This document shows, in pieces, positions 1 through 64,000 of a stretch of DNA of 64,000 bases. The notes below the pieces were generated by a model that worked only from the letters and a program-made list of their open reading frames with translations, was not told the DNA's origin and did no database searches. The first letter of the stretch is position 1. Each line of letters starts with the position of its first letter. Source of the DNA: Cytophagales bacterium (GTDB lineage Bacteria > Bacteroidota > Bacteroidia > Cytophagales > Flammeovirgaceae); the NCBI GenBank assembly GCA_025056215.1, contig JANWWC010000003.1, positions 248,001 through 312,000 of the forward strand, written 5' to 3'. The position numbers and the translations under genes were made by a program.

Positions 1-2186
1 CGCAACTGCCTATCCACGCGCCTTGATTCATGTCTTTCTGTTCCGATGATTGCCAAGCCTCCCGCTTTTTTGGCATCCGGGTGCAACTTGATATCAGTTC
101 CGCGCCCAGCCATATTTGTAGCAATTGTGACAGCAGATGGCTGTCCGGCGCGTGCTACAATTTCAGCCTCGCGCGCATGGTGCTTTGCATTTAAGACTTC
201 ATGCTCTATTTTGAGGCGTTGAAGCATGCGACTCAAAATTTCTGAATTTTCGACCGAGGTAGTTCCTACCAACACGGGCCTTCCTTTTTTAATTAAGTCC
301 TGAATCTCTTGTACGACAGCATTGTACTTTTCTCTTACAGTTTTATAAACCTTGTCTTGGTGGTCTATTCGTATGCAAGGCTTATTGGTAGGAATTACAA
401 CCACGTCAAGTTTATAAATATCCCAAAACTCTGTGGCTTCTGTTTCTGCTGTTCCCGTCATACCTGCTAATTTGTGGTACATACGGAAGTAATTTTGAAG
501 CGTAATAGTTGCATAAGTTTGAGTAGCTTCTTCGATTTTAACGCCTTCTTTAGCTTCAATGGCTTGGTGCAATCCATCTGAATAGCGCCTTCCTTCCATG
601 ATGCGCCCTGTTTGCTCGTCTACAATTTTTACTTTTCCATCTATAACCACGTATTCTTTATCGCGCTCGAAAAGCATATATGCTTTCAAAAGTTGATGAA
701 TAGCATGAATGCGATTAGATTTTATAGCGTATTCTTGCAAGATAGCTTCTTTAGCATCTACCTTTTCTTGGTCAGTTTTAGTTTTATCGTTTTCAATCTC
801 GTTAAGGAGAATGGGAATGTTGGGCAAAATAAAGAAATTTTCGTCTTCTCCTGCCTTCGTAATCATCTTAATGCCCTTTTCTGTAATATCGATTGTATTA
901 TGGCGTTCATCGATAGTAAAAAGCAAAGGCTCGTCAGCTTTTGGCATCTCGCGAGCATTATCTTGTAAATAAAAGCTTTCTGTTTTTTGCAAAACTGTTT
1001 TGATGCCAGGTTCACTCAAAAACTTAATAAGTGGCTTATATTTAGGCATTCCGCGATATGCGCGAAACAAAGCAAGCCCTCCTTCTTCATCTTTCAAATT
1101 AGCGGTCAGACGCCTTCTAGCTTCGTTGAGAAAACTATTGACAAGCTTTTTTTGTTCTTCTATCAGATGCACTACGCGGCTCTTAAACATCTGATAAAGC
1201 TCTTCATCCCCTTGTTGAACAGGACCAGAAATAATAAGCGGAGTACGCGCATCATCAATCAGAACAGAGTCTACTTCATCTACCATGGCATAATGTAAGC
1301 GACGTTGCACTACTTCTTCTTTGCTTCTTGCCATGTTATCGCGCAGATAGTCAAAACCAAACTCGTTATTAGTTCCATAAGTAATATCAGCAGCATAAGC
1401 CCTACGACGCTCTTCAGAATTTGGCTGGTATTTATCAATACAATCTACTGTAATACAATGAAACTCCATAAGAGGGCCCATCCATTCACAGTCGCGCCGC
1501 GCTAAGTAATCGTTAACAGTTACAATGTGTACACCTTTCCCAGCCAGAGCGTTTAAATAGGCTGGCAAAGTAGCTACAAGAGTCTTTCCTTCGCCAGTAG
1601 CCATTTCTGCAATTTTTCCTTGGTGCAAAACAATACCTCCAATCAGTTGCACATCGTAATGCACCATATCCCATTTAATAGGGTTGCCTGCTGCTATCCA
1701 TTCATTAAGCCATATTGCTTTTTCCCCTTGAATTTGGACATTGGATTTCTTAGCTGCTATTTGTTTGTCGAACTCTGTAGCTTTTACTTCGAGTTTCCCA
1801 TTTTCTTTGAAACGGCGCGCTGTTTCTTTCACTACTGCGAACGCTTCAGGGAGAACTTGCATCAAAATTTTTTCTAATTCTTTATTTCGTTCTTTCTCCA
1901 AATTGTCGATTGCCTTAAAATGTTTTTCTTTTTCGACGTAGTCCATCTCAAAGTTTTGAGCAACCGCCTGATGATGAGATTGAATTTTGGCATCGATGCT
2001 TGCTAAATGAGCATTGATTTTTTCTTTGAGATGAAAGGTTTTTTGACGCAAATCATCATCGCTAAGGGAATGAAGCGTAGAAAAAATAGCATTGATTTTT
2101 TCTACAATAGGCATGAGTTCCTTTAGGTCTTTTTCTGATTTTGTGCCAAAAATTTTCGTAAGTATCTGACTAATAACACCGAACAT
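1..2186 (-). CDS. secA: Preprotein translocase ATPase SecA (5' part, runs off left edge)
   Basis: SecA is the cytoplasmic ATPase that drives proteins through SecYEG. About 728 N-terminal residues are present; the C-terminus lies beyond base 1. Reading leftward from the ATG at 2186, the Walker A motif MATGEGKT falls near 1600, followed by the conserved VNDYLA. At the edge the second ATPase lobe shows NMAGRGTDI and GTERHESRR. Nothing is broken in frame. Bacteroidota SecA is usually around 1100 residues, so roughly a third is missing from view. The gene is divergent from rfaE2, with a 177-bp shared upstream region. The family assignment is certain; only the end is unknown. Confidence 0.97.
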
Positions 2187-2363
2187 AATTCTAATAAAAT
2201 AATTTCGTAACAATTGGCGAATTTACACAATCTACACCGAATTTGATACCCATAATAAAGCGATTTTATTTAAATTCTTGAGAAATTAATATTTGCTTTT
2301 TTAAAATTGAGTCATTTCCCTCTTAAGACACTTTATTTATGGCATAAAAAGTTTGCAAAACTC

Positions 2364-2849
2364 ATGTCAAACACGGCAAAAAAAATCTTTCCAAATACAA
2401 CAGCATTAGCCGAACAAGTTCGCATTTGGCAAGCGGAAGGCAAAAAAGTAGTATTTACAAACGGCTGCTTTGATATTCTTCATTTAGGGCATGTAGATTA
2501 CTTAGAAAAAGCCGCTCAACTTGGAAACAAACTCGTAGTAGGCGTTAATACCGATGCCTCTGTAAAAAAGTTGAAAGGAAATCATAGACCTATCAATAAT
2601 GAATATGCCAGATGTCGCGTGTTAGCAGCTTTAGCCTTCACCGATGCTATTATCTTGTTTGACGAAGATACTCCTTTGCAACTCATTCAAACGCTACTAC
2701 CCGACGTTTTAGTAAAGGGAGCTGACTACAAAGTAGAAAATATTGTAGGCGCCGATGTGGTGTTATCTCGTGGAGGAGAAGTCAAAACCATCGAATTTGT
2801 AGAGGGTTATTCTACTACTAACATAATCGCCAAAATGAAAACACCATGA
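2364..2849 (+). CDS. rfaE2: D-glycero-beta-D-manno-heptose 1-phosphate adenylyltransferase (RfaE domain II)
   Basis: This single-domain nucleotidyltransferase (161 aa) would make ADP-heptose from heptose-1-phosphate for lipopolysaccharide core. The motif [13 protein letters not shown] holds the HxGH-type nucleotide-binding site, and the C-terminal [12 protein letters not shown] is typical of RfaE2. The kinase half (RfaE1) is not fused and is not in the window. I chose ATG 2364; an in-frame TTG at 2307 would add 19 unconserved residues. The stop overlaps the tsaB start (ATGA), so translation is probably coupled. A weak promoter-like AATATTTG ends at 2295. A generic glycerol-3-phosphate cytidylyltransferase-like enzyme is the main alternative, but length and motifs favour RfaE2. 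Confidence 0.88.
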
Positions 2850-3529
2850 TTTTAAGTATTGAAACAGCCACAAGGCAACAATGCTCCGTGGCACTACATG
2901 ATACATCGGGTACACTAAAATTTGAACGCATCTTTCTGCAACCCGATCAACATTTAGAAGCTTTATCGCAAGGACTGGAAGAAATATTTTCTTTACCTTC
3001 TGATCTTCGTAAAATCCAGGCAGTGGCAGTTTCAGCGGGTCCAGGGTCTTACACAGGCTTGCGAATCGGTGTTTCTATGGCAAAAGCATTGGCTTATAGC
3101 CTTCAATGTCCGTTAATTGCGGTAAATACGCTGTTCGCATTAGCTCAAGAAGAATTTTTCTTAGAAAGTCACAAAAATAAAAAATTGATATGCCCCATGA
3201 TAGATGCAAGGCGCAACGAAGTATATACAATGATAGTGGATTCGCAAGGAAATGAAATCCTACCTATGCAGACGCACATTCTTACAAAAGATTCTTTTTC
3301 AAGTTTATTAGATTCAAACACCATGATTTTTATCGGAAATGGAGCAGAAAAAGCACAAAGAATTCTTTATGCTCCAACAGCTATTTTTAAACCATTTGTT
3401 TATCCATTAGCACGCCAAGTAGGTAGACGCGCCGTTCAACTCTTTCATGAAAAAAAGTTTGTAGACGTGGCTTATTTTGAGCCTTATTACTTGAAAGATT
3501 TTATCGGAAAGAAATTGCAAAATACATGA
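2846..3529 (+). CDS. tsaB: tRNA threonylcarbamoyladenosine biosynthesis protein TsaB
   Basis: TsaB (227 aa) is the non-catalytic partner of TsaD in the t6A37 modification of ANN-decoding tRNAs. The N-terminal ILSIETAT and the central [13 protein letters not shown] are the ASKHA-fold signatures of the TsaB branch; the metal-binding histidines of TsaD are absent, as expected. It overlaps rfaE2 upstream and murG downstream by 4 bp each (ATGA), which makes a tightly coupled three-gene cassette. tsaD and tsaE are not in this window. Nothing unusual in length or sequence. Confidence 0.93.
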
Positions 3530-4623
3530 AAAAAATCATTATAAGTGGCGGAGGCACAGGCGGGCACGTTTATCCTGCTATTGCTATTGCAGATGCTCTC
3601 AAACAAATCGAACCAGATATTCAAATTTTATTTGTAGGAGCAGAAGGAAAAATGGAAATGGAGAAGGTGCCACAAGCCGGTTATCGAATCATCGGCTTGC
3701 CGATTAGTGGATTTCAGCGTCAGCAAATGTGGAAAAATGTTTCTTTCCCTTTCAGATTGATAAAGAGTTTATATCAATCATGGCAAATTATTAATGATTT
3801 TTGCCCAAATGTAGTAGTAGGAGTAGGCGGTTATGCTAGTGGCGCCATTTTACAAGTAGCTGTTTGGCGAAAAATTCCTACACTTATTCAAGAACAAAAT
3901 GGATACGCAGGTTTTACTAACAAAATTTTAGCTCCTCAAGTTCAAAAAATTTGTGTGGCTTATCCAGATATGGGAAAATACTTTCCTAAAGAAAAAATCG
4001 TTTTTACGGGTAATCCAGTTCGTCAGAAAATTGCACAAAATCAAATTTCACATCAACAAGCCTGCGCGTTCTGGGGATTTTCCCCTCAAAAAAAGACATT
4101 ATTAGTTTTAGGAGGCAGTTTAGGTGCCAAGACTATTAACCAAAGCATTCTAAAAGGACTTTTTGCATTTGAACAACACTCTGTACAACTCTTATGGCAA
4201 ACAGGAAAAAATTATTACGATAACATCTTACAGAATATAGCTCCAGAACATAGAAATTCAACGCACATCAAAATTCTTCCTTTCATTACTGAAATGGATT
4301 TTGCTTACAAGGCTGCAGATGTAGTGATTTCGCGTGCAGGCGCCCTAAGTATATCAGAACTCTGCTTAGCAGGAAAACCTTGTATTTTAGTTCCTTCGCC
4401 CAATGTAGCAGAAGACCACCAAACTAAAAATGCAATGGCTTTAGTTCAAAAAGAGGCTGCTATTATGGTTAAAGACTCAGAGGCTGATTCTACATTAGTA
4501 AACACTGCTCTTCAACTATTATCTGATTCGGCTACTCAACAAAAACTTTCTTCTCATATTTCAGCATTTGCTAAGCCCGAGGCTGCTAGGAATATTGCGC
4601 AAGAAATCTTAAAATTATGTTAG
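3526..4623 (+). CDS. murG: UDP-GlcNAc:undecaprenyl-pyrophosphoryl-MurNAc-pentapeptide N-acetylglucosaminyltransferase MurG
   Basis: MurG (365 aa) transfers GlcNAc to lipid I to make lipid II on the cytoplasmic face of the inner membrane. The N-terminal glycine loop SGGGTGGHVYPA (about residues 7-18), the second loop GGSLGAKTIN (about 194-203) and the acceptor/donor segment VISRAGALSISEL (about 265-277) identify it. It is normally found in a division/cell-wall cluster; here it instead ends a coupled cassette after rfaE2 and tsaB, linking peptidoglycan and LPS precursor genes. The tRNA-Cys promoter begins 7 bp after the stop. Confidence 0.97.
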   Translation: MKKIIISGGGTGGHVYPAIAIADALKQIEPDIQILFVGAEGKMEMEKVPQAGYRIIGLPISGFQRQQMWKNVSFPFRLIKSLYQSWQIINDFCPNVVVGVGGYASGAILQVAVWRKIPTLIQEQNGYAGFTNKILAPQVQKICVAYPDMGKYFPKEKIVFTGNPVRQKIAQNQISHQQACAFWGFSPQKKTLLVLGGSLGAKTINQSILKGLFAFEQHSVQLLWQTGKNYYDNILQNIAPEHRNSTHIKILPFITEMDFAYKAADVVISRAGALSISELCLAGKPCILVPSPNVAEDHQTKNAMALVQKEAAIMVKDSEADSTLVNTALQLLSDSATQQKLSSHISAFAKPEAARNIAQEILKLC

Positions 4624-4629
4624 CACATT

Positions 4630-4661
4630 TTTGGAATTACAAAAGAATTAAATCATCTTTG
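4630..4661 (+). promoter_or_regulatory. Promoter of tRNA-Cys
   Basis: TTTG at 4630-4633, a 20-bp spacer and CATCTTTG at 4654-4661 match the Bacteroidota vegetative consensus (TTTG, 19-20 bp, TAnnTTTG) at 11 of 12 informative bases or better. The tRNA begins at 4674, the expected distance. It lies just after the murG stop. Confidence 0.7.
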
Positions 4662-4673
4662 TAGGCTGTAAAA

Positions 4674-4744
4674 GGTCTTGTGGCCGAGAGGCTAGGCAGA
4701 GCTCTGCAAAAGCTTCCACAGCGGTTCGAATCCGCTCAAGACCT
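4674..4744 (+). tRNA. tRNA-Cys (anticodon GCA)
   Basis: The acceptor arms GGTCTTG (4674-4680) and CAAGACC (4737-4743) pair perfectly. The anticodon stem 4699-4703/4711-4715 encloses the loop CTGCAAA, with anticodon GCA at 4706-4708. The T-loop GGTTCGAATCC is present and the discriminator is U (4744), the cysteine identity base. Length is 71 nt and the CCA end is not encoded. Confidence 0.96.
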
Positions 4745-4885
4745 CAACAAAGCATAACTAAAGTAGCTGCATTTCTCTTAAAAAAATCATGGATTCCTAC
4801 TAAAAAATTTGCAAAATTTATTATTTTGCATTTACTTTTCATGCAAACTAACTTAACAACTATTAGGTTTAAATCCTTTATTAGC

Positions 4886-5458
4886 ATGCAATACAAAATT
4901 AAACTCAAAAATTCAGACGACTATGTAATTTTGTCTGATGATGCTTATCATTTTATAGAGCGAAACGAATATTACAAATCAATTGATTTCTTGAACAATC
5001 TTCGCAAGCATTCGAGTGGTTATGTATTTTATCAACGGAATTATCCGCGCAATGACGGCTCTTACAAGAACGTAACAATTTATCTTCACAAGTTGATTGC
5101 AGAAAAATTTGTACCCAAACCCAAAGATACTACTAAAAGGCTCTTTGTTCGTTTTAAAAATGGCAATCCTTTAGATAATCGAACAAAGAATTTAGAATGG
5201 ACTACTATGTCCGAATTGCGCAGGCAACAAAAAAGACATCATAATAAAACAGGCTACAGAGGGGTCGTGCAAGTTAGCAAGAACTCGTATCGAGCGGTGC
5301 TCTATACTAGCACAGAAAGGTTTGATTTAGGTCTTTTCCGCACAGCAGAGGAAGCTGCAAGGGCTTATAATCAAAAATCTCTCGAACTTTTTGGAAATAC
5401 CAAAAGCCTCAACAAATTTTACACCTCTGAAGATGAACAATCTGCAGCTAAAGTTTAA
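4886..5458 (+). CDS. AP2-domain protein with a degenerate HNH region
   Basis: This 190-residue protein joins an N-terminal part resembling HNH homing-endonuclease proteins (residues 1-110) to a C-terminal AP2/ERF DNA-binding domain (about 121-177). The AP2 part shows GYRGVV, RFDLGLF and TAEEAARAYN. In the HNH part, H68 of the LHKLIAEKF motif and the DNRTKNLEW end are kept, but the usual NHxDG segment reads RFKNG (from R89), so the catalytic histidine and its neighbours are lost. I infer a DNA-binding regulator or remnant rather than an active nuclease. Start ATG 4886 gives the family-like beginning MQYKIKLKNSDD; ATG 4841 and TTG 4826 are in-frame alternatives. It stands alone after tRNA-Cys, a typical landing place for mobile genes. 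Confidence 0.8.
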   Translation: MQYKIKLKNSDDYVILSDDAYHFIERNEYYKSIDFLNNLRKHSSGYVFYQRNYPRNDGSYKNVTIYLHKLIAEKFVPKPKDTTKRLFVRFKNGNPLDNRTKNLEWTTMSELRRQQKRHHNKTGYRGVVQVSKNSYRAVLYTSTERFDLGLFRTAEEAARAYNQKSLELFGNTKSLNKFYTSEDEQSAAKV

Positions 5459-5478
5459 AACCTTAAATGCATAAAAAT

Positions 5479-5577
5479 ATGAGCATGGAAACAGCAGCGT
5501 ACATCTTTTTTGTTGTACTGCTAACAGCTTCTTTTTTAATTGGCGCTTATTTGGCAAAATATGAAGACCAACGCTAG
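5479..5577 (+). CDS. Small single-span membrane protein (32 aa)
   Basis: A short reading frame encodes MSMETAAYIFFVVLL followed by more hydrophobic residues and the charged end AKYEDQR. It has a short N-terminus, one membrane span of about 22 residues (AAYIFF to AYLA) and a charged tail. An in-frame ATG at 5467 would add four residues. It lies 20 bp after the AP2 gene and is followed 14 bp later by a strong hairpin terminator, which supports it being the last gene of a transcript. I do not recognise the family; size and layout resemble small accessory subunits of membrane complexes, but no function can be assigned. Confidence 0.55.
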   Translation: MSMETAAYIFFVVLLTASFLIGAYLAKYEDQR

Positions 5578-5591
5578 GAACTTTCTCAAGT

Positions 5592-5623
5592 AAGTTGTCT
5601 GTGTGATATCAGGCAACTTTTTT
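5592..5623 (+). terminator. Rho-independent terminator directly before coaD
   Basis: A 10-bp stem (5592-5601 with 5610-5619, one G-U pair), an 8-nt loop and a run of T to 5623. It closes the AP2/small-protein transcript but sits only 7-13 bp ahead of the coaD start codon. Confidence 0.8.
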
Positions 5624-5636
5624 AATACAAATGATT

Positions 5637-6086
5637 ATGAAAATTGCCATCTTTCCAGGTACGTTCGATCCTTTTACTCGCGGACACGAAGATATAGCGC
5701 GAAGAGGGGCTAAAATGTTTGACTACTTAATCATTGGCATTGGTCATAACAGCCAAAAGAAGCGTTATTTTCCTGTAGAATTAATGATAGAAAAAATATC
5801 AGAAGCCCTTTCAGACCTTCCTAATGTAAGCGTTAAGGCGTATGATTTGCTCACAGCCGAGTTCGCAAGAAAAAATCAGGCTACTTATATCTTGCGAGGA
5901 TTGCGAAACACAACCGATTTTGAATATGAAAACAGTATTGCACAAGCCAACAAACAAATTTATCCAGAATTAGAAACCGTCTTTTTGATTACATCTCCTC
6001 CTTACGCACACATTAGCTCTACTATTACGAGAGAAATTTACAAGTATGGAAAATCTATTTCTGAGTTTGTTCCGTATTCGTTATAA
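5637..6086 (+). CDS. coaD: Phosphopantetheine adenylyltransferase CoaD
   Basis: CoaD (149 aa) catalyses the fourth step of coenzyme A synthesis, adenylating 4'-phosphopantetheine. The beginning MKIAIFPGTFDPFTRGHED contains the T/HxGH nucleotidyltransferase motif, and the C-terminal ISSTITREI carries the second conserved ATP-binding segment. Length is normal. ATG 5637 gives the standard family start; ATG 5631 would add two residues. A terminator ends 13 bp upstream, so there is no room for a promoter between terminator and gene: coaD must depend on read-through or on a promoter inside the upstream small ORF. It is followed by an OmpH-like gene after 11 bp. Confidence 0.96.
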   Translation: MKIAIFPGTFDPFTRGHEDIARRGAKMFDYLIIGIGHNSQKKRYFPVELMIEKISEALSDLPNVSVKAYDLLTAEFARKNQATYILRGLRNTTDFEYENSIAQANKQIYPELETVFLITSPPYAHISSTITREIYKYGKSISEFVPYSL

Positions 6087-6097
6087 ATCTCATTCAC

Positions 6098-6724
6098 ATG
6101 ACAAAATCAAACATCTTTTTAGTTATCGCAGTGGCTATTTCACTTATGATTTCGTTGTTTTCTGTTCTGAGAACATTTCGAACAGAATCTCATCAGAGCC
6201 CCGCTGTTTCTTCTTGGAGAGCTGACACGCTTACTTCTTCAAAACCCATTCGAATTGCGTACATTATTCCTGATAGCATTTTAAAAAATTACGTTTACTA
6301 TCAAGAGATTTCTAAACAATTTGAGAGCAAAAGATCTATAGCAGAAAGAGAGTTTGAAAAGAAAGCGCGAACGCTTCAAAGCGAAATGCAAATGTTTCAA
6401 CAAAAAGCACAAGCAGGTTTGCTCTCTCAAAACGAAATGCGCGCTGGTGAAGAGCGTCTTCTTAAACAAGAAAGAGAACTGCAAGAATACAATCAAACCG
6501 AAACAGAAAAACTTATGCGAGAAGAAAAAGAACTCACCGAAAAACTTTACAATCGCGTATCTGATTACATTAAAAAGTACAATGATACTGCGCAATACGA
6601 TATCATTTTAAATTATGTACCTGGTACAACTATATGGTTCGCAAATTCGATGTATGACATTACTCATCAAATCGTAGAAGGCTTAAACCAAGCATACCAA
6701 CTTGAAAAAGAAGGAAAAAAATAA
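6098..6724 (+). CDS. OmpH/Skp-family periplasmic chaperone-like protein
   Basis: A 208-residue protein with an N-terminal membrane span or uncleaved signal (about residues 5-24), then a beta strand IRIAYIIPDSIL, a long charged coiled coil (about 70-155, rich in Glu/Lys/Gln) and a C-terminal strand region with YDIILNY. This order is that of OmpH/Skp proteins, trimeric jellyfish-like chaperones that hold unfolded outer-membrane proteins. It overlaps no neighbour but is 11 bp after coaD and 3 bp before the WD40 gene, so the three are probably co-transcribed. Sequence conservation is weak in this family; the coiled coil could inflate similarity. Confidence 0.8.
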   Translation: MTKSNIFLVIAVAISLMISLFSVLRTFRTESHQSPAVSSWRADTLTSSKPIRIAYIIPDSILKNYVYYQEISKQFESKRSIAEREFEKKARTLQSEMQMFQQKAQAGLLSQNEMRAGEERLLKQERELQEYNQTETEKLMREEKELTEKLYNRVSDYIKKYNDTAQYDIILNYVPGTTIWFANSMYDITHQIVEGLNQAYQLEKEGKK

Positions 6725-6727
6725 ACC

Positions 6728-7651
6728 ATGATTAAAACCCCTTCAGTACAAAAAATAGCTTCTTTTACTGGACATCGAGATGCTATCTACGCACTCTCTT
6801 ATGGAGGTAATCATTTTTTTTATACGGCAGGCTCTGATGGAATGGTCGTTCGTTGGAATGTTTTAGAACCAGAAAAAGGCTTTTTAGTTGCTAAAGTTCC
6901 CAACACTGTATACGCTCTTCATTGCGATATTTCTCGAAAATGGCTTATCATAGGCCAAAACTTCGATGGAGTTCATTTAATTTCTCTTGAAACAGGAAAA
7001 GAAATTGGTTCTATTCATTTGGAAAATGCACCTTTTTTTGAGATTCTGACAGTGAAAAATTTTGTACTTGTCGCCTCAGGAAGTGGAAAACTATTTGTGA
7101 TTGACCTAAAAACAGGCAGTATTGCTGGTAAGATTCCACTTTCCGATGCATCTTTGCGCACGATAGCTTATAATGCTGTAGATGATGAAATCGCTATCGG
7201 AGGTTCAGACCACAAAATTAGAATTTTAGACCCAAAATTTTCTATCAAACAAGAAATAGAGGCACATACTAATTCTGTTTTTTCTTTATGCTATTCTCCT
7301 CATGATCAGACACTTTGGAGTGGAAGTCGGGACGCTCATTTGAAAGCATGGAAAAAAGATTCTCAAACGTATGTGCTGCTATACGATATAGTGGCCCATA
7401 TGTTTACTATTAATTATATTGCTTTTTCTCCCTCTGGAAAACATTTTGCTACTTGTAGCAAAGATAAATCTATTAAGCTGTGGAATAGCCAGTCGGGCAA
7501 ACTGCTCAAAGTAATCGACAAGTCGCGCCATGCCGGACACGGTACTTCTGTAAATAAATTATGCTGGCTTAACGAATCTCAACTCATCTCTTGCAGCGAC
7601 GATAAGACTGCATCCTTGTGGCAAATCACATGGGTAGAAGAAAGCCAGTAA
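6728..7651 (+). CDS. WD40-repeat protein
   Basis: A 307-residue protein made almost wholly of WD40 repeats: FTGHRDAIYAL...VVRWN, AHTNSVFSLCYS...LKAWK, YIAFSPSGKHFAT...IKLWN and SVNKLCW...ASLWQ are clear, with about three more divergent blades between residues 50 and 165. That suits one seven-bladed propeller. There is no signal peptide or membrane span, so it is probably a cytoplasmic scaffold. It starts 3 bp after the OmpH-like gene. Bacterial WD40 proteins of this size occur in Bacteroidota but the partner is not identifiable from the sequence. Confidence 0.88.
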   Translation: MIKTPSVQKIASFTGHRDAIYALSYGGNHFFYTAGSDGMVVRWNVLEPEKGFLVAKVPNTVYALHCDISRKWLIIGQNFDGVHLISLETGKEIGSIHLENAPFFEILTVKNFVLVASGSGKLFVIDLKTGSIAGKIPLSDASLRTIAYNAVDDEIAIGGSDHKIRILDPKFSIKQEIEAHTNSVFSLCYSPHDQTLWSGSRDAHLKAWKKDSQTYVLLYDIVAHMFTINYIAFSPSGKHFATCSKDKSIKLWNSQSGKLLKVIDKSRHAGHGTSVNKLCWLNESQLISCSDDKTASLWQITWVEESQ

Positions 7652-7672
7652 AAGAACCTTTCTGATTTTCGA

Positions 7673-7698
7673 TTTTTCGATTTAATTTAATCGAAAAA
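7673..7698. repeat. 10-bp perfect inverted repeat between WD40 gene and uvrC
   Basis: TTTTTCGATT (7673-7682) and its exact complement (7689-7698) flank a 6-nt spacer, 5 bp before the uvrC ATG. There is no T-tract after it, so an operator or an RNA hairpin over the uvrC initiation region is as likely as a terminator. Confidence 0.5.
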
Positions 7699-7703
7699 TA
7701 GCT

Positions 7704-9530
7704 ATGAAAAAAGAACTCAATGAAGTACTCGCTGAAAAAATCAAACTTCTCCCAGAACAACCAGGCGTTTACCGTTTTCTCAACAAAGAGGGGAAAATCA
7801 TCTACATTGGAAAAGCAAAAATTCTGAAAAACCGAGTCTCAAGCTATTTTGTAAACAGATATATAGGCAGAAAGACCCAGAAATTAGTTCAAGAAATCCA
7901 CGATTTAGAGTATACCGTTGTGGAATCGGAATTCGATGCGCTCCTATTAGAAAACAATCTTATCAAAGTACATCAACCCAAATATAACATTTTACTCAAA
8001 GACGATAAAACATACCCTTTTATATGCATTAGCAACGAACGCTACCCGCGCGTATTTCCTACAAGACAACGGCGCGACGATGGAAGTCGCTACTTCGGAC
8101 CTTATGCTAGCGTCAAAATGATGAATGCACTTCTTGAATTATTCCGCCAACTTTATCCTTTGCGCACTTGTCATTACGTACTTTCAGAAGAAAACATTAA
8201 AGCCCGAAAATTTAAGGTATGTTTAGAATATCATATTAAAAATTGCTTAGGACCTTGCGAAGGACTCCAAGACGAAGAAAACTATAACAAAAACATCCAG
8301 CAAATTATTCATATCTTAAAAGGAAACTTAACTGTCGTAAAAAATTTCTTTAAAGAAAAAATGCAAGAGGCTGCAAGCGCCTGGAAGTTTGAAGAAGCAG
8401 AAATCTACAAACAAAAACTTGAACTCGTCAGTCGCTACCAAGAGAAATCATTGGTAGCAAATCCAGAAATCCAAGATTTAGAAGTTTATACCATCTTAAA
8501 AGAAGATGAAAGCGATACAGCTTATGTCAATTTTATAAAAATCACGAATGGTTGCATTATACAAACCGAATCAGTAGAAATTTGTACAAAACTAGACGAA
8601 ACTGCTGAAGAAATTTTGGGATTTGCCATTACAGATTTTCGCAAAAAATTTCAAACAGCTGCTCCCAAAGTGATTGTCAATATTCAACCCGACATACATT
8701 TGCCTAATACAGAAATTGTTGTTCCGAAAGTCGGTGATATGCGCAAGTTAGTAGAACTTTCTATTCGAAATGCAACTTACTTCAAAAAGGAACGCGAAAG
8801 CGCAAAAATAGAAACCGCTCTCAAGCGCCATAAAAATACACCATTGCTACAACTCAAAGCAGATTTAAATCTCAAAGAGTTGCCTCGCCATATCGAATGC
8901 TTCGACAACTCCAACCTTCAAGGAACAAACGCTGTAGCAGCTATGGTATGTTTTAAAGACGGAAAACCTTCTAAACGCGACTACCGACATTTTACCATCA
9001 AAACAGTAGAAGGTCCTAACGATTTCGATTCAATGTACGAGATAGTGTATAGACGTTATAAGCGCCTTCTCGATGAAGGTCAAGAGCTTCCTCAATTAGT
9101 TGTTATCGACGGTGGGAAGGGACAACTGAACGCTGCTGTAAGAGCACTTCAAGATTTGAACATTTCGGAAAAAATAGCAATCATAGGAATTGCAAAACGA
9201 TTAGAAGAAATTTTTTTCCCTGGAGATAGCGAACCCCTCCAACTCAACCGCAAATCTCGCTCATTGGTATTACTTCAAAAAATTCGAGATGAAGCACACC
9301 GTTTTGGAGTTATACACCACCGAAACAAAAGAAGCAAAGCCGCTCTTCATTCCGAACTCGATGAAATCAAAGGCATCGGAGAGAAAACAAAACAAGTACT
9401 TTTGCTTCATTTCAAATCTGTTTCGAAGATCCGAGAAGCCACGCGAACCGAATTAATACAGCTCATCGGAGAGAAAAAAGCCGATATCCTTATTCGTTAT
9501 TTTTCACAACAAAATTCAGAACGGCCTTAA
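7704..9530 (+). CDS. uvrC: Excinuclease ABC subunit C
   Basis: UvrC (608 aa) makes both incisions in nucleotide excision repair within the UvrBC-DNA complex. Domains in order: GIY-YIG nuclease (PGVYRF and IIYIGKAK, about residues 20-95), a cysteine-bearing linker (CLEYHIKNCLGPCEG), UvrB-interacting UVR helix (about 205-240), RNase H-like C-nuclease (IECFDNSNLQG; VVIDGGKGQL) and a tandem helix-hairpin-helix (IKGIGEKTK; LIGEKKAD). Length is normal. Its stop codon TAA (9528-9530) overlaps the stop of the convergent glycosyltransferase gene, so no terminator separates them. Confidence 0.98.
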   Translation: MKKELNEVLAEKIKLLPEQPGVYRFLNKEGKIIYIGKAKILKNRVSSYFVNRYIGRKTQKLVQEIHDLEYTVVESEFDALLLENNLIKVHQPKYNILLKDDKTYPFICISNERYPRVFPTRQRRDDGSRYFGPYASVKMMNALLELFRQLYPLRTCHYVLSEENIKARKFKVCLEYHIKNCLGPCEGLQDEENYNKNIQQIIHILKGNLTVVKNFFKEKMQEAASAWKFEEAEIYKQKLELVSRYQEKSLVANPEIQDLEVYTILKEDESDTAYVNFIKITNGCIIQTESVEICTKLDETAEEILGFAITDFRKKFQTAAPKVIVNIQPDIHLPNTEIVVPKVGDMRKLVELSIRNATYFKKERESAKIETALKRHKNTPLLQLKADLNLKELPRHIECFDNSNLQGTNAVAAMVCFKDGKPSKRDYRHFTIKTVEGPNDFDSMYEIVYRRYKRLLDEGQELPQLVVIDGGKGQLNAAVRALQDLNISEKIAIIGIAKRLEEIFFPGDSEPLQLNRKSRSLVLLQKIRDEAHRFGVIHHRNKRSKAALHSELDEIKGIGEKTKQVLLLHFKSVSKIREATRTELIQLIGEKKADILIRYFSQQNSERP

Positions 9531-10480
9531 CATTCATCTGCAATCTGATAATCAGAACTGCGCGCATTGTCTAAAGCCATAATTTCACCCAAAAATCCAG
9601 CCAAAAACAACTGAACTCCCACAATGATACTTGTCAAACCTAAAAAAAACAAAGGTTGGGCAACTACGTCTCTCGGAGTTTCGCCAAGTCGCAGTTTGAT
9701 GAGCTTTTCAGCAATTAAAAAAACAGCAATAAAAAATCCTGTTAAAAAAGCGATAGTGCCCCATAGTCCAAAAAAATGCATAGGTCTTTTTTTAAACCGA
9801 GTAACAAAAGAAATTGAAAGTAAATCTAAAAATCCATTAATAAATCGCTCCCAGCCGTACTTGGTAGTTCCGTACTTGCGCGGATAGTGTTTTACGACTT
9901 TCTCTCCAATGCGATTGAATCCATTCCATTTCGCCAAAACAGGAATATAACGATGCATCTCACCATGTACCTCCAAAGACTTGACGACTTTATTTTTATA
10001 CGCCTTTAAACCACAATTAAAGTCATGCAAGCGAATGCCCGACATAAAGCTTGTAGCAGCGTTAAATAGCTTGGTAGGAATTGTTTTAGAAAGAGGGTCG
10101 TATCGCTTTTTTTTCCACCCTGAAACTAAGTCATAATTTTCTTCTTTGATCAGCCGATACAATTCAGGAATTTCATCAGGACTGTCTTGCAGGTCTGCAT
10201 CCATCGTAATTACAACATCACCTTGAGCTAACTTAAATCCTACATTTAAAACAGCAGCTTTCCCGTAATTCCGTTGAAATGACTTTCCATGAACGTTTGG
10301 ATACTGAGCACTTAATTGCTTAATTACCTGCCAAGAATTATCTGTGCTTCCGTCGTTCATGAGCCACACTTCATAGCTAAATTGGTGTTGTTGCATCACT
10401 CGGTCAATCCACTCTACTAACTCAGGGAGCGATTCTTCTTCGTTGTAAATAGGAACAATCACTGAGATATCCTTTTTCAT
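9527..10480 (-). CDS. Family 2 glycosyltransferase with two C-terminal membrane spans (DPM1/GtrB-like)
   Basis: The N-terminal GT-A domain (about 1-220) begins DISVIVPIYNEEESLPE and carries the DADLQDSPDE metal/nucleotide motif; two hydrophobic spans follow (about 232-258 and 272-300). This layout is that of enzymes loading a sugar onto undecaprenyl phosphate, which then serves as donor for GT-C enzymes outside the membrane. It is the last gene of a minus-strand run after corA and the J-domain gene (12-bp gaps). The sugar cannot be read from sequence. A GT-C-like protein in this window (24167-25834) is a possible user of its product, but that link is speculative. Confidence 0.9.
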   Translation of the reverse strand: MKKDISVIVPIYNEEESLPELVEWIDRVMQQHQFSYEVWLMNDGSTDNSWQVIKQLSAQYPNVHGKSFQRNYGKAAVLNVGFKLAQGDVVITMDADLQDSPDEIPELYRLIKEENYDLVSGWKKKRYDPLSKTIPTKLFNAATSFMSGIRLHDFNCGLKAYKNKVVKSLEVHGEMHRYIPVLAKWNGFNRIGEKVVKHYPRKYGTTKYGWERFINGFLDLLSISFVTRFKKRPMHFFGLWGTIAFLTGFFIAVFLIAEKLIKLRLGETPRDVVAQPLFFLGLTSIIVGVQLFLAGFLGEIMALDNARSSDYQIADEC

Positions 10481-10492
10481 TTACCCTATATT

Positions 10493-11512
10493 TTATTTCA
10501 AACAACATTGCTTAAGAGCATTGTTCGCTTCTTCGATTCCTGCGCTATCTGCCATTCTCCAAGCGCGACAAGCGCGTGCCGTGTCTTTTGCATATTGTAC
10601 TAAATAAATTCCATAATAATAATTTACTTTTCCATCATTCGGAAAATCTTTAAGTAAGTTCTGAAAGGCGATATCTCCCTCTTCCACGCGTTGATTTTCT
10701 ACTAATGCAACCGCTCTTCCGATGTGAGCTTCTTTGTATTGAGGAGAGTACTGAAGGGCTTTTTCGAAATAATTCAAGGCTGTTTGTGGCATTCTTAAGC
10801 GATAAAGAGCAATTTCTCCGAGTAAGTTCCAGCTTACAGCGTCAGAAACATTGAGGGCAAGTGCTTTTTTTAAAGAATTAGACGCTTGTTCGTACTTTCC
10901 TAAACGCTCCATACAAACAGCGTAATAATAAAAATCTTTACTAATAGGTTTTTTTTCAGAATTATTCAGCACGTTATTCCAAGCCAAAGCCGCCTCCGAA
11001 TAAAATTGATGTTCCATTAAAATAAGTCCTCGAAGACGGTTGATTTTATAAGAAGAGGGCTTTTTTTGGTATGCCATTTCTAAATTCTCAAGCGCTATCT
11101 TAAAATTATTTTCGTAATATGCTTTTTCTGCCTGATTTAAGTAGTAAGACGCCGCTGTATCTTCCATATACAAGTAAAACTTATAACTTCCATACATAAA
11201 AAGAAGCAATAAGCTCGCCGTAATTCCATACATGTATCTTTGCCAAAAAGAAGGTTTAGGAGATTCTACAGAATTTTGAACAATCGGTTCATTCTTTGCT
11301 TCTTGAAAAAGAATCTTATCATAAATTCTTCGCTTTTCAACATCTCCCAAAATATCATAAGCGTTTTTGATAAGTTTAAACATTTCCTCTGCTTGAGAGT
11401 CTCCTTGGTTTCTATCTGGATGATATTTTTTGGCTAAAGCTTTATAGGCATCTTTAATTTCCTTATCAGTAGCAGAAGGCGAAACATTAAGTATATCATA
11501 AAGCGAAACCAT
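10493..11512 (-). CDS. J-domain, membrane span and TPR protein
   Basis: The 339 residues divide into an N-terminal J domain (about 1-68, with HPD at 31-33 and the flanking LAKKY and NAYDILGD), one membrane span (about 94-114) and a TPR region (about 120-335, at least five helix-turn-helix units such as [20 protein letters not shown]). With no signal peptide and J domain first, the J domain is likely cytoplasmic and the TPRs on the other side, though an inverted or hairpin arrangement is possible. It lacks the zinc and substrate domains of DnaJ. It could recruit DnaK to the inner membrane. It lies 12 bp from both corA and the glycosyltransferase gene. Confidence 0.87.
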
Positions 11513-11524
11513 AACAGCCTAAAT

Positions 11525-12439
11525 TTATATCCAGCCTTTGTTTTTAAACCAAAAGAAAACTCCTATCACAATACAAATCATAACAATCCAAACGCCCAAA
11601 TATCCGTACCGATAATGCAACTCGGGCATATTGTCAAAGTTCATTCCGTACAAGCCTACAATAAAAGTAAGCGGCAAAAAGAATCCTGTAACAGTTGTCA
11701 AAAAAGTGGTAATTTCATTAGAGCGATGAGAAGACAACGACAAGTGAAAATCCAAAAGGCTTTTAGCGTTCTCGTATAGGTCTTCACTCTCAATGTAAGC
11801 CGTTTCAGCGTTTTCAAGCAGGTCGATATCATAGGGAGTTTGTTGTCCGCTTAGTTTTACGTATCGCTCGATGGTTTCTTTGGTGAGAAACAAAATGCGC
11901 TTAAAAACAGCTGCTCTTCTTTTTGCAATAAATATCGATTTTATAATGTGAGGGTCTTTTGTACCTGCAAAAATTTTGTTTTCAAGTTCGTCTAACTCTA
12001 AAGTAGTTTTATTCATTACTTCATCGAAACTGTGGATAATCCCGTCCAGAATACTATTGACAAGATATTGCTGAGAACGATCTTCATTTGAAGAATTTTT
12101 TTTCCACTTTTTAATAATCTTACTTAAAAAAGGTTCTTCTCTTCGATGAATGGTAATGAGAAATTTTTCTGAAATAAAAATTGCAACCTTGTTAGTCAGT
12201 TGTTGAGGAGTGTCCGCCTCAGGAGGAGAAGAAATATCGAACACTCTGCCAATAATAAACTTAACGCCGTCAATAACTTCAAACTTAGGCAAGTGAGAAG
12301 GAGATAGACAATCTTTCACTGCCGATTTATGAAGCTTATATTTTTCGCTAAGAAATTGATAATCCTCTTGAGTAGGCGCTGTAACATCGAGCCATTCAAA
12401 TGAATAATGGTCTTTAGGTGTAAAAATAGGATTTATCAT
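11525..12439 (-). CDS. corA: CorA-family magnesium/divalent cation transporter
   Basis: A 304-residue CorA protein: a long cytoplasmic domain (1-245), then two C-terminal membrane spans. The first ends in the signature YGMNF (GMN selectivity loop), and the second is GYLGVWIVMICIVIGVFF-like, followed by a short positive tail. It forms pentameric Mg2+ (or Co2+/Ni2+) channels in this family; specificity is not decided by the sequence. It appears to be the first gene of the minus-strand group with the J-domain and glycosyltransferase genes; 92 bp separate it from purE upstream. Confidence 0.93.
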   Translation of the reverse strand: MINPIFTPKDHYSFEWLDVTAPTQEDYQFLSEKYKLHKSAVKDCLSPSHLPKFEVIDGVKFIIGRVFDISSPPEADTPQQLTNKVAIFISEKFLITIHRREEPFLSKIIKKWKKNSSNEDRSQQYLVNSILDGIIHSFDEVMNKTTLELDELENKIFAGTKDPHIIKSIFIAKRRAAVFKRILFLTKETIERYVKLSGQQTPYDIDLLENAETAYIESEDLYENAKSLLDFHLSLSSHRSNEITTFLTTVTGFFLPLTFIVGLYGMNFDNMPELHYRYGYLGVWIVMICIVIGVFFWFKNKGWI

Positions 12440-12531
12440 TACTTAGACATGATGCCTTGGGTACTAATATACATCATTTCATATGTAGATTCCAAACAGA
12501 ATTTTTAGGAATGAAAACTCGAGAAATATTT

Positions 12532-13047
12532 TTACTCTTGGACTATAGATTGCCAACCTTCTGTTTCGATTTTTTGAGCTGCTTGCAAAACCTTATGTTT
12601 TAAGTTATCCTTATAAACTTGCAATTTTTGCGCAATTTCTGGTTGAAAGGTTCCAAGAATCTGAGCTGCTAAAATGGCTGCATTTTCAGCGCCGTCCACT
12701 GCTACGGTCGCTACGGGCACCCCTGAAGGCATTTGTACGATGGAAAGCAAAGAATCCCAACCTTCTAAAGAGTTACGAGAGCGTATTGGAACTCCAATTA
12801 CGGGCAAAGTGGTCAAAGAAGCTATCATGCCTGGCAAATGAGCAGCTCCCCCCGCTCCTGCAATAATTACTTTGAATCCTTTACTTTTAGCGCTTTGCGC
12901 ATATTCTACCATGCGCTCGGGAGTTCTATGCGCTGAAACAATTGTAACTTCAAAAGGAATATTTAATTCTTCTAAAAAAAGTGCTGCTCGCTTCATAACG
13001 GGTAAGTCCGATAGGCTCCCCATAATAATCCCCACTTCTGCTGCCAT
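12532..13047 (-). CDS. purE: N5-carboxyaminoimidazole ribonucleotide mutase PurE
   Basis: PurE (171 aa) converts N5-CAIR to CAIR in purine synthesis. The phosphate loop [13 protein letters not shown], the catalytic histidine in SAHRTPERM and the [11 protein letters not shown] loop are all present. Length fits a class I enzyme. It starts 3 bp after the stop of the trpG-like gene, so the two are likely co-transcribed. No purK is adjacent. Confidence 0.97.
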
Positions 13048-13050
13048 ATT

Positions 13051-13614
13051 TTAAGTTTTTAGCCAATTAGATAGAATTGTTTTGCCATGCGCTGTAAGAA
13101 AAGACTCTGGATGAAACTGAACACCGTGTACATCAAATCTTACATGAGAAATTCCCATGATGGTTCCCGCTTCATCTTCTGCTGTAATTTTAAGCTCTTG
13201 GGGTAAATTAAAGCGCTCTATTGCCCAAGAATGGTATCGACAGGAGGGAAAATGCGTAGGTACATCTCTAAAAATATGAGAGTGGTCGAGAACTATAGTA
13301 TCTAATACGCGCCCATGATGTACATCATTCATGTTGTAAAGAGTTCCACCAAACGCCTCGCCAATTGCTTGATGTCCTAAACATACTCCGAAAATGCTTT
13401 TTTGAGAAGCATACACTCGTATAAGTTCTAACATAATACCCGCTTCCGATGGAATGCCAGGACCTGGAGAAAGCAGAATCTTATCATAATGCCGCACGTC
13501 TTCCAAAGCAATCTTGTCGTTTCGAACTACTTCAGGCGTATAGCCTAATTCTTTAAGCAAATGAACTAAATTATAAGTAAAAGAATCGTAATTATCGAGT
13601 ACTAAAATTTTCAT
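13051..13614 (-). CDS. trpG: Anthranilate/aminodeoxychorismate synthase glutamine amidotransferase (TrpG/PabA)
   Basis: A 187-residue class I glutamine amidotransferase that feeds ammonia to a TrpE or PabB partner. It begins MKILVLDNYDSFTYNL, has the oxyanion motif LLSPGPGIPSEAG, the nucleophile cysteine in GVCLGHQAIGEA and the catalytic HPES near the end. ATG 13614 gives the family start; the frame extends to 13641 without conservation. No trpE or pabB is nearby; it is instead paired with purE (3-bp gap). TrpG and PabA are not separable here, and one protein often serves both. A -7-like TACTTTTG lies just upstream. Confidence 0.92.
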   Translation of the reverse strand: MKILVLDNYDSFTYNLVHLLKELGYTPEVVRNDKIALEDVRHYDKILLSPGPGIPSEAGIMLELIRVYASQKSIFGVCLGHQAIGEAFGGTLYNMNDVHHGRVLDTIVLDHSHIFRDVPTHFPSCRYHSWAIERFNLPQELKITAEDEAGTIMGISHVRFDVHGVQFHPESFLTAHGKTILSNWLKT

Positions 13615-13630
13615 ACAAAAAGCATTTCTA

Positions 13631-13638
13631 CAAAAGTA
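13631..13638 (-). promoter_or_regulatory. Possible -7 element for trpG-purE
   Basis: On the minus strand this reads TACTTTTG, a full match to TAnnTTTG, 17 bp before the trpG start. I see no TTTG at the -33 spacing, so support is partial. Confidence 0.35.
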
Positions 13639-13665
13639 CACAACAATAAAATAAAGTTATATGAA

Positions 13666-15078
13666 TCAGATTTTTTTCCATTCATACGCGCCGATATCTG
13701 GCAAAGAATCGCGTAAAGTTCCGTCTAAATCGTCGTGGACAAAAGTAAGTTTAGCTTTATTTTTAAGCGGAGAGAGCAGTCCATTTCGCGCTGTATCAAC
13801 TCTGAAATTCATCTCCCAAGGACTTACAAAAAGAGAATCCGCCAATCGAGTATTTCGATTAGACGAGTGAATTAACAAATTAGAGTTTTCTGTAGAGGCA
13901 ATTCTTGAAATCAGAACACAGTGCGATTGCTTAAAAACAAAATCAGCTCCACTTTGTTGTTGAATTTGAATATACTCTGCATTCCGATTCGCACCTGCAA
14001 TTACGCTATTTTCTAACAAACAACGAAGAGGAAAAACATCCGTTGGCTTTTCGACAAAATTAGCAAGCAACAACCCTAATCCTTGGTTATTTTGGCTTTC
14101 TCTTGCAATATAAGCGCCTAATGTAACGTGGTTAAAATAATAATTGCCTCCTTGGCAAGCGATAGCAAAGTCTGAACAGTTGCCAATTGCAAGATTAAAA
14201 GCATTTAAATGTGCCTTCTGAGCATAAATTCCCCTACCAAAACAATGATAAATCTGACCATGACTCACTAGAGTAGAATCAGAAGTAAAAATAGTTAGTC
14301 CATCAGTGGCACCTGTGATTTGAAAAAACTGCAATCGGTTGTGATGGCTTTGATTCTCTAAGCGAATTCCTCTCCATTGTCCGGCGGCTACTTTAAAATT
14401 GGTGCCAGTTGCGGAAATATCTTGGCGCGAAAAAAGAAACCTTACTAATGAATCCTTGCTTCCTTGTATTTGCAGCGAACCTTTTACAGAAAGATAAGCG
14501 TTCTTATCGAAAAATACACGCGCACCCTGCTGAATCAAAAGCATAGCTTGAGGCTCTACGACGACACTATCCAAAACTACATATGGCAAATGATGTGTCC
14601 AAACGGTGTTAGTATCAATTTTGGAGCCCGATAAGTAAATGGCGTTTTGTCCGTAAGCGCGAATCAGAACAAATTGACTATGAAGCTCTGTTAAAAATTC
14701 AATCCGATTTTCAATTAAAAAAGGTTTTTTTTCGTCTGTAGGGTTCAAATGAAGCTGTACAACAATTAGCATGCTATCCTTGCCAAGTAATCTAACATTC
14801 GACAGAACATTTTGGGGTTTTCCATCTACAATAAGTTGAAACTGACGATCCTCGTTTTGAAGTCTAATCTGATGAATTAGAACTCCGTAACTCTCAGGAT
14901 TATATACTGTCAATCTTTTGCTCACGGTGGCACGAGCTGTCAGTACAGTATCAAAACGAATAGTATCTGCCGAAAAACGCAAACGAAGGGGAAGATCAGT
15001 TCTAACTTGCTCTTCTTTGGGTCTACAAGAAAATCCGATGAGCGCGTACAAAAGAAATAAAAAAAATGTTTGCTTCAT
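13666..15078 (-). CDS. Lipoprotein with parallel beta-helix repeats
   Basis: The 470 residues begin with a lipoprotein signal (MKQTFFLFLLYALIGFSC; lipidated cysteine at about 18), so it should be anchored in the inner or outer membrane. The region from about 150 to 400 has short repeating beta-rich turns (SVVVEPQAMLLIQQGA, LSVKGSLQIQGS, WRGIRLEN, GIYAQKAHLNAFN, CLLENSVIAG) typical of right-handed parallel beta-helix proteins. The end, DSLPDIGAYEW, is a common tail of such Bacteroidota proteins. Function is unknown; carbohydrate binding or cleavage is common for this fold, but no catalytic set is recognisable. ATG 15078 is preferred to TTG 15084. Confidence 0.82.
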   Translation of the reverse strand: MKQTFFLFLLYALIGFSCRPKEEQVRTDLPLRLRFSADTIRFDTVLTARATVSKRLTVYNPESYGVLIHQIRLQNEDRQFQLIVDGKPQNVLSNVRLLGKDSMLIVVQLHLNPTDEKKPFLIENRIEFLTELHSQFVLIRAYGQNAIYLSGSKIDTNTVWTHHLPYVVLDSVVVEPQAMLLIQQGARVFFDKNAYLSVKGSLQIQGSKDSLVRFLFSRQDISATGTNFKVAAGQWRGIRLENQSHHNRLQFFQITGATDGLTIFTSDSTLVSHGQIYHCFGRGIYAQKAHLNAFNLAIGNCSDFAIACQGGNYYFNHVTLGAYIARESQNNQGLGLLLANFVEKPTDVFPLRCLLENSVIAGANRNAEYIQIQQQSGADFVFKQSHCVLISRIASTENSNLLIHSSNRNTRLADSLFVSPWEMNFRVDTARNGLLSPLKNKAKLTFVHDDLDGTLRDSLPDIGAYEWKKI

Positions 15079-15130
15079 TAACAAAAAGATAAATTAGTAA
15101 ATATTTTATAAAAATCATAAAAAAATAATC

Positions 15131-15188
15131 TATTTTTGCTTGATATTTTTAAAAACATTTTCATTTTTGTTGAAAGATAGTAAATTTG
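15131..15188 (+). promoter_or_regulatory. Candidate recA promoter elements
   Basis: Two perfect TAnnTTTG octamers occur before recA: TATTTTTG (15131-15138) and TAAATTTG (15181-15188). The second has TTTT rather than TTTG 19 bp upstream and would start transcription about 15-20 bp before the ATG. I see no clear SOS-type palindrome. Confidence 0.45.
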
Positions 15189-15212
15189 TGCTAACCTCAA
15201 AAGATTCTCATC

Positions 15213-16313
15213 ATGGCAAAGGAAACAATATCCTCCCCTTCTAACGACAAAGCAGCGCGTCTTAAATCATTAGAAACCACGATTGCCAAAATTGAAAAAC
15301 AGTTTGGTAAGGGAACTATTATGCGCCTTAACGAGCAAAAAGTGGCGAATGTTCCCGTAATTTCTACAGGCTCTCTTACATTAGATTTGGCGTTAGGTAT
15401 TGGAGGTCTTCCTAAAGGAAGAATTATTGAAATTTTTGGGCCAGAATCTTCAGGAAAAACTACTTTAGCCATGCATACAGTAGCAAACGCCCAAAAAGAG
15501 GGAGGAATATGCGCTTACATTGATGCAGAACATGCGTTTGACCGCAACTATGCTGAAAAACTCGGAATAGATCTCAACAACCTCCTTATGGCACAACCCG
15601 ACTACGGCGAGCAAGCGCTCGAAATAGCCGATAACTTGGTGCGGTCTGGTGCTATCGATGTATTAGTAATTGACTCTGTGGCAGCGCTTGTTCCGAAAGC
15701 AGAAATCGACGGCGAAATGGGTGACTCAAAAATGGGACTACAAGCGCGCTTAATGTCACAAGCACTTCGCAAGCTTACTGCTACTATCAGCAAGACCAAC
15801 TGTTGTTGTATTTTTATCAACCAATTGCGCGATAAAATTGGAGTAATGTTCGGAAACCCCGAAACCACTACAGGCGGAAATGCACTTAAATTTTATGCAT
15901 CCATACGATTAGATATTAGAAGAATTCAACAAATTAAAGATGGAAGCAACGAAGGAGTTGCTATTGGGAGCCGGACACGCGTAAAAGTAGTCAAAAACAA
16001 AATGGCACCTCCTTTTAAACAAGCAGAATTCGATATTATCTTCGGTCAAGGTATTTCAAGAAGTGGAGAAGTGTTAGATTTAGCAGTAGATTTGAATATT
16101 ATCCAGAAATCGGGTTCTTGGTTTTCATACAACGGAAATAAACTAGGGCAGGGCAAAGAAGCTGTTAAAGAACTGATTCGAGATAATCCTGAACTCATGC
16201 AAGAACTTGAAAACAAAATCTTAGAAATGCGAGGACATATCGAAAAATTCGATATTACAGCTCCTGAAGACCTCCAAAAAGACCTCGAAGAAGATATAGA
16301 ACCAGAATTGTAA
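15213..16313 (+). CDS. recA: Recombinase RecA
   Basis: RecA (366 aa) forms filaments on single-stranded DNA, drives strand exchange and triggers SOS cleavage. The Walker A motif GPESSGKTT (about 81-89), the Walker B strand DVLVIDSV, the L1/L2 loops ([16 protein letters not shown]) and the [10 protein letters not shown] segment are intact. The C-terminal tail is acidic, as in other RecA proteins. It stands alone, divergent from the lipoprotein gene, with its own upstream region of 134 bp. Confidence 0.99.
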
Positions 16314-16358
16314 AGACTTATTGCATTGATATTACGATAGCATGCTTACAATTTTTGC

Positions 16359-16380
16359 ATGACTTTTTGTCATTTTTTTT
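16359..16380 (+). terminator. Weak Rho-independent terminator after recA
   Basis: ATGAC (16359-16363), a five-T loop, GTCAT (16369-16373) and seven more T. The stem is only 5 bp but the position, about 45 bp after the recA stop, is right. Confidence 0.45.
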
Positions 16381-16472
16381 AAACTTTTTTCTATTCTTCA
16401 GTCATTATGACATTTTTTCCAAAGCGGATTGTTTTTTGTTAATTTTTGTATAAACTAAAACATCAAATCGCC

Positions 16473-19088
16473 ATGAATTTCGAAAAGTATACTATTAAAG
16501 CTCAAGAAGTCTTGCAGAAATCCGCTGAAATTGCTTTAGCGCATCAACAGCAAGTAATTGAAAACGGTCATTTACTCAAAGGAATTGCCCAACAAGATGA
16601 CAATCTTTTTTCATTTATATGCAACAAGTTAGGCGCTAATAAACAATATATTATTGCACAAACAGATAACACTGTTCAGAAATATCCAAAATCAAGTGGA
16701 GGAAATCCTTACTTATCGAACGACGCTGCTCAAACTTTGCAAAAAGCTGAAAAATACAAAGAGGAATTAAAAGACGAATTCATCGCTGTCGAGCATATTC
16801 TTTTAGGCATTGTAGCTGGAAAAGATATCATTTCCCAATTGCTTAAAGGAGTAGGCTTTACAGAAAGTGGTCTGAAAAAAGCAATTCAAGAGCTTCGAGG
16901 AGGCAAAAATGTAAAAGATCAAAATGCTGAATCGCGATACAAATCATTAGAGCGTTACTCTAAAAATTTAAATGAACTCGCCAAAGCGGGCAAAATAGAC
17001 CCTATTATTGGAAGAGATGAAGAAATCCGTCGTGTTTTACAAATTTTAGCGCGCCGCACTAAAAATAACCCGATGCTCATCGGAGTTCCAGGAGTAGGAA
17101 AAACTGCTATTGCTGAAGGATTAGCCCAACGCATTGTAAGCGGAGACGTTCCTGAAAATTTAAAACACATCGAAATTGTAGCACTCGACTTAGGGTTACT
17201 CATAGCAGGAGCAAAATATAAAGGAGAATTTGAAGAGCGTCTTAAGTCAGTAGTTCAAGAAGTTATTGATTCCAATGGAAGAATTGTATTGTTCATCGAT
17301 GAAATTCATACTCTTATCGGAGCAGGCGCTGGTGGAGACTCCGCTATGGACGCTGCTAACCTTCTCAAGCCCGCCCTAGCGCGCGGAGAACTAAGAGCTA
17401 TTGGCGCAACCACTCTGAATGAGTATCAGAAGTACATCGAAAAAGATAAAGCCTTAGAGCGTCGTTTCCAAACTGTATTTATAGATGAACCTTCTGTGCC
17501 AGATGCCATTTCTATCTTGCGCGGCATTAAAGAAAAATACGAGGTTCATCATGGTGTTAGAATAAAGGATGAAGCTATCGTAGCAGCAGTAGAACTCTCT
17601 CATCGCTATATCACTGACCGCTATTTGCCCGATAAAGCAATCGACTTGATGGACGAAGCAGCGGCACGTATCCGCATGCAAATCGATTCATTGCCCGAAG
17701 AACTTGATAATGTTCAACGCGCTATCATGCAGCGCGAAATAGAACGAGAAGCAATGCGCCGCGAAGGAGATACCCAGCGAGAAAAAGAGCTCGCTGCTGA
17801 AATTGCAAATCTTAACGAACAACGCAATAGCTTAAAAGCTCGCTGGGAAGAAGAAAAACAAATTATTGAGCAAATTAAAAAAGAAAAAGAAACCATCGAA
17901 CGCGCAAAAGTAGAAGCTGAACAAGCAGAAAGAAACGGAGACTACGGAAGAGTAGCTGAGTTGCGCTATGGCGTACTTCGCGACGCAGAACGCCGAATGG
18001 AATCGTTACAAAAAACGCTCAAAGAACGCTATGAAACCCAAGGAGCTCTTCTCAAACAAGAAGTAACTGCCGAAGAAATCGCCGAAATCGTATCGAAATG
18101 GACAGGAATTCCTGTACAAAAAATGTTACAAAGCGAGCGAGAAAAATTATTGCACCTCGAAGAAGAGCTTAGCAAACGCGTAGCAGGTCAAACTGTTGCC
18201 ATTCAGGCGCTTTCTGATGCCGTCCGCAGAAGTCGCGCAGGACTACAAGACCCACGCCGTCCTATTGGTTCGTTTATCTTTTTAGGAACTACTGGCGTAG
18301 GGAAAACAGAACTAGCAAAAGCACTCGCTGACTTCTTGTTTAACGACGAATCAGCTATTGTAAGAATTGATATGAGCGAATATCAAGAGGCGCACTCTGT
18401 AAGCCGCTTGATTGGAGCTCCTCCTGGATACGTTGGCTATGACGAAGGCGGACAACTTACAGAAGCAGTCCGACGCAAGCCTTACAGCGTAGTACTTCTC
18501 GATGAAATCGAAAAAGCTCACCCTGATGTGTTCAACATTTTATTACAAGTACTAGACGAAGGACGCTTGACCGATAACAAAGGAAGAGTTGCTAATTTTA
18601 AAAACACTATTATCATCATGACTTCTAATCTTGGTTCGCATATCATTTTAGAAAACTATGCGAACTTTGAAGAAGAAAACAGAAGTAAAATTGCTCGAAA
18701 AACACGTGAACAAGTCTTAGAGTTGCTTAAGAAAAGCCTACGACCCGAATTTCTAAACCGTATAGACGAAATTATTGTGTTTGAGCCTTTGAGCAAAGCT
18801 CATATGCGCAAAATTGTTGAAATACAGTTTGCAGATATTCAAAAACGATTATCTGACAATGGCATTACTCTCGAGCCTAACGACGAGGTGTTCGACTATC
18901 TGGCAGAAATTGGATATGACCCACAATTTGGGGCACGTCCTCTAAAACGCATCATACAGCAAGAGGTTCTCAATGAGCTCTCAAAAGAAATCTTAAAAGG
19001 AAACATCTCTCGCGATAGCTCTGTAAGTATGTTCTTAAATGACAACAAAATTATCTTCTTCAATAAAAGACATGAGCCTGTAGCCTAA
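16473..19088 (+). CDS. clpB: Protein-disaggregating chaperone ClpB
   Basis: ClpB (871 aa) is a hexameric AAA+ machine that rescues aggregated proteins with DnaK. Order: N-domain (about 1-145), first AAA domain with Walker A GVPGVGKTAIAE and sensor/Walker B VLFIDEIHT, a long coiled-coil middle domain (about 405-520, with QREIEREAMRREGD), then the second AAA domain with Walker A GTTGVGKTELAK and VLLDEIEKAHPD. The middle domain identifies ClpB rather than ClpA/ClpC. ATG 16473 gives the usual MNFEKYTIKAQE start; TTG 16446 is spurious. A TAATTTTTG box ends at 16448. A strong terminator follows the stop. Confidence 0.98.
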   Translation: MNFEKYTIKAQEVLQKSAEIALAHQQQVIENGHLLKGIAQQDDNLFSFICNKLGANKQYIIAQTDNTVQKYPKSSGGNPYLSNDAAQTLQKAEKYKEELKDEFIAVEHILLGIVAGKDIISQLLKGVGFTESGLKKAIQELRGGKNVKDQNAESRYKSLERYSKNLNELAKAGKIDPIIGRDEEIRRVLQILARRTKNNPMLIGVPGVGKTAIAEGLAQRIVSGDVPENLKHIEIVALDLGLLIAGAKYKGEFEERLKSVVQEVIDSNGRIVLFIDEIHTLIGAGAGGDSAMDAANLLKPALARGELRAIGATTLNEYQKYIEKDKALERRFQTVFIDEPSVPDAISILRGIKEKYEVHHGVRIKDEAIVAAVELSHRYITDRYLPDKAIDLMDEAAARIRMQIDSLPEELDNVQRAIMQREIEREAMRREGDTQREKELAAEIANLNEQRNSLKARWEEEKQIIEQIKKEKETIERAKVEAEQAERNGDYGRVAELRYGVLRDAERRMESLQKTLKERYETQGALLKQEVTAEEIAEIVSKWTGIPVQKMLQSEREKLLHLEEELSKRVAGQTVAIQALSDAVRRSRAGLQDPRRPIGSFIFLGTTGVGKTELAKALADFLFNDESAIVRIDMSEYQEAHSVSRLIGAPPGYVGYDEGGQLTEAVRRKPYSVVLLDEIEKAHPDVFNILLQVLDEGRLTDNKGRVANFKNTIIIMTSNLGSHIILENYANFEEENRSKIARKTREQVLELLKKSLRPEFLNRIDEIIVFEPLSKAHMRKIVEIQFADIQKRLSDNGITLEPNDEVFDYLAEIGYDPQFGARPLKRIIQQEVLNELSKEILKGNISRDSSVSMFLNDNKIIFFNKRHEPVA

Positions 19089-19089
19089 C

Positions 19090-19117
19090 AAAATCCCGAC
19101 TTTCTGTCGGGATTTTT
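19090..19117. terminator. Bidirectional terminator between clpB and trxA
   Basis: An 11-bp perfect stem (19090-19100 with 19106-19116, GC-rich core TCCCGAC) with a 5-nt loop. T-runs on both strands allow it to end both the convergent clpB and trxA transcripts. Confidence 0.92.
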
Positions 19118-19120
19118 GGT

Positions 19121-19453
19121 TCATACCGTAAGAGCAGGGCGTAGCAATTTGTTTTCTAACTCTGCTTTCCCAGCAGCTCCTAAAAACTTATTAATTACTT
19201 GTCCGTTTCTAAACACCAATAAAGTTGGAATGCTGCGAATGCCAAACCGACTTGCTGTAATGGGATTAGCATCCACATCAAGTTTGCCTATTACTACTCT
19301 ACCTGCATAATCAGATGCTAACTCATCTATAATAGGAGCTATCAAACGACAAGGCCCGCACCATTCTGCCCAAAAATCTACTAATACAGGCTTATCAGAC
19401 TTTAGCACTACTTCATTAAAATTTGCATCTGTGATTTGAATTGCCTTTCCCAT
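19121..19453 (-). CDS. trxA: Thioredoxin
   Basis: A 110-residue thioredoxin, a cytoplasmic disulfide reductase. The active site WAEWCGPCRLIAP, the cis-proline segment SIPTLLVF and the closing GAAGKAELE are all present at standard spacing, and there is no signal peptide. It is convergent with clpB, sharing a terminator, and is 122 bp downstream of tamB in the same direction, so it probably has its own promoter. Confidence 0.97.
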   Translation of the reverse strand: MGKAIQITDANFNEVVLKSDKPVLVDFWAEWCGPCRLIAPIIDELASDYAGRVVIGKLDVDANPITASRFGIRSIPTLLVFRNGQVINKFLGAAGKAELENKLLRPALTV

Positions 19454-19575
19454 AATTGACTAAGAATTATTAAATTACAATCTATAAATAAACAAAAATT
19501 CTCCTTAAAAGTCTCGTTTTCAATATTACGAAATCATTTTAATGTATCAGTTTCTCTTATTACAAAAACACTTTC

Positions 19576-22500
19576 TTACCAGTGGTTTTCTTCTTCGTCA
19601 ATTTCTTTCTCAGATGGCACAATACCAATTTTTTGCCGAGATTTTTTTGATTCAATCCCAAACAATTCGCGCAAATTGTTAAAACTCTTCGCATGTTGCA
19701 AGCTTACACCTGAAGTATAAGGGGTTCCTAAATTAGCATTAAAAGCATTCAAATTCTGTCGGCTGTACATACGAGCTCGAAGTTCTCCGTTAGGTGTAAT
19801 CATGTATTCAAGAGACCAATTGCCAATCGGATTGGTTTGTCCTCTTCTATTGAAATCGGAGGAACTGGCCGCGTTTCCAAAATCACCGTCGCGAGTTACG
19901 CGAAGCCTTCCTTCTAAAAAATTATAACTTAATCGTAAGTTGATACTTTGCATTCCTTGGTCGCCTACATCGATATTAATTTCTAAGTTTTCATCTACCT
20001 GAGAAACCCAGTAACTAATTTGATTCGAGAGCAACTCGCTTAAACTACTTCCTGCCGCTGCACTTCCAGAAAATCCGCTATCGTTGCTCAACAAGCGTTT
20101 CAATACAATCAAGCTAAACACTTGCTTGTTCATCTCCGATTCATCGCTTCTTATTCGCTGGCGGAAAGCTTGCACATAGCTTTCTAATGAAACGGGCGTA
20201 GAACCCGCCATCACTACACTAGGATAATCAGAAAAATCTATATCAAAGTTGATTTCGGGAGAAAGGACATCTCCTTTCATTTTAATAATGACAATAGCGG
20301 GATAGCGCCTTCTGATTTCAGGGCGATTCAAAATAGAACTGTCCAAGTTCGTCATCAAAGGAGCAAACGACACTCGTTGTTGATAATCTGCAGTTACATC
20401 AATTTGAGCTTTAAAAGGATCTCCATTCCAAGAAATACGTGAACCTTTTCTCACAGAAAATTTTTTATTCATTGCATTCAACAAAGTGAACGTATAGTTT
20501 CCTCTGACAATTTCGATATTTCCCATTATCGAAAACTCCCCCTTAGTATCGATTACCATTTTGAGTTTTCCTTCTACATTTCCTTTGATAATGTCGCCTG
20601 TTTGTTGGTCAAGAATAATTTCACAATAGGTTTCTGGTTGAACATCTAAATTAAAATCTAAGCGTATACCGCTCAGATCTATTTTTTTAGAAAGCGTATC
20701 TTCTTGTTTTCGCAACGGATTAATAAACTCTACAAATTCGCTTTTTTCTACACTAGCATAAGTGTCTAATGGAAGATAAAGTTTAGTTCCTTCTATTAGT
20801 GTAGCATTCACGCCGAGCAACAAATTTTCGAGAGGACCTTGAACCAATATGTTACCCGAGCTGATTGCTATTCCATAATACAAATCTTCATTTTTACGCA
20901 GTGGCTTATCTAATACACAAAACTCCTTTAAATCTAATGACAAATTTAATCCTATATTGCGAAAGTTTCGATGCGTAATTTTTCCGTTTAAAATAGCTAC
21001 ATGATTGTTTTTATCTATAAGCCTAAACTTTCGAAATTCAATTCCATCTTCTCTTACAAAAATTTTATCTTCAAACTTATAAGAAGTTCCTAAGTAATTG
21101 ATTTTGAAACTTCCTTCTTGAACTAAAATATCTCCTCGGATACGAGGCTCAAAAGGTTTTCCTTTAATTTTAAGATAACCAATAGCCAATCCATCAATTT
21201 GAGAGACGTGCTCTTCGACAAAAGTTTCGATTATTTGTACGGAAATTCCTTCTAAAAGCAAAGTTATATCAAGTTGTTGAATAGAATCAGCAAGAGGATT
21301 AAAATTTCCAAACAAATTAAGTTCAACTTTATGGTTTCTTTCTACAGATGCCGTGATATCAAACCAATTGTGGTTTTCATTCCACGCCGATTTTACTTTG
21401 ACTGTTCCCACATAAAACCTTCCTATAAATAAAGAATCTACTCTAGCTTTTAGTTCTACATCTGGGTTCTGATATAAATGCAAAAAAGAAGCATCAATAT
21501 CGACAATTCCTCGAATTGGCTTATCAATATAATTTTCTAAAAATGATATATCTATATTGTGCATCAAAAAATTTAACTTATCAGCACTATCTGCTGAAAC
21601 AAAACCGTCAAAACGAAACATTTGATTGCCATTAACAAAATGCAAATCTTCAACTTCAATTTTATCAGTGTTTTTATAATAGATAAGCTTATTAATGCCA
21701 GCGTTATCCCATTCATCGTTCATAATCATTAATTCTGTGTTCGTAAGGTTGACTTCATAACGATCTTCAAATAATTCTAATGTTCCTTTTAATGTAATTT
21801 TGTCTGTATTCTCCGCGTTTTCAAGGTAGTTATTGAAATAAAACACGTCTTCAAATCGATAGACACTCATAAACAAATGTTGCGTGCGAAACGTGTTGAA
21901 GTTTTGGTTCTTAGAATTGATAAGCATCTCAAAATCAAAATGAGATAAATAGGCTTTTTTAGAAGTATACAGAATAAGGGTATCGTGATAAAAAGAGTAA
22001 TTCTCATATTTCAAGGAATCAGAGAAGAAAGAAAATTCCAACAAGTTTTCAATTCCGATTTCTAAATTACCGTGCAATTTTGTATAAGGCGCAACATAAA
22101 GTCGCGGAGCTACTAGCTTCAGGATCGGATTGATTTCTATGAATTTAGCGTTAAACTCTAATTTATATGGTAAAATATTTTGTTGTTTTTGGGTTTTTTC
22201 AACATAATATCGGTGGGTGCGAACTGTATCTTTAGCGATACTCAATTTATATTCTTCAAGCAAAGTGCTTACATCTGCAACCAATTGGCTAATTTGATAG
22301 TCCCCTTCAACAATAATATGCAACAGTTCAGAATAAATTTGTATATCTCTATGAAATCCTCGCTGTTGAGTATTTTTATGAGTAGAAATATAAAATGAGT
22401 CTATGTCAAGGCTCTGTTGCATGCGCTGCAAAAATACATCTCGAAATACAATTTTACCTTCAATATCTTCGAAAGTAAGACCTCTAAAGTCTGCTATGAC

Positions 22501-24159
22501 CTCAGAATGAACCAACAAAGTATCAGGAAAAAGTTTTAATGTATAAAGATTCGCGGTGTCTATCCTAGCCTTAAAACGAAAAGTACTATCCTTAAATGAA
22601 ACAATCCCATCGAGATGTAAATTTAAATTTTCATCTTTTACAGAAAGTTCTCCATTAAACAATCGCTTGCTTAATCTTCCGTTTACATAAATATTGTGAT
22701 AATTATAGCCTTTAATTCCTAATTGCTCGACAAAGGCGTTAGTTTCAAAATAAGCTGATCCGATAGTGAATCCTTTTCCTTCGATTTGCCCTCTCATCGT
22801 AATTTGTTGGACTACCTCGGGCATATCCCAAAGTTTTCCAATATGAAAATTTTTGGTTATCAAGTCGCCCTTATAGTATTCATAAGCAGTTTTAATATTA
22901 ATATCTGTATCTAAATAGCCGAGCTTGGTCTGAAATTGTCCATCTGCTACAAAATCGTTAAAAAAACCTGTAAAATTTGCTTTAAAATTAATAGTTTCGA
23001 ATTTTTGAAAAATTGAAGCTTGATATGGAGTCAAAAAAGAAACTACGTCGGGTGCATATATTCTAGAATGTTTTAGTCGCAAGTTTATAAAGGTAGCTTC
23101 TACTTCGGGAAGACCATCTACGCTTATATTTCCTTTGATATGAGTACGTTCACCTGTTTGCAAATCGAAATCTTGGACAAAAAACTTGCTGATAGTTCCG
23201 CGAAACTTTCCTTCTAAACGAACTTTTTGAGGATACTGCTTAAAAAAAGGAGCAAAATACCCAATGTCTTCCAAAGCAATCACCGATTTGCGAAATGAAG
23301 CTTCTATTCTCATGCGATTGATAAAATCCTCATAAGGATTTTCTTCGTATGAAAACATGATAAGTGTATCCTGCAGAATGCTTTTGTTAATTTGGGCATA
23401 AAAGGGTGCAAAACTCATTCCTTTTTCCCAATACTGAAAATAGGTAATCAAGTTGCGGACATAAATTCCAGAATATTCCTCTCTAAGAGATAAATACTTC
23501 GTTTTAACTCGAATAGTATCTCCAATTATCAAGTAATCAATGTCGGCTTGAATATCACGAAAAGAAAAATGAGCGGCGTCAAACACATTCTCCGACATTT
23601 CAGGCGGAATTCGATAGTCGTGATAACTAAAATGAGAGCGGCGAATATAAATGTCGGAAATCTGTAGAATATCGCCCATTTTAGTAGAATCTTGCAGATG
23701 AGAACTTCCTCTTATCGCATCAATAAATTTTGTAATGTTGAGCACACTATCTTGATAAATTGCCAAATTAACATCTGCTCCTTCAATGCGAATATCATCG
23801 AAATATAACTTGCCTTGATGATACAACTTTGTTAGGCGGTAATCAATTATAATTTCTTCTATTCCAATGATGTTATGAACTTCATCTTCTTCTTTGATGT
23901 AGACTCCTATTAACTTTAGTTTGTCGAACCAATCGAGTTGTACTTTTTCAATATAAATCGGATAACCTGCCTTTTTGCTGAGAAACCTTGCTAATTTCTG
24001 TGCTGCATAAGTCTGTACCACGGGATATTGAAGCATCATCAAAAAAATGAGCAACATAAGTAAGACATAGGTCAAGATCTTAGCGACTCCGTAAAAAGCG
24101 CGTCTTCTCCAAATAAGGAAATGCAACAAAATAGGTTTCTGGCGCAAACGGATATTCAT
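19576..24159 (-). CDS. tamB: Translocation and assembly module TamB-like (DUF490) protein
   Basis: A 1527-residue protein with one N-terminal membrane span (about 28-48), then a very long beta-rich region of weak repeats (AsmA-like opening LARFLSKKAGYPIYIEKVQLDW) and a C-terminal DUF490/TamB domain (about 1180-1450; ISWNGDPFKAQIDVTADY and INLRLSYNFLEGRLRV). TamB-type proteins are anchored in the inner membrane and span the periplasm as a hydrophobic groove, helping outer-membrane protein assembly or carrying lipids. ATG 24159 lies 7 bp after the upstream stop and suits coupled translation; TTG 24180 would overlap that gene. The last gene of the ssb to tamB run. No tamA-like gene is adjacent. 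Confidence 0.92.
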   Translation of the reverse strand: MNIRLRQKPILLHFLIWRRRAFYGVAKILTYVLLMLLIFLMMLQYPVVQTYAAQKLARFLSKKAGYPIYIEKVQLDWFDKLKLIGVYIKEEDEVHNIIGIEEIIIDYRLTKLYHQGKLYFDDIRIEGADVNLAIYQDSVLNITKFIDAIRGSSHLQDSTKMGDILQISDIYIRRSHFSYHDYRIPPEMSENVFDAAHFSFRDIQADIDYLIIGDTIRVKTKYLSLREEYSGIYVRNLITYFQYWEKGMSFAPFYAQINKSILQDTLIMFSYEENPYEDFINRMRIEASFRKSVIALEDIGYFAPFFKQYPQKVRLEGKFRGTISKFFVQDFDLQTGERTHIKGNISVDGLPEVEATFINLRLKHSRIYAPDVVSFLTPYQASIFQKFETINFKANFTGFFNDFVADGQFQTKLGYLDTDINIKTAYEYYKGDLITKNFHIGKLWDMPEVVQQITMRGQIEGKGFTIGSAYFETNAFVEQLGIKGYNYHNIYVNGRLSKRLFNGELSVKDENLNLHLDGIVSFKDSTFRFKARIDTANLYTLKLFPDTLLVHSEVIADFRGLTFEDIEGKIVFRDVFLQRMQQSLDIDSFYISTHKNTQQRGFHRDIQIYSELLHIIVEGDYQISQLVADVSTLLEEYKLSIAKDTVRTHRYYVEKTQKQQNILPYKLEFNAKFIEINPILKLVAPRLYVAPYTKLHGNLEIGIENLLEFSFFSDSLKYENYSFYHDTLILYTSKKAYLSHFDFEMLINSKNQNFNTFRTQHLFMSVYRFEDVFYFNNYLENAENTDKITLKGTLELFEDRYEVNLTNTELMIMNDEWDNAGINKLIYYKNTDKIEVEDLHFVNGNQMFRFDGFVSADSADKLNFLMHNIDISFLENYIDKPIRGIVDIDASFLHLYQNPDVELKARVDSLFIGRFYVGTVKVKSAWNENHNWFDITASVERNHKVELNLFGNFNPLADSIQQLDITLLLEGISVQIIETFVEEHVSQIDGLAIGYLKIKGKPFEPRIRGDILVQEGSFKINYLGTSYKFEDKIFVREDGIEFRKFRLIDKNNHVAILNGKITHRNFRNIGLNLSLDLKEFCVLDKPLRKNEDLYYGIAISSGNILVQGPLENLLLGVNATLIEGTKLYLPLDTYASVEKSEFVEFINPLRKQEDTLSKKIDLSGIRLDFNLDVQPETYCEIILDQQTGDIIKGNVEGKLKMVIDTKGEFSIMGNIEIVRGNYTFTLLNAMNKKFSVRKGSRISWNGDPFKAQIDVTADYQQRVSFAPLMTNLDSSILNRPEIRRRYPAIVIIKMKGDVLSPEINFDIDFSDYPSVVMAGSTPVSLESYVQAFRQRIRSDESEMNKQVFSLIVLKRLLSNDSGFSGSAAAGSSLSELLSNQISYWVSQVDENLEINIDVGDQGMQSINLRLSYNFLEGRLRVTRDGDFGNAASSSDFNRRGQTNPIGNWSLEYMITPNGELRARMYSRQNLNAFNANLGTPYTSGVSLQHAKSFNNLRELFGIESKKSRQKIGIVPSEKEIDEEENHW

Positions 24160-24166
24160 TTTAATG

Positions 24167-25834
24167 CTAAGTTTGAACAAGTTTCCATACTCTTACTTGG
24201 TCATCTTCCCACAGAAGATCTCCTTTAGACAGCAACGGAAATTTTTTATCTTCAAGTATTATATCAACTTTTTCAGAAAGGCTTTTAGTTTCAATAAGCA
24301 CAGAACAATTTTTTTGAATTGCTTCATAGCGCAATATTACTTGATACAAATCGTGATTAGCATACACTAACCGCGGTTTTTCTTGCAAAATTCGGTGAGC
24401 ACAAGCAATCGCATTTCGGTAAAGGTTTCCATCTGTTTGCAAGCGAATATAATGCAAACGAAGTTGCCAGAAGCTATAAAGCACCAACAAAAAACTTACT
24501 ATACACTTCTGCCATGTCGTTTTGGAAAGATAGTAACCCAATAAAATTCCTATAATTCCAAACTCTAAAGCACTCTTATAAAGCCATACGCGCGTGAAAG
24601 GTAATACTTGTTGAAAAAGTATGAATCCAAATGGCAAAAGTCCTACACACAAAATCCAAAAACTTACATTTCGACAACTTCTCACAAACAATCCTACTAT
24701 TGAAGCACTCCATAAAGCTACTACTAACCAAAATCCAGCGCATTCAGTACCATAAAAAGCAGCGTTTACCTCTATGCAATACTTAACATAATCTTTCCAA
24801 AAAGAGCTTTTTCCTCGCAATACCCAAGGATTAGCAGTGATAGTTTGCCAATCATTAAAAATCAAGACAGGAGCGTACAACAATATTGTGCCAATTCCAA
24901 TCAACACAAGAGCAACTGCCCAAGACCTCCATTGAAAATACCGAGATTGGTGTAAACGCCATCCCAACCACACTAAAATGCTTAGAAAAGGATACAAAAA
25001 AACAGGAACACAATAAAATCCATACAAACAAACAAAAACAAAAACAAACAAATAAACACGTTGCGGAGTCTGAAAATATTTTTCTAATAACCAAAACGCT
25101 AAATAAGTAGAGAACATCACTGCCCAATACCCTCGACCATGAACTGAATAAAAAAGCCCGTACTCCGAAAAGGCAAAAAGCACAATTGCGCAAACAGCAC
25201 TCAAGATACCATACCTTTTTACTATCCAACTATAAGCAAAGGCATACGTCATAATCGATTGTAATAACACTGGAATTCTAATAGCCATTAAAGAAGGCAT
25301 GAATTTAGCCAACAAAGAGACCAAAATCGTATAACCAATATGATTATTAGGCCCCGGATAAAAAGCAAGAGTTACACCCAACCCTTTATGAGCGAAAAAT
25401 ACGTAACTAAATGCCTCGTCTATATGAATAGGATAAGCAAAAGAAAAAAAGATCTGGACAGAACCCACTCCAATTAGCAAAAACCAAAAAACAAACTTTT
25501 CGGTGTAAGTCCAATTTTGATACGTACTTCTGCAAGAAAGCCACCACTCTTTCGCTTGAACAAATAAATCACGCATTCCAAGCTCTAAATATGCTTGAAA
25601 ACGAGAATATATTATACCTATTGCAAGCCCTATCGAACCTACAAAAAACTTTAGAAGCCAATACTGTCGACAAGTAAAAAACTTTTGCAAAAAAAGTTCT
25701 TGTTTTTCAACAGGAACCAAGTGAAGAAATTGCTCTGCCATGATGCGATAAGGAGTAATCAGAAACAACCCTATTATGAGTAGAATTACTCCTAATAGAA
25801 ATTTCACCTGTATTCTTAAAGCACCATCTTTCAT
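24167..25834 (-). CDS. Multi-span GT-C/ArnT-PMT-like glycosyltransferase
   Basis: A 555-residue integral membrane protein with about twelve hydrophobic spans and a soluble C-terminal tail (about 475-555). The first large external loop after the span near 115-133 reads YPIHIDEAFSY (D139-E140), matching the acidic DE motif of GT-C enzymes such as PMT/ArnT-like GT39 and GT83, which take sugars from polyprenyl phosphates on the outer face. A further clue is the conserved GPNNHIGYT segment. Acceptor and sugar are unknown. It sits between rsgA (68-bp gap) and tamB (7-bp gap) as the odd member of an otherwise housekeeping run. A non-catalytic membrane protein of similar fold cannot be excluded. Confidence 0.72.
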   Translation of the reverse strand: MKDGALRIQVKFLLGVILLIIGLFLITPYRIMAEQFLHLVPVEKQELFLQKFFTCRQYWLLKFFVGSIGLAIGIIYSRFQAYLELGMRDLFVQAKEWWLSCRSTYQNWTYTEKFVFWFLLIGVGSVQIFFSFAYPIHIDEAFSYVFFAHKGLGVTLAFYPGPNNHIGYTILVSLLAKFMPSLMAIRIPVLLQSIMTYAFAYSWIVKRYGILSAVCAIVLFAFSEYGLFYSVHGRGYWAVMFSTYLAFWLLEKYFQTPQRVYLFVFVFVCLYGFYCVPVFLYPFLSILVWLGWRLHQSRYFQWRSWAVALVLIGIGTILLYAPVLIFNDWQTITANPWVLRGKSSFWKDYVKYCIEVNAAFYGTECAGFWLVVALWSASIVGLFVRSCRNVSFWILCVGLLPFGFILFQQVLPFTRVWLYKSALEFGIIGILLGYYLSKTTWQKCIVSFLLVLYSFWQLRLHYIRLQTDGNLYRNAIACAHRILQEKPRLVYANHDLYQVILRYEAIQKNCSVLIETKSLSEKVDIILEDKKFPLLSKGDLLWEDDQVRVWKLVQT

Positions 25835-25902
25835 GCAAATAGCAAATCTTCTTTGCTATAAAGATGTGATTCTAACAAAAAATGCACACTAAAATCAAAA
25901 GA

Positions 25903-26835
25903 TTATTTTCGATTATCTTCTCCCGAAAAAATGCTTAAGTAACTTTCATATCGCGTAAGGGCAATTTCTCCATTTTCAACTGCAAGCCGAATGGCGCAAC
26001 CAGGTTCATGCGTATGCGTACAAGAATGAAACTTACACTCATTTAATCTAGCGCGAAACTCTGGAAAATAATGTCCAACTTCTTCTGGCTCCATATCAAT
26101 AATTCCCCATTCTTTGATTCCAGGCGTATCTATCAAAAAAGTTTGAGGCGCTATTTCAAACATTTCAGCGAAAGTAGTAGTATGTACTCCCTTATTAAAA
26201 GTCGAAATTTCTGCTGTTTTTTGATTGACATGCGGAGCCAAACGATTAATAAGTGTAGATTTTCCTACTCCTGAATGCCCTGCAATAAGCGTTCGCTTTC
26301 CTTTTAAATATTCTTGCAAAGGAAAGAGATTTTCATCTTTATTAATAGCTGAAATGCGCATAGTGTCATATCCGATTCTTTCATACATATGACAAATTTC
26401 ATCTAAGTACTCTTTTTCTTCCTCAGACGTTAATAAATCTATTTTGTTGAAAACAATGCAAACCGGAATCCGAAAAGACTCTGCAGTAACTAAAAAACGA
26501 TCAATAAATCCGAAGGAAGTTCGTGGGAAAGCTAATGTAGCAACTAACAAAGCACCATCGATGTTAGCTGCCAAGATATGTCCATGAGCAGTTTTATGCG
26601 TAGAACTTCTCATGATGTAGTTCTCACGCGGCAATATATCAAGAATAATAGCTTGATGAGCTGTATTTTTCTCCCATTCCCACGCAACAATATCTCCGAC
26701 GGCAATCGGATTGGTCACTTTCAACTCTTTGAGCTTGATTTTTCCACGAAGGCGCGCCTTGAGAATTTGATGCGTATTTTCATCGAGAATTTCATACCAG
26801 GAACCTGTAGATTTAAGAACAACAGCTTTTTGCAT
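25903..26835 (-). CDS. rsgA: Ribosome small-subunit-dependent GTPase A
   Basis: RsgA (310 aa) is a circularly permuted GTPase that checks late 30S maturation. An N-terminal OB-fold (1-70) is followed by G4 NKID, then G1 GHSGVGKSTL, then G3 DTPGI in the permuted order, and a C-terminal zinc-binding region (CKFHSCTHTHEPGC). All parts are intact. It begins 2 bp after the ftsX stop, so is likely translated from the same mRNA. Confidence 0.97.
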   Translation of the reverse strand: MQKAVVLKSTGSWYEILDENTHQILKARLRGKIKLKELKVTNPIAVGDIVAWEWEKNTAHQAIILDILPRENYIMRSSTHKTAHGHILAANIDGALLVATLAFPRTSFGFIDRFLVTAESFRIPVCIVFNKIDLLTSEEEKEYLDEICHMYERIGYDTMRISAINKDENLFPLQEYLKGKRTLIAGHSGVGKSTLINRLAPHVNQKTAEISTFNKGVHTTTFAEMFEIAPQTFLIDTPGIKEWGIIDMEPEEVGHYFPEFRARLNECKFHSCTHTHEPGCAIRLAVENGEIALTRYESYLSIFSGEDNRK

Positions 26836-26837
26836 CG

Positions 26838-27725
26838 TTAGTTTTGATAAAGTTGATCGAGTTTCATTTTAAGATAACGCGAAACAGAAAAGTATGCACT
26901 CGCTCCGCAAATCAATCCCCCCAAAAAAAGAAGGCTAATATAAATTACGAAGATTCCCCATTTAACATTGAGCACACGAAGCTCTTCAAGAAAGGTGTAA
27001 AAAAACCACAGCACTAAACTTAGCAGTACAATAGCAATGCAAGCACCTACAATTCCTTGATAGATAGCGCGCTGTAAAAAGGGCTTTTTAATGAACCAAG
27101 GAGTAGCTCCCACCAACTGCATGCTGCGAATCAAAAAACGCTGAGAATACATCGCCAGTTTCACGGAGTTATTAATCAAAATCACTACAATTCCTAATAA
27201 CATCAATACAAACGATAACAAAACTGCTCCTACTTTATGAACGTTTGCATTAATTTCTTGGATATGATTTTCAGGATAAGTAACTTCAAAAACTCCAGGT
27301 AATTCTTCGATTTGTTTTTTGATGTTTTCCATTTGCGCCTTTGTATAGTACTCTTCTGAAATATTGATGACAAAAGCATCTCGCAGTGGATTATCTCCTA
27401 AAAAATTCATAAAATCTTCCCCTGTAAGATGTCGCAACTCAGTAGCTGCTTCCTCTTTAGAAATGAACCGAATTTTTGGAATCTGATTTTCCTTTAAAAT
27501 AAAAGGGTAAGATTCTAACGCTTGGCGAATGCTTCTTTGAGTGCTAGCGTCTGTATTTTTATGCAAAAACACTTGGATTTCGATATTCTCTCTTAGCTTT
27601 CTAATGAGAAGTTGAGCATGAAGCGCAAACAACGCAAACAATCCTATTATGAACAACGCCGTAGTGATAATAAAAATTACGTTAGAAGTCGGATATCCAC
27701 TTTTGTTATGCGTAGTGGAAAACAT
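26838..27725 (-). CDS. ftsX: Cell-division ABC-transporter-like permease FtsX
   Basis: FtsX (295 aa) pairs with the ATPase FtsE to control peptidoglycan hydrolases at the septum. The protein has an N-terminal span (about 17-38), a periplasmic domain (about 39-165 with IEIQVFLHKNTD and PGVFEVTYPE), then three further spans, of which the second-third loop region VGATPWFIKKPFL is characteristic. Topology (N-in, four spans) fits the family. ftsE is not adjacent. It lies 4 bp after the PfkB gene and 2 bp before rsgA. Confidence 0.94.
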   Translation of the reverse strand: MFSTTHNKSGYPTSNVIFIITTALFIIGLFALFALHAQLLIRKLRENIEIQVFLHKNTDASTQRSIRQALESYPFILKENQIPKIRFISKEEAATELRHLTGEDFMNFLGDNPLRDAFVINISEEYYTKAQMENIKKQIEELPGVFEVTYPENHIQEINANVHKVGAVLLSFVLMLLGIVVILINNSVKLAMYSQRFLIRSMQLVGATPWFIKKPFLQRAIYQGIVGACIAIVLLSLVLWFFYTFLEELRVLNVKWGIFVIYISLLFLGGLICGASAYFSVSRYLKMKLDQLYQN

Positions 27726-27729
27726 AACT

Positions 27730-28650
27730 TTAAATTTCTCCTTCTAGTTGCATCAAATCTACAAATTGGCGAACGCGTTCGTTGAGTTGATAATCAGAAA
27801 TATCTAACAACGCTTCTGTTCCAAACTTTTGCACGCAAAAAGAAGCCATCGCCGATCCAAATAAAACAGCCCTTTTCATATTTTCAAAAGAAACGTCATT
27901 AGTTTTAGCTAAATATCCGATAAATCCTCCTGCAAAACTATCGCCTGCCCCCGTAGGGTCGAATACTTCTTCTAGCGGAAGTGCTGGTGCAAAAAACACG
28001 CGATGTTCTTTAAAAAGTAATGCTCCATGCTCACCTTTTTTAACCACCAATACTTTCGGACCTAATGATAGAATTTTCTTCGCAGCTTTTACTAAAGAGT
28101 ACTCTCCCGATAGCATGCGCGCTTCTTCGTCATTAATAGATAGAACATCTACAAGTTTCAATGTTTTTAAGAGTTCTTCATAAGCAGTTTGTATCCAAAA
28201 ATTCATTGTATCCATTACTATGAGCCTAGGGCGTCGATGCAGGCGCTCTATCACAGTTCTCTGAATAGTAGGAGTAAGATTGCCTAACATCAAAAACTGG
28301 CAATCTTGATAAGAAGGCGGGACAATAGGGTCGAAATTTGCTAAAACATTTAGCTCCGTAATTAAAGTATCGCGAGTATTTAAATCATTGTAGTATCTGC
28401 CAGCCCAAAAGAACGACTTTTCGTTTTCTTTAATCTGCAGCCCTTCAGTGTTAATTCCTTTGCGCTGCATCAAAGCAATTTTATCTTTAGGAAAATCTCC
28501 TCCTACTACCGAAATTAGATTAATTTTTTTGGTAAAATAAGACGCAGCAAGAGCAATAAAAGTAGCCGCTCCCCCGATAATTTTATCTGTTTTTCCAAAT
28601 GGAGTTTCAATCGCATCAAAAGCTACGGAACCAACGACCAACACACTCAT
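27730..28650 (-). CDS. PfkB-family sugar (or nucleoside) kinase
   Basis: A 306-residue ribokinase-fold enzyme. The N-terminal VVGSVAFDAIETPFG with GGAATFIALAAS replaces the usual double-glycine substrate motif, and DPTGAGDSFAGGFIGYL near residue 245 is the ATP/anion-hole signature with the catalytic aspartate. Substrate cannot be told from the sequence; the family includes ribokinase, adenosine kinase and fructokinase. ATG 28650 is preferred to TTG 28662. It is in a tight run after ssb (18 bp) and before ftsX (4 bp). Confidence 0.9.
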   Translation of the reverse strand: MSVLVVGSVAFDAIETPFGKTDKIIGGAATFIALAASYFTKKINLISVVGGDFPKDKIALMQRKGINTEGLQIKENEKSFFWAGRYYNDLNTRDTLITELNVLANFDPIVPPSYQDCQFLMLGNLTPTIQRTVIERLHRRPRLIVMDTMNFWIQTAYEELLKTLKLVDVLSINDEEARMLSGEYSLVKAAKKILSLGPKVLVVKKGEHGALLFKEHRVFFAPALPLEEVFDPTGAGDSFAGGFIGYLAKTNDVSFENMKRAVLFGSAMASFCVQKFGTEALLDISDYQLNERVRQFVDLMQLEGEI

Positions 28651-28668
28651 GTCTTTATACAAAAATTT

Positions 28669-29097
28669 TTAAAATGGCAAATCATCGGAAGGAGTACTTA
28701 AATCGGCAGGCATTTCAGAGGGAGGAGGAGGCGCCACATAAGACGAAGAACTTGTACTCTGAGGAGAAGAAAGAAGAACCAACTCCTCTCCAATAACTTC
28801 TGTAATATAGCGCGTAATATTATCCTGCCCGACATATTGGCGAGTTCTTAATTTGCCTTCTATATATACTTTATTTCCTTTTTTTAGATATTTTTCTGCA
28901 ATTTCCGCCAAGCCACGCCACAAAACGATATTGTGCCAGTCGGTTAAAGATTTAGTTTCTCCTGTAGTTTTATCCTTATAGGTTTCAGTAGTAGCGATTG
29001 AAAAAGTGGCTACTGCTGTTCCATTATCAATGCGGCGAATCTCCGGATCCCTCCCCAAGTTGCCGATTAAAATCACTTTATTGATAGTTCCTGCCAT
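28669..29097 (-). CDS. ssb: Single-stranded DNA-binding protein
   Basis: SSB (142 aa) coats single-stranded DNA in replication and repair. An OB-fold (1-110; INKVILIGNLGRDPEIR and TDWHNIVLW) precedes a short proline/serine linker and the acidic tip SDDLPF that binds partner proteins. It is a complete bacterial SSB. It heads the minus-strand run ssb-pfkB-ftsX-rsgA-GT-tamB; 226 bp separate it from tig. Confidence 0.97.
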   Translation of the reverse strand: MAGTINKVILIGNLGRDPEIRRIDNGTAVATFSIATTETYKDKTTGETKSLTDWHNIVLWRGLAEIAEKYLKKGNKVYIEGKLRTRQYVGQDNITRYITEVIGEELVLLSSPQSTSSSSYVAPPPPSEMPADLSTPSDDLPF

Positions 29098-29152
29098 GTC
29101 TATTAAATTGTATAATCAAACAAGGTTGATGTCAAAAATAAAAACTTGTCGG

Positions 29153-29193
29153 AGACGTTACTAATAATTTTTTAAATTTTTAAAAAAACGTCT
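29153..29193. repeat. AT-rich hairpin between tig and ssb
   Basis: AGACGTT (29153-29159) and AACGTCT (29187-29193) enclose a T-rich then A-rich segment that can extend the pairing. On the tig transcript it lacks a trailing T-run, so termination is uncertain. Otherwise the 226-bp gap (29098-29323) holds only a weak -7-like TAATTTTTG on the minus strand (29288-29280). Confidence 0.35.
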
Positions 29194-29323
29194 TTTCTAA
29201 ACCGTCTCGAGGGCTATATTTCTATTTTGCTTTATTCTTTAACCACTACAGCTAAAAGTTAAGCGTAAGAAAATACTTGCAAAAATTAATTTCAAGCAAA
29301 CTAAAAATAACTTTCAGATTTCT

Positions 29324-30667
29324 TCAAAGACCTTTTAGTTCATGTAAAGTAACCAAGCGAGGTAACAATTGAACTTTTTGGCGGATTATTTGAAGCACTT
29401 TTTGTTCTTTAAGATCTTCTTTAATCTCGTAATATTTTTTTCCATTTTCTGATTCTAAAAATTCTTTCAACCATGCAGCAAATTGTTTTTCAGTAGGCGA
29501 AATTCCGTATAGAGCGCTGTAAGAACGCAAGCGATTGACTGCTTCCTGATAAATTTCGTCATCAGTTACCTCAATAGAAAACTTCAAGACTAAACTTTCG
29601 ATAATAGCTTGTTGGCAGAATGAATGATATAAATTCTGAAAATATTCAGGTTGTTCGAGTTTTTGAAGTGCATTCGTATCATGTTTATAAATACCTTGAA
29701 AGTATTCTTTCACAAGCTCTTTTTCGAATTCCACTTTTAATCTATCAAAAAAATAATTCTTAATAGCTTTATTTGCTTGATGATGAGCTATTTGCTCGCA
29801 CTCGCCTTGCAATTGACGGCGCACGTATTCTCTAAATGTTTGCTCATCTTGAATAGGAAACTCTTCCGTAGAAAAATTTTTAAAAAATGTTTCGTTTAGC
29901 CCTGGAAGTTGTTGCTTGAAAATTCTATTAATTTTTAGCTGAACTTTATGATTTTCTAAGAACTCTTTTTCTTGTGAACTTATTTCTCGAAAAGCATTTT
30001 CAATTTCTTGATAAGCTTTGGACAACGGCAAATCCACCGTATCACCATTTTTCAACCCTAACAGCATCGATTGCACGTCGGGAATAAACTTTTTGACATC
30101 AAAAAAGCCGACATGATTAAAAGAAGAATCTTCTATGGAAGAAACATAAGCAGTAAAGGAAGCTTCAAGAGTAATTTCATCCAAATCTTGAACATCAGCA
30201 TGTTTACTTTGCAAAAACTTGATTCTGTTTTCAATATCACCTTCTTCTACTTTCGGATGAGGATAATCGATTACAATCGATTCATCGATATTAAAAGAAA
30301 TTTCTGGTAATAAAAAAACATTAAACCGTTTTTCCTGCTGTTTTTCTTTTTCTAATTGATGGACATCAAAAAAAGACTGCCCTTTTCTTAGGAAAGGAAC
30401 GCCTACTACACGAATTTCATTAGAATGGATATAGTCGTAGAGAGTTTGATTTACTTTTTTTTCCAACACGTCGGATCGAATAGCATCCCCATACCTTTTT
30501 TTGACAAGTTCTACAGGAACTTTTCCAGGACGAAAACCTTTTAAATCAATGTTTTTGGCAATATTTTTAGCTTGTCGGTCGAACTCTGCTTGGTAATCTT
30601 GAGGCGTGATTTTAATAGTAATATATCCAATATTGTTAGCAGCGCCTTTCTCAAAGAATATTTCCAC
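29324..30667 (-). CDS. tig: Trigger factor
   Basis: A 447-residue ribosome-associated chaperone. The N-terminal ribosome-binding domain has the signature GFRPGKVPVELVKKRYG (about residues 44-60), a peptidyl-prolyl isomerase-like middle domain is short and divergent (about 150-245), and the C-terminal helical domain follows (about 260-440). Divergence of the middle domain is common in Bacteroidota. tRNA-Leu lies 70 bp upstream on the same strand and may share its transcript. Confidence 0.93.
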   Translation of the reverse strand: MEIFFEKGAANNIGYITIKITPQDYQAEFDRQAKNIAKNIDLKGFRPGKVPVELVKKRYGDAIRSDVLEKKVNQTLYDYIHSNEIRVVGVPFLRKGQSFFDVHQLEKEKQQEKRFNVFLLPEISFNIDESIVIDYPHPKVEEGDIENRIKFLQSKHADVQDLDEITLEASFTAYVSSIEDSSFNHVGFFDVKKFIPDVQSMLLGLKNGDTVDLPLSKAYQEIENAFREISSQEKEFLENHKVQLKINRIFKQQLPGLNETFFKNFSTEEFPIQDEQTFREYVRRQLQGECEQIAHHQANKAIKNYFFDRLKVEFEKELVKEYFQGIYKHDTNALQKLEQPEYFQNLYHSFCQQAIIESLVLKFSIEVTDDEIYQEAVNRLRSYSALYGISPTEKQFAAWLKEFLESENGKKYYEIKEDLKEQKVLQIIRQKVQLLPRLVTLHELKGL

Positions 30668-30737
30668 AAGTAAATGAATTTAATTGCCCTTCAATAAAAA
30701 ACCGCAGATTGAATTTTAGGGTGATGGTTACACGTTG

Positions 30738-30819
30738 TGCGGATGGAGAGACTCGAACTCCCATGCTTTGCAGCGCTAGATCCTAAGTCTAGTGTGTCTA
30801 CCAATTTCACCACATCCGC
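30738..30819 (-). tRNA. tRNA-Leu (anticodon UAG)
   Basis: On the minus strand the acceptor GCGGATG pairs with CATCCGC, the discriminator is A, and the anticodon loop CTTAGGA (stem CTAGA/TCTAG) gives UAG. A long variable arm (GCGCTGCAAAGCAT) marks it as class II. Length is 82 nt; CCA is not encoded. Confidence 0.96.
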
Positions 30820-30832
30820 TAAAATCGAGACG

Positions 30833-30864
30833 CAAATATATAACATCTTTTTGTTATTTTCAAA
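30833..30864 (-). promoter_or_regulatory. Promoter of tRNA-Leu
   Basis: On the minus strand: TTTG (30864-30861), a 20-bp spacer and TATATTTG (30840-30833), a perfect match to the Bacteroidota consensus. The tRNA starts 14 bp downstream. Confidence 0.78.
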
Positions 30865-30971
30865 ATCTATTTTCTTTTCACATACTAGAGATTAGCTGCT
30901 TCTAGATACTTTAGCCTATCTTGCAAACCTTTTTATCTTACGTTGAGTTCTCGCATTGGAAAAAAATTTAT

Positions 30972-33263
30972 ATGAAAGGATTGCTTAGTGTTTGTTTGTT
31001 AGTATTGCTCCACATTCAAGCATATGCGCAGTTTCAAGTTTACGGCAAAGTGCGCGATATAAGCGGAGTACCCTTAGCAGGAGCCACTATTTGGGATTCT
31101 ATTTCAAACAAAGGAACTTCTACTAATTCTGATGGAACATTTCTCTTAGTAGTGCCTCAACCTAAAGTGATGTTGGTAGTTAGTTTTATAGGATATCACC
31201 CTTACCAACAAACTTTTACTATTGAAAAAGTTAAAAAATTAGAAATCATCTTAGAACCTACAGAAATTCAACTCTCAGAAGTAGAAATACACGCTGAAAA
31301 TATTGAAGAACTGCTTTCTCAAACCCAAATGGGTAAAGTACAACTTTCTGCAAGAGAAGCCCAACTTATCCCAGCCCTATTTGGAGAAGTAGATATTTTA
31401 AAAACGTTACAACTCAAACCTGGCGTTCAATCGGGGAATGAGGGAACTACAGGGTTATATGTACGGGGAGGAAGTCCAGACCAAAATTTGTTCTTATTAG
31501 ATGGAGCTACTGTTTATAATCCATCGCATTTGTTCGGCCTGTTTAGCATTTTTAATAACGATGCCATAGAGAACGTTACTCTCTATAAAGGTGATTTTCC
31601 TTCCCAATTTGGCGGAAGGCTTGCTTCAGTGGTAGATGTAAAAATGCGCAACGGAAGCCCTACAGACTTTAAAGGAAATGGAGGAATCGGACTCATTGCC
31701 TCGCGCTTAACCATAGACGTTCCAATAATTCCTCAAAAACTTACTGCTATTTTCTCAGGAAGAAGAACTTATTTTGACATTTTTACTCGAGAACTCAACC
31801 GACGCAACGAAAAAAATCCAAACTACGATCCTATCCCTGATTACTTTTTTTACGACGGAAATGCCAAAATTTCTTATCAAGTTGCTTCTAAACACTCTAT
31901 TAGCTTCTCAGGATACGGAGGTAGAGATATTTTCACGTTTAAGCGCAACCGCATTACTACCAACTTCTCTTGGGGAAACCTAGTAGGAATTCTGACATGG
32001 AAGTATCTCATTAGCCCTAAATTGACGATTAATACTTCAACGGCTTTTACGAAATATAACTATATAATTTCAAGTAAATTAGGAAATATCTTTAACATTA
32101 GTTTAGAATCTCGCATTAGCGACCGCGCCTTTCTTCAGGAATGGATTTATGTTCATAATAATCGTCATTCGTTTGTTTGGGGTGTAAACCATACCTATCA
32201 TCAATTTATAATCGGTCGTTTCGATGGCGGAAGTCCTTCAAACAACATCAAATTAGAAGCCGGAGAATTTATAGGCGCTCATCAAACTGCACTTTATATT
32301 TCACATGAATATACCTATCAAAATTTTCAACTGCGCATTGGCCTTCGAGGTGTTCGCTTTTCAGCCAGAAATCAACCTTATTATGGAACAGAGCCTCGTT
32401 TTTCAATTTCGTATCGGCTTACCCCTCGGCTCTCTTTTAAAGCAAGTTTTGCGCATGTACATCAATTTTTGCATTTGGCCTCTAATTCTGCGGCTACTCT
32501 TCCTACCGACGTATGGTATCCTTCTACGCGAATCGTTCGCCCTCAATTATCCCAACAAGTTGCAGCAGGCTTTTCGATTTCACTTTGGAAAGATAAATTG
32601 TTTTTTTCCCAAGAGTCATATTACAAGTGGCTTTGGAACCAAGTAGATTTTAAAGATGGAGCGCGTCTTTACATCAATCAGAATTTAGAAAATGAATTTG
32701 TTTTTGGGAAAGGTTGGTGTTATGGAACCGAATTTTATTTAGAAAAAAGAGTTAAAAAAACAACAGGATGGCTCGGCTATACAATCGCTTACACTTGGCG
32801 TCAATTTGAAAACATCAATTATGGAAAACCTTTCCGACCTCGTTATGACCGCAGACACGACTTTAGCGCTGTGTTGCTTCATCGTTTCAATTGGAAATGG
32901 CATTTTTCTCTTACTTGGATCTATGGAACAGGCTCTCTCACTACATTACCTCCTGCACGATATACCGGACAAGATATTTACGGAACAAATGGAGGAATTG
33001 TGCCTATGATTCTCGAACGCAATAATTTCAGAATGGCTCCTTATCATCGGGCAGATATAGCACTTATCATGAATTTTCGTCCCCGAAAGCATTATCGTTC
33101 TTCTTTAAATTTTTCTATCTACAACTTGTATAATCGCAGAAATCCTTTCTATATTTACTTAGACACCCAAGAAACAGTTCCTAATGTGATTACAGGAATA
33201 GAGGCAAAACAAGTATCTTTGTTTCCTGCTATTCCTTCGATTACGTATAACTTCGAATTTTAA
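30972..33263 (+). CDS. TonB-dependent outer-membrane receptor with CarboxypepD_reg-like domain
   Basis: A 763-residue exported protein. The signal peptide MKGLLSVCLLVLLHIQAYAQ is followed by a carboxypeptidase-regulatory-like domain (VYGKVRDISGVPLAGATI, about 22-105), a plug domain (LKPGVQSGNEGTTGLYVRGG and NLFLLDGATVYNP, about 125-235) and a beta-barrel rich in alternating aromatic strands, ending in a short strand with terminal F. No SusD-like partner follows, so it is not a classic polysaccharide locus; the substrate is unknown. ATG 30972 gives the signal peptide directly; GTG/TTG starts upstream (30921) do not. It is divergent from tRNA-Leu. Confidence 0.94.
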   Translation: MKGLLSVCLLVLLHIQAYAQFQVYGKVRDISGVPLAGATIWDSISNKGTSTNSDGTFLLVVPQPKVMLVVSFIGYHPYQQTFTIEKVKKLEIILEPTEIQLSEVEIHAENIEELLSQTQMGKVQLSAREAQLIPALFGEVDILKTLQLKPGVQSGNEGTTGLYVRGGSPDQNLFLLDGATVYNPSHLFGLFSIFNNDAIENVTLYKGDFPSQFGGRLASVVDVKMRNGSPTDFKGNGGIGLIASRLTIDVPIIPQKLTAIFSGRRTYFDIFTRELNRRNEKNPNYDPIPDYFFYDGNAKISYQVASKHSISFSGYGGRDIFTFKRNRITTNFSWGNLVGILTWKYLISPKLTINTSTAFTKYNYIISSKLGNIFNISLESRISDRAFLQEWIYVHNNRHSFVWGVNHTYHQFIIGRFDGGSPSNNIKLEAGEFIGAHQTALYISHEYTYQNFQLRIGLRGVRFSARNQPYYGTEPRFSISYRLTPRLSFKASFAHVHQFLHLASNSAATLPTDVWYPSTRIVRPQLSQQVAAGFSISLWKDKLFFSQESYYKWLWNQVDFKDGARLYINQNLENEFVFGKGWCYGTEFYLEKRVKKTTGWLGYTIAYTWRQFENINYGKPFRPRYDRRHDFSAVLLHRFNWKWHFSLTWIYGTGSLTTLPPARYTGQDIYGTNGGIVPMILERNNFRMAPYHRADIALIMNFRPRKHYRSSLNFSIYNLYNRRNPFYIYLDTQETVPNVITGIEAKQVSLFPAIPSITYNFEF

Positions 33264-33309
33264 ATACAATCACGTCTCTCCTATTTCAAAAATTAATACA
33301 AAAAATCTG

Positions 33310-33347
33310 AAAATCCGGAAAACTCTTTTACAAATGGATTTTTTTTA
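33310..33347 (+). terminator. Probable terminator after the TonB receptor
   Basis: AAAATCC (33310-33316) pairs with GGATTTT (33336-33342) across a 19-nt loop and runs into more T. The loop is long, but the position 47 bp after the stop fits. Confidence 0.5.
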
Positions 33348-33415
33348 TTTATTTCCAAATGTAGTTAAATTTCGAAAAATTCGTATATCCACATGGTCAT
33401 AAAATTTTGAAAACA

Positions 33416-36001
33416 ATGACTTTTACACTTGATACTACGCACTCAAATGCTCTTTTAATAGGCGCCTCAGAGTTTCCTAAAGACGCAGAACTCGCCCCTA
33501 TGCCTTTAGTTCATGAACTATTTTGCAAGTTGTATGAGCTAATTACAGACCCTAGCATGTTCAAAATTCCAAAAGAGCAAGTAAATACAATTTTAAACCC
33601 ACAGGACAACACTACCCTAAAAGAACAAATAGTAAGCACTGCAGAAAAGACATTCGGCGTATTCTTTTGTTTTATAGCTACCCATTTCGTCAATCGAAAA
33701 GGACAATATTATATTGCAACTAATCATTCATCAAAACAACAAATCCATGTAAACGGGATTGCTCTGGCTGAGCTCTTTGAAATGGTGCGAGAATCGCCCG
33801 CCGTGTTAAAGATTTTTGTAATTGATGCTCACTACACTAAACTTTCTTCTGATGCATTTTCAGAGTCAGACGTCGAAGTACTTCGTTCAGTTATCGAGGA
33901 CGCAGAAAAAGACGTCTCAGGATTAGTAGTTATTTTGTCGAATCCAATCAATCAGCCACAAGAATTGCGACAAACACTCCTTCAGTCTTTTCTCGGTGTC
34001 ATGGAGCAAGGTATTAAAGTAGAAGAAGAATTTCTAAGTATCAATCAAATTTATGATGCAATTCTTGATAGAACCGGAAAACAAAATCTAGCGCTACCAC
34101 TTAGAAATAAAAAAACATTAGTGAGCGACAAAAAAATTACCTATAACCGAAATTATATCACTTTCAAGAAATTAGTAGAAGAAGCAGAAAGCCTTTTCCA
34201 AAAAGAAGATTACGAAGCCGCGTTAGAAAAATATCAAGAGGCTTCTCGCTTATTTCATGGAAACCCTCTTGTGAAAGATAAGATTGAATTTATTAAGCTT
34301 TATCAAGAGGCAGAACATTTATACGAAGCTCAAGCTTACGAACAGTCTTTCAAACTTTACGAAGATGCGCTCCGTTTCTTTCACTCCGAAACTATTAACA
34401 AAAAACTATGGAGCAGCAAAGAGCGCTTAGCAGATATCTACTACGGACAAGAAAACTTTGAAGCTGCTCGTCAGCTTTACGAAGAACTTCTCCATCATCA
34501 ACCTGATAACGCTGTTTTTTCTGTACGTTTCCGCAAATGCAACGATGAAATTCAATTTTTTGATTTGGTAGATGAAGCCGATAAGTACTACTTTGAAGAC
34601 AATTTCGAAAAAGCCTATGAGACATACAAAAAAGCTCTCCAAATTAAATACGACCACAAGACTCAAAGACGAAAATTAGAATGCGAACGCTTCTTGGAGC
34701 GAGAAAAAATTTTACGTGAAAAAATTGCTGATGCCATTAAACGAGAAATAGAAGAAAAATATAAAGCTGAACTAGCGGAAAAGCATCAAACTGCTAGCCT
34801 TCAAAAACATAAACAAGAGGATATAGAACAAATCTCAGCGCGAATTGCAGAAGAACTCAATGCCAAATACGAAGAAACTCTTTGGACAAGAATTTCTATT
34901 CGAAACGATATAGAATCGTATAAACTCTATTTGGATATTTTTCCACAAGGCATCCACAGTCAAAAAGCTAAGCAAAGAATTTCAGAACTTGAACAAATTA
35001 AATCTTCTTCCTCACAACAAAATACTCCTAACGAGCCTTCTAACGTTAGAATTCACGTAGACCCTGCTATCATCAATCAACCTAGTACTTCCATTTCTAA
35101 GCATGCGCCTGCTATGCAACGCATTAAGCTATCTGAACAACGCAAAGTAACAGAATCGGCGGGCGAAGGAGTAGAACAACTACCAGAACTCCCTGAGAAT
35201 ATGCTGTCCAGTGATGCTACTCTTTCAAATGTAAATGTAGCTGAAAAATCAGCTTCAGGAACTTCTATTGCCGATTCTTTATTACAAACTGCTGCAGAGA
35301 TTGAATCAAATTCGGCGACTCCCTCTGAACCCATCAAATACTTATTTTCAGTAGAAGATATTATTCCCAAAAAGCAACCTCCAAAATCCACAGAATCTCC
35401 TAAAGTCATTCCAGAAGGCTTCAAACAAAACATGACAGAGGAGGAGCTCTGGCAAACTGCTGTGCGCATAGGAACGGTAGAAGCTTATACTTACTATGTA
35501 GACACTACCAAAGAAGCTTCTCATGTCGTAGATGCTTATTACATGATTAATAAGCTAAATAAAGAAAATAAAACTTCAACAGAAACTTCAGCAGCAGATA
35601 GCGTTTTGCAAGAAATTAGTTCCTTTACTTCTCATCATACACTGAAACCTGAAACTCAAGAAAATCGAGAAAAAGTGCGGCAAGATACTTCCAATGAAAA
35701 ATTAGAGGGTTATACTGCTGCAGATTATGCTTATGAAGATAAACTATGGAAAGAAGCTACAACTGAAAACACTTTGAGCTCATACTACAACTATATCAAC
35801 AACACTGTAATCAAACGATTTTGGCAGGAAGCCAAAGAGCGCATCAGAGAACTAAAAGAAGAAGCAAAAAACAACGAGGAAAAAGACTGGAAGGCCGCCA
35901 AACAAGCTGATACTATAGAAGCTTACCGCGCCTATGTTCGCAAATATCCATTAGGAAATTATTATGCTCAAGCAATGTTTCGGATTAATGAATTAAGTTA
36001 A
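33416..36001 (+). CDS. Pseudo-caspase (C14-like) protein with TPRs and four C-terminal W-repeats
   Basis: This 861-residue soluble protein has a caspase-like N-terminus: NALLIGASEFPKD (strand 1), VFFCFIATHFV with the histidine at H90, and KIFVIDAHYTK where active members read DACHSG. At the cysteine position there is H139 (codon CAC at 33830-33832), so it should be proteolytically dead. Residues about 250-430 hold four TPR-like units, then a Glu/Lys coiled coil (about 435-485). A roughly 40-residue repeat (W..A......Y..Y....G....A..RI.EL) occurs at about 486, 675, 774 and 821; the last ends the protein. No signal peptide. A caspase fold used as a scaffold is my inference. TTG 33407 is a spurious earlier start. 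The next gene starts 3 bp later. Confidence 0.75.
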   Translation: MTFTLDTTHSNALLIGASEFPKDAELAPMPLVHELFCKLYELITDPSMFKIPKEQVNTILNPQDNTTLKEQIVSTAEKTFGVFFCFIATHFVNRKGQYYIATNHSSKQQIHVNGIALAELFEMVRESPAVLKIFVIDAHYTKLSSDAFSESDVEVLRSVIEDAEKDVSGLVVILSNPINQPQELRQTLLQSFLGVMEQGIKVEEEFLSINQIYDAILDRTGKQNLALPLRNKKTLVSDKKITYNRNYITFKKLVEEAESLFQKEDYEAALEKYQEASRLFHGNPLVKDKIEFIKLYQEAEHLYEAQAYEQSFKLYEDALRFFHSETINKKLWSSKERLADIYYGQENFEAARQLYEELLHHQPDNAVFSVRFRKCNDEIQFFDLVDEADKYYFEDNFEKAYETYKKALQIKYDHKTQRRKLECERFLEREKILREKIADAIKREIEEKYKAELAEKHQTASLQKHKQEDIEQISARIAEELNAKYEETLWTRISIRNDIESYKLYLDIFPQGIHSQKAKQRISELEQIKSSSSQQNTPNEPSNVRIHVDPAIINQPSTSISKHAPAMQRIKLSEQRKVTESAGEGVEQLPELPENMLSSDATLSNVNVAEKSASGTSIADSLLQTAAEIESNSATPSEPIKYLFSVEDIIPKKQPPKSTESPKVIPEGFKQNMTEEELWQTAVRIGTVEAYTYYVDTTKEASHVVDAYYMINKLNKENKTSTETSAADSVLQEISSFTSHHTLKPETQENREKVRQDTSNEKLEGYTAADYAYEDKLWKEATTENTLSSYYNYINNTVIKRFWQEAKERIRELKEEAKNNEEKDWKAAKQADTIEAYRAYVRKYPLGNYYAQAMFRINELS

Positions 36002-36004
36002 AAA

Positions 36005-37291
36005 GTGGAAAATTTTTGGAAATTTGTTTTATTGTCAGAATTTCACGTCCGGTACGTAGTAATAGGCTGCACCCTGATAAGCATAGGAACGTCTATTGTA
36101 GGTGTATTTGTTTCTTTGCGCAAGCGAGCTCTTTTAGGAGATGTAGTCTCACATGCTGTATTACCAGGTATATGCTTAGCCTTCTTATGGAAAGAAGAAA
36201 AGAATCCAATATGGCTCGGAATTGGTGCATTTATTTCGGGATGGCTCGCTATTGTATGCACTGATATGATTCGACGTTACTCTAAACTTAAAGAAGATGC
36301 TTCTTTAGCTATAGTGCTTTCTATTTTCTTTGGAGCAGGTATTATGCTACTTACCATGATTCAACAATCTGACAATGCTTCACAAGCAGGATTAGATAGT
36401 TTTTTGTTCGGGAAAGCCGCCTCCATCACTTCTGATGACGTCAAAATATTCGGTGGAATTGCTCTTCTCATCATTATAACTATAACATTGCTCTACAAAC
36501 ATTTTCAAATTTTGTGCTTTGATGAAATGTTTGCCAAAGCTATCGGATTACCTGTGAAAAAAATGGAATTATTATTGAGTACACTTGCGGTACTCGCTGT
36601 TGTAAGTGGAATTCAATCTGTGGGAGTGGTGCTTATTTCGGGAATGCTTATTATTCCTTATGCAGCGGCTCGTTTTTGGACAAATCGACTCTCAGTACTT
36701 TTGCTCATTGCAGCGCTTATTGGAAGTTTATCCTCCATAGGAGGTGTGTATGTATCTTACACCATTTCCCGTATGCCTACAGGGCCTTGGATCATTGTTA
36801 TAGCATTTTTTTTCGCATTTATATCCTTCATTTTTGGTACAAACAAAGGAAAAATTGTTAAGCTGTTGCAAAATTGGCAATATCAAAGAAAAATCCTTGA
36901 CGAGAATATTCTCAAAACATTTTATCAAATCTGCGAGAAGTCGGGCGGGAACATTTCATTTTGCAGCGTAGAAACAATTCTTTCCAAACGAGCCTACTCT
37001 CCTTTAAAACTTCACAACGCATTACAACGCCTATGGAAGCAAGGGTACATCAAACCTGAAAAAAAATGTTGGAAACTTACTCCTGAAGGTTATGAAAAAG
37101 GCAAAAGAATTGTGAAACTCCATCGACTCTGGGAGGTATATCTAATGGAGCATCTGAAACTCAACCCTGAGCATGTCCACAACGACGCTGAACTCATTGA
37201 ACACATTATCACTCCTGAACTTGAAAAAGAACTAGAAGAAAAATTGCGCTATCCTCAATACGACCCTCACCAATCTCCAATTCCATATTAG
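36005..37291 (+). CDS. ABC-3 metal permease fused to an MntR/DtxR-like domain
   Basis: The first 280 residues are a zinc/manganese/iron ABC permease with eight or nine spans and the signature LLGDVVSHAVLPGICLA. Residues about 295-428 match a DtxR/MntR regulator: a winged-helix-like part (SPLKLHNALQRLWKQGYI) and a metal-binding dimerisation part with H373, E377, H392, E396, E399 and H400, spaced exactly like DtxR H79, E83, H98, C102, E105 and H106. Glutamate at the C102 position is the MntR arrangement. Fusion suggests the transporter senses its own substrate. Start GTG 36005 is 3 bp after the caspase-like gene. No ATPase or binding protein is nearby, so partners are encoded elsewhere. Similar fusions are known in Bacteroidota databases as metal ABC permeases. 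Confidence 0.88.
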   Translation: MENFWKFVLLSEFHVRYVVIGCTLISIGTSIVGVFVSLRKRALLGDVVSHAVLPGICLAFLWKEEKNPIWLGIGAFISGWLAIVCTDMIRRYSKLKEDASLAIVLSIFFGAGIMLLTMIQQSDNASQAGLDSFLFGKAASITSDDVKIFGGIALLIIITITLLYKHFQILCFDEMFAKAIGLPVKKMELLLSTLAVLAVVSGIQSVGVVLISGMLIIPYAAARFWTNRLSVLLLIAALIGSLSSIGGVYVSYTISRMPTGPWIIVIAFFFAFISFIFGTNKGKIVKLLQNWQYQRKILDENILKTFYQICEKSGGNISFCSVETILSKRAYSPLKLHNALQRLWKQGYIKPEKKCWKLTPEGYEKGKRIVKLHRLWEVYLMEHLKLNPEHVHNDAELIEHIITPELEKELEEKLRYPQYDPHQSPIPY

Positions 37292-37292
37292 T

Positions 37293-37859
37293 TTATGTGA
37301 AATATGTTTTAACAAGTTTAACAGCAATCGCCAATAAAATGATTCCGAACACTTTTCGAAGGACATCTGTGCCGCTCTTTCCAATTTTTTGCTCTATCCA
37401 ATCAGAATAATAAAGTACAGCGTACACCAAAATAAGATTAATAATAATTCCTATCAAAATATTAAGAATTTGATATTGAGAGCGCAAAGAGAGCAAAGTT
37501 GTAAGAGTGCCCGTTCCTGCAATAAGAGGAAACGCTAAAGGAACAATTGAGGTAGAGCTACTATCAGGTGTATCCTTAAAAATTGTAACCCCTAACACCA
37601 TTTCCAAACCAATGAAAAAAATAACAATTGCTCCTGCTACTGCAAACGAAGCAACATCTATTCCTAACAATTCCAAAAGTTTTTCTCCTAAAAACAAAAA
37701 AATAATCATAATGATAGCTGAAGCCCAAGTAGCAGTAAAAGGCTGCAATTTTCCTCCTGCCTTTCGCTTAAGCTCTATCACAATAGGCAAAGAGCCTAGA
37801 ATATCTATAACAGAAAAAAGAATTAGTGTCACAGAAGCAATTTCCTGAAAATCAAACAT
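37293..37859 (-). CDS. MarC-family integral membrane protein
   Basis: A 188-residue protein with six hydrophobic spans, starting MFDFQEIASVTLILF and containing the family segment VIDILGSLPIVI and the later GTGTLTTLLSLR. MarC proteins look like transporters but their substrates are unknown; the old multiple-antibiotic-resistance link was withdrawn for E. coli MarC. ATG 37859 overlaps the end of the cysteine desulfurase gene by 8 bp, indicating coupling; longer frames to 37973 lie inside that gene. It converges with the permease gene with a single base between the two stops. Confidence 0.85.
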   Translation of the reverse strand: MFDFQEIASVTLILFSVIDILGSLPIVIELKRKAGGKLQPFTATWASAIIMIIFLFLGEKLLELLGIDVASFAVAGAIVIFFIGLEMVLGVTIFKDTPDSSSTSIVPLAFPLIAGTGTLTTLLSLRSQYQILNILIGIIINLILVYAVLYYSDWIEQKIGKSGTDVLRKVFGIILLAIAVKLVKTYFT

Positions 37860-39006
37860 GTTGATAACGTTTTGTAATGGCATGAAGTTGTTGAAGTGCA
37901 ATGCGAATATCCTCTTGCTTATTATATTTGCTCCAAGAAAGGCGAATAACTCCTGCTTCTTGAGGAACTCCAAGCGCCTCCATCACGTGAGAACCCACCA
38001 CAGAACCGCTTGCACAAGCACTTCCTCCTGAAACAGCAATTCCTTCTATGTCTAAGTTAAACAATAACATTTCATTAGCATCAGAAGGAGGCAATCGCAA
38101 ACTAACCAAGTGCGGAAGCGCTTCTAAGATGTTAAGGGAAGCACTTCGCCCATTTAAGCAAACTTGCGTGTTAAACAATTCTTTAATCAAAGAAAGAGCA
38201 GTTTTTTTCAAAGAAAGAGCGTGTTGAAGAATATTCTCTCTATCTTCATGAGCTTTTTCAAGAGCTGTTGCCATTGCTACAATGCCAGCTATGTTTTCTG
38301 TTCCACCTCGCATGTTTCTTTCTTGTGCTCCCCCAAATATAAGCGGTAAACAATGACTTCCTGCTTTTATGTACAAAAACCCACTTCCTTTGATTCCATG
38401 AAATTTATGTGCTGAGCCTACGATGCTATCTACGGGCAAATTCGAAAGTCGAAAAGGATAATAACCGACAGTTTGGACCGTATCAGAATGAAAAAATGCA
38501 TGATAGTATTTACACAAAAATCCTACTTTTTCTAAATCAAGAACATTTCCAATTTCATTATTACCATGCATGAGCGAGACTAAAGTAGGAATCTTCTGTT
38601 GCAAAAGTTTTTCTAACTCGTCAAGATCAATATCTCCATACTGATTGATAGGTAGATAAACTACTTCAATTCCGTGATATTTTTTCAAGTATTCTACTGT
38701 ATGCAAAACAGCATGATGTTCTAATCGGGTAGTAATAATGCGTTTGAGTTGATGAGCTAATACAAAACCTCGTATAGCAGTATTATCTGATTCCGTTCCA
38801 CCTGACGTAAAAAATATTTCTGAGGGAGATGTTCCTAAAATATCAGCAATTTTTCGTCTAGCCTTTTCAATCGCATTACGAGCGAATCTACCATATGCAT
38901 GAATTGATGATGGATTGCCCTGCAAACCTTTAAGGTAAGGTAATGCACTTTCCCACACGGATTCGTCTACAGGAGTGGTGGCAGCATTGTCTAAATAAAT
39001 CTTCAC
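37852..39006 (-). CDS. Cysteine desulfurase (NifS/IscS class)
   Basis: A 384-residue PLP enzyme that takes sulfur from cysteine and hands it on as persulfide. The beginning IYLDNAATTPVD, the PLP lysine in SAHKFHGIKGSGFLY, the HHA motif in LEHHAVLHTVEY and the nucleophile cysteine loop GGSACASG mark group I (NifS/IscS). It lies 20 bp after ricT and overlaps marC. No iscU or iscA is adjacent; TusA- or tRNA-thiolation use is equally possible. The neighbouring RicT carries many cysteines that may hold Fe-S clusters, which could explain the pairing. Confidence 0.94.
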   Translation of the reverse strand: MKIYLDNAATTPVDESVWESALPYLKGLQGNPSSIHAYGRFARNAIEKARRKIADILGTSPSEIFFTSGGTESDNTAIRGFVLAHQLKRIITTRLEHHAVLHTVEYLKKYHGIEVVYLPINQYGDIDLDELEKLLQQKIPTLVSLMHGNNEIGNVLDLEKVGFLCKYYHAFFHSDTVQTVGYYPFRLSNLPVDSIVGSAHKFHGIKGSGFLYIKAGSHCLPLIFGGAQERNMRGGTENIAGIVAMATALEKAHEDRENILQHALSLKKTALSLIKELFNTQVCLNGRSASLNILEALPHLVSLRLPPSDANEMLLFNLDIEGIAVSGGSACASGSVVGSHVMEALGVPQEAGVIRLSWSKYNKQEDIRIALQQLHAITKRYQHV

Positions 39007-39026
39007 GATTTTGTTTTTTATAAACT

Positions 39027-40376
39027 TTATTCCGAGGTATTGTCGGGATTCATATTTTTTCTTATAGATGAGTTTCTCTTTCTGCGTTTCTTTTTTAATT
39101 TACGTATTTTTCGTTTATTCTCATTCAAACTCATTTCTCGAACAGATTGAAGCTTACGAGATTCTGTAGAAGATTCTTGATGTTGTTGTAATTTTTCTAT
39201 TTTCTTCTTTTTCTTAGACTCCGACAAAATTTCCTCTTTCTTTTCAGAGGTGGAAATCTCTTGAGAAGATAGCGTTTCTGAATCAGATTGTTTTAATATT
39301 TCTACAATTTTTTTAGATACGGACTCTTTTTTTTCTGTTGAGCTATTTTTCAGTTCTGGAATAAGTGCAGGAACTTTTTTTCCTTCTTCATTCATCTTTA
39401 AATATTCAGCAGCCTGCTCACTAGTAATAGGTATCCAATTGCTTTCTGTATCATAACTAAACCATAAGATTTTCTTAAAAATATCTACTTTCTCAAGTTT
39501 GGCTTCTCCTGCTTCTGTAAGAAGCGGCTTCTCTATTTTGGGGATATCTAAAAGTGCATCGAGGTAAGTATCTAATTCATAGTTTAAACAACATTTAAGC
39601 CTTCCACACTGCCCTGAAGTTTTAACAGGGTTAGTAGAAAGATTTTGGTAGCGAACAGTAGCATTAGCCACGGCCTTGAAGTCTACCAACCAAGTAGAAC
39701 AGCACAATTCTCGCCCGCAAGTACCAATTCCTCCCAATCTGCCCGCTTCCTGGCGCGGACTAATTTGACGCATATCTACTCGAATTTTAAACTCTGCAGC
39801 TAATACTTTAATAAGCTCTCTAAAATCCACTCGTTCGTCAGCCGAATAATAAAAAGTTGCTTTTGTGTTATCTGCCTGAAACTCTACATCAGAAAGTTTC
39901 ATAGATAAATTCATTTCGCGAATAATTTCGCGTGTTCGATATAGCGTAGGAAGTTCTCGTTGTTGAACTTCAGCAAATTTTTCAAGGTCTCGTTGCGTTG
40001 CAATCCGATAGATTTTGCGAATATTCTCATCATTTTTCACATCCCTGCGGTTCATCTGCAAACGCACCAGCTCCCCTTGCATCGAAACATAACCAATATG
40101 GTAGCCTGTCTGCATGGCCACTACCACAGGATCTCCCGTATAAATTTCAAGTTTATCTGTATTGCGAAAAAATTCTTTTCTCCCTCCCTTAAACTTTACT
40201 TCTACTACGTCAAAACGATATTCTTCTGGTAAAGACATGTTGGAAAGCCAATCAAAATTATTCATCTTACCACATCCCTTTGTAGCGCATCCCCCACTCT
40301 GACAGCCTCCCGATTTATTATGAATTGCCCTTTTAATTACCCCACACGCACCGGAAGCACAAGAACCACACTTCAT
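39027..40376 (-). CDS. ricT: RicT/PSP1-family (YaaT) protein with cysteine-rich head and basic tail
   Basis: A 449-residue PSP1-domain protein. In Bacillus, RicT (YaaT) binds an Fe-S cluster with RicA and RicF and affects RNase Y. The core holds the cysteine motifs GTCGRELCCSTW (C220, C225, C226) and GQCGRLKCC (C257, C262, C263), which fit the cluster-binding residues. Unusual is a short N-terminal head with six cysteines in 35 residues (C3, C6, C11, C25, C30, C35), and a Lys/Arg-rich tail from about 345, suited to RNA. It is transcribed before a cysteine desulfurase (20-bp gap) and 68 bp after rluD. Fe-S binding by the head is my inference. Confidence 0.87.
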   Translation of the reverse strand: MKCGSCASGACGVIKRAIHNKSGGCQSGGCATKGCGKMNNFDWLSNMSLPEEYRFDVVEVKFKGGRKEFFRNTDKLEIYTGDPVVVAMQTGYHIGYVSMQGELVRLQMNRRDVKNDENIRKIYRIATQRDLEKFAEVQQRELPTLYRTREIIREMNLSMKLSDVEFQADNTKATFYYSADERVDFRELIKVLAAEFKIRVDMRQISPRQEAGRLGGIGTCGRELCCSTWLVDFKAVANATVRYQNLSTNPVKTSGQCGRLKCCLNYELDTYLDALLDIPKIEKPLLTEAGEAKLEKVDIFKKILWFSYDTESNWIPITSEQAAEYLKMNEEGKKVPALIPELKNSSTEKKESVSKKIVEILKQSDSETLSSQEISTSEKKEEILSESKKKKKIEKLQQHQESSTESRKLQSVREMSLNENKRKIRKLKKKRRKRNSSIRKNMNPDNTSE

Positions 40377-40444
40377 GACTTACAACAATTTAAATATTTT
40401 TAAAAATTTAGCTAAACTAAACAAATATTGAGGTAAGTACAACA

Positions 40445-41521
40445 TTAATTGTATTTCACATAATTTTCCCAGCATTCTAATACCTTCCGAAAATCTTCAG
40501 GAAGGTCGCATTCAAACTGCATCCACTGCTGGGTAGTAGGATGAACAAACCCTAGCGACTTAGCATGTAGCGCCTGGCGAGGCATTATTTCGAAGCAATT
40601 TTCTACAAATGCCTTATATTTAGAGAAACGTTCTCCGCATAAAATAATATCTCCCCCGTAAAGAGAATCATTGAAAAGAGGATGTCCGATGTGCCTAAAA
40701 TGCACGCGGATTTGATGAGTTCTTCCTGTTTCTAATTTACATTTTACCAAACTCACATATCGATAACTCTGAATAACTTCATAATGTGTAACAGCTGGTT
40801 TTCCTACGTTGCTATCTTCATCGTACACTTGTCTCATTCTTCTATCAGAGGCGCTTCTGCCGATGTTTCCGCGAATAGTTCCTTTAGGCTCTTTAAGCTC
40901 TCCCCACACTAAAGCGTAATAAGTTCTTTCGATAGAATGCTCAAAAAACTGCTTTGCTAGGTGCGCCATTGCCCAAGTGGTTTTAGCTACCACCAAAAGC
41001 CCTGACGTATCTTTATCAATTCTATGCACTAATCCAGGTTTATCTTCGCCATTATGGGCTGTAGGCAGTGATCCATATCGAAAGGCTAAGGCGTTTACTA
41101 AAGTACCTGTCCAGTTTCCGTAACCTGGGTGAACAACAAGTCCGGCAGGCTTATTGATAACTACGATTTCATGATCTTCATAAATAATATCAAGCGGAAT
41201 GTCTTCGGGAATAATTTCTAAGACGCAAGGCGGTTCGGGTCGACTCACCGTGATAACGTCGCCAGGTTTTACGCGATAGCTTGCTTTTACAGGTTTGTCG
41301 TTCACAAATACATATTCTTCTGCAATAGCTTCTTGTAATTTGCTTCTAGAAATTTTAGGAAGCTTTGTTAGTAAAAATCGGTCTATCCTTATAAGCGACT
41401 GATTCGCATCAACAGTAAACTTATGAGTTTCATAAAGTTCTTCTTCTACGTTTTCAACATCGGAAGTTGAAAAATCTTCATCGTCATAATATTCCATTGG
41501 TTCGCTCATGATCAAGTCCAT
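40445..41521 (-). CDS. rluD: Ribosomal large-subunit pseudouridine synthase RluD family
   Basis: A 358-residue enzyme that isomerises uridines in rRNA or tRNA. An S4 RNA-binding domain (about 45-105, with RIDRFLLTKLPKISRSKLQ) precedes the catalytic domain with the aspartate motif HRIDKDTSGLLVV, then the TGRTHQIRVHF motif. RluD modifies 23S helix 69; RluA/RluC paralogues cannot be fully excluded. An acidic 40-residue leader precedes the S4 domain. ATG 41521 and 41509 are both possible. It appears to head the ricT-desulfurase-marC group. Confidence 0.92.
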   Translation of the reverse strand: MDLIMSEPMEYYDDEDFSTSDVENVEEELYETHKFTVDANQSLIRIDRFLLTKLPKISRSKLQEAIAEEYVFVNDKPVKASYRVKPGDVITVSRPEPPCVLEIIPEDIPLDIIYEDHEIVVINKPAGLVVHPGYGNWTGTLVNALAFRYGSLPTAHNGEDKPGLVHRIDKDTSGLLVVAKTTWAMAHLAKQFFEHSIERTYYALVWGELKEPKGTIRGNIGRSASDRRMRQVYDEDSNVGKPAVTHYEVIQSYRYVSLVKCKLETGRTHQIRVHFRHIGHPLFNDSLYGGDIILCGERFSKYKAFVENCFEIMPRQALHAKSLGFVHPTTQQWMQFECDLPEDFRKVLECWENYVKYN

Positions 41522-41624
41522 AATTAGTTTAATAGTTAAAACAACAAAAACTAATCGGGTTCTCCTAAGCTCTTCAAATTAGAAAAATCTTTATGTTGTA
41601 AGTTTTTTCTTGTTTTAAGATTCT

Positions 41625-41655
41625 TTTGATTTTACCTTTTATTTTCCTATCTTTG
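41625..41655 (+). promoter_or_regulatory. Promoter of the TPR-SpoIIE gene
   Basis: TTTG at 41625-41628, a 19-bp spacer and TATCTTTG at 41648-41655, matching both Bacteroidota elements. A 5' leader of about 60 nt precedes the ATG at 41723. Confidence 0.7.
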
Positions 41656-41722
41656 ACTATAAAACTTTTTTCGCTAAATATAACAATAAATTTACATTTT
41701 TAGTTTTTAACTTAAGAAGCTA

Positions 41723-44371
41723 ATGATCTCGCTTTCTAAAAAACAATGGAGTATTATTATTTTGTCAATTATTTTTCTTCATATTAGCATAGGAAAGAAC
41801 CCTCCTCCTGCTCTACCTGATTCATTTTTCGATAGTGTTCAAATAGATAAGCTTAATCATCAGGCATATACAGAACTTACATACGGAAACTTAAACATGG
41901 CCAAGCGCCACGCAGAAAAAGCACTCCAACTCGCTGATGAAACTAACTACCTCAGAGGGCAGGCAACGGCTATAGAGCACCTGGGAACAATTTATATGAA
42001 AAATAAAAAATATGAAGAAGCTTTTACCTTCTACTATAACGCCAATACTCTTTGGAAACTAATCGGAAGCAAAATTTCCGAAGTATCTAATTTAGAAAAA
42101 ACTGCTTTCTTGTATATGTCTTTAAATAGTTACAAACGAGCAGCAGACTATTACCAGGAGGCATACGAAATTGTGAAAACTCTTGACGAGCCCGCTATAC
42201 AGGGAAATATTGAGGAATCGTTAGCTTCAATATATAAAAAATTAGGAGAATATGAAAAAGCAGCTACCTATTACCGCTTAGCGATTCAATCTCGCCAACG
42301 CCTCCACATGATGGCAGAAGTGGGGCAACTTTATCGCCAACTTCACCAAATGCAAAGCTTAGCAGGCAACCACGACCACGCAATTGAGGCAGGTAACAAA
42401 GCACTCGATATCTTTACGCAACTTAAAGACACTTCTCAAATTTCTGATGTACTTACAGACATTGGACATTCCTTGACTTCTCTTAAGGAGCACGATAAGG
42501 CGGAAGTTTACTTTGAAAGAGCTTTAGAGCTTCAAGCAAATATTTTGAAAAAAGCTCATAAAAAGGAGGAAAAAATTGCTCGCTTCATACGAATGGGAGA
42601 GATTGCTCATAAAGCGCAAAAATATAAAAAAGCAAGGCAACATTATGAAAGCGCTTACAACCTTATTGGAGAAGAAGGTGACTGCTCTTTATTAGTAGAT
42701 TTGTGCAATAAGTTGGCTTACAATGAATTTGTTGCTAAACATAAAGACGATGCTCTCTCCTATGCAGGAGAAGCTTTTACAATTGGTCAGGAGTGTAACA
42801 AAGTAAGCCGCGAAGCAAAAATGGAAACTTATTTATTGTTATCTGAAATTTATAATATGAGAAATGCTTATAAGAGATCTCAAGAGTGGTATGCTTTTTA
42901 TAACCATAATAAAAACATTATGGAAAAAGAAGCTAATCAGCTACATGAAGAATTGCTAGCATTTGAGCTAAAACTAGAAAAACAAGAAAAGGAATTCAAA
43001 CTTGAAGCAATGAACCGTCAGAATGAAGAACTCAAGTATCAACAAGTAAAACTTGAAAATGATAAAAAACAACAAGAACTCATCCTTCGCGAACAAGAAT
43101 TAGCAATCTTGCGAAAAAACCAAGAGCTACAAGCGATTGCTCTTGAAAAGCAGAAACTTGAAGAACAACGTGCTAAACGCGAACTTCTTCTTATTAAGCA
43201 ACGCATAGAAGCTGAAGAAAAAGACAAACAACTAGCACTCTTAGAAAAAGATAGAGCAATGAAAGCTCTAGAATTAGAAAAGCAAAAAGTAAGAGAACGC
43301 TTACGAGAGGATTCTCTTCGCATACTTCAATCTGAGTCCATCATGAAAGAGGAACTTCTTAAAGAAGAACAAAGAACCAAAACATTCAGCTACGCTATTA
43401 TAGGTCTTTTAACGGGATTTTTGGTGTTTGCATTTGTAGCTTATAGAAAAATCCGCAAATCTGAAAAAGAACTAAAAGTTCAGTCAGCAGTTATTCAAGA
43501 AAAAAATGAAGAGCTTACTCATACCAATCAAATTCTCTCTCAAACAGCTTTAGAATTAAAAGAATCTCGAAAAGAATTACAACGAAAAAATGATGCGCTT
43601 ACTTCTTCTATCACTTATGCTCAACGAATTCAACGCGTTATTATGCCAACAGAGACAGAATTGTCTTCTATTTTTCCAGAAAGTTTCGTTTTATTTCTTC
43701 CACGCGATATAGTAAGTGGAGATTTTTATTGGCTAAAAAAACGCCGAGAAAGAATTTATATAGCAGTAGCAGATTGCACGGGACATGGTGTTCCAGGGGC
43801 ATTTATGTCACTTATCGGAATAGAAAAACTCGAACAAGCTGTCGATTATGTTAATATTTCCTCTCCTAACTTAATTCTTAATTATTTGAATAAAAGTGTC
43901 AAAAATCTTTTACAACAACGCAATTCTGAACTTCGCGATGGAATGGACATCGCTATTTGCACAATTGATCTTAAAAAGAAAATTTTAGATTTTTCAGGTG
44001 CTCGCGCAGATATTCTTGTTTTCCAAAACAATGAAATGCAAGTCTTAAAAGGTGATAGAAACTCTATTGCAGGACGAGAAACCATCGATGAATTTTATTT
44101 TACTAAGTATTCTTTAAAACTCGATAAGCCTACAACCGTCTACATGTTTACTGACGGCTACCGCGACCAATTTGGAGGAGAACTCAATACTAAGATCGGT
44201 AGTGTGAAATTTAAAGAACTCATCCAAAAAGTTTCTGTGTTGTCTTCTTTTGCTCAACAAAAAGAGGAATTAGAAAGATTCTTTCGAGAATGGAAAGGTA
44301 AAGAAAAACAACTTGACGATGTAACCGTTTTATCATTTAAAATCAATGATTTAATTGACTCCACAATTTAA
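41723..44371 (+). CDS. TPR receptor with coiled coil, membrane span and SpoIIE (PP2C) phosphatase
   Basis: An 882-residue protein in signalling-receptor layout. A signal sequence (about 8-24) leads to a TPR array (about 45-395, at least seven units), a charged coiled coil (about 400-550), one membrane span (555-577), a second coiled coil and a SpoIIE phosphatase (about 630-878). Metal aspartates are kept in SGDFYW, VADCTGHGVPGAF, DGMDIAI and LDDVTVLSF, so it should be active. TPRs are then outside and the phosphatase inside. Such proteins usually act in partner-switching on anti-anti-sigma factors; none is nearby. It stands alone with its own promoter. Confidence 0.9.
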   Translation: MISLSKKQWSIIILSIIFLHISIGKNPPPALPDSFFDSVQIDKLNHQAYTELTYGNLNMAKRHAEKALQLADETNYLRGQATAIEHLGTIYMKNKKYEEAFTFYYNANTLWKLIGSKISEVSNLEKTAFLYMSLNSYKRAADYYQEAYEIVKTLDEPAIQGNIEESLASIYKKLGEYEKAATYYRLAIQSRQRLHMMAEVGQLYRQLHQMQSLAGNHDHAIEAGNKALDIFTQLKDTSQISDVLTDIGHSLTSLKEHDKAEVYFERALELQANILKKAHKKEEKIARFIRMGEIAHKAQKYKKARQHYESAYNLIGEEGDCSLLVDLCNKLAYNEFVAKHKDDALSYAGEAFTIGQECNKVSREAKMETYLLLSEIYNMRNAYKRSQEWYAFYNHNKNIMEKEANQLHEELLAFELKLEKQEKEFKLEAMNRQNEELKYQQVKLENDKKQQELILREQELAILRKNQELQAIALEKQKLEEQRAKRELLLIKQRIEAEEKDKQLALLEKDRAMKALELEKQKVRERLREDSLRILQSESIMKEELLKEEQRTKTFSYAIIGLLTGFLVFAFVAYRKIRKSEKELKVQSAVIQEKNEELTHTNQILSQTALELKESRKELQRKNDALTSSITYAQRIQRVIMPTETELSSIFPESFVLFLPRDIVSGDFYWLKKRRERIYIAVADCTGHGVPGAFMSLIGIEKLEQAVDYVNISSPNLILNYLNKSVKNLLQQRNSELRDGMDIAICTIDLKKKILDFSGARADILVFQNNEMQVLKGDRNSIAGRETIDEFYFTKYSLKLDKPTTVYMFTDGYRDQFGGELNTKIGSVKFKELIQKVSVLSSFAQQKEELERFFREWKGKEKQLDDVTVLSFKINDLIDSTI

Positions 44372-44431
44372 ACAAAAAGATTGCATCAATAAAGAATTTT
44401 TAAGAAGTTTGCGACTTATTTTCAAAAACTC

Positions 44432-45016
44432 ATGAAAGTCGCTATCGTAAAATACAACGCTGGAAATGTGCAATCCGTGATTTATGCGCTTCATCGTTTA
44501 GGAATAGAACCCTTGGTTACAGATGTTGCAGAAGAATTGATGTCGGCAGATAAAGTAATATTTCCTGGAGTAGGCGAAGCGCAAACCGCTATGCGATACC
44601 TGCGCTCAAAAAAATTAGACCAACTCATTAAAAGATTAAAACAACCTGTGCTCGGCATTTGCATAGGACTGCAACTTCTTTGTAATCATTCAGAAGAAGG
44701 TGATACTAATTGCATGGGAGTTTTCGATGTCAATGTAAGGCGGTTTCCTAACGTCAAAAAAGTGCCTCAAATAGGGTGGAATAATATTTATCATTTAAAA
44801 TCACCTTTGTTTGAAGGAATTGCTGAACAGGAATACGTCTATTTTGTGCATAGTTATTATGCTGAAATCAGTCCGTTTACGATAGCCGAAGCAGAATATA
44901 TTTTGCCTTACTCTGCAGCACTCCAAAAAGAAAATTTTTATGCGGTTCAATTTCATGCAGAAAAAAGTGGAAAGATAGGTAGCAAAATCTTAGAAAACTT
45001 TCTTTCTAAATGCTAA
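44432..45016 (+). CDS. hisH: Imidazole glycerol phosphate synthase glutaminase subunit HisH
   Basis: A 194-residue class I amidotransferase. It begins VAIVKYNAGNVQSV, has the oxyanion segment FPGVGEAQTAM, the nucleophile in GICIGLQLL (C77) and the histidine in VQFHAEKSG. HisH gives ammonia to HisF in histidine synthesis. No other his gene is adjacent, so it is detached from a his operon or paired with a distant HisF. The stop overlaps the next membrane-protein gene by 7 bp, so translation is coupled to a gene with no known link to histidine. Confidence 0.93.
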   Translation: MKVAIVKYNAGNVQSVIYALHRLGIEPLVTDVAEELMSADKVIFPGVGEAQTAMRYLRSKKLDQLIKRLKQPVLGICIGLQLLCNHSEEGDTNCMGVFDVNVRRFPNVKKVPQIGWNNIYHLKSPLFEGIAEQEYVYFVHSYYAEISPFTIAEAEYILPYSAALQKENFYAVQFHAEKSGKIGSKILENFLSKC

Positions 45017-45999
45017 AAAAGATACTAATCTTTTTACGCTATTTCTTGCTGTGGAGCCTACCATTTGTTTTGTTGTTCTGGGCTCTACGACATCAAGATT
45101 TTAAAACTTTGTGGATAACTCTCCAAAATGCTAATTTTTCATGGGCAGTCGCTATTGGCTTCATTACTGTCACTAATCACTGGGTACGCGCAAAGCGTTG
45201 GCAAATTTCCTTAGAACCAATTCAGAGAGTGAGCACCTGGCATCTTTTTTTAGCTCTTATGTTTGGCTACCTAATAACTTTTGTAATTCCTCGCGTAGGT
45301 GAAATAGCGCGATGCAGTAGCTTATACAAAACAGACAAAGTTCCGCTTCATGTTTCTATCGGAACAGTAATAACTGAACGAGCGATAGATATTATTTGTT
45401 TAGGAATAGTAGTCGTATTGTCATTCGCGTTAGAATGGAAAATTCTTGTAAAATTTTATGAATTGTATCTACAAACTCCCTTGCTTGTAGGAGCAGAGCA
45501 ATTTTTTTCTCTCCAAACTAGAATAATAATTATAGGATGTTGTGTAGCTTTAGGAGTATTATTCTTTTTAAGTTTATGCTTTCAAAAGCAATACTCTTTT
45601 CTACATCAAAAAACTCATGCTTTTTTACAAAAGCTCAAAGAAGGAATTTTTTCCCTCCAAAAAATCCGTAAACCTTGGGTGTATGTAAGTTATACGATTT
45701 ATATTTGGTTTACTTATTGGTTAATGACGTATTGGTGGTTTTTTTCTTTTCCTCAAACTTCTCATCTATCACCTAGCGTCGGTATTGCTATGATGACTGT
45801 AAGCAGTTTAGCAAGATTGCTTCCCATCCAAGGAGGAGGAATGGGGGCTTATCATTACTTGTTTTCAGAAGCGATGTTTCTTTTTGGAATCCCTATGTTG
45901 TATGGGAACGCATTGGCTATCCTAGTCCATGGGTTTCAATCTGCTTACTATTTATTAGTTGGAGGAATCTGCTCGTGGATTTTGTTTCGCAAAGTTTGA
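45010..45999 (+). CDS. Membrane protein of the lysylphosphatidylglycerol-synthase N-terminal (YbhN/UPF0104) family
   Basis: A 329-residue protein with about eight hydrophobic spans. The conserved segment FVIPRVGEIARCSSLYK and the later LLPIQGGGMGAYHY mark the flippase-like half of MprF (LPG_synthase_TM). The aminoacyltransferase domain is missing, so lipid transport or a regulatory role is more likely than synthesis of lysyl-phosphatidylglycerol. It overlaps hisH by 7 bp and is followed by a 63-bp gap to recJ. Function in this organism is unknown. Confidence 0.85.
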   Translation: MLKKILIFLRYFLLWSLPFVLLFWALRHQDFKTLWITLQNANFSWAVAIGFITVTNHWVRAKRWQISLEPIQRVSTWHLFLALMFGYLITFVIPRVGEIARCSSLYKTDKVPLHVSIGTVITERAIDIICLGIVVVLSFALEWKILVKFYELYLQTPLLVGAEQFFSLQTRIIIIGCCVALGVLFFLSLCFQKQYSFLHQKTHAFLQKLKEGIFSLQKIRKPWVYVSYTIYIWFTYWLMTYWWFFSFPQTSHLSPSVGIAMMTVSSLARLLPIQGGGMGAYHYLFSEAMFLFGIPMLYGNALAILVHGFQSAYYLLVGGICSWILFRKV

Positions 46000-46062
46000 T
46001 TTATTCGAAAACTAAGGTTAATATTACAAGTTGAAAATAAACAATTTTTTGTAAAATTTGCC

Positions 46063-47781
46063 GTGCCATTCGAAAAAAGCCGACAAAAAAAGTGGGTCTT
46101 TAAGCCCTTACCCGACGAGCAACTTGTTATCAATACTATGCAAACTCTTAACGTGAGTTTGCCAATCGCTCAGTTATTAGTACAAAGAGGGTATGCCGAC
46201 TTTGAAGACGCTAAAAACTTTTTCCGTCCGCACTTAGGACTTCTGCACGAGCCTCTTCTAATGGCAGACATGGAAAAAGCCAAAGAAAGACTGATAAAAG
46301 CTCTTAAAAAACAAGAAAAAATCTTAATTTATGGAGATTATGACGTAGATGGAACTACCGCTGTTGCGCTTTTTTACGGATTTCTTAGTAAATACTTCCA
46401 GAATTTAGATTATTACATCTCTGACCGTTATCAAGAAGGCTACGGAATTTCAGAAAGAGGAATCCAATATGCTGAAAAAAACGGATTTACACTTATCATT
46501 TCATTAGACTGCGGAATCAAATCACACGATAAAATCAAAATTGCTAAACAAAAAGGAATTGATTTTATTGTTTGCGATCATCATACGCCTGGAGAAACAC
46601 TTCCCGAAGCATTTGCTGTCTTAAATCCTAAAAGAGCTGACTGCCCTTATCCATTCAAAGAACTGACAGGCTGCGGAGTAGGCTTTAAACTCTTACAAGC
46701 TATTATTCCCGAACTCCATATAGATTTAGGACAACTTTTTACTAAGCTCGATTTAGTAGCTGTGAGCATCGCCTGCGACTTAGTGCCTATCACTGGAGAA
46801 AATCGAATTTTCGCCAAAGCAGGTTTAGATATTCTCAATAAAAATCCTCAGCCTGCTCTGAAAGCCCTTTGTAAGATGGCTTCTTTACCTTTAGGCAACC
46901 TAAAAATTTCTGATATTGTCTTCGGAATAGGACCTCGCATTAACGCAGCGGGCAGGATTTCACATGCTAATCAAGCGGTAGAACTTCTTTTAAGTAAAAA
47001 AGATGAAACAGCTTGGGAGGCAGCAAAACATATCGATACTAAAAATACCATTCGCAAAGGCTACGATGCTGATATCACAGAAGAGGCTCTCAGAATGATA
47101 GAACAAGAAGGTTATCAAGATATGAAAACTACTGTTCTGTATAAAGCTAATTGGCATAAAGGCGTAGTAGGTATCGTAGCTTCTCGGTGTGTAGAATACT
47201 TCTATAGACCTACTATTATTCTCACAGAATCTAACGGAAAAGCGAGTGGTTCTGCTCGCTCAGTAGATGGATACGACGTACACCAAGCCATTTCAGCCTG
47301 CGCAGAATTACTCGAACATTTTGGTGGACACAAATATGCTGCTGGCATTACTCTTCCGATCGAAAACATTGAAAAATTTAGACACAAATTCGAACAAGTA
47401 GTTGCCCAAAGTATTACAGAAGAGCAACTTACTCCTAAAATAGAAATCGATTTATTGCTCAATTTTGATAACATCAATGAAAAAATGTATCAGGTACTTG
47501 AGCAATTCGCTCCTTTTGGTCCTGAAAATATGCAGCCCGTTTTTGCATCAGAGCAAGTAATGTCAGTAGGAGAAGTCAAAATTCTTAAAGAAAAGCATCT
47601 AAAAATGACTCTCAAGCAAATCGGGAGTACCCAACAAATCGAAGCAATAGGTTTCAATATGATTGATTTTTATCCGATTGTTATAGGTAAAAAACCTTTC
47701 AAAATTTGTTATACGATTGAAATGAATGAATTTCGAGGGCAAAAAACATTACAACTTGTGCTAAAAGATATAAGAGAATAA
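46063..47781 (+). CDS. recJ: Single-stranded-DNA-specific exonuclease RecJ
   Basis: RecJ (572 aa) degrades single strands 5' to 3' in recombination and mismatch repair. The DHH motifs appear in order: LIYGDYDVDGTTA (motif I), SLDCG (II), CDHHTPGE (III) and, later, the DHHA1 signature GGHKYAAGITL. The C-terminal OB-like domain (about 455-572) is present. The only start that keeps the conserved KWVFKPLPDEQ beginning is GTG 46063; the first ATG is 25 codons in. A TAAAATTTG box ends at 46060, only 2 bp before the start codon. It runs straight into the NMO gene (2 bp). Confidence 0.95.
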   Translation: MPFEKSRQKKWVFKPLPDEQLVINTMQTLNVSLPIAQLLVQRGYADFEDAKNFFRPHLGLLHEPLLMADMEKAKERLIKALKKQEKILIYGDYDVDGTTAVALFYGFLSKYFQNLDYYISDRYQEGYGISERGIQYAEKNGFTLIISLDCGIKSHDKIKIAKQKGIDFIVCDHHTPGETLPEAFAVLNPKRADCPYPFKELTGCGVGFKLLQAIIPELHIDLGQLFTKLDLVAVSIACDLVPITGENRIFAKAGLDILNKNPQPALKALCKMASLPLGNLKISDIVFGIGPRINAAGRISHANQAVELLLSKKDETAWEAAKHIDTKNTIRKGYDADITEEALRMIEQEGYQDMKTTVLYKANWHKGVVGIVASRCVEYFYRPTIILTESNGKASGSARSVDGYDVHQAISACAELLEHFGGHKYAAGITLPIENIEKFRHKFEQVVAQSITEEQLTPKIEIDLLLNFDNINEKMYQVLEQFAPFGPENMQPVFASEQVMSVGEVKILKEKHLKMTLKQIGSTQQIEAIGFNMIDFYPIVIGKKPFKICYTIEMNEFRGQKTLQLVLKDIRE

Positions 47782-47783
47782 GC

Positions 47784-48737
47784 ATGTCGAACCGTATACA
47801 ACGTCTTTTAGGAATCCGATACCCTATTATCCAAGCAGGAATGGTATGGTGTAGCGGTTGGAAATTAGCTTCTGCTGTAAGCAATGCTGGGGGATTAGGA
47901 CTTATCGGCGCTGGTTCTATGACACCAGACGTATTGCAAGAACATATACAAAAGTGCAAGAAAGCCACTCAAAAACCTTTCGGTGTTAACTTACCGCTGA
48001 TCTATTCAGGAATTGAACAACAGATTGAAATTATCGAAAAAGAAAATGTAAAAATTGTATTTACCTCAGCAGGAAACCCTAAACTTTACACATCACGCTT
48101 GAAATCTTTAGGAATTACAGTCGTACACGTGGTCTCAAGTGTAAAATTCGCACTCAAAGCCCAAGAAGCAGGAGTAGATGCTGTTGTAGCAGAAGGGTTT
48201 GAAGCTGGCGGACATAATGGCAGAGAAGAAACTACAACTCTTTGTTTGATTCCTGCAGTTCGTCAGGCTATCGAGCTTCCTTTGATTGCAGCAGGCGGAA
48301 TTGCAAGCGGAAGAGCTATGTTAGCGGCGTTTGCACTAGGAGCAGAAGGCGTACAAGTAGGAAGCCGCTTTGCTATTTCGCACGAATCATCTGCACATCA
48401 ATCTTATAAGGAAGCTGTTTTGCGCGCTCAGGAAGGCGACACAGTCCTAACCTTAAAAGCACTCACGCCTGTTCGCATGATTCGAAATGCTTTTTACGAA
48501 CAAGTACGACAAGCGGAAGAAAGAGGTGCTTCTGTAGAAGAACTTCGCAATTTACTAGGAAAAGGGCGCGCTCGTAGAGGAATCTTTGAGGGAGATCTTC
48601 AAGAAGGAGAGCTTGAAATTGGGCAAGTTTCTATGATGCTCAACCGCTCAGAATCTGCTGCCGAGATTGTTGCCGATATATGGCAAGAATTTTGTCAAGT
48701 AAAACAACATATCGCTCTTCAATCTTTCGAATGTTAA
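47784..48737 (+). CDS. Nitronate monooxygenase / FabK-like flavoprotein
   Basis: A 317-residue TIM-barrel flavoprotein. It begins RIQRLLGIRYPIIQAGM, has AEGFEAGGHNG with the catalytic histidine used by nitronate monooxygenases, and ends the FMN site with GGIASGRAMLAAFALGAEGVQVGSRF. Such sequences are annotated either as NMO or as enoyl-ACP reductase II (FabK); the two are hard to separate without a tree. It starts 2 bp after recJ and stops 4 bp before rsmA, so it shares their transcript. Confidence 0.88.
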   Translation: MSNRIQRLLGIRYPIIQAGMVWCSGWKLASAVSNAGGLGLIGAGSMTPDVLQEHIQKCKKATQKPFGVNLPLIYSGIEQQIEIIEKENVKIVFTSAGNPKLYTSRLKSLGITVVHVVSSVKFALKAQEAGVDAVVAEGFEAGGHNGREETTTLCLIPAVRQAIELPLIAAGGIASGRAMLAAFALGAEGVQVGSRFAISHESSAHQSYKEAVLRAQEGDTVLTLKALTPVRMIRNAFYEQVRQAEERGASVEELRNLLGKGRARRGIFEGDLQEGELEIGQVSMMLNRSESAAEIVADIWQEFCQVKQHIALQSFEC

Positions 48738-48741
48738 TCTC

Positions 48742-49530
48742 ATGAACCCTTTATTTACTTCTGTAAAACCTAAAAAATTTCTAGGGCAACACTTTTTGAA
48801 AGACCTTTCAATCGCAGAACGAATTGCGAATTCTTATACGTATCATTTAGGAACTCGAAATCTACTCGAAATAGGTCCTGGAACGGGAGTACTTACTCAG
48901 TTTTTAGCAAAAAATCCTCACATTTGCTTTAAAGCAATCGAAATCGATAGTGAGTCAGTAGCTTTCTTAAAAGCACAAGGATATTTACAAGAAAGTCAAA
49001 TTATAGAAGGCGATTTTTTGAAATATAAACCATCAGAAATTTTTTCAGAACCTTTTGGCATTATTGGAAACTTTCCTTATAACATTGCTTCTCAAATCTT
49101 ATTCACAGTATTTGAAAATAGAAACCTCATCTTAGAGGTAGTTTGTATGCTCCAAAAAGAGGTAGCTCAACGAATTAATGCGTCACCAGGAAAAAAAGCA
49201 AACGGAGTTCTAAGCATTTTTTTACAAAGTTTCTATGAAGTAGAATACTTATTTACAGTGCCTTCTTGTGTTTTTTTGCCTCCTCCTAAAGTAGAATCTG
49301 CTGTCATTCGTTTGCGGAGAAATGCTAAACAATCTTATAATTGCTCAGAAAAACAATTTATCACTATAGTGAAAAAAGCATTTCAACAACGCCGCAAAAT
49401 TCTTCGCAATGCGCTCAAAGAACTTGTTACTAATCCAGAAATTCTTTCTCATTCACTTTTTGATTGTCGCGCAGAACAATTGAATGTCGAAGATTTTGAA
49501 AATCTTACAAACTTGATTTACTTGAGTTAA
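48742..49530 (+). CDS. rsmA: 16S rRNA (A1518/A1519) dimethyltransferase RsmA/KsgA
   Basis: A 262-residue methyltransferase that dimethylates two adenines in 16S helix 45. The beginning PKKFLGQHFLKD, the SAM motif LEIGPGTGVLTQ, the adenine-site NFPYNIASQIL and the C-terminal QRRKILRNAL are present. Length is normal. Fourth gene in the recJ-NMO-rsmA-PASTA run. Confidence 0.97.
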   Translation: MNPLFTSVKPKKFLGQHFLKDLSIAERIANSYTYHLGTRNLLEIGPGTGVLTQFLAKNPHICFKAIEIDSESVAFLKAQGYLQESQIIEGDFLKYKPSEIFSEPFGIIGNFPYNIASQILFTVFENRNLILEVVCMLQKEVAQRINASPGKKANGVLSIFLQSFYEVEYLFTVPSCVFLPPPKVESAVIRLRRNAKQSYNCSEKQFITIVKKAFQQRRKILRNALKELVTNPEILSHSLFDCRAEQLNVEDFENLTNLIYLS

Positions 49531-49554
49531 AGAAACTGATTTATACTAAATTAT

Positions 49555-50376
49555 ATGAACGATTTAAAGTTCTATTGGGAAAAATTCTTAGAAATTCTTC
49601 GAGAAAATTCTCTAAGAAGCGTCCTAATTCATATAAGCATCGCATTGGGAATTTTTTTTCTGATTATCTACACATTTTATTACATTTATTTACCTATCGC
49701 TACCCGGCACGGTGAAACCATTACAGTACCAGACTTACGCGGAATGACAGAACAGGAAGTAGCTGCCTTTTTGTCATCACGAGATCTTCGCTATGAAATA
49801 GCCGACTCGACCTACGTAGATAGTTTGCCTGCAGGAGTAGTGATTTCTCAATTTCCTGAAGCTAATCAGTTAGTCAAACTTCAACGCAAGATTTACCTTA
49901 CTATCAATACTTATCAAGCTCCAAGCGTTCGGATTCCTAATGTTTTTGATGTATCCCGAAAAAATGCAGAATTAATTCTAAAAAGCGTCGGTTTAAAAAT
50001 TGGAAAAGTAGAGTATGAACCCGATTTGGCTGCTAACGCTGTTCTCAAAATTCGTTATCAAAACAAAATTTATACTCGAGAAGACGAAGCTCAAGGCATT
50101 CGGCTTCCCAAAGGTGCTGTAGTAGACTTAATCTTAGGCGATGGTTTAGGTACTATTGATATAGAAGTACCTGATGTAACAGGAATGCTGCTCACCGAAG
50201 CTGAAGAACTATTAGCAGGTATCGGTCTCACAATTGGGAACATTCAATACATTCAATCTTCTGACGCTCCGACAGGAACTATTCTTAGCCAAACTCCTAT
50301 GGCAGAAAAAGGAACAAAAATAAGAATTGGGTCTTCTCTCGACTTGATAGTAGTCGGATTTGAGCCTCAACCTTAG
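49555..50376 (+). CDS. PASTA-domain membrane protein
   Basis: A 273-residue protein with a short cytoplasmic N-terminus, one span (about 23-46) and three PASTA domains outside: VPDLRGMTEQEVAAFL, IPNVFDVSRKNAELIL and VPDVTGMLLTEAEELL. PASTA domains bind muropeptides or beta-lactams when fused to kinases or penicillin-binding proteins; here there is no kinase. Freestanding PASTA proteins of this type are widespread in Bacteroidota with unknown role. It converges with the CHAT gene, with 4 bp between stops. Confidence 0.92.
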   Translation: MNDLKFYWEKFLEILRENSLRSVLIHISIALGIFFLIIYTFYYIYLPIATRHGETITVPDLRGMTEQEVAAFLSSRDLRYEIADSTYVDSLPAGVVISQFPEANQLVKLQRKIYLTINTYQAPSVRIPNVFDVSRKNAELILKSVGLKIGKVEYEPDLAANAVLKIRYQNKIYTREDEAQGIRLPKGAVVDLILGDGLGTIDIEVPDVTGMLLTEAEELLAGIGLTIGNIQYIQSSDAPTGTILSQTPMAEKGTKIRIGSSLDLIVVGFEPQP

Positions 50377-50380
50377 AAGT

Positions 50381-53300
50381 TTATTCCTTTTCAACTCCTA
50401 TGACATTAAAGGCTCCCCAAAAAATGGGATTAGGGTAACTTGCTCTAATTTCTTTTTGCGCTGCATAAAAAGCTTCTCTCTTTTTCATTCCCTTCTCTAT
50501 CCAATTTGTGTAAAAATTAGTCATAAGTTTTTGGGTAACCTCATCAGCAACTTTGAATATGCTCATAATGACTACATCAGCTCCAGCAGTCAAGAAAGAA
50601 CGTTGCAACCCAAACACTCCTTCACCTGCTTCTACTTTTCCAAGCCCTGTTTCGCAGGCAGAAAGAATTACAATTTCTGTATTGCTATAATTCAAACTCA
50701 TCGCTTCGAAAGCAGTAAGAATTCCTTCTTGTGTGTTATATGAGCCAGAAGCTAAAACTTCTCCTGCATTAGCTGCCAACAATCCAGATTTAAGCAAAGG
50801 ATTCTCTACTATTTCACTAAAAGTGATAAACTCTTCTTCACTTTTAGACTTATCAAAGAATCCATGCGTAGCAATATGAAGAAGAGTAGGATTACTTTCT
50901 GACTTCAAAGCCTTTTCAGTTGCCATCTCATCAGTGTACTCTACCACTTGCCAGTTTTTTCGTCTTAAAATTTGGCTAATTTGCTCGATTTCAACCCCTG
51001 TTCCAGGCAAAGGTATTATTTTGTAAGGTGTTTCCTCTGATGTACTGCTATGAAATCGCGGATTTCCAAACAAAACAGCTTTTGAAGAAGAAACGATGGC
51101 GGAAGAAGCAACCTTTTCCTTGTGTTTTGACTTACTTTTTTTAGCAGAAACTTCTAAAACAGAAGGGCGTTTTAAAATGAGTTCTTTGGTATTACTCACT
51201 AAATTCACGTAGTATTTATCTAAGACATACAAGCTATTTTCTACCAAAAAAGACTCAATGTTCAGTTGATTATAAACACCATCGGGCGATAAAAATACTT
51301 TTGAAGTATTAGAAGGAAAAGCATTCTCGATAGGTTGCCAGAATACCTTATAAGAGTTATCATCATCAATTGCATGGATCATACAATTTCGATAATATGT
51401 AAGATATCTATTTTCTAAATCATTTCCATTTTCGAAGATTACTAAATCTGGTTGCTTTTGCGTTTGATGATTTACAATAAGCGCTGCGTATTTGATTTGG
51501 TTTGTAAATCCTTTTTCATAATGTCGAAATCTTACAATTTCTATTGCAACCTCTCCAGGTCGAAGTACCTTTCGAACATCTTCCCATGTAAAAGTATTGT
51601 TCTTAAAAAATGATGCAAAAACATCGGACTTTTCGCTCAATTGTTTTTCTATAATTTCAATTTCGTTTTGAAGTTTAGTAACATCTATTTGATTTTCTGT
51701 AATTTGTTCTTGGTTCATAGAAAGTACGCTCAATAAAAACTCCTTCTGTTCTATCCATTTCGCATAAAGTTCCTTCAGTTCCAAGTTATTGCTCTTTGCC
51801 ACTTCTTCGCGTAACTTTTGAGAAGAACTCAATAAAAGAGCTTTTGTGATAAGCGCATGGTTGTACATTTGAGCCAACATTTTGGGGCGCTCTTTGGCTT
51901 GTGCAATAGCTAAAGAATTAAAAAATTCGAAATCCGGACGCATCAACTGCCAAAAAGACGCCTTCTCATTTTCACTCAAATTAGGAAAGTACTTCTGAAT
52001 AAATTCCAAATATGCTGGTATAATAATTTCGATTTCTTCGTTGGCTTTTTTATAATCTCCGCTAATGTAATGCATTTGAGCTAATTTGCTTTGAGTTCTG
52101 ATGTAATAAGGATGTTTCTTGCTCAATAAAGAAGCGTAGATACTTTCAGCTTTTTGATAACTTTTTTCTGCCTTTCGTATTTGGTCCTGGTACAAGTAAA
52201 TATCTCCGAGCATTAAAAATATTTCTGCTGAAATAGTATTTTTTCTGTCTAACTTGGATTCAAGAATTTCTGATGCTTTTTCGAGTTTTTGCAAAGCCAA
52301 GTCATACTTTTTACTTTCAATAAAAAGCATTGCTTCGTCTTTAAGCGCTTCAGCATACATCGGATGATGATCATCAAAGTTATAAAGAATAATTTTTTCG
52401 GCTTGTGTCATCAAATTTTCAGATTCTTTAAGGTTATGTGCATCTACCATGTACTTTAGCATTGCAAGCTTAGCGAGTGAATGAGCCATTAACACATGCT
52501 GCTCTCCTAATACGAGTTTGCGTATTTGTAGTACTTTCGCTTCTAAATCAAGCGCTTTTTGAAAAGAACCTAAAGCTGTATAAATTTTAGCCAACTGTTC
52601 GCATGCCGCTGCATAACTAATCGAATTTTCCCCTAGCGAATTTTGAGCAATATTTAGCGCAAGAGAGGCAATTTTTTCTGCACTTCCGTATTCGCCTTGT
52701 ACTAAAAATAAATTAGCTTGTTCTAAATAAGGTTTGATAAGCTCTCGATGTTCTAAACCCAATATCTCTTTTTTTCTATCAATTAACGCTGTTAGTTGTT
52801 TGTTAGCAAAATTATATTCGCCAATTTGTACATAGAGAGAAGCTAAATTCTCGATATTTCTTCCTTGCAAATGAGGATTCCTTTTAGAGAGAACTCTATA
52901 AATATTAGAGGCTCGTTGAAACGTTTTTTTAGCTTCATCGTACATTCCTAATGCTAAAGAGACTTTTGCAGCAACAGCCAGCGCATCAGCGTATTCCAAC
53001 GCGCTTGTTCCTAAATCTCTTTTTATGATGGCTATAGCTTTTTTACTATTTTCCTCTGCAGAACGATACTGCCCACACTCGATTTGAACATCAGATAATT
53101 TAGAGTAATAATATCCTGTTTCCCAATCTTTTTCGCCGTATTTATTCATTCGTAGTGAAGCTGATTTTTCGGCTAGTTCAAGCGCTTTCGATAAATTTTC
53201 AATCATCAAATAAAACTCCGCTCTCAAATCAGTAGTTTTAATGTAAAGAGGATGCTCTGAGGATAAATTATTTTCTATTGTTTCGATATTAGCAGAATCT

Positions 53301-54604
53301 ATTCCTTGTAAAGCATCTTGAGCTTTAAATTGAGTGTATTTTAGTTTGAACCAAAAGTATTCTATAAGCGATGAATGAGTATAGGGAGATTGATTTCCGT
53401 AAAGAACTCTATATAACTGATACATTGGCAAAATACTTTCCTCTGCTTCTAAAATATCTCTGGTAGTAAGGGTATAAGCTACGTCTGTTTGTCGGCGATA
53501 AACTTCTAATCGCAAAGGGTGGTATTCTGGCAGAGGACTTTTGGCTAAAATCCCCTGAAAAATTTTAAAAGCTAAAGCCTCTCCTGAAACCTCAAAAGCG
53601 GCTCCTATCATAGCACGAAGAATTTGGTTTTTAATTGCATAATGACTATTACTTTCTTTATTAATTTGTAAATAATTTTTTTGGTGTAAAATCCAAAAAT
53701 CTTTGGCCATATGAGCTTTTCTGCCCATGATATGATAATAAACCATCAATTCGTGAGCCTTAGAGGCTAAGGGAATAAACTGATAGCCTTTTTGAAAAAT
53801 ATTTTGGCATGTTTTCTCGACCAAGGCATAATCTTCACCAAGAAAATAATTCTGAGCTTTTAAAACTTCAACTCGTATAAAAAAGCTTTTTTCTAGTTCG
53901 CTACGCCACCGTTTTGTTTTCGCTTTAGCTTCGTCAAACAAAGCAGTTGCTTTTTCAAACTCGCCGCGCTGTGCGGCGATTTCACCTTTTAATACATAAG
54001 ACTCTGCTACAAGTCTTTTATTAGATCTAGGCGATTTTTTGTTAACATTGAGAGTATCTGTAAATGCATATAGTTGCTGAGCACATTTTTGAGCTGCTTG
54101 AGTCTGTCCGCTATAAGCATAGGCTCTGGCTAATCGGAGCGAAAGTTCTGCCTCAGAATGAGGAGTGTAAGAAGAGAGAGATTTTAAGCGTTCTTGCGCT
54201 TCCAAAACTTTTTCTATAGCAAGTTGATAATTTCCGTAAGAAATCAGAACTTCGGCAGCACGAGCAACAGCGACAGAAGCCTCGTAAGCAGTATTTTCTC
54301 TCAATCGCGCTAAGGCTTTGTCAATAGCCACAACAGCTCCTTCTTGTATTCCTCTTACGCTCCCCATTTCATGCTGAAGATGCAAAGCATAAATATCAAG
54401 CCATAACTCTATAAAATCCTGCTTTTCAGGAGATTGTTTTTTAAGTATTTTTTTTCGGAAATCGGGAAATTTTTTGAGAGCCTTTTCGTATTGACTTTCG
54501 TTTACGTACTTTTTTTCAATTCTGTAAATGATATCTTCCCACGTTTGTGCAAGCAATGTAGTTGTTAAGAAAAGCAAAAGAATGTGTAAAAAAAATCTTA
54601 TCAT
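50381..54604 (-). CDS. Exported TPR-CHAT protein (caspase-like, dyad intact)
   Basis: A 1407-residue protein with a signal peptide (MIRFFLHILLLFLTTTLLAQ, cut after A19), then about 20 TPR units (roughly 45-870), a linker and a C-terminal CHAT domain (about 1085-1405). The caspase-type dyad is intact: H1247 in LLHIATHGFFDK and C1317 in LSACETGLGK. CHAT proteases in bacteria are known from CRISPR-linked Craspase and gasdermin activation, but these are cytoplasmic; export implies an envelope role. No gasdermin or other obvious substrate lies nearby. TPR-CHAT proteins are common in Cytophagales and most have no assigned function. The gene is alone on its strand. Confidence 0.88.
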   Translation of the reverse strand: MIRFFLHILLLFLTTTLLAQTWEDIIYRIEKKYVNESQYEKALKKFPDFRKKILKKQSPEKQDFIELWLDIYALHLQHEMGSVRGIQEGAVVAIDKALARLRENTAYEASVAVARAAEVLISYGNYQLAIEKVLEAQERLKSLSSYTPHSEAELSLRLARAYAYSGQTQAAQKCAQQLYAFTDTLNVNKKSPRSNKRLVAESYVLKGEIAAQRGEFEKATALFDEAKAKTKRWRSELEKSFFIRVEVLKAQNYFLGEDYALVEKTCQNIFQKGYQFIPLASKAHELMVYYHIMGRKAHMAKDFWILHQKNYLQINKESNSHYAIKNQILRAMIGAAFEVSGEALAFKIFQGILAKSPLPEYHPLRLEVYRRQTDVAYTLTTRDILEAEESILPMYQLYRVLYGNQSPYTHSSLIEYFWFKLKYTQFKAQDALQGIDSANIETIENNLSSEHPLYIKTTDLRAEFYLMIENLSKALELAEKSASLRMNKYGEKDWETGYYYSKLSDVQIECGQYRSAEENSKKAIAIIKRDLGTSALEYADALAVAAKVSLALGMYDEAKKTFQRASNIYRVLSKRNPHLQGRNIENLASLYVQIGEYNFANKQLTALIDRKKEILGLEHRELIKPYLEQANLFLVQGEYGSAEKIASLALNIAQNSLGENSISYAAACEQLAKIYTALGSFQKALDLEAKVLQIRKLVLGEQHVLMAHSLAKLAMLKYMVDAHNLKESENLMTQAEKIILYNFDDHHPMYAEALKDEAMLFIESKKYDLALQKLEKASEILESKLDRKNTISAEIFLMLGDIYLYQDQIRKAEKSYQKAESIYASLLSKKHPYYIRTQSKLAQMHYISGDYKKANEEIEIIIPAYLEFIQKYFPNLSENEKASFWQLMRPDFEFFNSLAIAQAKERPKMLAQMYNHALITKALLLSSSQKLREEVAKSNNLELKELYAKWIEQKEFLLSVLSMNQEQITENQIDVTKLQNEIEIIEKQLSEKSDVFASFFKNNTFTWEDVRKVLRPGEVAIEIVRFRHYEKGFTNQIKYAALIVNHQTQKQPDLVIFENGNDLENRYLTYYRNCMIHAIDDDNSYKVFWQPIENAFPSNTSKVFLSPDGVYNQLNIESFLVENSLYVLDKYYVNLVSNTKELILKRPSVLEVSAKKSKSKHKEKVASSAIVSSSKAVLFGNPRFHSSTSEETPYKIIPLPGTGVEIEQISQILRRKNWQVVEYTDEMATEKALKSESNPTLLHIATHGFFDKSKSEEEFITFSEIVENPLLKSGLLAANAGEVLASGSYNTQEGILTAFEAMSLNYSNTEIVILSACETGLGKVEAGEGVFGLQRSFLTAGADVVIMSIFKVADEVTQKLMTNFYTNWIEKGMKKREAFYAAQKEIRASYPNPIFWGAFNVIGVEKE

Positions 54605-54688
54605 TTTTCAAAATTTTAAGGTAAAACACTCGAGTATTACTGGGTAATTTAGAAATCTAAAAGAAAATTTAAAAAAAATTGAAAGAAA

Positions 54689-54716
54689 AATCCCAATCCA
54701 CACACGAATTGGGATT
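54689..54716 (-). terminator. Rho-independent terminator of fbaA
   Basis: On the minus strand, AATCCCAAT (54716-54708) pairs perfectly with ATTGGGATT (54697-54689), with a 10-nt loop and a T-run after. It lies 25 bp after the fbaA stop. Confidence 0.85.
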
Positions 54717-54740
54717 CTCGTATTACAACAACGGGCGTTC

Positions 54741-55823
54741 TTATACAAGAGTTCCGACGTTGTTCAAATCTTCAAAAGCTTGTGTAAGTCGTTTGTTAAA
54801 CGATTCTTCGCCTTTTCGGAGCCAAACGCGCGGATCATAATGTTTTTTGTTAGGAACGTCAGGACCTTCAGGATTGCCTAATTGCCCTTGCAGGTAGTCA
54901 TACTTTTCGTGGTAATACTTGCGAACTCCGTCCCAGAACGCCCATTGCAAATCTGTATCGATATTCATTTTGACGACACCGTAAGAAATTGCCTCTCGAA
55001 TTTCTTCTAAGGAAGAGCCAGAACCTCCATGAAATACAAAACTGATTGGATTTTCTTCCGTAAGATTGTGTTTTCTAATCACATACTCCTGCGAATTTTT
55101 CAAGATTTTAGGAGCGAGCTTTACATTACCTGGCTTATATACTCCATGAACATTTCCGAAAGCAGCTGCGATCATAAAATTAGGACTTACGTTCATCAAC
55201 TCGGTGTAAGCATAATCTACCTCTGAGGGTTGGGTATAAAGTCTAGAATTATCTACACCAGTATTATCTACTCCATCTTCTTCTCCTCCTGTTACGCCGA
55301 GTTCTATTTCAAGGGTCATTCCCATTTTGCTCATACGTTCCAAATACCGCTTACAAATTTCGATATTTTCATGCAGAGGCTCCTCTGAAAGGTCGATCAT
55401 ATGAGAGCTAAACAACGGTTTGCCATTCTTTTTGTAGTATTTTTCACCAAACTCTAATAATCCATCTAACCATGGAAGCAAGTTTTTAGCACAATGGTCT
55501 GTGTGTAAAATAACGACCGCACCGTATAACTCAGCTAACTCATGAACGTGAAGTGCTCCAGAAATTGCGCCTGCTATTGAAGCACGTTGATTATCGTTTT
55601 TTAAACCTTTTCCTGCATAGAAAGCAGCCCCTCCGTTCGAAAATTGAATAATTACAGGAGATTTTAATTTCGAGGCCGTTTCTAACACAGCGTTGATGGA
55701 ATTAGTCCCTATTACATTCACAGCAGGCAAAGCAAACTTTTTTGATTTAGCGTATTTAAAGAGTGTTTGTACATCTTCGCCCGTCAAAACACCCGGTCGG
55801 AAAGCAGTGGTTGTTGCTGACAT
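54741..55823 (-). CDS. fbaA: Class II fructose-1,6-bisphosphate aldolase
   Basis: A 360-residue zinc aldolase of glycolysis and gluconeogenesis. The zinc ligand site VILHTDHCAKNLLPW, the loop ELGVTGGEEDGVDN, the second histidine in NVHGVYKPG and VFHGGSGSS are as in class IIA enzymes (E. coli FbaA type). Length is normal. It is monocistronic, with a near-perfect promoter upstream and a terminator downstream. Confidence 0.97.
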   Translation of the reverse strand: MSATTTAFRPGVLTGEDVQTLFKYAKSKKFALPAVNVIGTNSINAVLETASKLKSPVIIQFSNGGAAFYAGKGLKNDNQRASIAGAISGALHVHELAELYGAVVILHTDHCAKNLLPWLDGLLEFGEKYYKKNGKPLFSSHMIDLSEEPLHENIEICKRYLERMSKMGMTLEIELGVTGGEEDGVDNTGVDNSRLYTQPSEVDYAYTELMNVSPNFMIAAAFGNVHGVYKPGNVKLAPKILKNSQEYVIRKHNLTEENPISFVFHGGSGSSLEEIREAISYGVVKMNIDTDLQWAFWDGVRKYYHEKYDYLQGQLGNPEGPDVPNKKHYDPRVWLRKGEESFNKRLTQAFEDLNNVGTLV

Positions 55824-55895
55824 ATTCTAATTCAATTTGAAATGAACCATAAAAAACCCACACTTGAACATTGGAATAGTTTTCAATGCTCAAAA

Positions 55896-55926
55896 CAAAA
55901 CTAAGAAGAAAAGTTTAATAACCAAA
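55896..55926 (-). promoter_or_regulatory. Promoter of fbaA
   Basis: On the minus strand, TTTG (55926-55923), a 19-bp spacer and TAGTTTTG (55903-55896) match both Bacteroidota elements. The ATG is 73 bp downstream of the -7 element. Confidence 0.72.
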
Positions 55927-55957
55927 CTTATTGAGAGGATATTATGCAATCGATTGA

Positions 55958-56299
55958 TTAGTGTTTCATCCCACATTCTTTACAATACTTTTGTTTGCCA
56001 GGAGGTCTTTTTTTAGGCTTTCGCTTATGACCAAAATAAGTAGGGTCTTTGTATTGAGGTTTTTCCATTTCGTACTCCATCTTCTGATAAAAGGTTCTTC
56101 TTTCTTCTTGAAATTCTTTTGTTTGCTGAGGAGTGATAATTCTAATTTTAGGTTGCTTTTTACTACTTTTACTTGAAACTGTTGCTGGAGAGTTCGTACG
56201 AGTACTTCTGGTACTTACTGAATTCATGTAATTATTAGTAGCATTTACACAACTGCCTAGCAAAGCACAGCCGAGTAGCAATAACTTTGCAAAATTCAT
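55958..56299 (-). CDS. Small lipoprotein with a C-terminal CxxC
   Basis: A 113-residue exported protein. The signal MNFAKLLLLGCALLGSC has two candidate lipid cysteines (C11, C17). A Ser/Thr-rich linker, a charged middle and a basic segment (KRKPKKRPPGKQ) follow, and the end is KYCKECGMKH, a possible half metal site. No family is recognised. It lies between fbaA and the tetR gene and is probably monocistronic; a -7 match TACATTTG lies 18 bp upstream (56324-56317). Confidence 0.6.
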   Translation of the reverse strand: MNFAKLLLLGCALLGSCVNATNNYMNSVSTRSTRTNSPATVSSKSSKKQPKIRIITPQQTKEFQEERRTFYQKMEYEMEKPQYKDPTYFGHKRKPKKRPPGKQKYCKECGMKH

Positions 56300-56316
56300 G
56301 ACCTTCTTTCTTTTCT

Positions 56317-56324
56317 CAAATGTA
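56317..56324 (-). promoter_or_regulatory. Possible -7 element of the small lipoprotein gene
   Basis: Reads TACATTTG on the minus strand, a full TAnnTTTG match, 18 bp before the start codon. No TTTG at the -33 spacing. Confidence 0.35.
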
Positions 56325-56389
56325 GAAAAACTTCTGTTTATTGTTTAAAAATCTCTGCATTTTCAAAACATTTATAACAAACATTTTTT

Positions 56390-56420
56390 TAAAAAAAAGA
56401 AGCGCTCAGAATCTGAACGC
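56390..56420 (-). terminator. Terminator-like hairpin in a divergent intergenic region
   Basis: On the minus strand, GCGTTCAG (56420-56413) pairs with CTGAGCGC (56409-56402) with one mismatch and a 3-nt loop, followed by TTC and eight T. It is shaped like a terminator but no annotated gene reads into it from the right. Confidence 0.55.
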
Positions 56421-56497
56421 ATCTCCATTAATAAACTAAACTAACAAACAAACTTCACGTGATAATAACAAAACAAAATTCAAATTGTTTAAAAAAG

Positions 56498-57142
56498 ATG
56501 GAAAATTTATTAGACAAAATTTGTAAGAATTACATACGGTACGTTCTTACGCAAGGAAAGCGTCCTTCCTCCGTTTTTGCTTTCATGCAGGAAATCGGAC
56601 AAGAAGAAAAAGAGTTCTACAAATATTTTGCATCTTTTGAAGCAATAGAAGAAAGCGTATGGTCGACAATTATCGAAAATACACTCAAAAGAATAAAAGA
56701 AGAAAACGTCTATTCAGAGTATAGCATTCGCGAAAAACTTCTCTCTTTTTGTTTTACACTAGTCGATGAAATGAAAAATGAAAGAAGTTTCTTGATTTTT
56801 TGTGTGAAAAACAATACTTCTCCTTCCCGTTTTCTTTTTACATGTCCTAATTTTTTAAAAGGTTTCAAGAAAAAGTTTAGAAAATTTGCAGAAGAGCTAA
56901 TTACAGAAGGTACTGATTCGCACGAGATTCCTACACGCCCTTTTTTTGCGGAGCGGTATCCAGATATTCTCTGGCTCCAAGTACAATCAGTTATCAATTA
57001 TTGGGTAAGTGACTATTCAAATAATTTCGAAAAAACAGATGAGTTTATCGAAAAATCGGTAAATCTGACTTTCGATATCTTAGGAAGAAATGCTCTTGAT
57101 AGTACTTTTGAGTTCGCAAAGTTTATTTTTCAGCAATCTTAA
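56498..57142 (+). CDS. TetR-like transcriptional regulator
   Basis: A 214-residue protein. The N-terminal 50 residues (RPSSVFAFMQEIGQEEKEFYKYFASFEAIEESVW) match the helix-turn-helix of TetR proteins (position of GTFYHHFGSKEAL). The C-terminal all-helical region does not resemble a known ligand domain. It is 208 bp upstream of the beta-oxidation gene on the same strand, so control of that pathway is a fair inference from position only. ATG 56498 is preferred; GTG 56459 adds 13 unconserved residues. Confidence 0.75.
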   Translation: MENLLDKICKNYIRYVLTQGKRPSSVFAFMQEIGQEEKEFYKYFASFEAIEESVWSTIIENTLKRIKEENVYSEYSIREKLLSFCFTLVDEMKNERSFLIFCVKNNTSPSRFLFTCPNFLKGFKKKFRKFAEELITEGTDSHEIPTRPFFAERYPDILWLQVQSVINYWVSDYSNNFEKTDEFIEKSVNLTFDILGRNALDSTFEFAKFIFQQS

Positions 57143-57147
57143 ATTTG
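57140..57147 (+). promoter_or_regulatory. Possible -7 element overlapping the tetR stop
   Basis: TAAATTTG, the same octamer as before recA and amtB, includes the tetR stop codon. It could serve the beta-oxidation gene 200 bp downstream, but there is no TTTG at the -33 spacing. Confidence 0.25.
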
Positions 57148-57350
57148 TTTTTATTGTTTCTTAAAAGCTAAAAAAACATCCTTGAGCTCCAGAGCTTTTT
57201 AATTCTAAAACCTGGCAAAAATCTTTGGAACGGAAACTATAGCTTTAGGTTAGCCTACATTAATCTAAAAATATTGCTTGTAAATACTAACTTTCTATTT
57301 TAATTATACGTTTTTTGGCATATAGTCTTTCAAAAAACCTTGCCAAAAAC

Positions 57351-59735
57351 ATGAAAAAGCGAACTATTCAGAAAGTCGCAGTACTCGGCTCTGGCGTAAT
57401 GGGGAGTCGCATCGCTCTACATTTTGCTAACATCGGAGTTCGTGTACTGCTTTTAGATATGTTGCCCAAAGATCTTGACGAAAATGCGTCGCTCACTCAA
57501 CGCAATAAACTTGTAAATGATTCTTTACAAGCAGCCATTAAGTCTACTCCTGCTCCTCATTACCATAATGGAGTACTTTCTAGAATTGAAACAGGAAATT
57601 TTTCTGATAACCTAAAAGACATTCAGCAAGCAGACTGGATAATAGAAGCTATCGTAGAAAAAGCAGACATCAAAAAACAACTATACGAAGAAGTAGAAAA
57701 ATATAGAAAACCAGGCACTCTTATTACTAGTAACACATCAGGAATTCCGATGAAAATCCTTGTCGAAGGACGCTCTGACGATTTCCAACAACATTTTTGC
57801 GGAACGCACTTTTTTAATCCTCCTCGTTATTTGAGACTTTTAGAAATTATTCCCGCACCTAATACAAAACCTGAAATTATTGAATTTCTTATGCATTATG
57901 GCGATGTATTTTTGGGAAAAGAAACTGTTCTCTGCAAAGATACACCTGCCTTCATTGCCAATCGAATTGGAGTATATGGAATTCTTTCGATGCTCCACAC
58001 TGTTGAAAAAATGGGCCTAACCATCGGAGAAGTAGATAAACTAACAGGACCTCTTATTGGAAGAGCGAAATCTGCTACGTTTAGAACCACTGATATCGTA
58101 GGGCTCGATACTATGGTAAATGTAAGCAAAAACCTTTATGCTTCCCTTTTAGAAGACGAAAGCCGCGAAACCTTTCGACTGCCCGTCATGGTAGAAAAAT
58201 TGTATTCTCAAAACAGATGGGGTGACAAAACAGGAGAAGGATTTTTTAAAAAAATCAAAAACGAACAAGGAGAATCCGTGATCTTAGAGTTAGATTTAAA
58301 TACTTACGAATACAAAGAAAGCCCTAAAATCAAAATTGATTTATTGGAAAAAACAAAAGATATAGATGATTTGAAAAAACGTCTACAGTTCATTTTTCAA
58401 TCAGATGGAAAGTACGCCGATTTCTTAAAAACTACACATTACGATCTTTTTCGGTACTGTACATTTCGAATTCCTGAAATAACAGATGAACTTTATAGAA
58501 TAGACCAAGCCATTTGTGCAGGTTTTAACTGGGAACTCGGACCTTTCCAAATTTGGGATGTTCTCGGTGTAGCGGATACTCTTCAAAAAATGGAACAATT
58601 CCAACAAAAACCGGCTCCATGGGTATACGAAATGCTGCAAAATGGATATCAAAGTTTCTATACTACTCAAAACGGACAACTTTGCTTTTATGATATCTTA
58701 CTTAAAAAGTACCGCCCCATCGAATCTAAAAAAGAACTTATCATTTTAGATAACTTCAGAAAAGATAAAAAAGTGTGGTCGAATGCGGGAGCCACTCTGT
58801 TGGATATAGGAGACGGTATCCTAAACTTAGAGTTTCATAGCAAAATGAATACACTCGGCGCAGAAGTTATTCAAGGAATTAATACCGCCATTTCGATTGC
58901 TGAAAAAGACTTTAGAGGATTAGTCATCGGTCATGAAAACGCTCAAACTTTTTCTGCAGGAGCTAATTTGGCTACTCTTTTTATGTATGCTGGAGACCAA
59001 GAGTGGGACGAGATTAACTTGATGATTGCGCAATTTCAAAACACTATGATGCGCGTGCGCTATTCTGCTGTTCCTGTAGTAGTTGCTCCTAGCGGAATGG
59101 CACTCGGAGGCGGCTGTGAACTTACTCTTCATGCCGACTGTGTACAAGCGCATGCAGAACTTTACATCGGATTAGTAGAATTCGGGGTAGGATTGATTCC
59201 TGCTGGCGGAGGCAGTAAAGAAATGACGCTTCGCGCCTCTGATGCTTACCGAGAAGGCGACCCAGAATTTAATGTTTTACAAACCTACTTTATGAATATT
59301 GCCACCGCTAAAGTATCTACCTCAGCTCACGAAGCAAAACAAATGAATATTCTACGCGGACACGACAAAATTACTATCAACCGCAGCCGTCTTCTAACGG
59401 AAGCCAAAAAAACTGCTATCGAATTAGCAGAGGCAGGTTATACGATGCCTATGCCGCGAAAAGATATAAAAGTACAAGGGCGAGCGGGCATTGCTAATTT
59501 TGAAGCAGGAATCACAAGTATGTTATATGGTAATTATATTTCTGAACATGATGCGAAAATCGCTCGGAAATTAAGCTACGTCATGAACGGCGGAGATTTA
59601 TCCGCACCTACTTTCGTTTCTGAACAATACCTTTTAGACTTAGAAAGAGAAGCATTCTTAAGTTTATGCGGAGAACCTAAAACTTTAGAACGCATTCATA
59701 GCATTTTGTTTAAAGGAAAAACTTTAAGAAATTAA
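57351..59735 (+). CDS. 3-hydroxyacyl-CoA dehydrogenase / enoyl-CoA hydratase (FadN type)
   Basis: A 794-residue two-enzyme protein of fatty-acid beta-oxidation. The order is dehydrogenase first: NAD site VAVLGSGVMGSRIALHF (about 9-25), catalytic FCGTHFFNPPRY and a C-terminal 3HCDH pair; then a hydratase/crotonase domain (about 490-690) with FSAGANL and GMALGGGCEL. That order is FadN (Bacillus), the reverse of FadB. A C-terminal part (690-794) completes it. No thiolase (fadA/fadI) follows, so the usual partner is elsewhere. ATG 57351 is preferred to TTG 57315. A TetR gene precedes it. Confidence 0.92.
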   Translation: MKKRTIQKVAVLGSGVMGSRIALHFANIGVRVLLLDMLPKDLDENASLTQRNKLVNDSLQAAIKSTPAPHYHNGVLSRIETGNFSDNLKDIQQADWIIEAIVEKADIKKQLYEEVEKYRKPGTLITSNTSGIPMKILVEGRSDDFQQHFCGTHFFNPPRYLRLLEIIPAPNTKPEIIEFLMHYGDVFLGKETVLCKDTPAFIANRIGVYGILSMLHTVEKMGLTIGEVDKLTGPLIGRAKSATFRTTDIVGLDTMVNVSKNLYASLLEDESRETFRLPVMVEKLYSQNRWGDKTGEGFFKKIKNEQGESVILELDLNTYEYKESPKIKIDLLEKTKDIDDLKKRLQFIFQSDGKYADFLKTTHYDLFRYCTFRIPEITDELYRIDQAICAGFNWELGPFQIWDVLGVADTLQKMEQFQQKPAPWVYEMLQNGYQSFYTTQNGQLCFYDILLKKYRPIESKKELIILDNFRKDKKVWSNAGATLLDIGDGILNLEFHSKMNTLGAEVIQGINTAISIAEKDFRGLVIGHENAQTFSAGANLATLFMYAGDQEWDEINLMIAQFQNTMMRVRYSAVPVVVAPSGMALGGGCELTLHADCVQAHAELYIGLVEFGVGLIPAGGGSKEMTLRASDAYREGDPEFNVLQTYFMNIATAKVSTSAHEAKQMNILRGHDKITINRSRLLTEAKKTAIELAEAGYTMPMPRKDIKVQGRAGIANFEAGITSMLYGNYISEHDAKIARKLSYVMNGGDLSAPTFVSEQYLLDLEREAFLSLCGEPKTLERIHSILFKGKTLRN

Positions 59736-59780
59736 GAATAGCGTCAATAGAAATTTCATGCTCTTTTGATAGCTATTCTT
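59734..59780. terminator. Weak hairpin between convergent genes
   Basis: AAGAATAGC (59734-59742) and GCTATTCTT (59772-59780) pair across a 29-nt loop in the gap between the FadN-like gene and the Ppx gene. Too long a loop to be sure. Confidence 0.3.
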
Positions 59781-59789
59781 TCTAGCATT

Positions 59790-60701
59790 TTAAAAGAGTT
59801 CCAATTTTTCTACTGCTACTCCTTCTTTAAGGGAAGCAGTAGACACTTGCAAAGTAGAAAAACGACAATTATCTACTACAGTTTTAATAAGACACACAGC
59901 AGGTACTATCATCTCTACTCGTTCAGGAATCATTCCCCGCATAGACAAACGCTCACCTCTTGAGCGAGTAGTCATTTGTTCAAAAATCCATTCAAAACTT
60001 TGTGCGCTGAACTGATTTTCTGATAAGCTGGCTTCGTCTAAATGAAACTTTATTATTCTCAATATGGTCTCAAAAGCACCCGCCGAGCCAATAAATTGCT
60101 TAGGTTGGTAGAAATGAACGGCCTCCCACAAAGGTTGTAGAGCATCTTGCAAATAATAGCGAAGAACTATCTGCTGAGCGTGGGGGAGAGGGTCTTCTGT
60201 AAAAAATTTATCCAGAAGTCTTTGACCCCCAATTTCGAAGCTTTGTTTCCACAACATTTGCTTATGATGTGCTATGATAAACTCTACACTTCCCCCTCCA
60301 ATATCCATGATGAGCGACATCTGTTGAAGGGGAATCTCATACGCTACCCCTTTAAAGATGTAGTCTGCTTCTGTATTTCCATCTATCACTTCTACACGAA
60401 TCTGAGTAGCTTCAAAAATAGCATCTAAGAACTCTTTTTGATTATCAGCATTCCGCACAGCACTTGTTGCAAGAGCGTAAATTTCAGTAACACCGTATTC
60501 ATCGATAGTCTTACGATGTACTTTCATAGCCTCTACAGCTCTAAAAATGGCATCTGGTGCAATGCATCGGTGGCTAATTCCGCTTTTACCGATTCGGACG
60601 AACAAACTATTTTTAAACAATTTTTGAAGATAATTCTCTTTTTTTTCAGCAATTAGCAACTGAAATGTGTTTGTTCCCAAATCGATTACTGCAACGGGCA
60701 T
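59790..60701 (-). CDS. Ppx/GppA-family phosphatase (exopolyphosphatase-like)
   Basis: A 303-residue ASKHA-fold phosphatase with only the N-terminal two-domain core. The phosphate loops AVIDLGTNTFQLLIAE and MDIGGGSVEFIIA and the catalytic glutamate region (ATSAVRNADN) are in place. It hydrolyses polyphosphate or pppGpp; short forms without the HD-like domain cannot be assigned to one. It begins 10 bp after the aminotransferase stop, so the two form an operon. Confidence 0.9.
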   Translation of the reverse strand: MPVAVIDLGTNTFQLLIAEKKENYLQKLFKNSLFVRIGKSGISHRCIAPDAIFRAVEAMKVHRKTIDEYGVTEIYALATSAVRNADNQKEFLDAIFEATQIRVEVIDGNTEADYIFKGVAYEIPLQQMSLIMDIGGGSVEFIIAHHKQMLWKQSFEIGGQRLLDKFFTEDPLPHAQQIVLRYYLQDALQPLWEAVHFYQPKQFIGSAGAFETILRIIKFHLDEASLSENQFSAQSFEWIFEQMTTRSRGERLSMRGMIPERVEMIVPAVCLIKTVVDNCRFSTLQVSTASLKEGVAVEKLELF

Positions 60702-60711
60702 AGCCTACATT

Positions 60712-62025
60712 TTATACAGAAGTTACGTATTCGATTACCGCATCGCGAATTGCTGTAAAAGTATGAATGAGCAATTCTTCGTTTTCTTCCAACAAAGTAA
60801 CTCGAAAACCTTGTAAATCCGAACAAAATGATGAAATAGGTACAACGCAAACTCCCTTCGAAGCAAGAAGAGCGTATACAAATCGTTTGTCGTGAGGCAT
60901 ATCGGGCTCAGCAGCCACCCAGCTATCGAAAAGAGCTTTTGCTTTTGAATCCTCGATGCGAAGTTGTTGTCCTTCTCGAAGAGTTCCTTCTTTGAAAATA
61001 ATTGTGTTGTAAAAAGCTCCGTATGTTTCGTTAAAAGTCAAATAAGGAACACTTCCTAAAATTTCAGCAATAATTTTGCTCCTCCTCCCTATCTTTTGAT
61101 TAAGCTCCGCGCGATAGGGCAAGAAACGACTATCCGATAAGATGCGAGGAATTGCCAGTTGAGGAAGCTTTGCAGCACTCACTTCAATCATTTTAGCATT
61201 ATCTAAAGCTGCACAAAACCGATTAAACTCTGCATCCACATGGCGATTATAATATTCCATCCAACCACAACGCGAACCTGGCCAAGGAAATTCTTTAGAA
61301 ATCCCTTTCATAGAAATGCCAGGAACATCGTTCCCGATTACAGTAGAAAGCGGGTGAGCAATAGCTCCGTTATAAGTAATATTAATATAAATTTCATCTG
61401 CTACAATAAATAGTTTAAACTCTCGAGCAATCTCGACAATTTGTTCTAAGATATGCTTTGGATATACCATGCCTGTAGGATTATCAGGATTGATAATTAA
61501 AATTCCTACTATATTAGGATTGTATTTGACTTTGTTATATAAATCCTCAATATCGGGATACCAATTGTTTTGAGGGTCTAACTTATAAGTAAGAGGAGTA
61601 GCATGGGCATGGGCTGCCTCAGCAGAAGAGTGAGTAGAATAGGCAGGAGAAGGGCCTATTACACGAGAAGTGGGTACAATATACTGATAAAGTTTCGCAA
61701 TTGCATCTCCTAAACCATTGAAAAATAAAATATCTTCTGCTGTAATTTGAACTCCTCCCAACATATTATTTCTTTCTGCTAAAAAAATGCGAGTTTCCAA
61801 AAGCCCTTTAGAATGAGAGTACCCATAGGATTTGTTATCTTTCACCAATTCTACGACAATTTCCCGCATCCAATCGGGTACTTGATTATTTTTTTGAATA
61901 GGATCGCCAATATTTTCCCAATAGATGGTCTTTCCAATCTGTTGAAGTTGTTCTGCTTTTTTTACAATGCCGCGAATCTCATAGCTTAATTCGCTTGCTC
62001 CGTCGCTTAGTAGTTTCTGTCTCAT
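60712..62025 (-). CDS. PLP-dependent aminotransferase (class I/II)
   Basis: A 437-residue fold-type I aminotransferase. NPDNPTGMVYP contacts PLP, DEIYINITYNG carries the aspartate, and the PLP lysine lies in MKGISKEFPWPGSRCGW. It is somewhat longer than AspC, and is similar to the 'pyridoxal phosphate-dependent aminotransferase' group near AlaT/AspC; the substrate is unknown. It is transcribed with the Ppx-like gene. Confidence 0.88.
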   Translation of the reverse strand: MRQKLLSDGASELSYEIRGIVKKAEQLQQIGKTIYWENIGDPIQKNNQVPDWMREIVVELVKDNKSYGYSHSKGLLETRIFLAERNNMLGGVQITAEDILFFNGLGDAIAKLYQYIVPTSRVIGPSPAYSTHSSAEAAHAHATPLTYKLDPQNNWYPDIEDLYNKVKYNPNIVGILIINPDNPTGMVYPKHILEQIVEIAREFKLFIVADEIYINITYNGAIAHPLSTVIGNDVPGISMKGISKEFPWPGSRCGWMEYYNRHVDAEFNRFCAALDNAKMIEVSAAKLPQLAIPRILSDSRFLPYRAELNQKIGRRSKIIAEILGSVPYLTFNETYGAFYNTIIFKEGTLREGQQLRIEDSKAKALFDSWVAAEPDMPHDKRFVYALLASKGVCVVPISSFCSDLQGFRVTLLEENEELLIHTFTAIRDAVIEYVTSV

Positions 62026-62320
62026 TGGTATAAAGGTTAAAAAAATGAGTGCAAAATTAAGATTAAGTCAAAAAATTCGCTCTTAATTAGTAATTTTTGT
62101 TGCCTTCTTACATAAGCAGCGAAACAAAAATAAGAAAACTCTTATTATTCTTCTTGTAATATCAAAAGCAATCGATTTCATTTTATTAACAAAAAAGACA
62201 ATTTTTTTTTAAAATAAAAAAAATCATGCCATTACATTGGAACTTTTTTAATAAAAAAGCGTTTTATTTGAAAAAGTTATATATTATTCTTAAATTTGTT
62301 TATCTAACGAATTATTAATT
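62026..62320. other. 295-bp divergent regulatory region
   Basis: No gene is seen here. It holds a minus-strand -7 match TAATTTTG (62059-62052) for the aminotransferase, long A/T tracts (62190-62225) and the amtB promoter at the right end. Confidence 0.5.
62267..62298 (+). promoter_or_regulatory. Promoter of the ammonium transporter gene
   Basis: TTTG at 62267-62270, a 20-bp spacer and TAAATTTG at 62291-62298, a full match to the Bacteroidota consensus. The ATG follows 22 bp later. Confidence 0.78.
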
Positions 62321-63769
62321 ATGAATTTACGAACACAATCAACTATTATTTTATTCATTTCTCTTAGCCTGATGAGTTTCCATCTATTCGGTCAAGAGTA
62401 CGTAGATGTAGCTTCTATCAAAAATAATTTAGAAGATACGACTTTGAATTTGAATAGGCTCTGGGTTACGATTGCCGCAGCGATGGTCTTTTTTATGCAA
62501 GCAGGTTTCAAAGCTCTTGAGGTAGGTTTAGCGCGACCGATGCATACTACTGCTATCGGATTAAAAAATGTGGTAGATTGGCTTATTGTGAGCTTAGTAT
62601 TCTTTTCTGTAGGCTTTGGGTCTATGTTTGGGCACTCGGCAAGCGGATTTATAGGTACAGATTTATTTTTTTTGAATGGTATTGAAGATGGCAACAAACT
62701 AGGAACTGTCTTTTTTTTATTTCAACTCGCTTTTGCAGGAACATCAGTTACCATTGTTTCTGGTGCGATGGCGGAACGAACAGGTTTTATCGCTTATGTC
62801 ACACTTTCTTTATTTGTAGCGCTGCTCATTTACCCTGTTATTGGTCACTGGTGTTGGGGCAATCTATTTTTTGAAAACAATCCTGCTTGGTTAGCAGATA
62901 TGGGTTTTATTGATTTTGCAGGTTCGACAGTAGTGCATTCGGTAGGAGCCTGGACGGCTCTGGTAGGAGTTTGGGTAGTAGGTCCTCGTATTGGAAGATA
63001 TAATGCCAAAGGAACCCTTCAACCTATGGGAGGAAGTAACTTAGCTTACTCTGTATTAGGAGTATTTATTCTTTGGTTTGGTTGGTGGGGATTTAATGGA
63101 GGGAGTCTTTTAGAAATAAACGATAAAGTAGGTGAGGTTATTCTTAACACGAATATCGCTGCCTCTGTTTCTGGCATAACATCTTTCTACCACTCTTATC
63201 TTTTTCAGAAAAGCAGAGATATTTACGAAAAATTATTAGGAGGCATCGTAGGAGGCTTAGTTGCTATCACGGCGTGCTGCCATTTAGTGACTCCTTTATC
63301 TTCTCTTGTTATTGGATTAGGAGCGGGTATTATCCATAATCTTTCTTTTGATTTAATTATCAAAAAACTTAGACTTGATGACCCCGTAGGTGCGATTCCT
63401 GTGCACGGATTTTGCGGAGTATGGGGCACATTGTGTGTAGGTTTTTTTGGAGAAGCCTCTCGCTTCCCAGAAGGATGGGATAGAGTATCTCAAATTGGAA
63501 TTCAAGCATTAGGCATTGTCGTTACCTTTGTATTTGTCATTACAGTTTCTTACATCATTATGATGATTCTCAAATCTACTGTGGGATTGCGAATTTCTCC
63601 TATGGAAGAAAAAACAGGAATGTACTTTGCGATCGCTCCAGAAGAGGAAGGACAAGAAGAAATTGACGCTGAAACGCTTATGAAATTCATGGAGGGAATA
63701 GAAGAAGAAAACCCTCAAGAAAACATCGACACAAATCTTTCTGAACAAGAGCAGAAAAAACAGATATAA
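62321..63769 (+). CDS. amt: Ammonium transporter (Amt family)
   Basis: A 482-residue channel. A cleavable signal peptide (about 1-25, ending HLFGQ) leads an Amt domain with 11 spans. Both pore histidines are present, in STVVHSVGAW and GAIPVHGFCGVWGT, along with AGTSVTIVSGAMAER. After the last span an acidic tail of about 55 residues (from about 425, rich in Glu) has no family counterpart I recognise. No glnB/glnK lies before the right edge. A full consensus promoter precedes it. Confidence 0.94.
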   Translation: MNLRTQSTIILFISLSLMSFHLFGQEYVDVASIKNNLEDTTLNLNRLWVTIAAAMVFFMQAGFKALEVGLARPMHTTAIGLKNVVDWLIVSLVFFSVGFGSMFGHSASGFIGTDLFFLNGIEDGNKLGTVFFLFQLAFAGTSVTIVSGAMAERTGFIAYVTLSLFVALLIYPVIGHWCWGNLFFENNPAWLADMGFIDFAGSTVVHSVGAWTALVGVWVVGPRIGRYNAKGTLQPMGGSNLAYSVLGVFILWFGWWGFNGGSLLEINDKVGEVILNTNIAASVSGITSFYHSYLFQKSRDIYEKLLGGIVGGLVAITACCHLVTPLSSLVIGLGAGIIHNLSFDLIIKKLRLDDPVGAIPVHGFCGVWGTLCVGFFGEASRFPEGWDRVSQIGIQALGIVVTFVFVITVSYIIMMILKSTVGLRISPMEEKTGMYFAIAPEEEGQEEIDAETLMKFMEGIEEENPQENIDTNLSEQEQKKQI

Positions 63770-63796
63770 AGTTTTAACTGATTACCTTTGAATGCT

Positions 63797-64000
63797 ATGT
63801 CAAGAACAATTCATCAAGTATCTGTACAAAAAACTAAGGGAGGATTTAACCTTATGACTGTCGAGGAGTTTATGGAAATTCCTGCCTTGGAGCGCATGGA
63901 ACTTGCTTTCAAAAAAAAGGTAACCTTTTTAGATGAAAACGGTGAAATTATTCCCCCAGCGGAGGGTATGAAAATTCTCACTGAAATGTTCAAAAACAAA
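63797..64000 (+). CDS. Hypothetical protein, 5' part (runs off right edge)
   Basis: An open frame of 68 codons from ATG 63797 to the window end: MSRTIHQVSVQKTKGGFNL, then MTVEEFMEIPALERMEL and FLDENGEIIPPAEG. There is no stop and no competing frame on the other strand with better sense. I do not recognise a family. It starts 27 bp after the amt stop and may be co-transcribed. Confidence 0.55.
   Translation, partial: MSRTIHQVSVQKTKGGFNLMTVEEFMEIPALERMELAFKKKVTFLDENGEIIPPAEGMKILTEMFKNK

Follow-up and report, generated by a model that had tools for sequence, protein, structure and literature searches.

Within the 64,000-nucleotide stretch of Cytophagales DNA analysed here (the window), the open reading frame at 33416–36001 (plus strand) encodes an 861-amino-acid protein with an N-terminal head predicted to adopt a caspase fold, and with histidine where a caspase has its catalytic cysteine. 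The protein is probably a cytoplasmic pseudo-caspase scaffold, whose head would bind without cutting and whose repeats would dock a partner conserved in the clade. An earlier note on this DNA had proposed a pseudoprotease adaptor, which remains the best reading because of the predicted fold, the complete absence of the cysteine from the orthologues, an architecture of the binding type and purifying selection in one genus; residues specific to the clade and conservation of the C-terminal repeats point the same way. A cytoplasmic location would be in keeping with the N-terminus, where inspection by eye revealed no signal-like stretch. The features of the gene are as follows.

33416..34147, plus strand: predicted pseudo-caspase domain, residues 1–244 (NF047832 at 10–219; AlphaFold2; VIA-align match to 6w8s_C)
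33683..33685, plus strand: H90 (CAT), the catalytic-histidine position (codon read)
33824..33826, plus strand: D137, two residues ahead of the lost cysteine (Asp in 21/21 orthologues and 14/14 intact homologues)
33830..33832, plus strand: H139 (CAC) at the catalytic-cysteine position (codon read)
34148..34654, plus strand: TPR region, residues 245–413 (Pfam TPR_2, E=2.2e-8; helix pairs in the model)
34655..34870, plus strand: long single helix, coiled-coil-like, residues 414–485 (model helix 414–496, pLDDT dropping to about 64)
34871..35002, plus strand: W-repeat 1, residues 486–529 (repeat profile; model helices 499–508 and 515–528)
35003..35401, plus strand: low-confidence linker, residues 530–662 (pLDDT <50 at 530–540 and 545–662)
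35438..35569, plus strand: W-repeat 2, residues 675–718 (repeat profile; model)
35570..35701, plus strand: low-confidence linker, residues 719–762 (pLDDT <50)
35735..35866, plus strand: W-repeat 3, residues 774–817 (repeat profile; model)
35876..35998, plus strand: W-repeat 4, residues 821–861, the end of the protein (repeat profile; model; last 90 residues conserved)

Pfam models applied to the whole protein (E≤1) returned TPR and TPR-like matches only, together with weak ones to SNAP, MIT, BTAD and similar models, and no caspase. The sole NCBIfam family matched is NF047832 (caspase_w_EACC1), which covers residues 10–219 (E=1e-21; 77.4 bits, the curated cut-off being 140) and is present in 13/13 orthologues scanned; PF00656 (E≤0.01) finds the domain in only three of these and misses 10. 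Nor was a caspase found by sequence among solved structures, the search with residues 1–235 and with profile A2 giving matches only at E=0.4 or worse, so that fold comparison was needed. Residues 1–254, modelled with AlphaFold2 from an alignment of 13 orthologues, gave a pLDDT of 89.3 and a pTM of 0.89. The best VIA-align match of this model was Arabidopsis metacaspase 4 (6w8s_C; Z=20.1, rmsd 2.8 over 205 residues, model 9..244), the top Foldseek match was MALT1 (E=2e-9), and many ordinary caspases were also among the structural matches. The model can be aligned with caspases and metacaspases up to residue 244, with late strands at 170–174 and 240–243. When the full-length model was used for the fold search, only caspases and their relatives were among the best 50 matches listed. 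Residues 1–244 are thus predicted to form a caspase fold, and the comparison with C14 peptidases which the earlier note had suggested returned the fold that it had claimed for the N-terminus.

The set of orthologues comprises 21 full-length proteins, namely the window protein and 20 others (among them those of Flammeovirga, Thermoflexibacter and Bernardetiaceae), 15 of which came from a search of 58 genomes, its own included, and five from a genome-contig scan of 14 loci (five new orthologues, eight already found, and the betaproteobacterial locus L069). When 390 genomes of the order were searched with a profile, the same 21 and no additional full-length orthologue were recovered; copies are carried by 13 of the 18 genomes of its own family and by eight genomes of one other family. 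The comparison set consists of the 14 nearest homologues outside the clade. L034, a distant caspase of the window's own genome with an intact dyad, was excluded from the 14 and included in the tree.

Cysteine is found at position 139 in none of the 21 orthologues, where Glu (6), Asp (4), His (4), Ala (3) and Thr, Tyr, Pro and Ser (one each) occur, and the His-Cys dyad is intact in 14/14 of the homologues outside the clade. Since the loss is shared in this way, His139 is not a sequencing quirk. Nine of the 14 intact homologues cluster together in the tree as close relatives and two genomes contribute two each, so that the independent cases are fewer than 14. The loss of the cysteine noted earlier is therefore shared by all full-length orthologues found; the histidine described with it as kept, H90, is indeed present in the window protein and does not hold as a family trait, position 90 being Tyr in 12 orthologues, Thr in four, His in three, and Val and Asp in one each. 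With histidine in place of the cysteine nucleophile, the protein falls outside the active peptidases of family C14.

One divergent sequence was too far removed to place and was left out of the 21. This is L054 (G007:C66:15000-28000; ORF 3530–7294, a 1,260-residue frame), from the same family as the window, which has W-repeats and a very divergent caspase-like N-terminus, in which Ala and Leu, and no Cys, align with the dyad. It could be an orthologue that has evolved fast.

The presence of histidine at both former dyad positions of the window protein, with His at 139 recurring in three other orthologues, brings to mind an enzyme of altered chemistry, in which H90, H139 and their neighbours make up a new site for catalysis or for a metal. 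However, the residue pair varies: ten combinations of residues 90 and 139 occur in the 21 proteins (YE in six, YD in four, TH in three, YA in two, and HH, HT, HA, TY, DS and VP in one each), and such scatter, which extends to V/P and D/S, fits no shared replacement chemistry. We regard a new active site of this kind as highly improbable. Proteolysis by some different mechanism is a remote possibility.

Loss of the nucleophile might also mean that the caspase part is a mere relic and that only the TPR and W-repeat part matters. Conservation is lower in the head than in the last repeats. The closest homologue of the window protein is about 30% identical and whole-protein identity to the orthologues is 26–31%; the caspase domain shows 19–29% identity to the window, and the last 90 residues, which over long distances are conserved best, 44–53% to 11 orthologues. 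Against decay stand the presence of the domain in 21/21 orthologues, ten head positions at which no more than one row deviates, and the pattern of substitution. Within genus g3, represented by nine species (five recorded as Flammeovirga) and not including the window gene, the dead domain has a dN/dS of 0.014–0.156 in 22 of 36 pairs; the remaining 14 were dropped as saturated, and most of the 22 have dS >1. The two least saturated pairs gave 0.033 (L045/L043) and 0.014 (L042/L036), and their values over the last 95 residues were 0 and 0.038; in the second pair the repeats thus exceed the head (0.038 vs 0.014), and they are not always under more constraint. Purifying selection acts on the dead domain in Flammeovirga, the one genus measured, and the idea of a decaying relic, very unlikely on these grounds, is largely refuted.

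The head has also acquired residues of its own. K22, E70, R94, N113 and E126 are fixed in 21/21 dead proteins and occur in 0/14 intact ones (with a gap at 22 in three of the 14), which suggests a gained role; D137, G199 and N244 are identical in all 35. By their placement along the sequence, K22, R94 and N113 would lie after strands 1 and 3, on the side of the caspase active-site face. In the tree, one change separates the dead from the intact rows in 200/200 bootstrap trees; support for the split itself is modest (85/62 and 83/84), and long branches lead to a number of rows, the window's included. The cysteine may have been lost a single time in the clade.

Conservation of D137 raised the matter of a retained metacaspase-type S1 pocket. 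D137 fits Asp211 of TbMC2, positioned two residues before the catalytic cysteine. The second aspartate of that enzyme, Asp95, is without a clear equivalent in the window protein, and a retained pocket is not claimed.

Behind the head, the TPRs that the earlier note had pointed out were recovered both by Pfam and in the model, its coiled coil corresponds to the long helix of the model, and the four W-repeats were likewise found, the last one ending the protein. In the full-length AlphaFold2 model (mean pLDDT 75.4, pTM 0.48) TPR helix pairs run up to residue 413 and the long helix reaches 496; the W units are helical, the two linkers have very low confidence, and the relative placement of the domains is of low confidence as well. 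Orthologues carry three to five W-repeats each by the repeat profile. This profile was trained partly on the window's own repeats, so that the E-values it gives them are no independent check; outside the training set it detects 12 copies in L053 (E=3.2e-7 to 2.1e-12). In the window's own genome (E≤0.01) it gave three matches, all in the dead-caspase gene, and no second W-repeat protein. Pfam YfiO matches the repeat region of L053 (E=2.3e-15), so the W-repeats are probably TPR-like helical units; YfiO also matches one of 12 orthologue ends (E=0.0089), and in the same scan the end of the window protein matches no TPR-type model.

The C-terminal repeat, which the earlier note had suggested looking for in other caspase proteins, occurs in L053 and, in similar form, in L069. 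L053 (G021:C1:4730000-4744000, ORF 5854–8571), from the same order, resembles the window protein in having an N-terminal caspase domain followed by the same repeats. It differs in its intact GHG..DCCHSG motifs, its 12 repeats, its Pfam matches (C14 and YfiO, with no other TPR model) and, by eye, a hydrophobic C-terminal segment, and it appears to be a cousin with an apparently active caspase. L069 (ORF 4867–7593), the betaproteobacterial protein, combines a C14 domain (E=1.3e-29), in which inspection by eye shows GHG and DAC motifs, with nine Sel1 stretches and shares only the repeats with the window protein. W-repeats therefore also accompany apparently live caspases, in the case of L069 in another phylum.

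If the protein is a scaffold, its parts could be assigned as follows. The caspase-fold head, its nucleophile lost and the former active-site face remodelled, would serve as a peptide- or protein-binding module. The TPR superhelix and the long helix would form an arm that keeps the head at a distance, the disordered linkers would supply reach, and the C-terminal W-repeats, as TPR/YfiO-like helical units, would dock a partner common to the clade.

A dead head might instead act upon live caspases, pairing through its edge strand (beta 6, 240–243) with an active caspase and restraining or activating it in the manner of c-FLIP. Such a strand is predicted, and the adjoining N244 is kept in the 21 orthologues and 14 intact homologues. 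The complex of caspase-8 with c-FLIPL is represented among the fold matches (3h11_B, Z=18.6), as are ordinary caspases. Potential partners are available: PF00656 caspases were counted in 21/21 carrier genomes (1 to 17 matches each, dyads being read in the window's own genome only), none of the 33 matches placed in eight carriers is the dead gene itself, and the five caspases of the window's own genome have His-Cys motifs which are intact by eye. Caspases also occur, however, in 16 of the 21 non-carrier genomes compared (one non-carrier, G007, has the divergent L054), so that co-occurrence says little. The dead-domain profile reaches only two of the five caspases in the same genome (E≤0.001), and none of the other proteins of that genome carries W-repeats (E≤0.01). 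We know of no bacterial dead caspase shown to regulate caspases. In the survey by Klemencic (2019; PMC6426788), pseudo-orthocaspases occurring beside active ones are considered most likely not to be their regulators. Control of active caspases is on this evidence unlikely. In its most developed form the protein would be the bacterial equivalent of c-FLIP: a caspase inactivated a single time, at the base of the clade, which gained a new binding surface (K22, E70, R94, N113, E126) and which recruits and controls active caspases from its TPR/W-repeat scaffold. This is more doubtful still.

The genes surrounding the scaffold candidate offer little guidance. Comparison of 21 loci showed that none of the genes adjacent to the window gene recurs beside an orthologue at the 20 others. 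The 5' neighbour encodes a 780-amino-acid TonB-receptor-like protein with CarboxypepD_reg and Plug domains. On the 3' side (36005–37291) lies the gene of an ABC-3 metal transporter permease with a fused metal-binding domain of the iron-dependent-repressor type; it starts three bases past the dead-caspase stop, so that co-transcription is possible, and it was found beside the orthologue at 0/20 other loci. Promoter and terminator scans gave scores below the shuffled mean. A small ORF (87–141 amino acids) is located just upstream at all nine loci of g3 and also in G003, which belongs to another genus; the one copy scanned has no Pfam match. In the second family a divergent gene for a BrkB-like membrane protein precedes the orthologue on the other strand at four g11 loci and at L067, of another genus; PF03631 was detected in the three copies scanned (L049, L065 and L067). 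Much wider synteny is retained within g3 and within g11, and across the 21 loci the shared neighbours give no functional lead.

Two further genes were recorded in passing. The window itself encodes, at 41723–44371, an 882-amino-acid protein that combines TPRs with a SpoIIE phosphatase domain at its C-terminus; by eye it also has a charged helix of some length and, probably, a membrane segment. In G020 (C27:4000-12000), L051 (ORF 2444–4333, minus strand) combines an intact caspase domain with a weak GNAT-like match and leucine-rich repeats; its genome also has a dead-caspase gene.

Membership of an EACC1-type membrane conflict system has in its favour that caspase_w_EACC1 is the one NCBIfam family matched, and that in all orthologues scanned. 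The score falls well short of the cut-off of that family, the expected short one-helix membrane protein EACC1 is replaced on the 5' side by the TonB-receptor-like protein, and no PADLOC model was matched (E≤1). This is the least probable of the readings considered here. EACC1-associated caspases (NF047832; PMC7159879) are the nearest curated family by sequence over residues 10–219, and the window protein differs from them in its sub-threshold score, its lack of the cysteine and its lack of an EACC1-like neighbour.

The earlier note had considered a pseudoprotease role as adaptor or sensor not established for bacterial C14 proteins, which is too strong. Putative bacterial metacaspases had an intact dyad in 84% of cases in a 2012 count (PMC3501461), and a substituted dyad was recorded in 858/9,994 bacterial orthocaspases, 10/1,078 in Bacteroidetes, in the 2019 survey (Klemencic 2019, PMC6426788). 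Some of these ten Bacteroidetes sequences may belong to the present clade. Deletion of the pseudo-orthocaspase SyOC leads to higher tolerance of oxidative stress (PMC7889975). In vWA-MoxR systems about 70% of the caspase domains in the effector position are inactive (PMC7159879), and inactive domains in conflict systems have been proposed to be dominant negatives or peptide binders (PMC7159879; PMC8195603). Proteins of this kind are thus already known. A search of open-licence papers, in which subscription journals are mostly missing, gave no report of the clade; within that literature we met no description of the clade itself or its architecture, of a dyad that drifts freely while other residues become newly fixed, or of a domain that PF00656 detects in only three of 13 orthologues and NF047832 in all 13.

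Bacterial dead caspase domains have mostly been counted and rarely studied, and counting with the Pfam caspase model would miss many such proteins, as in the 10/13 scanned here. The clade offers a clean natural case, with intact outgroups, perhaps one loss, selection in the genus tested and fixed residues to mutate, and named strains of Flammeovirga and Thermoflexibacter are available for work on it.

Among known systems the closest in kind are the bacterial pseudo-orthocaspases, with which the window protein has in common a p20-like caspase fold (here as predicted), a substituted His-Cys dyad (His for Cys, His90 retained) and the aspartate two residues before the cysteine position. TPRs are consistently present in the alphaproteobacterial variants with an FS dyad (PMC6426788), a further likeness to the window protein. 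The clade is set apart from them by its long helix, disordered linkers and W-repeats, by a dyad which is scattered and not replaced by one fixed pair, and by a domain that escapes PF00656 in 10/13 orthologues scanned. Further afield, c-FLIP-L of animals and TbMC4 of trypanosomes (PMC6426788) are likewise dead caspase folds, in their case with a regulatory role, and their domains differ from those of the window protein.
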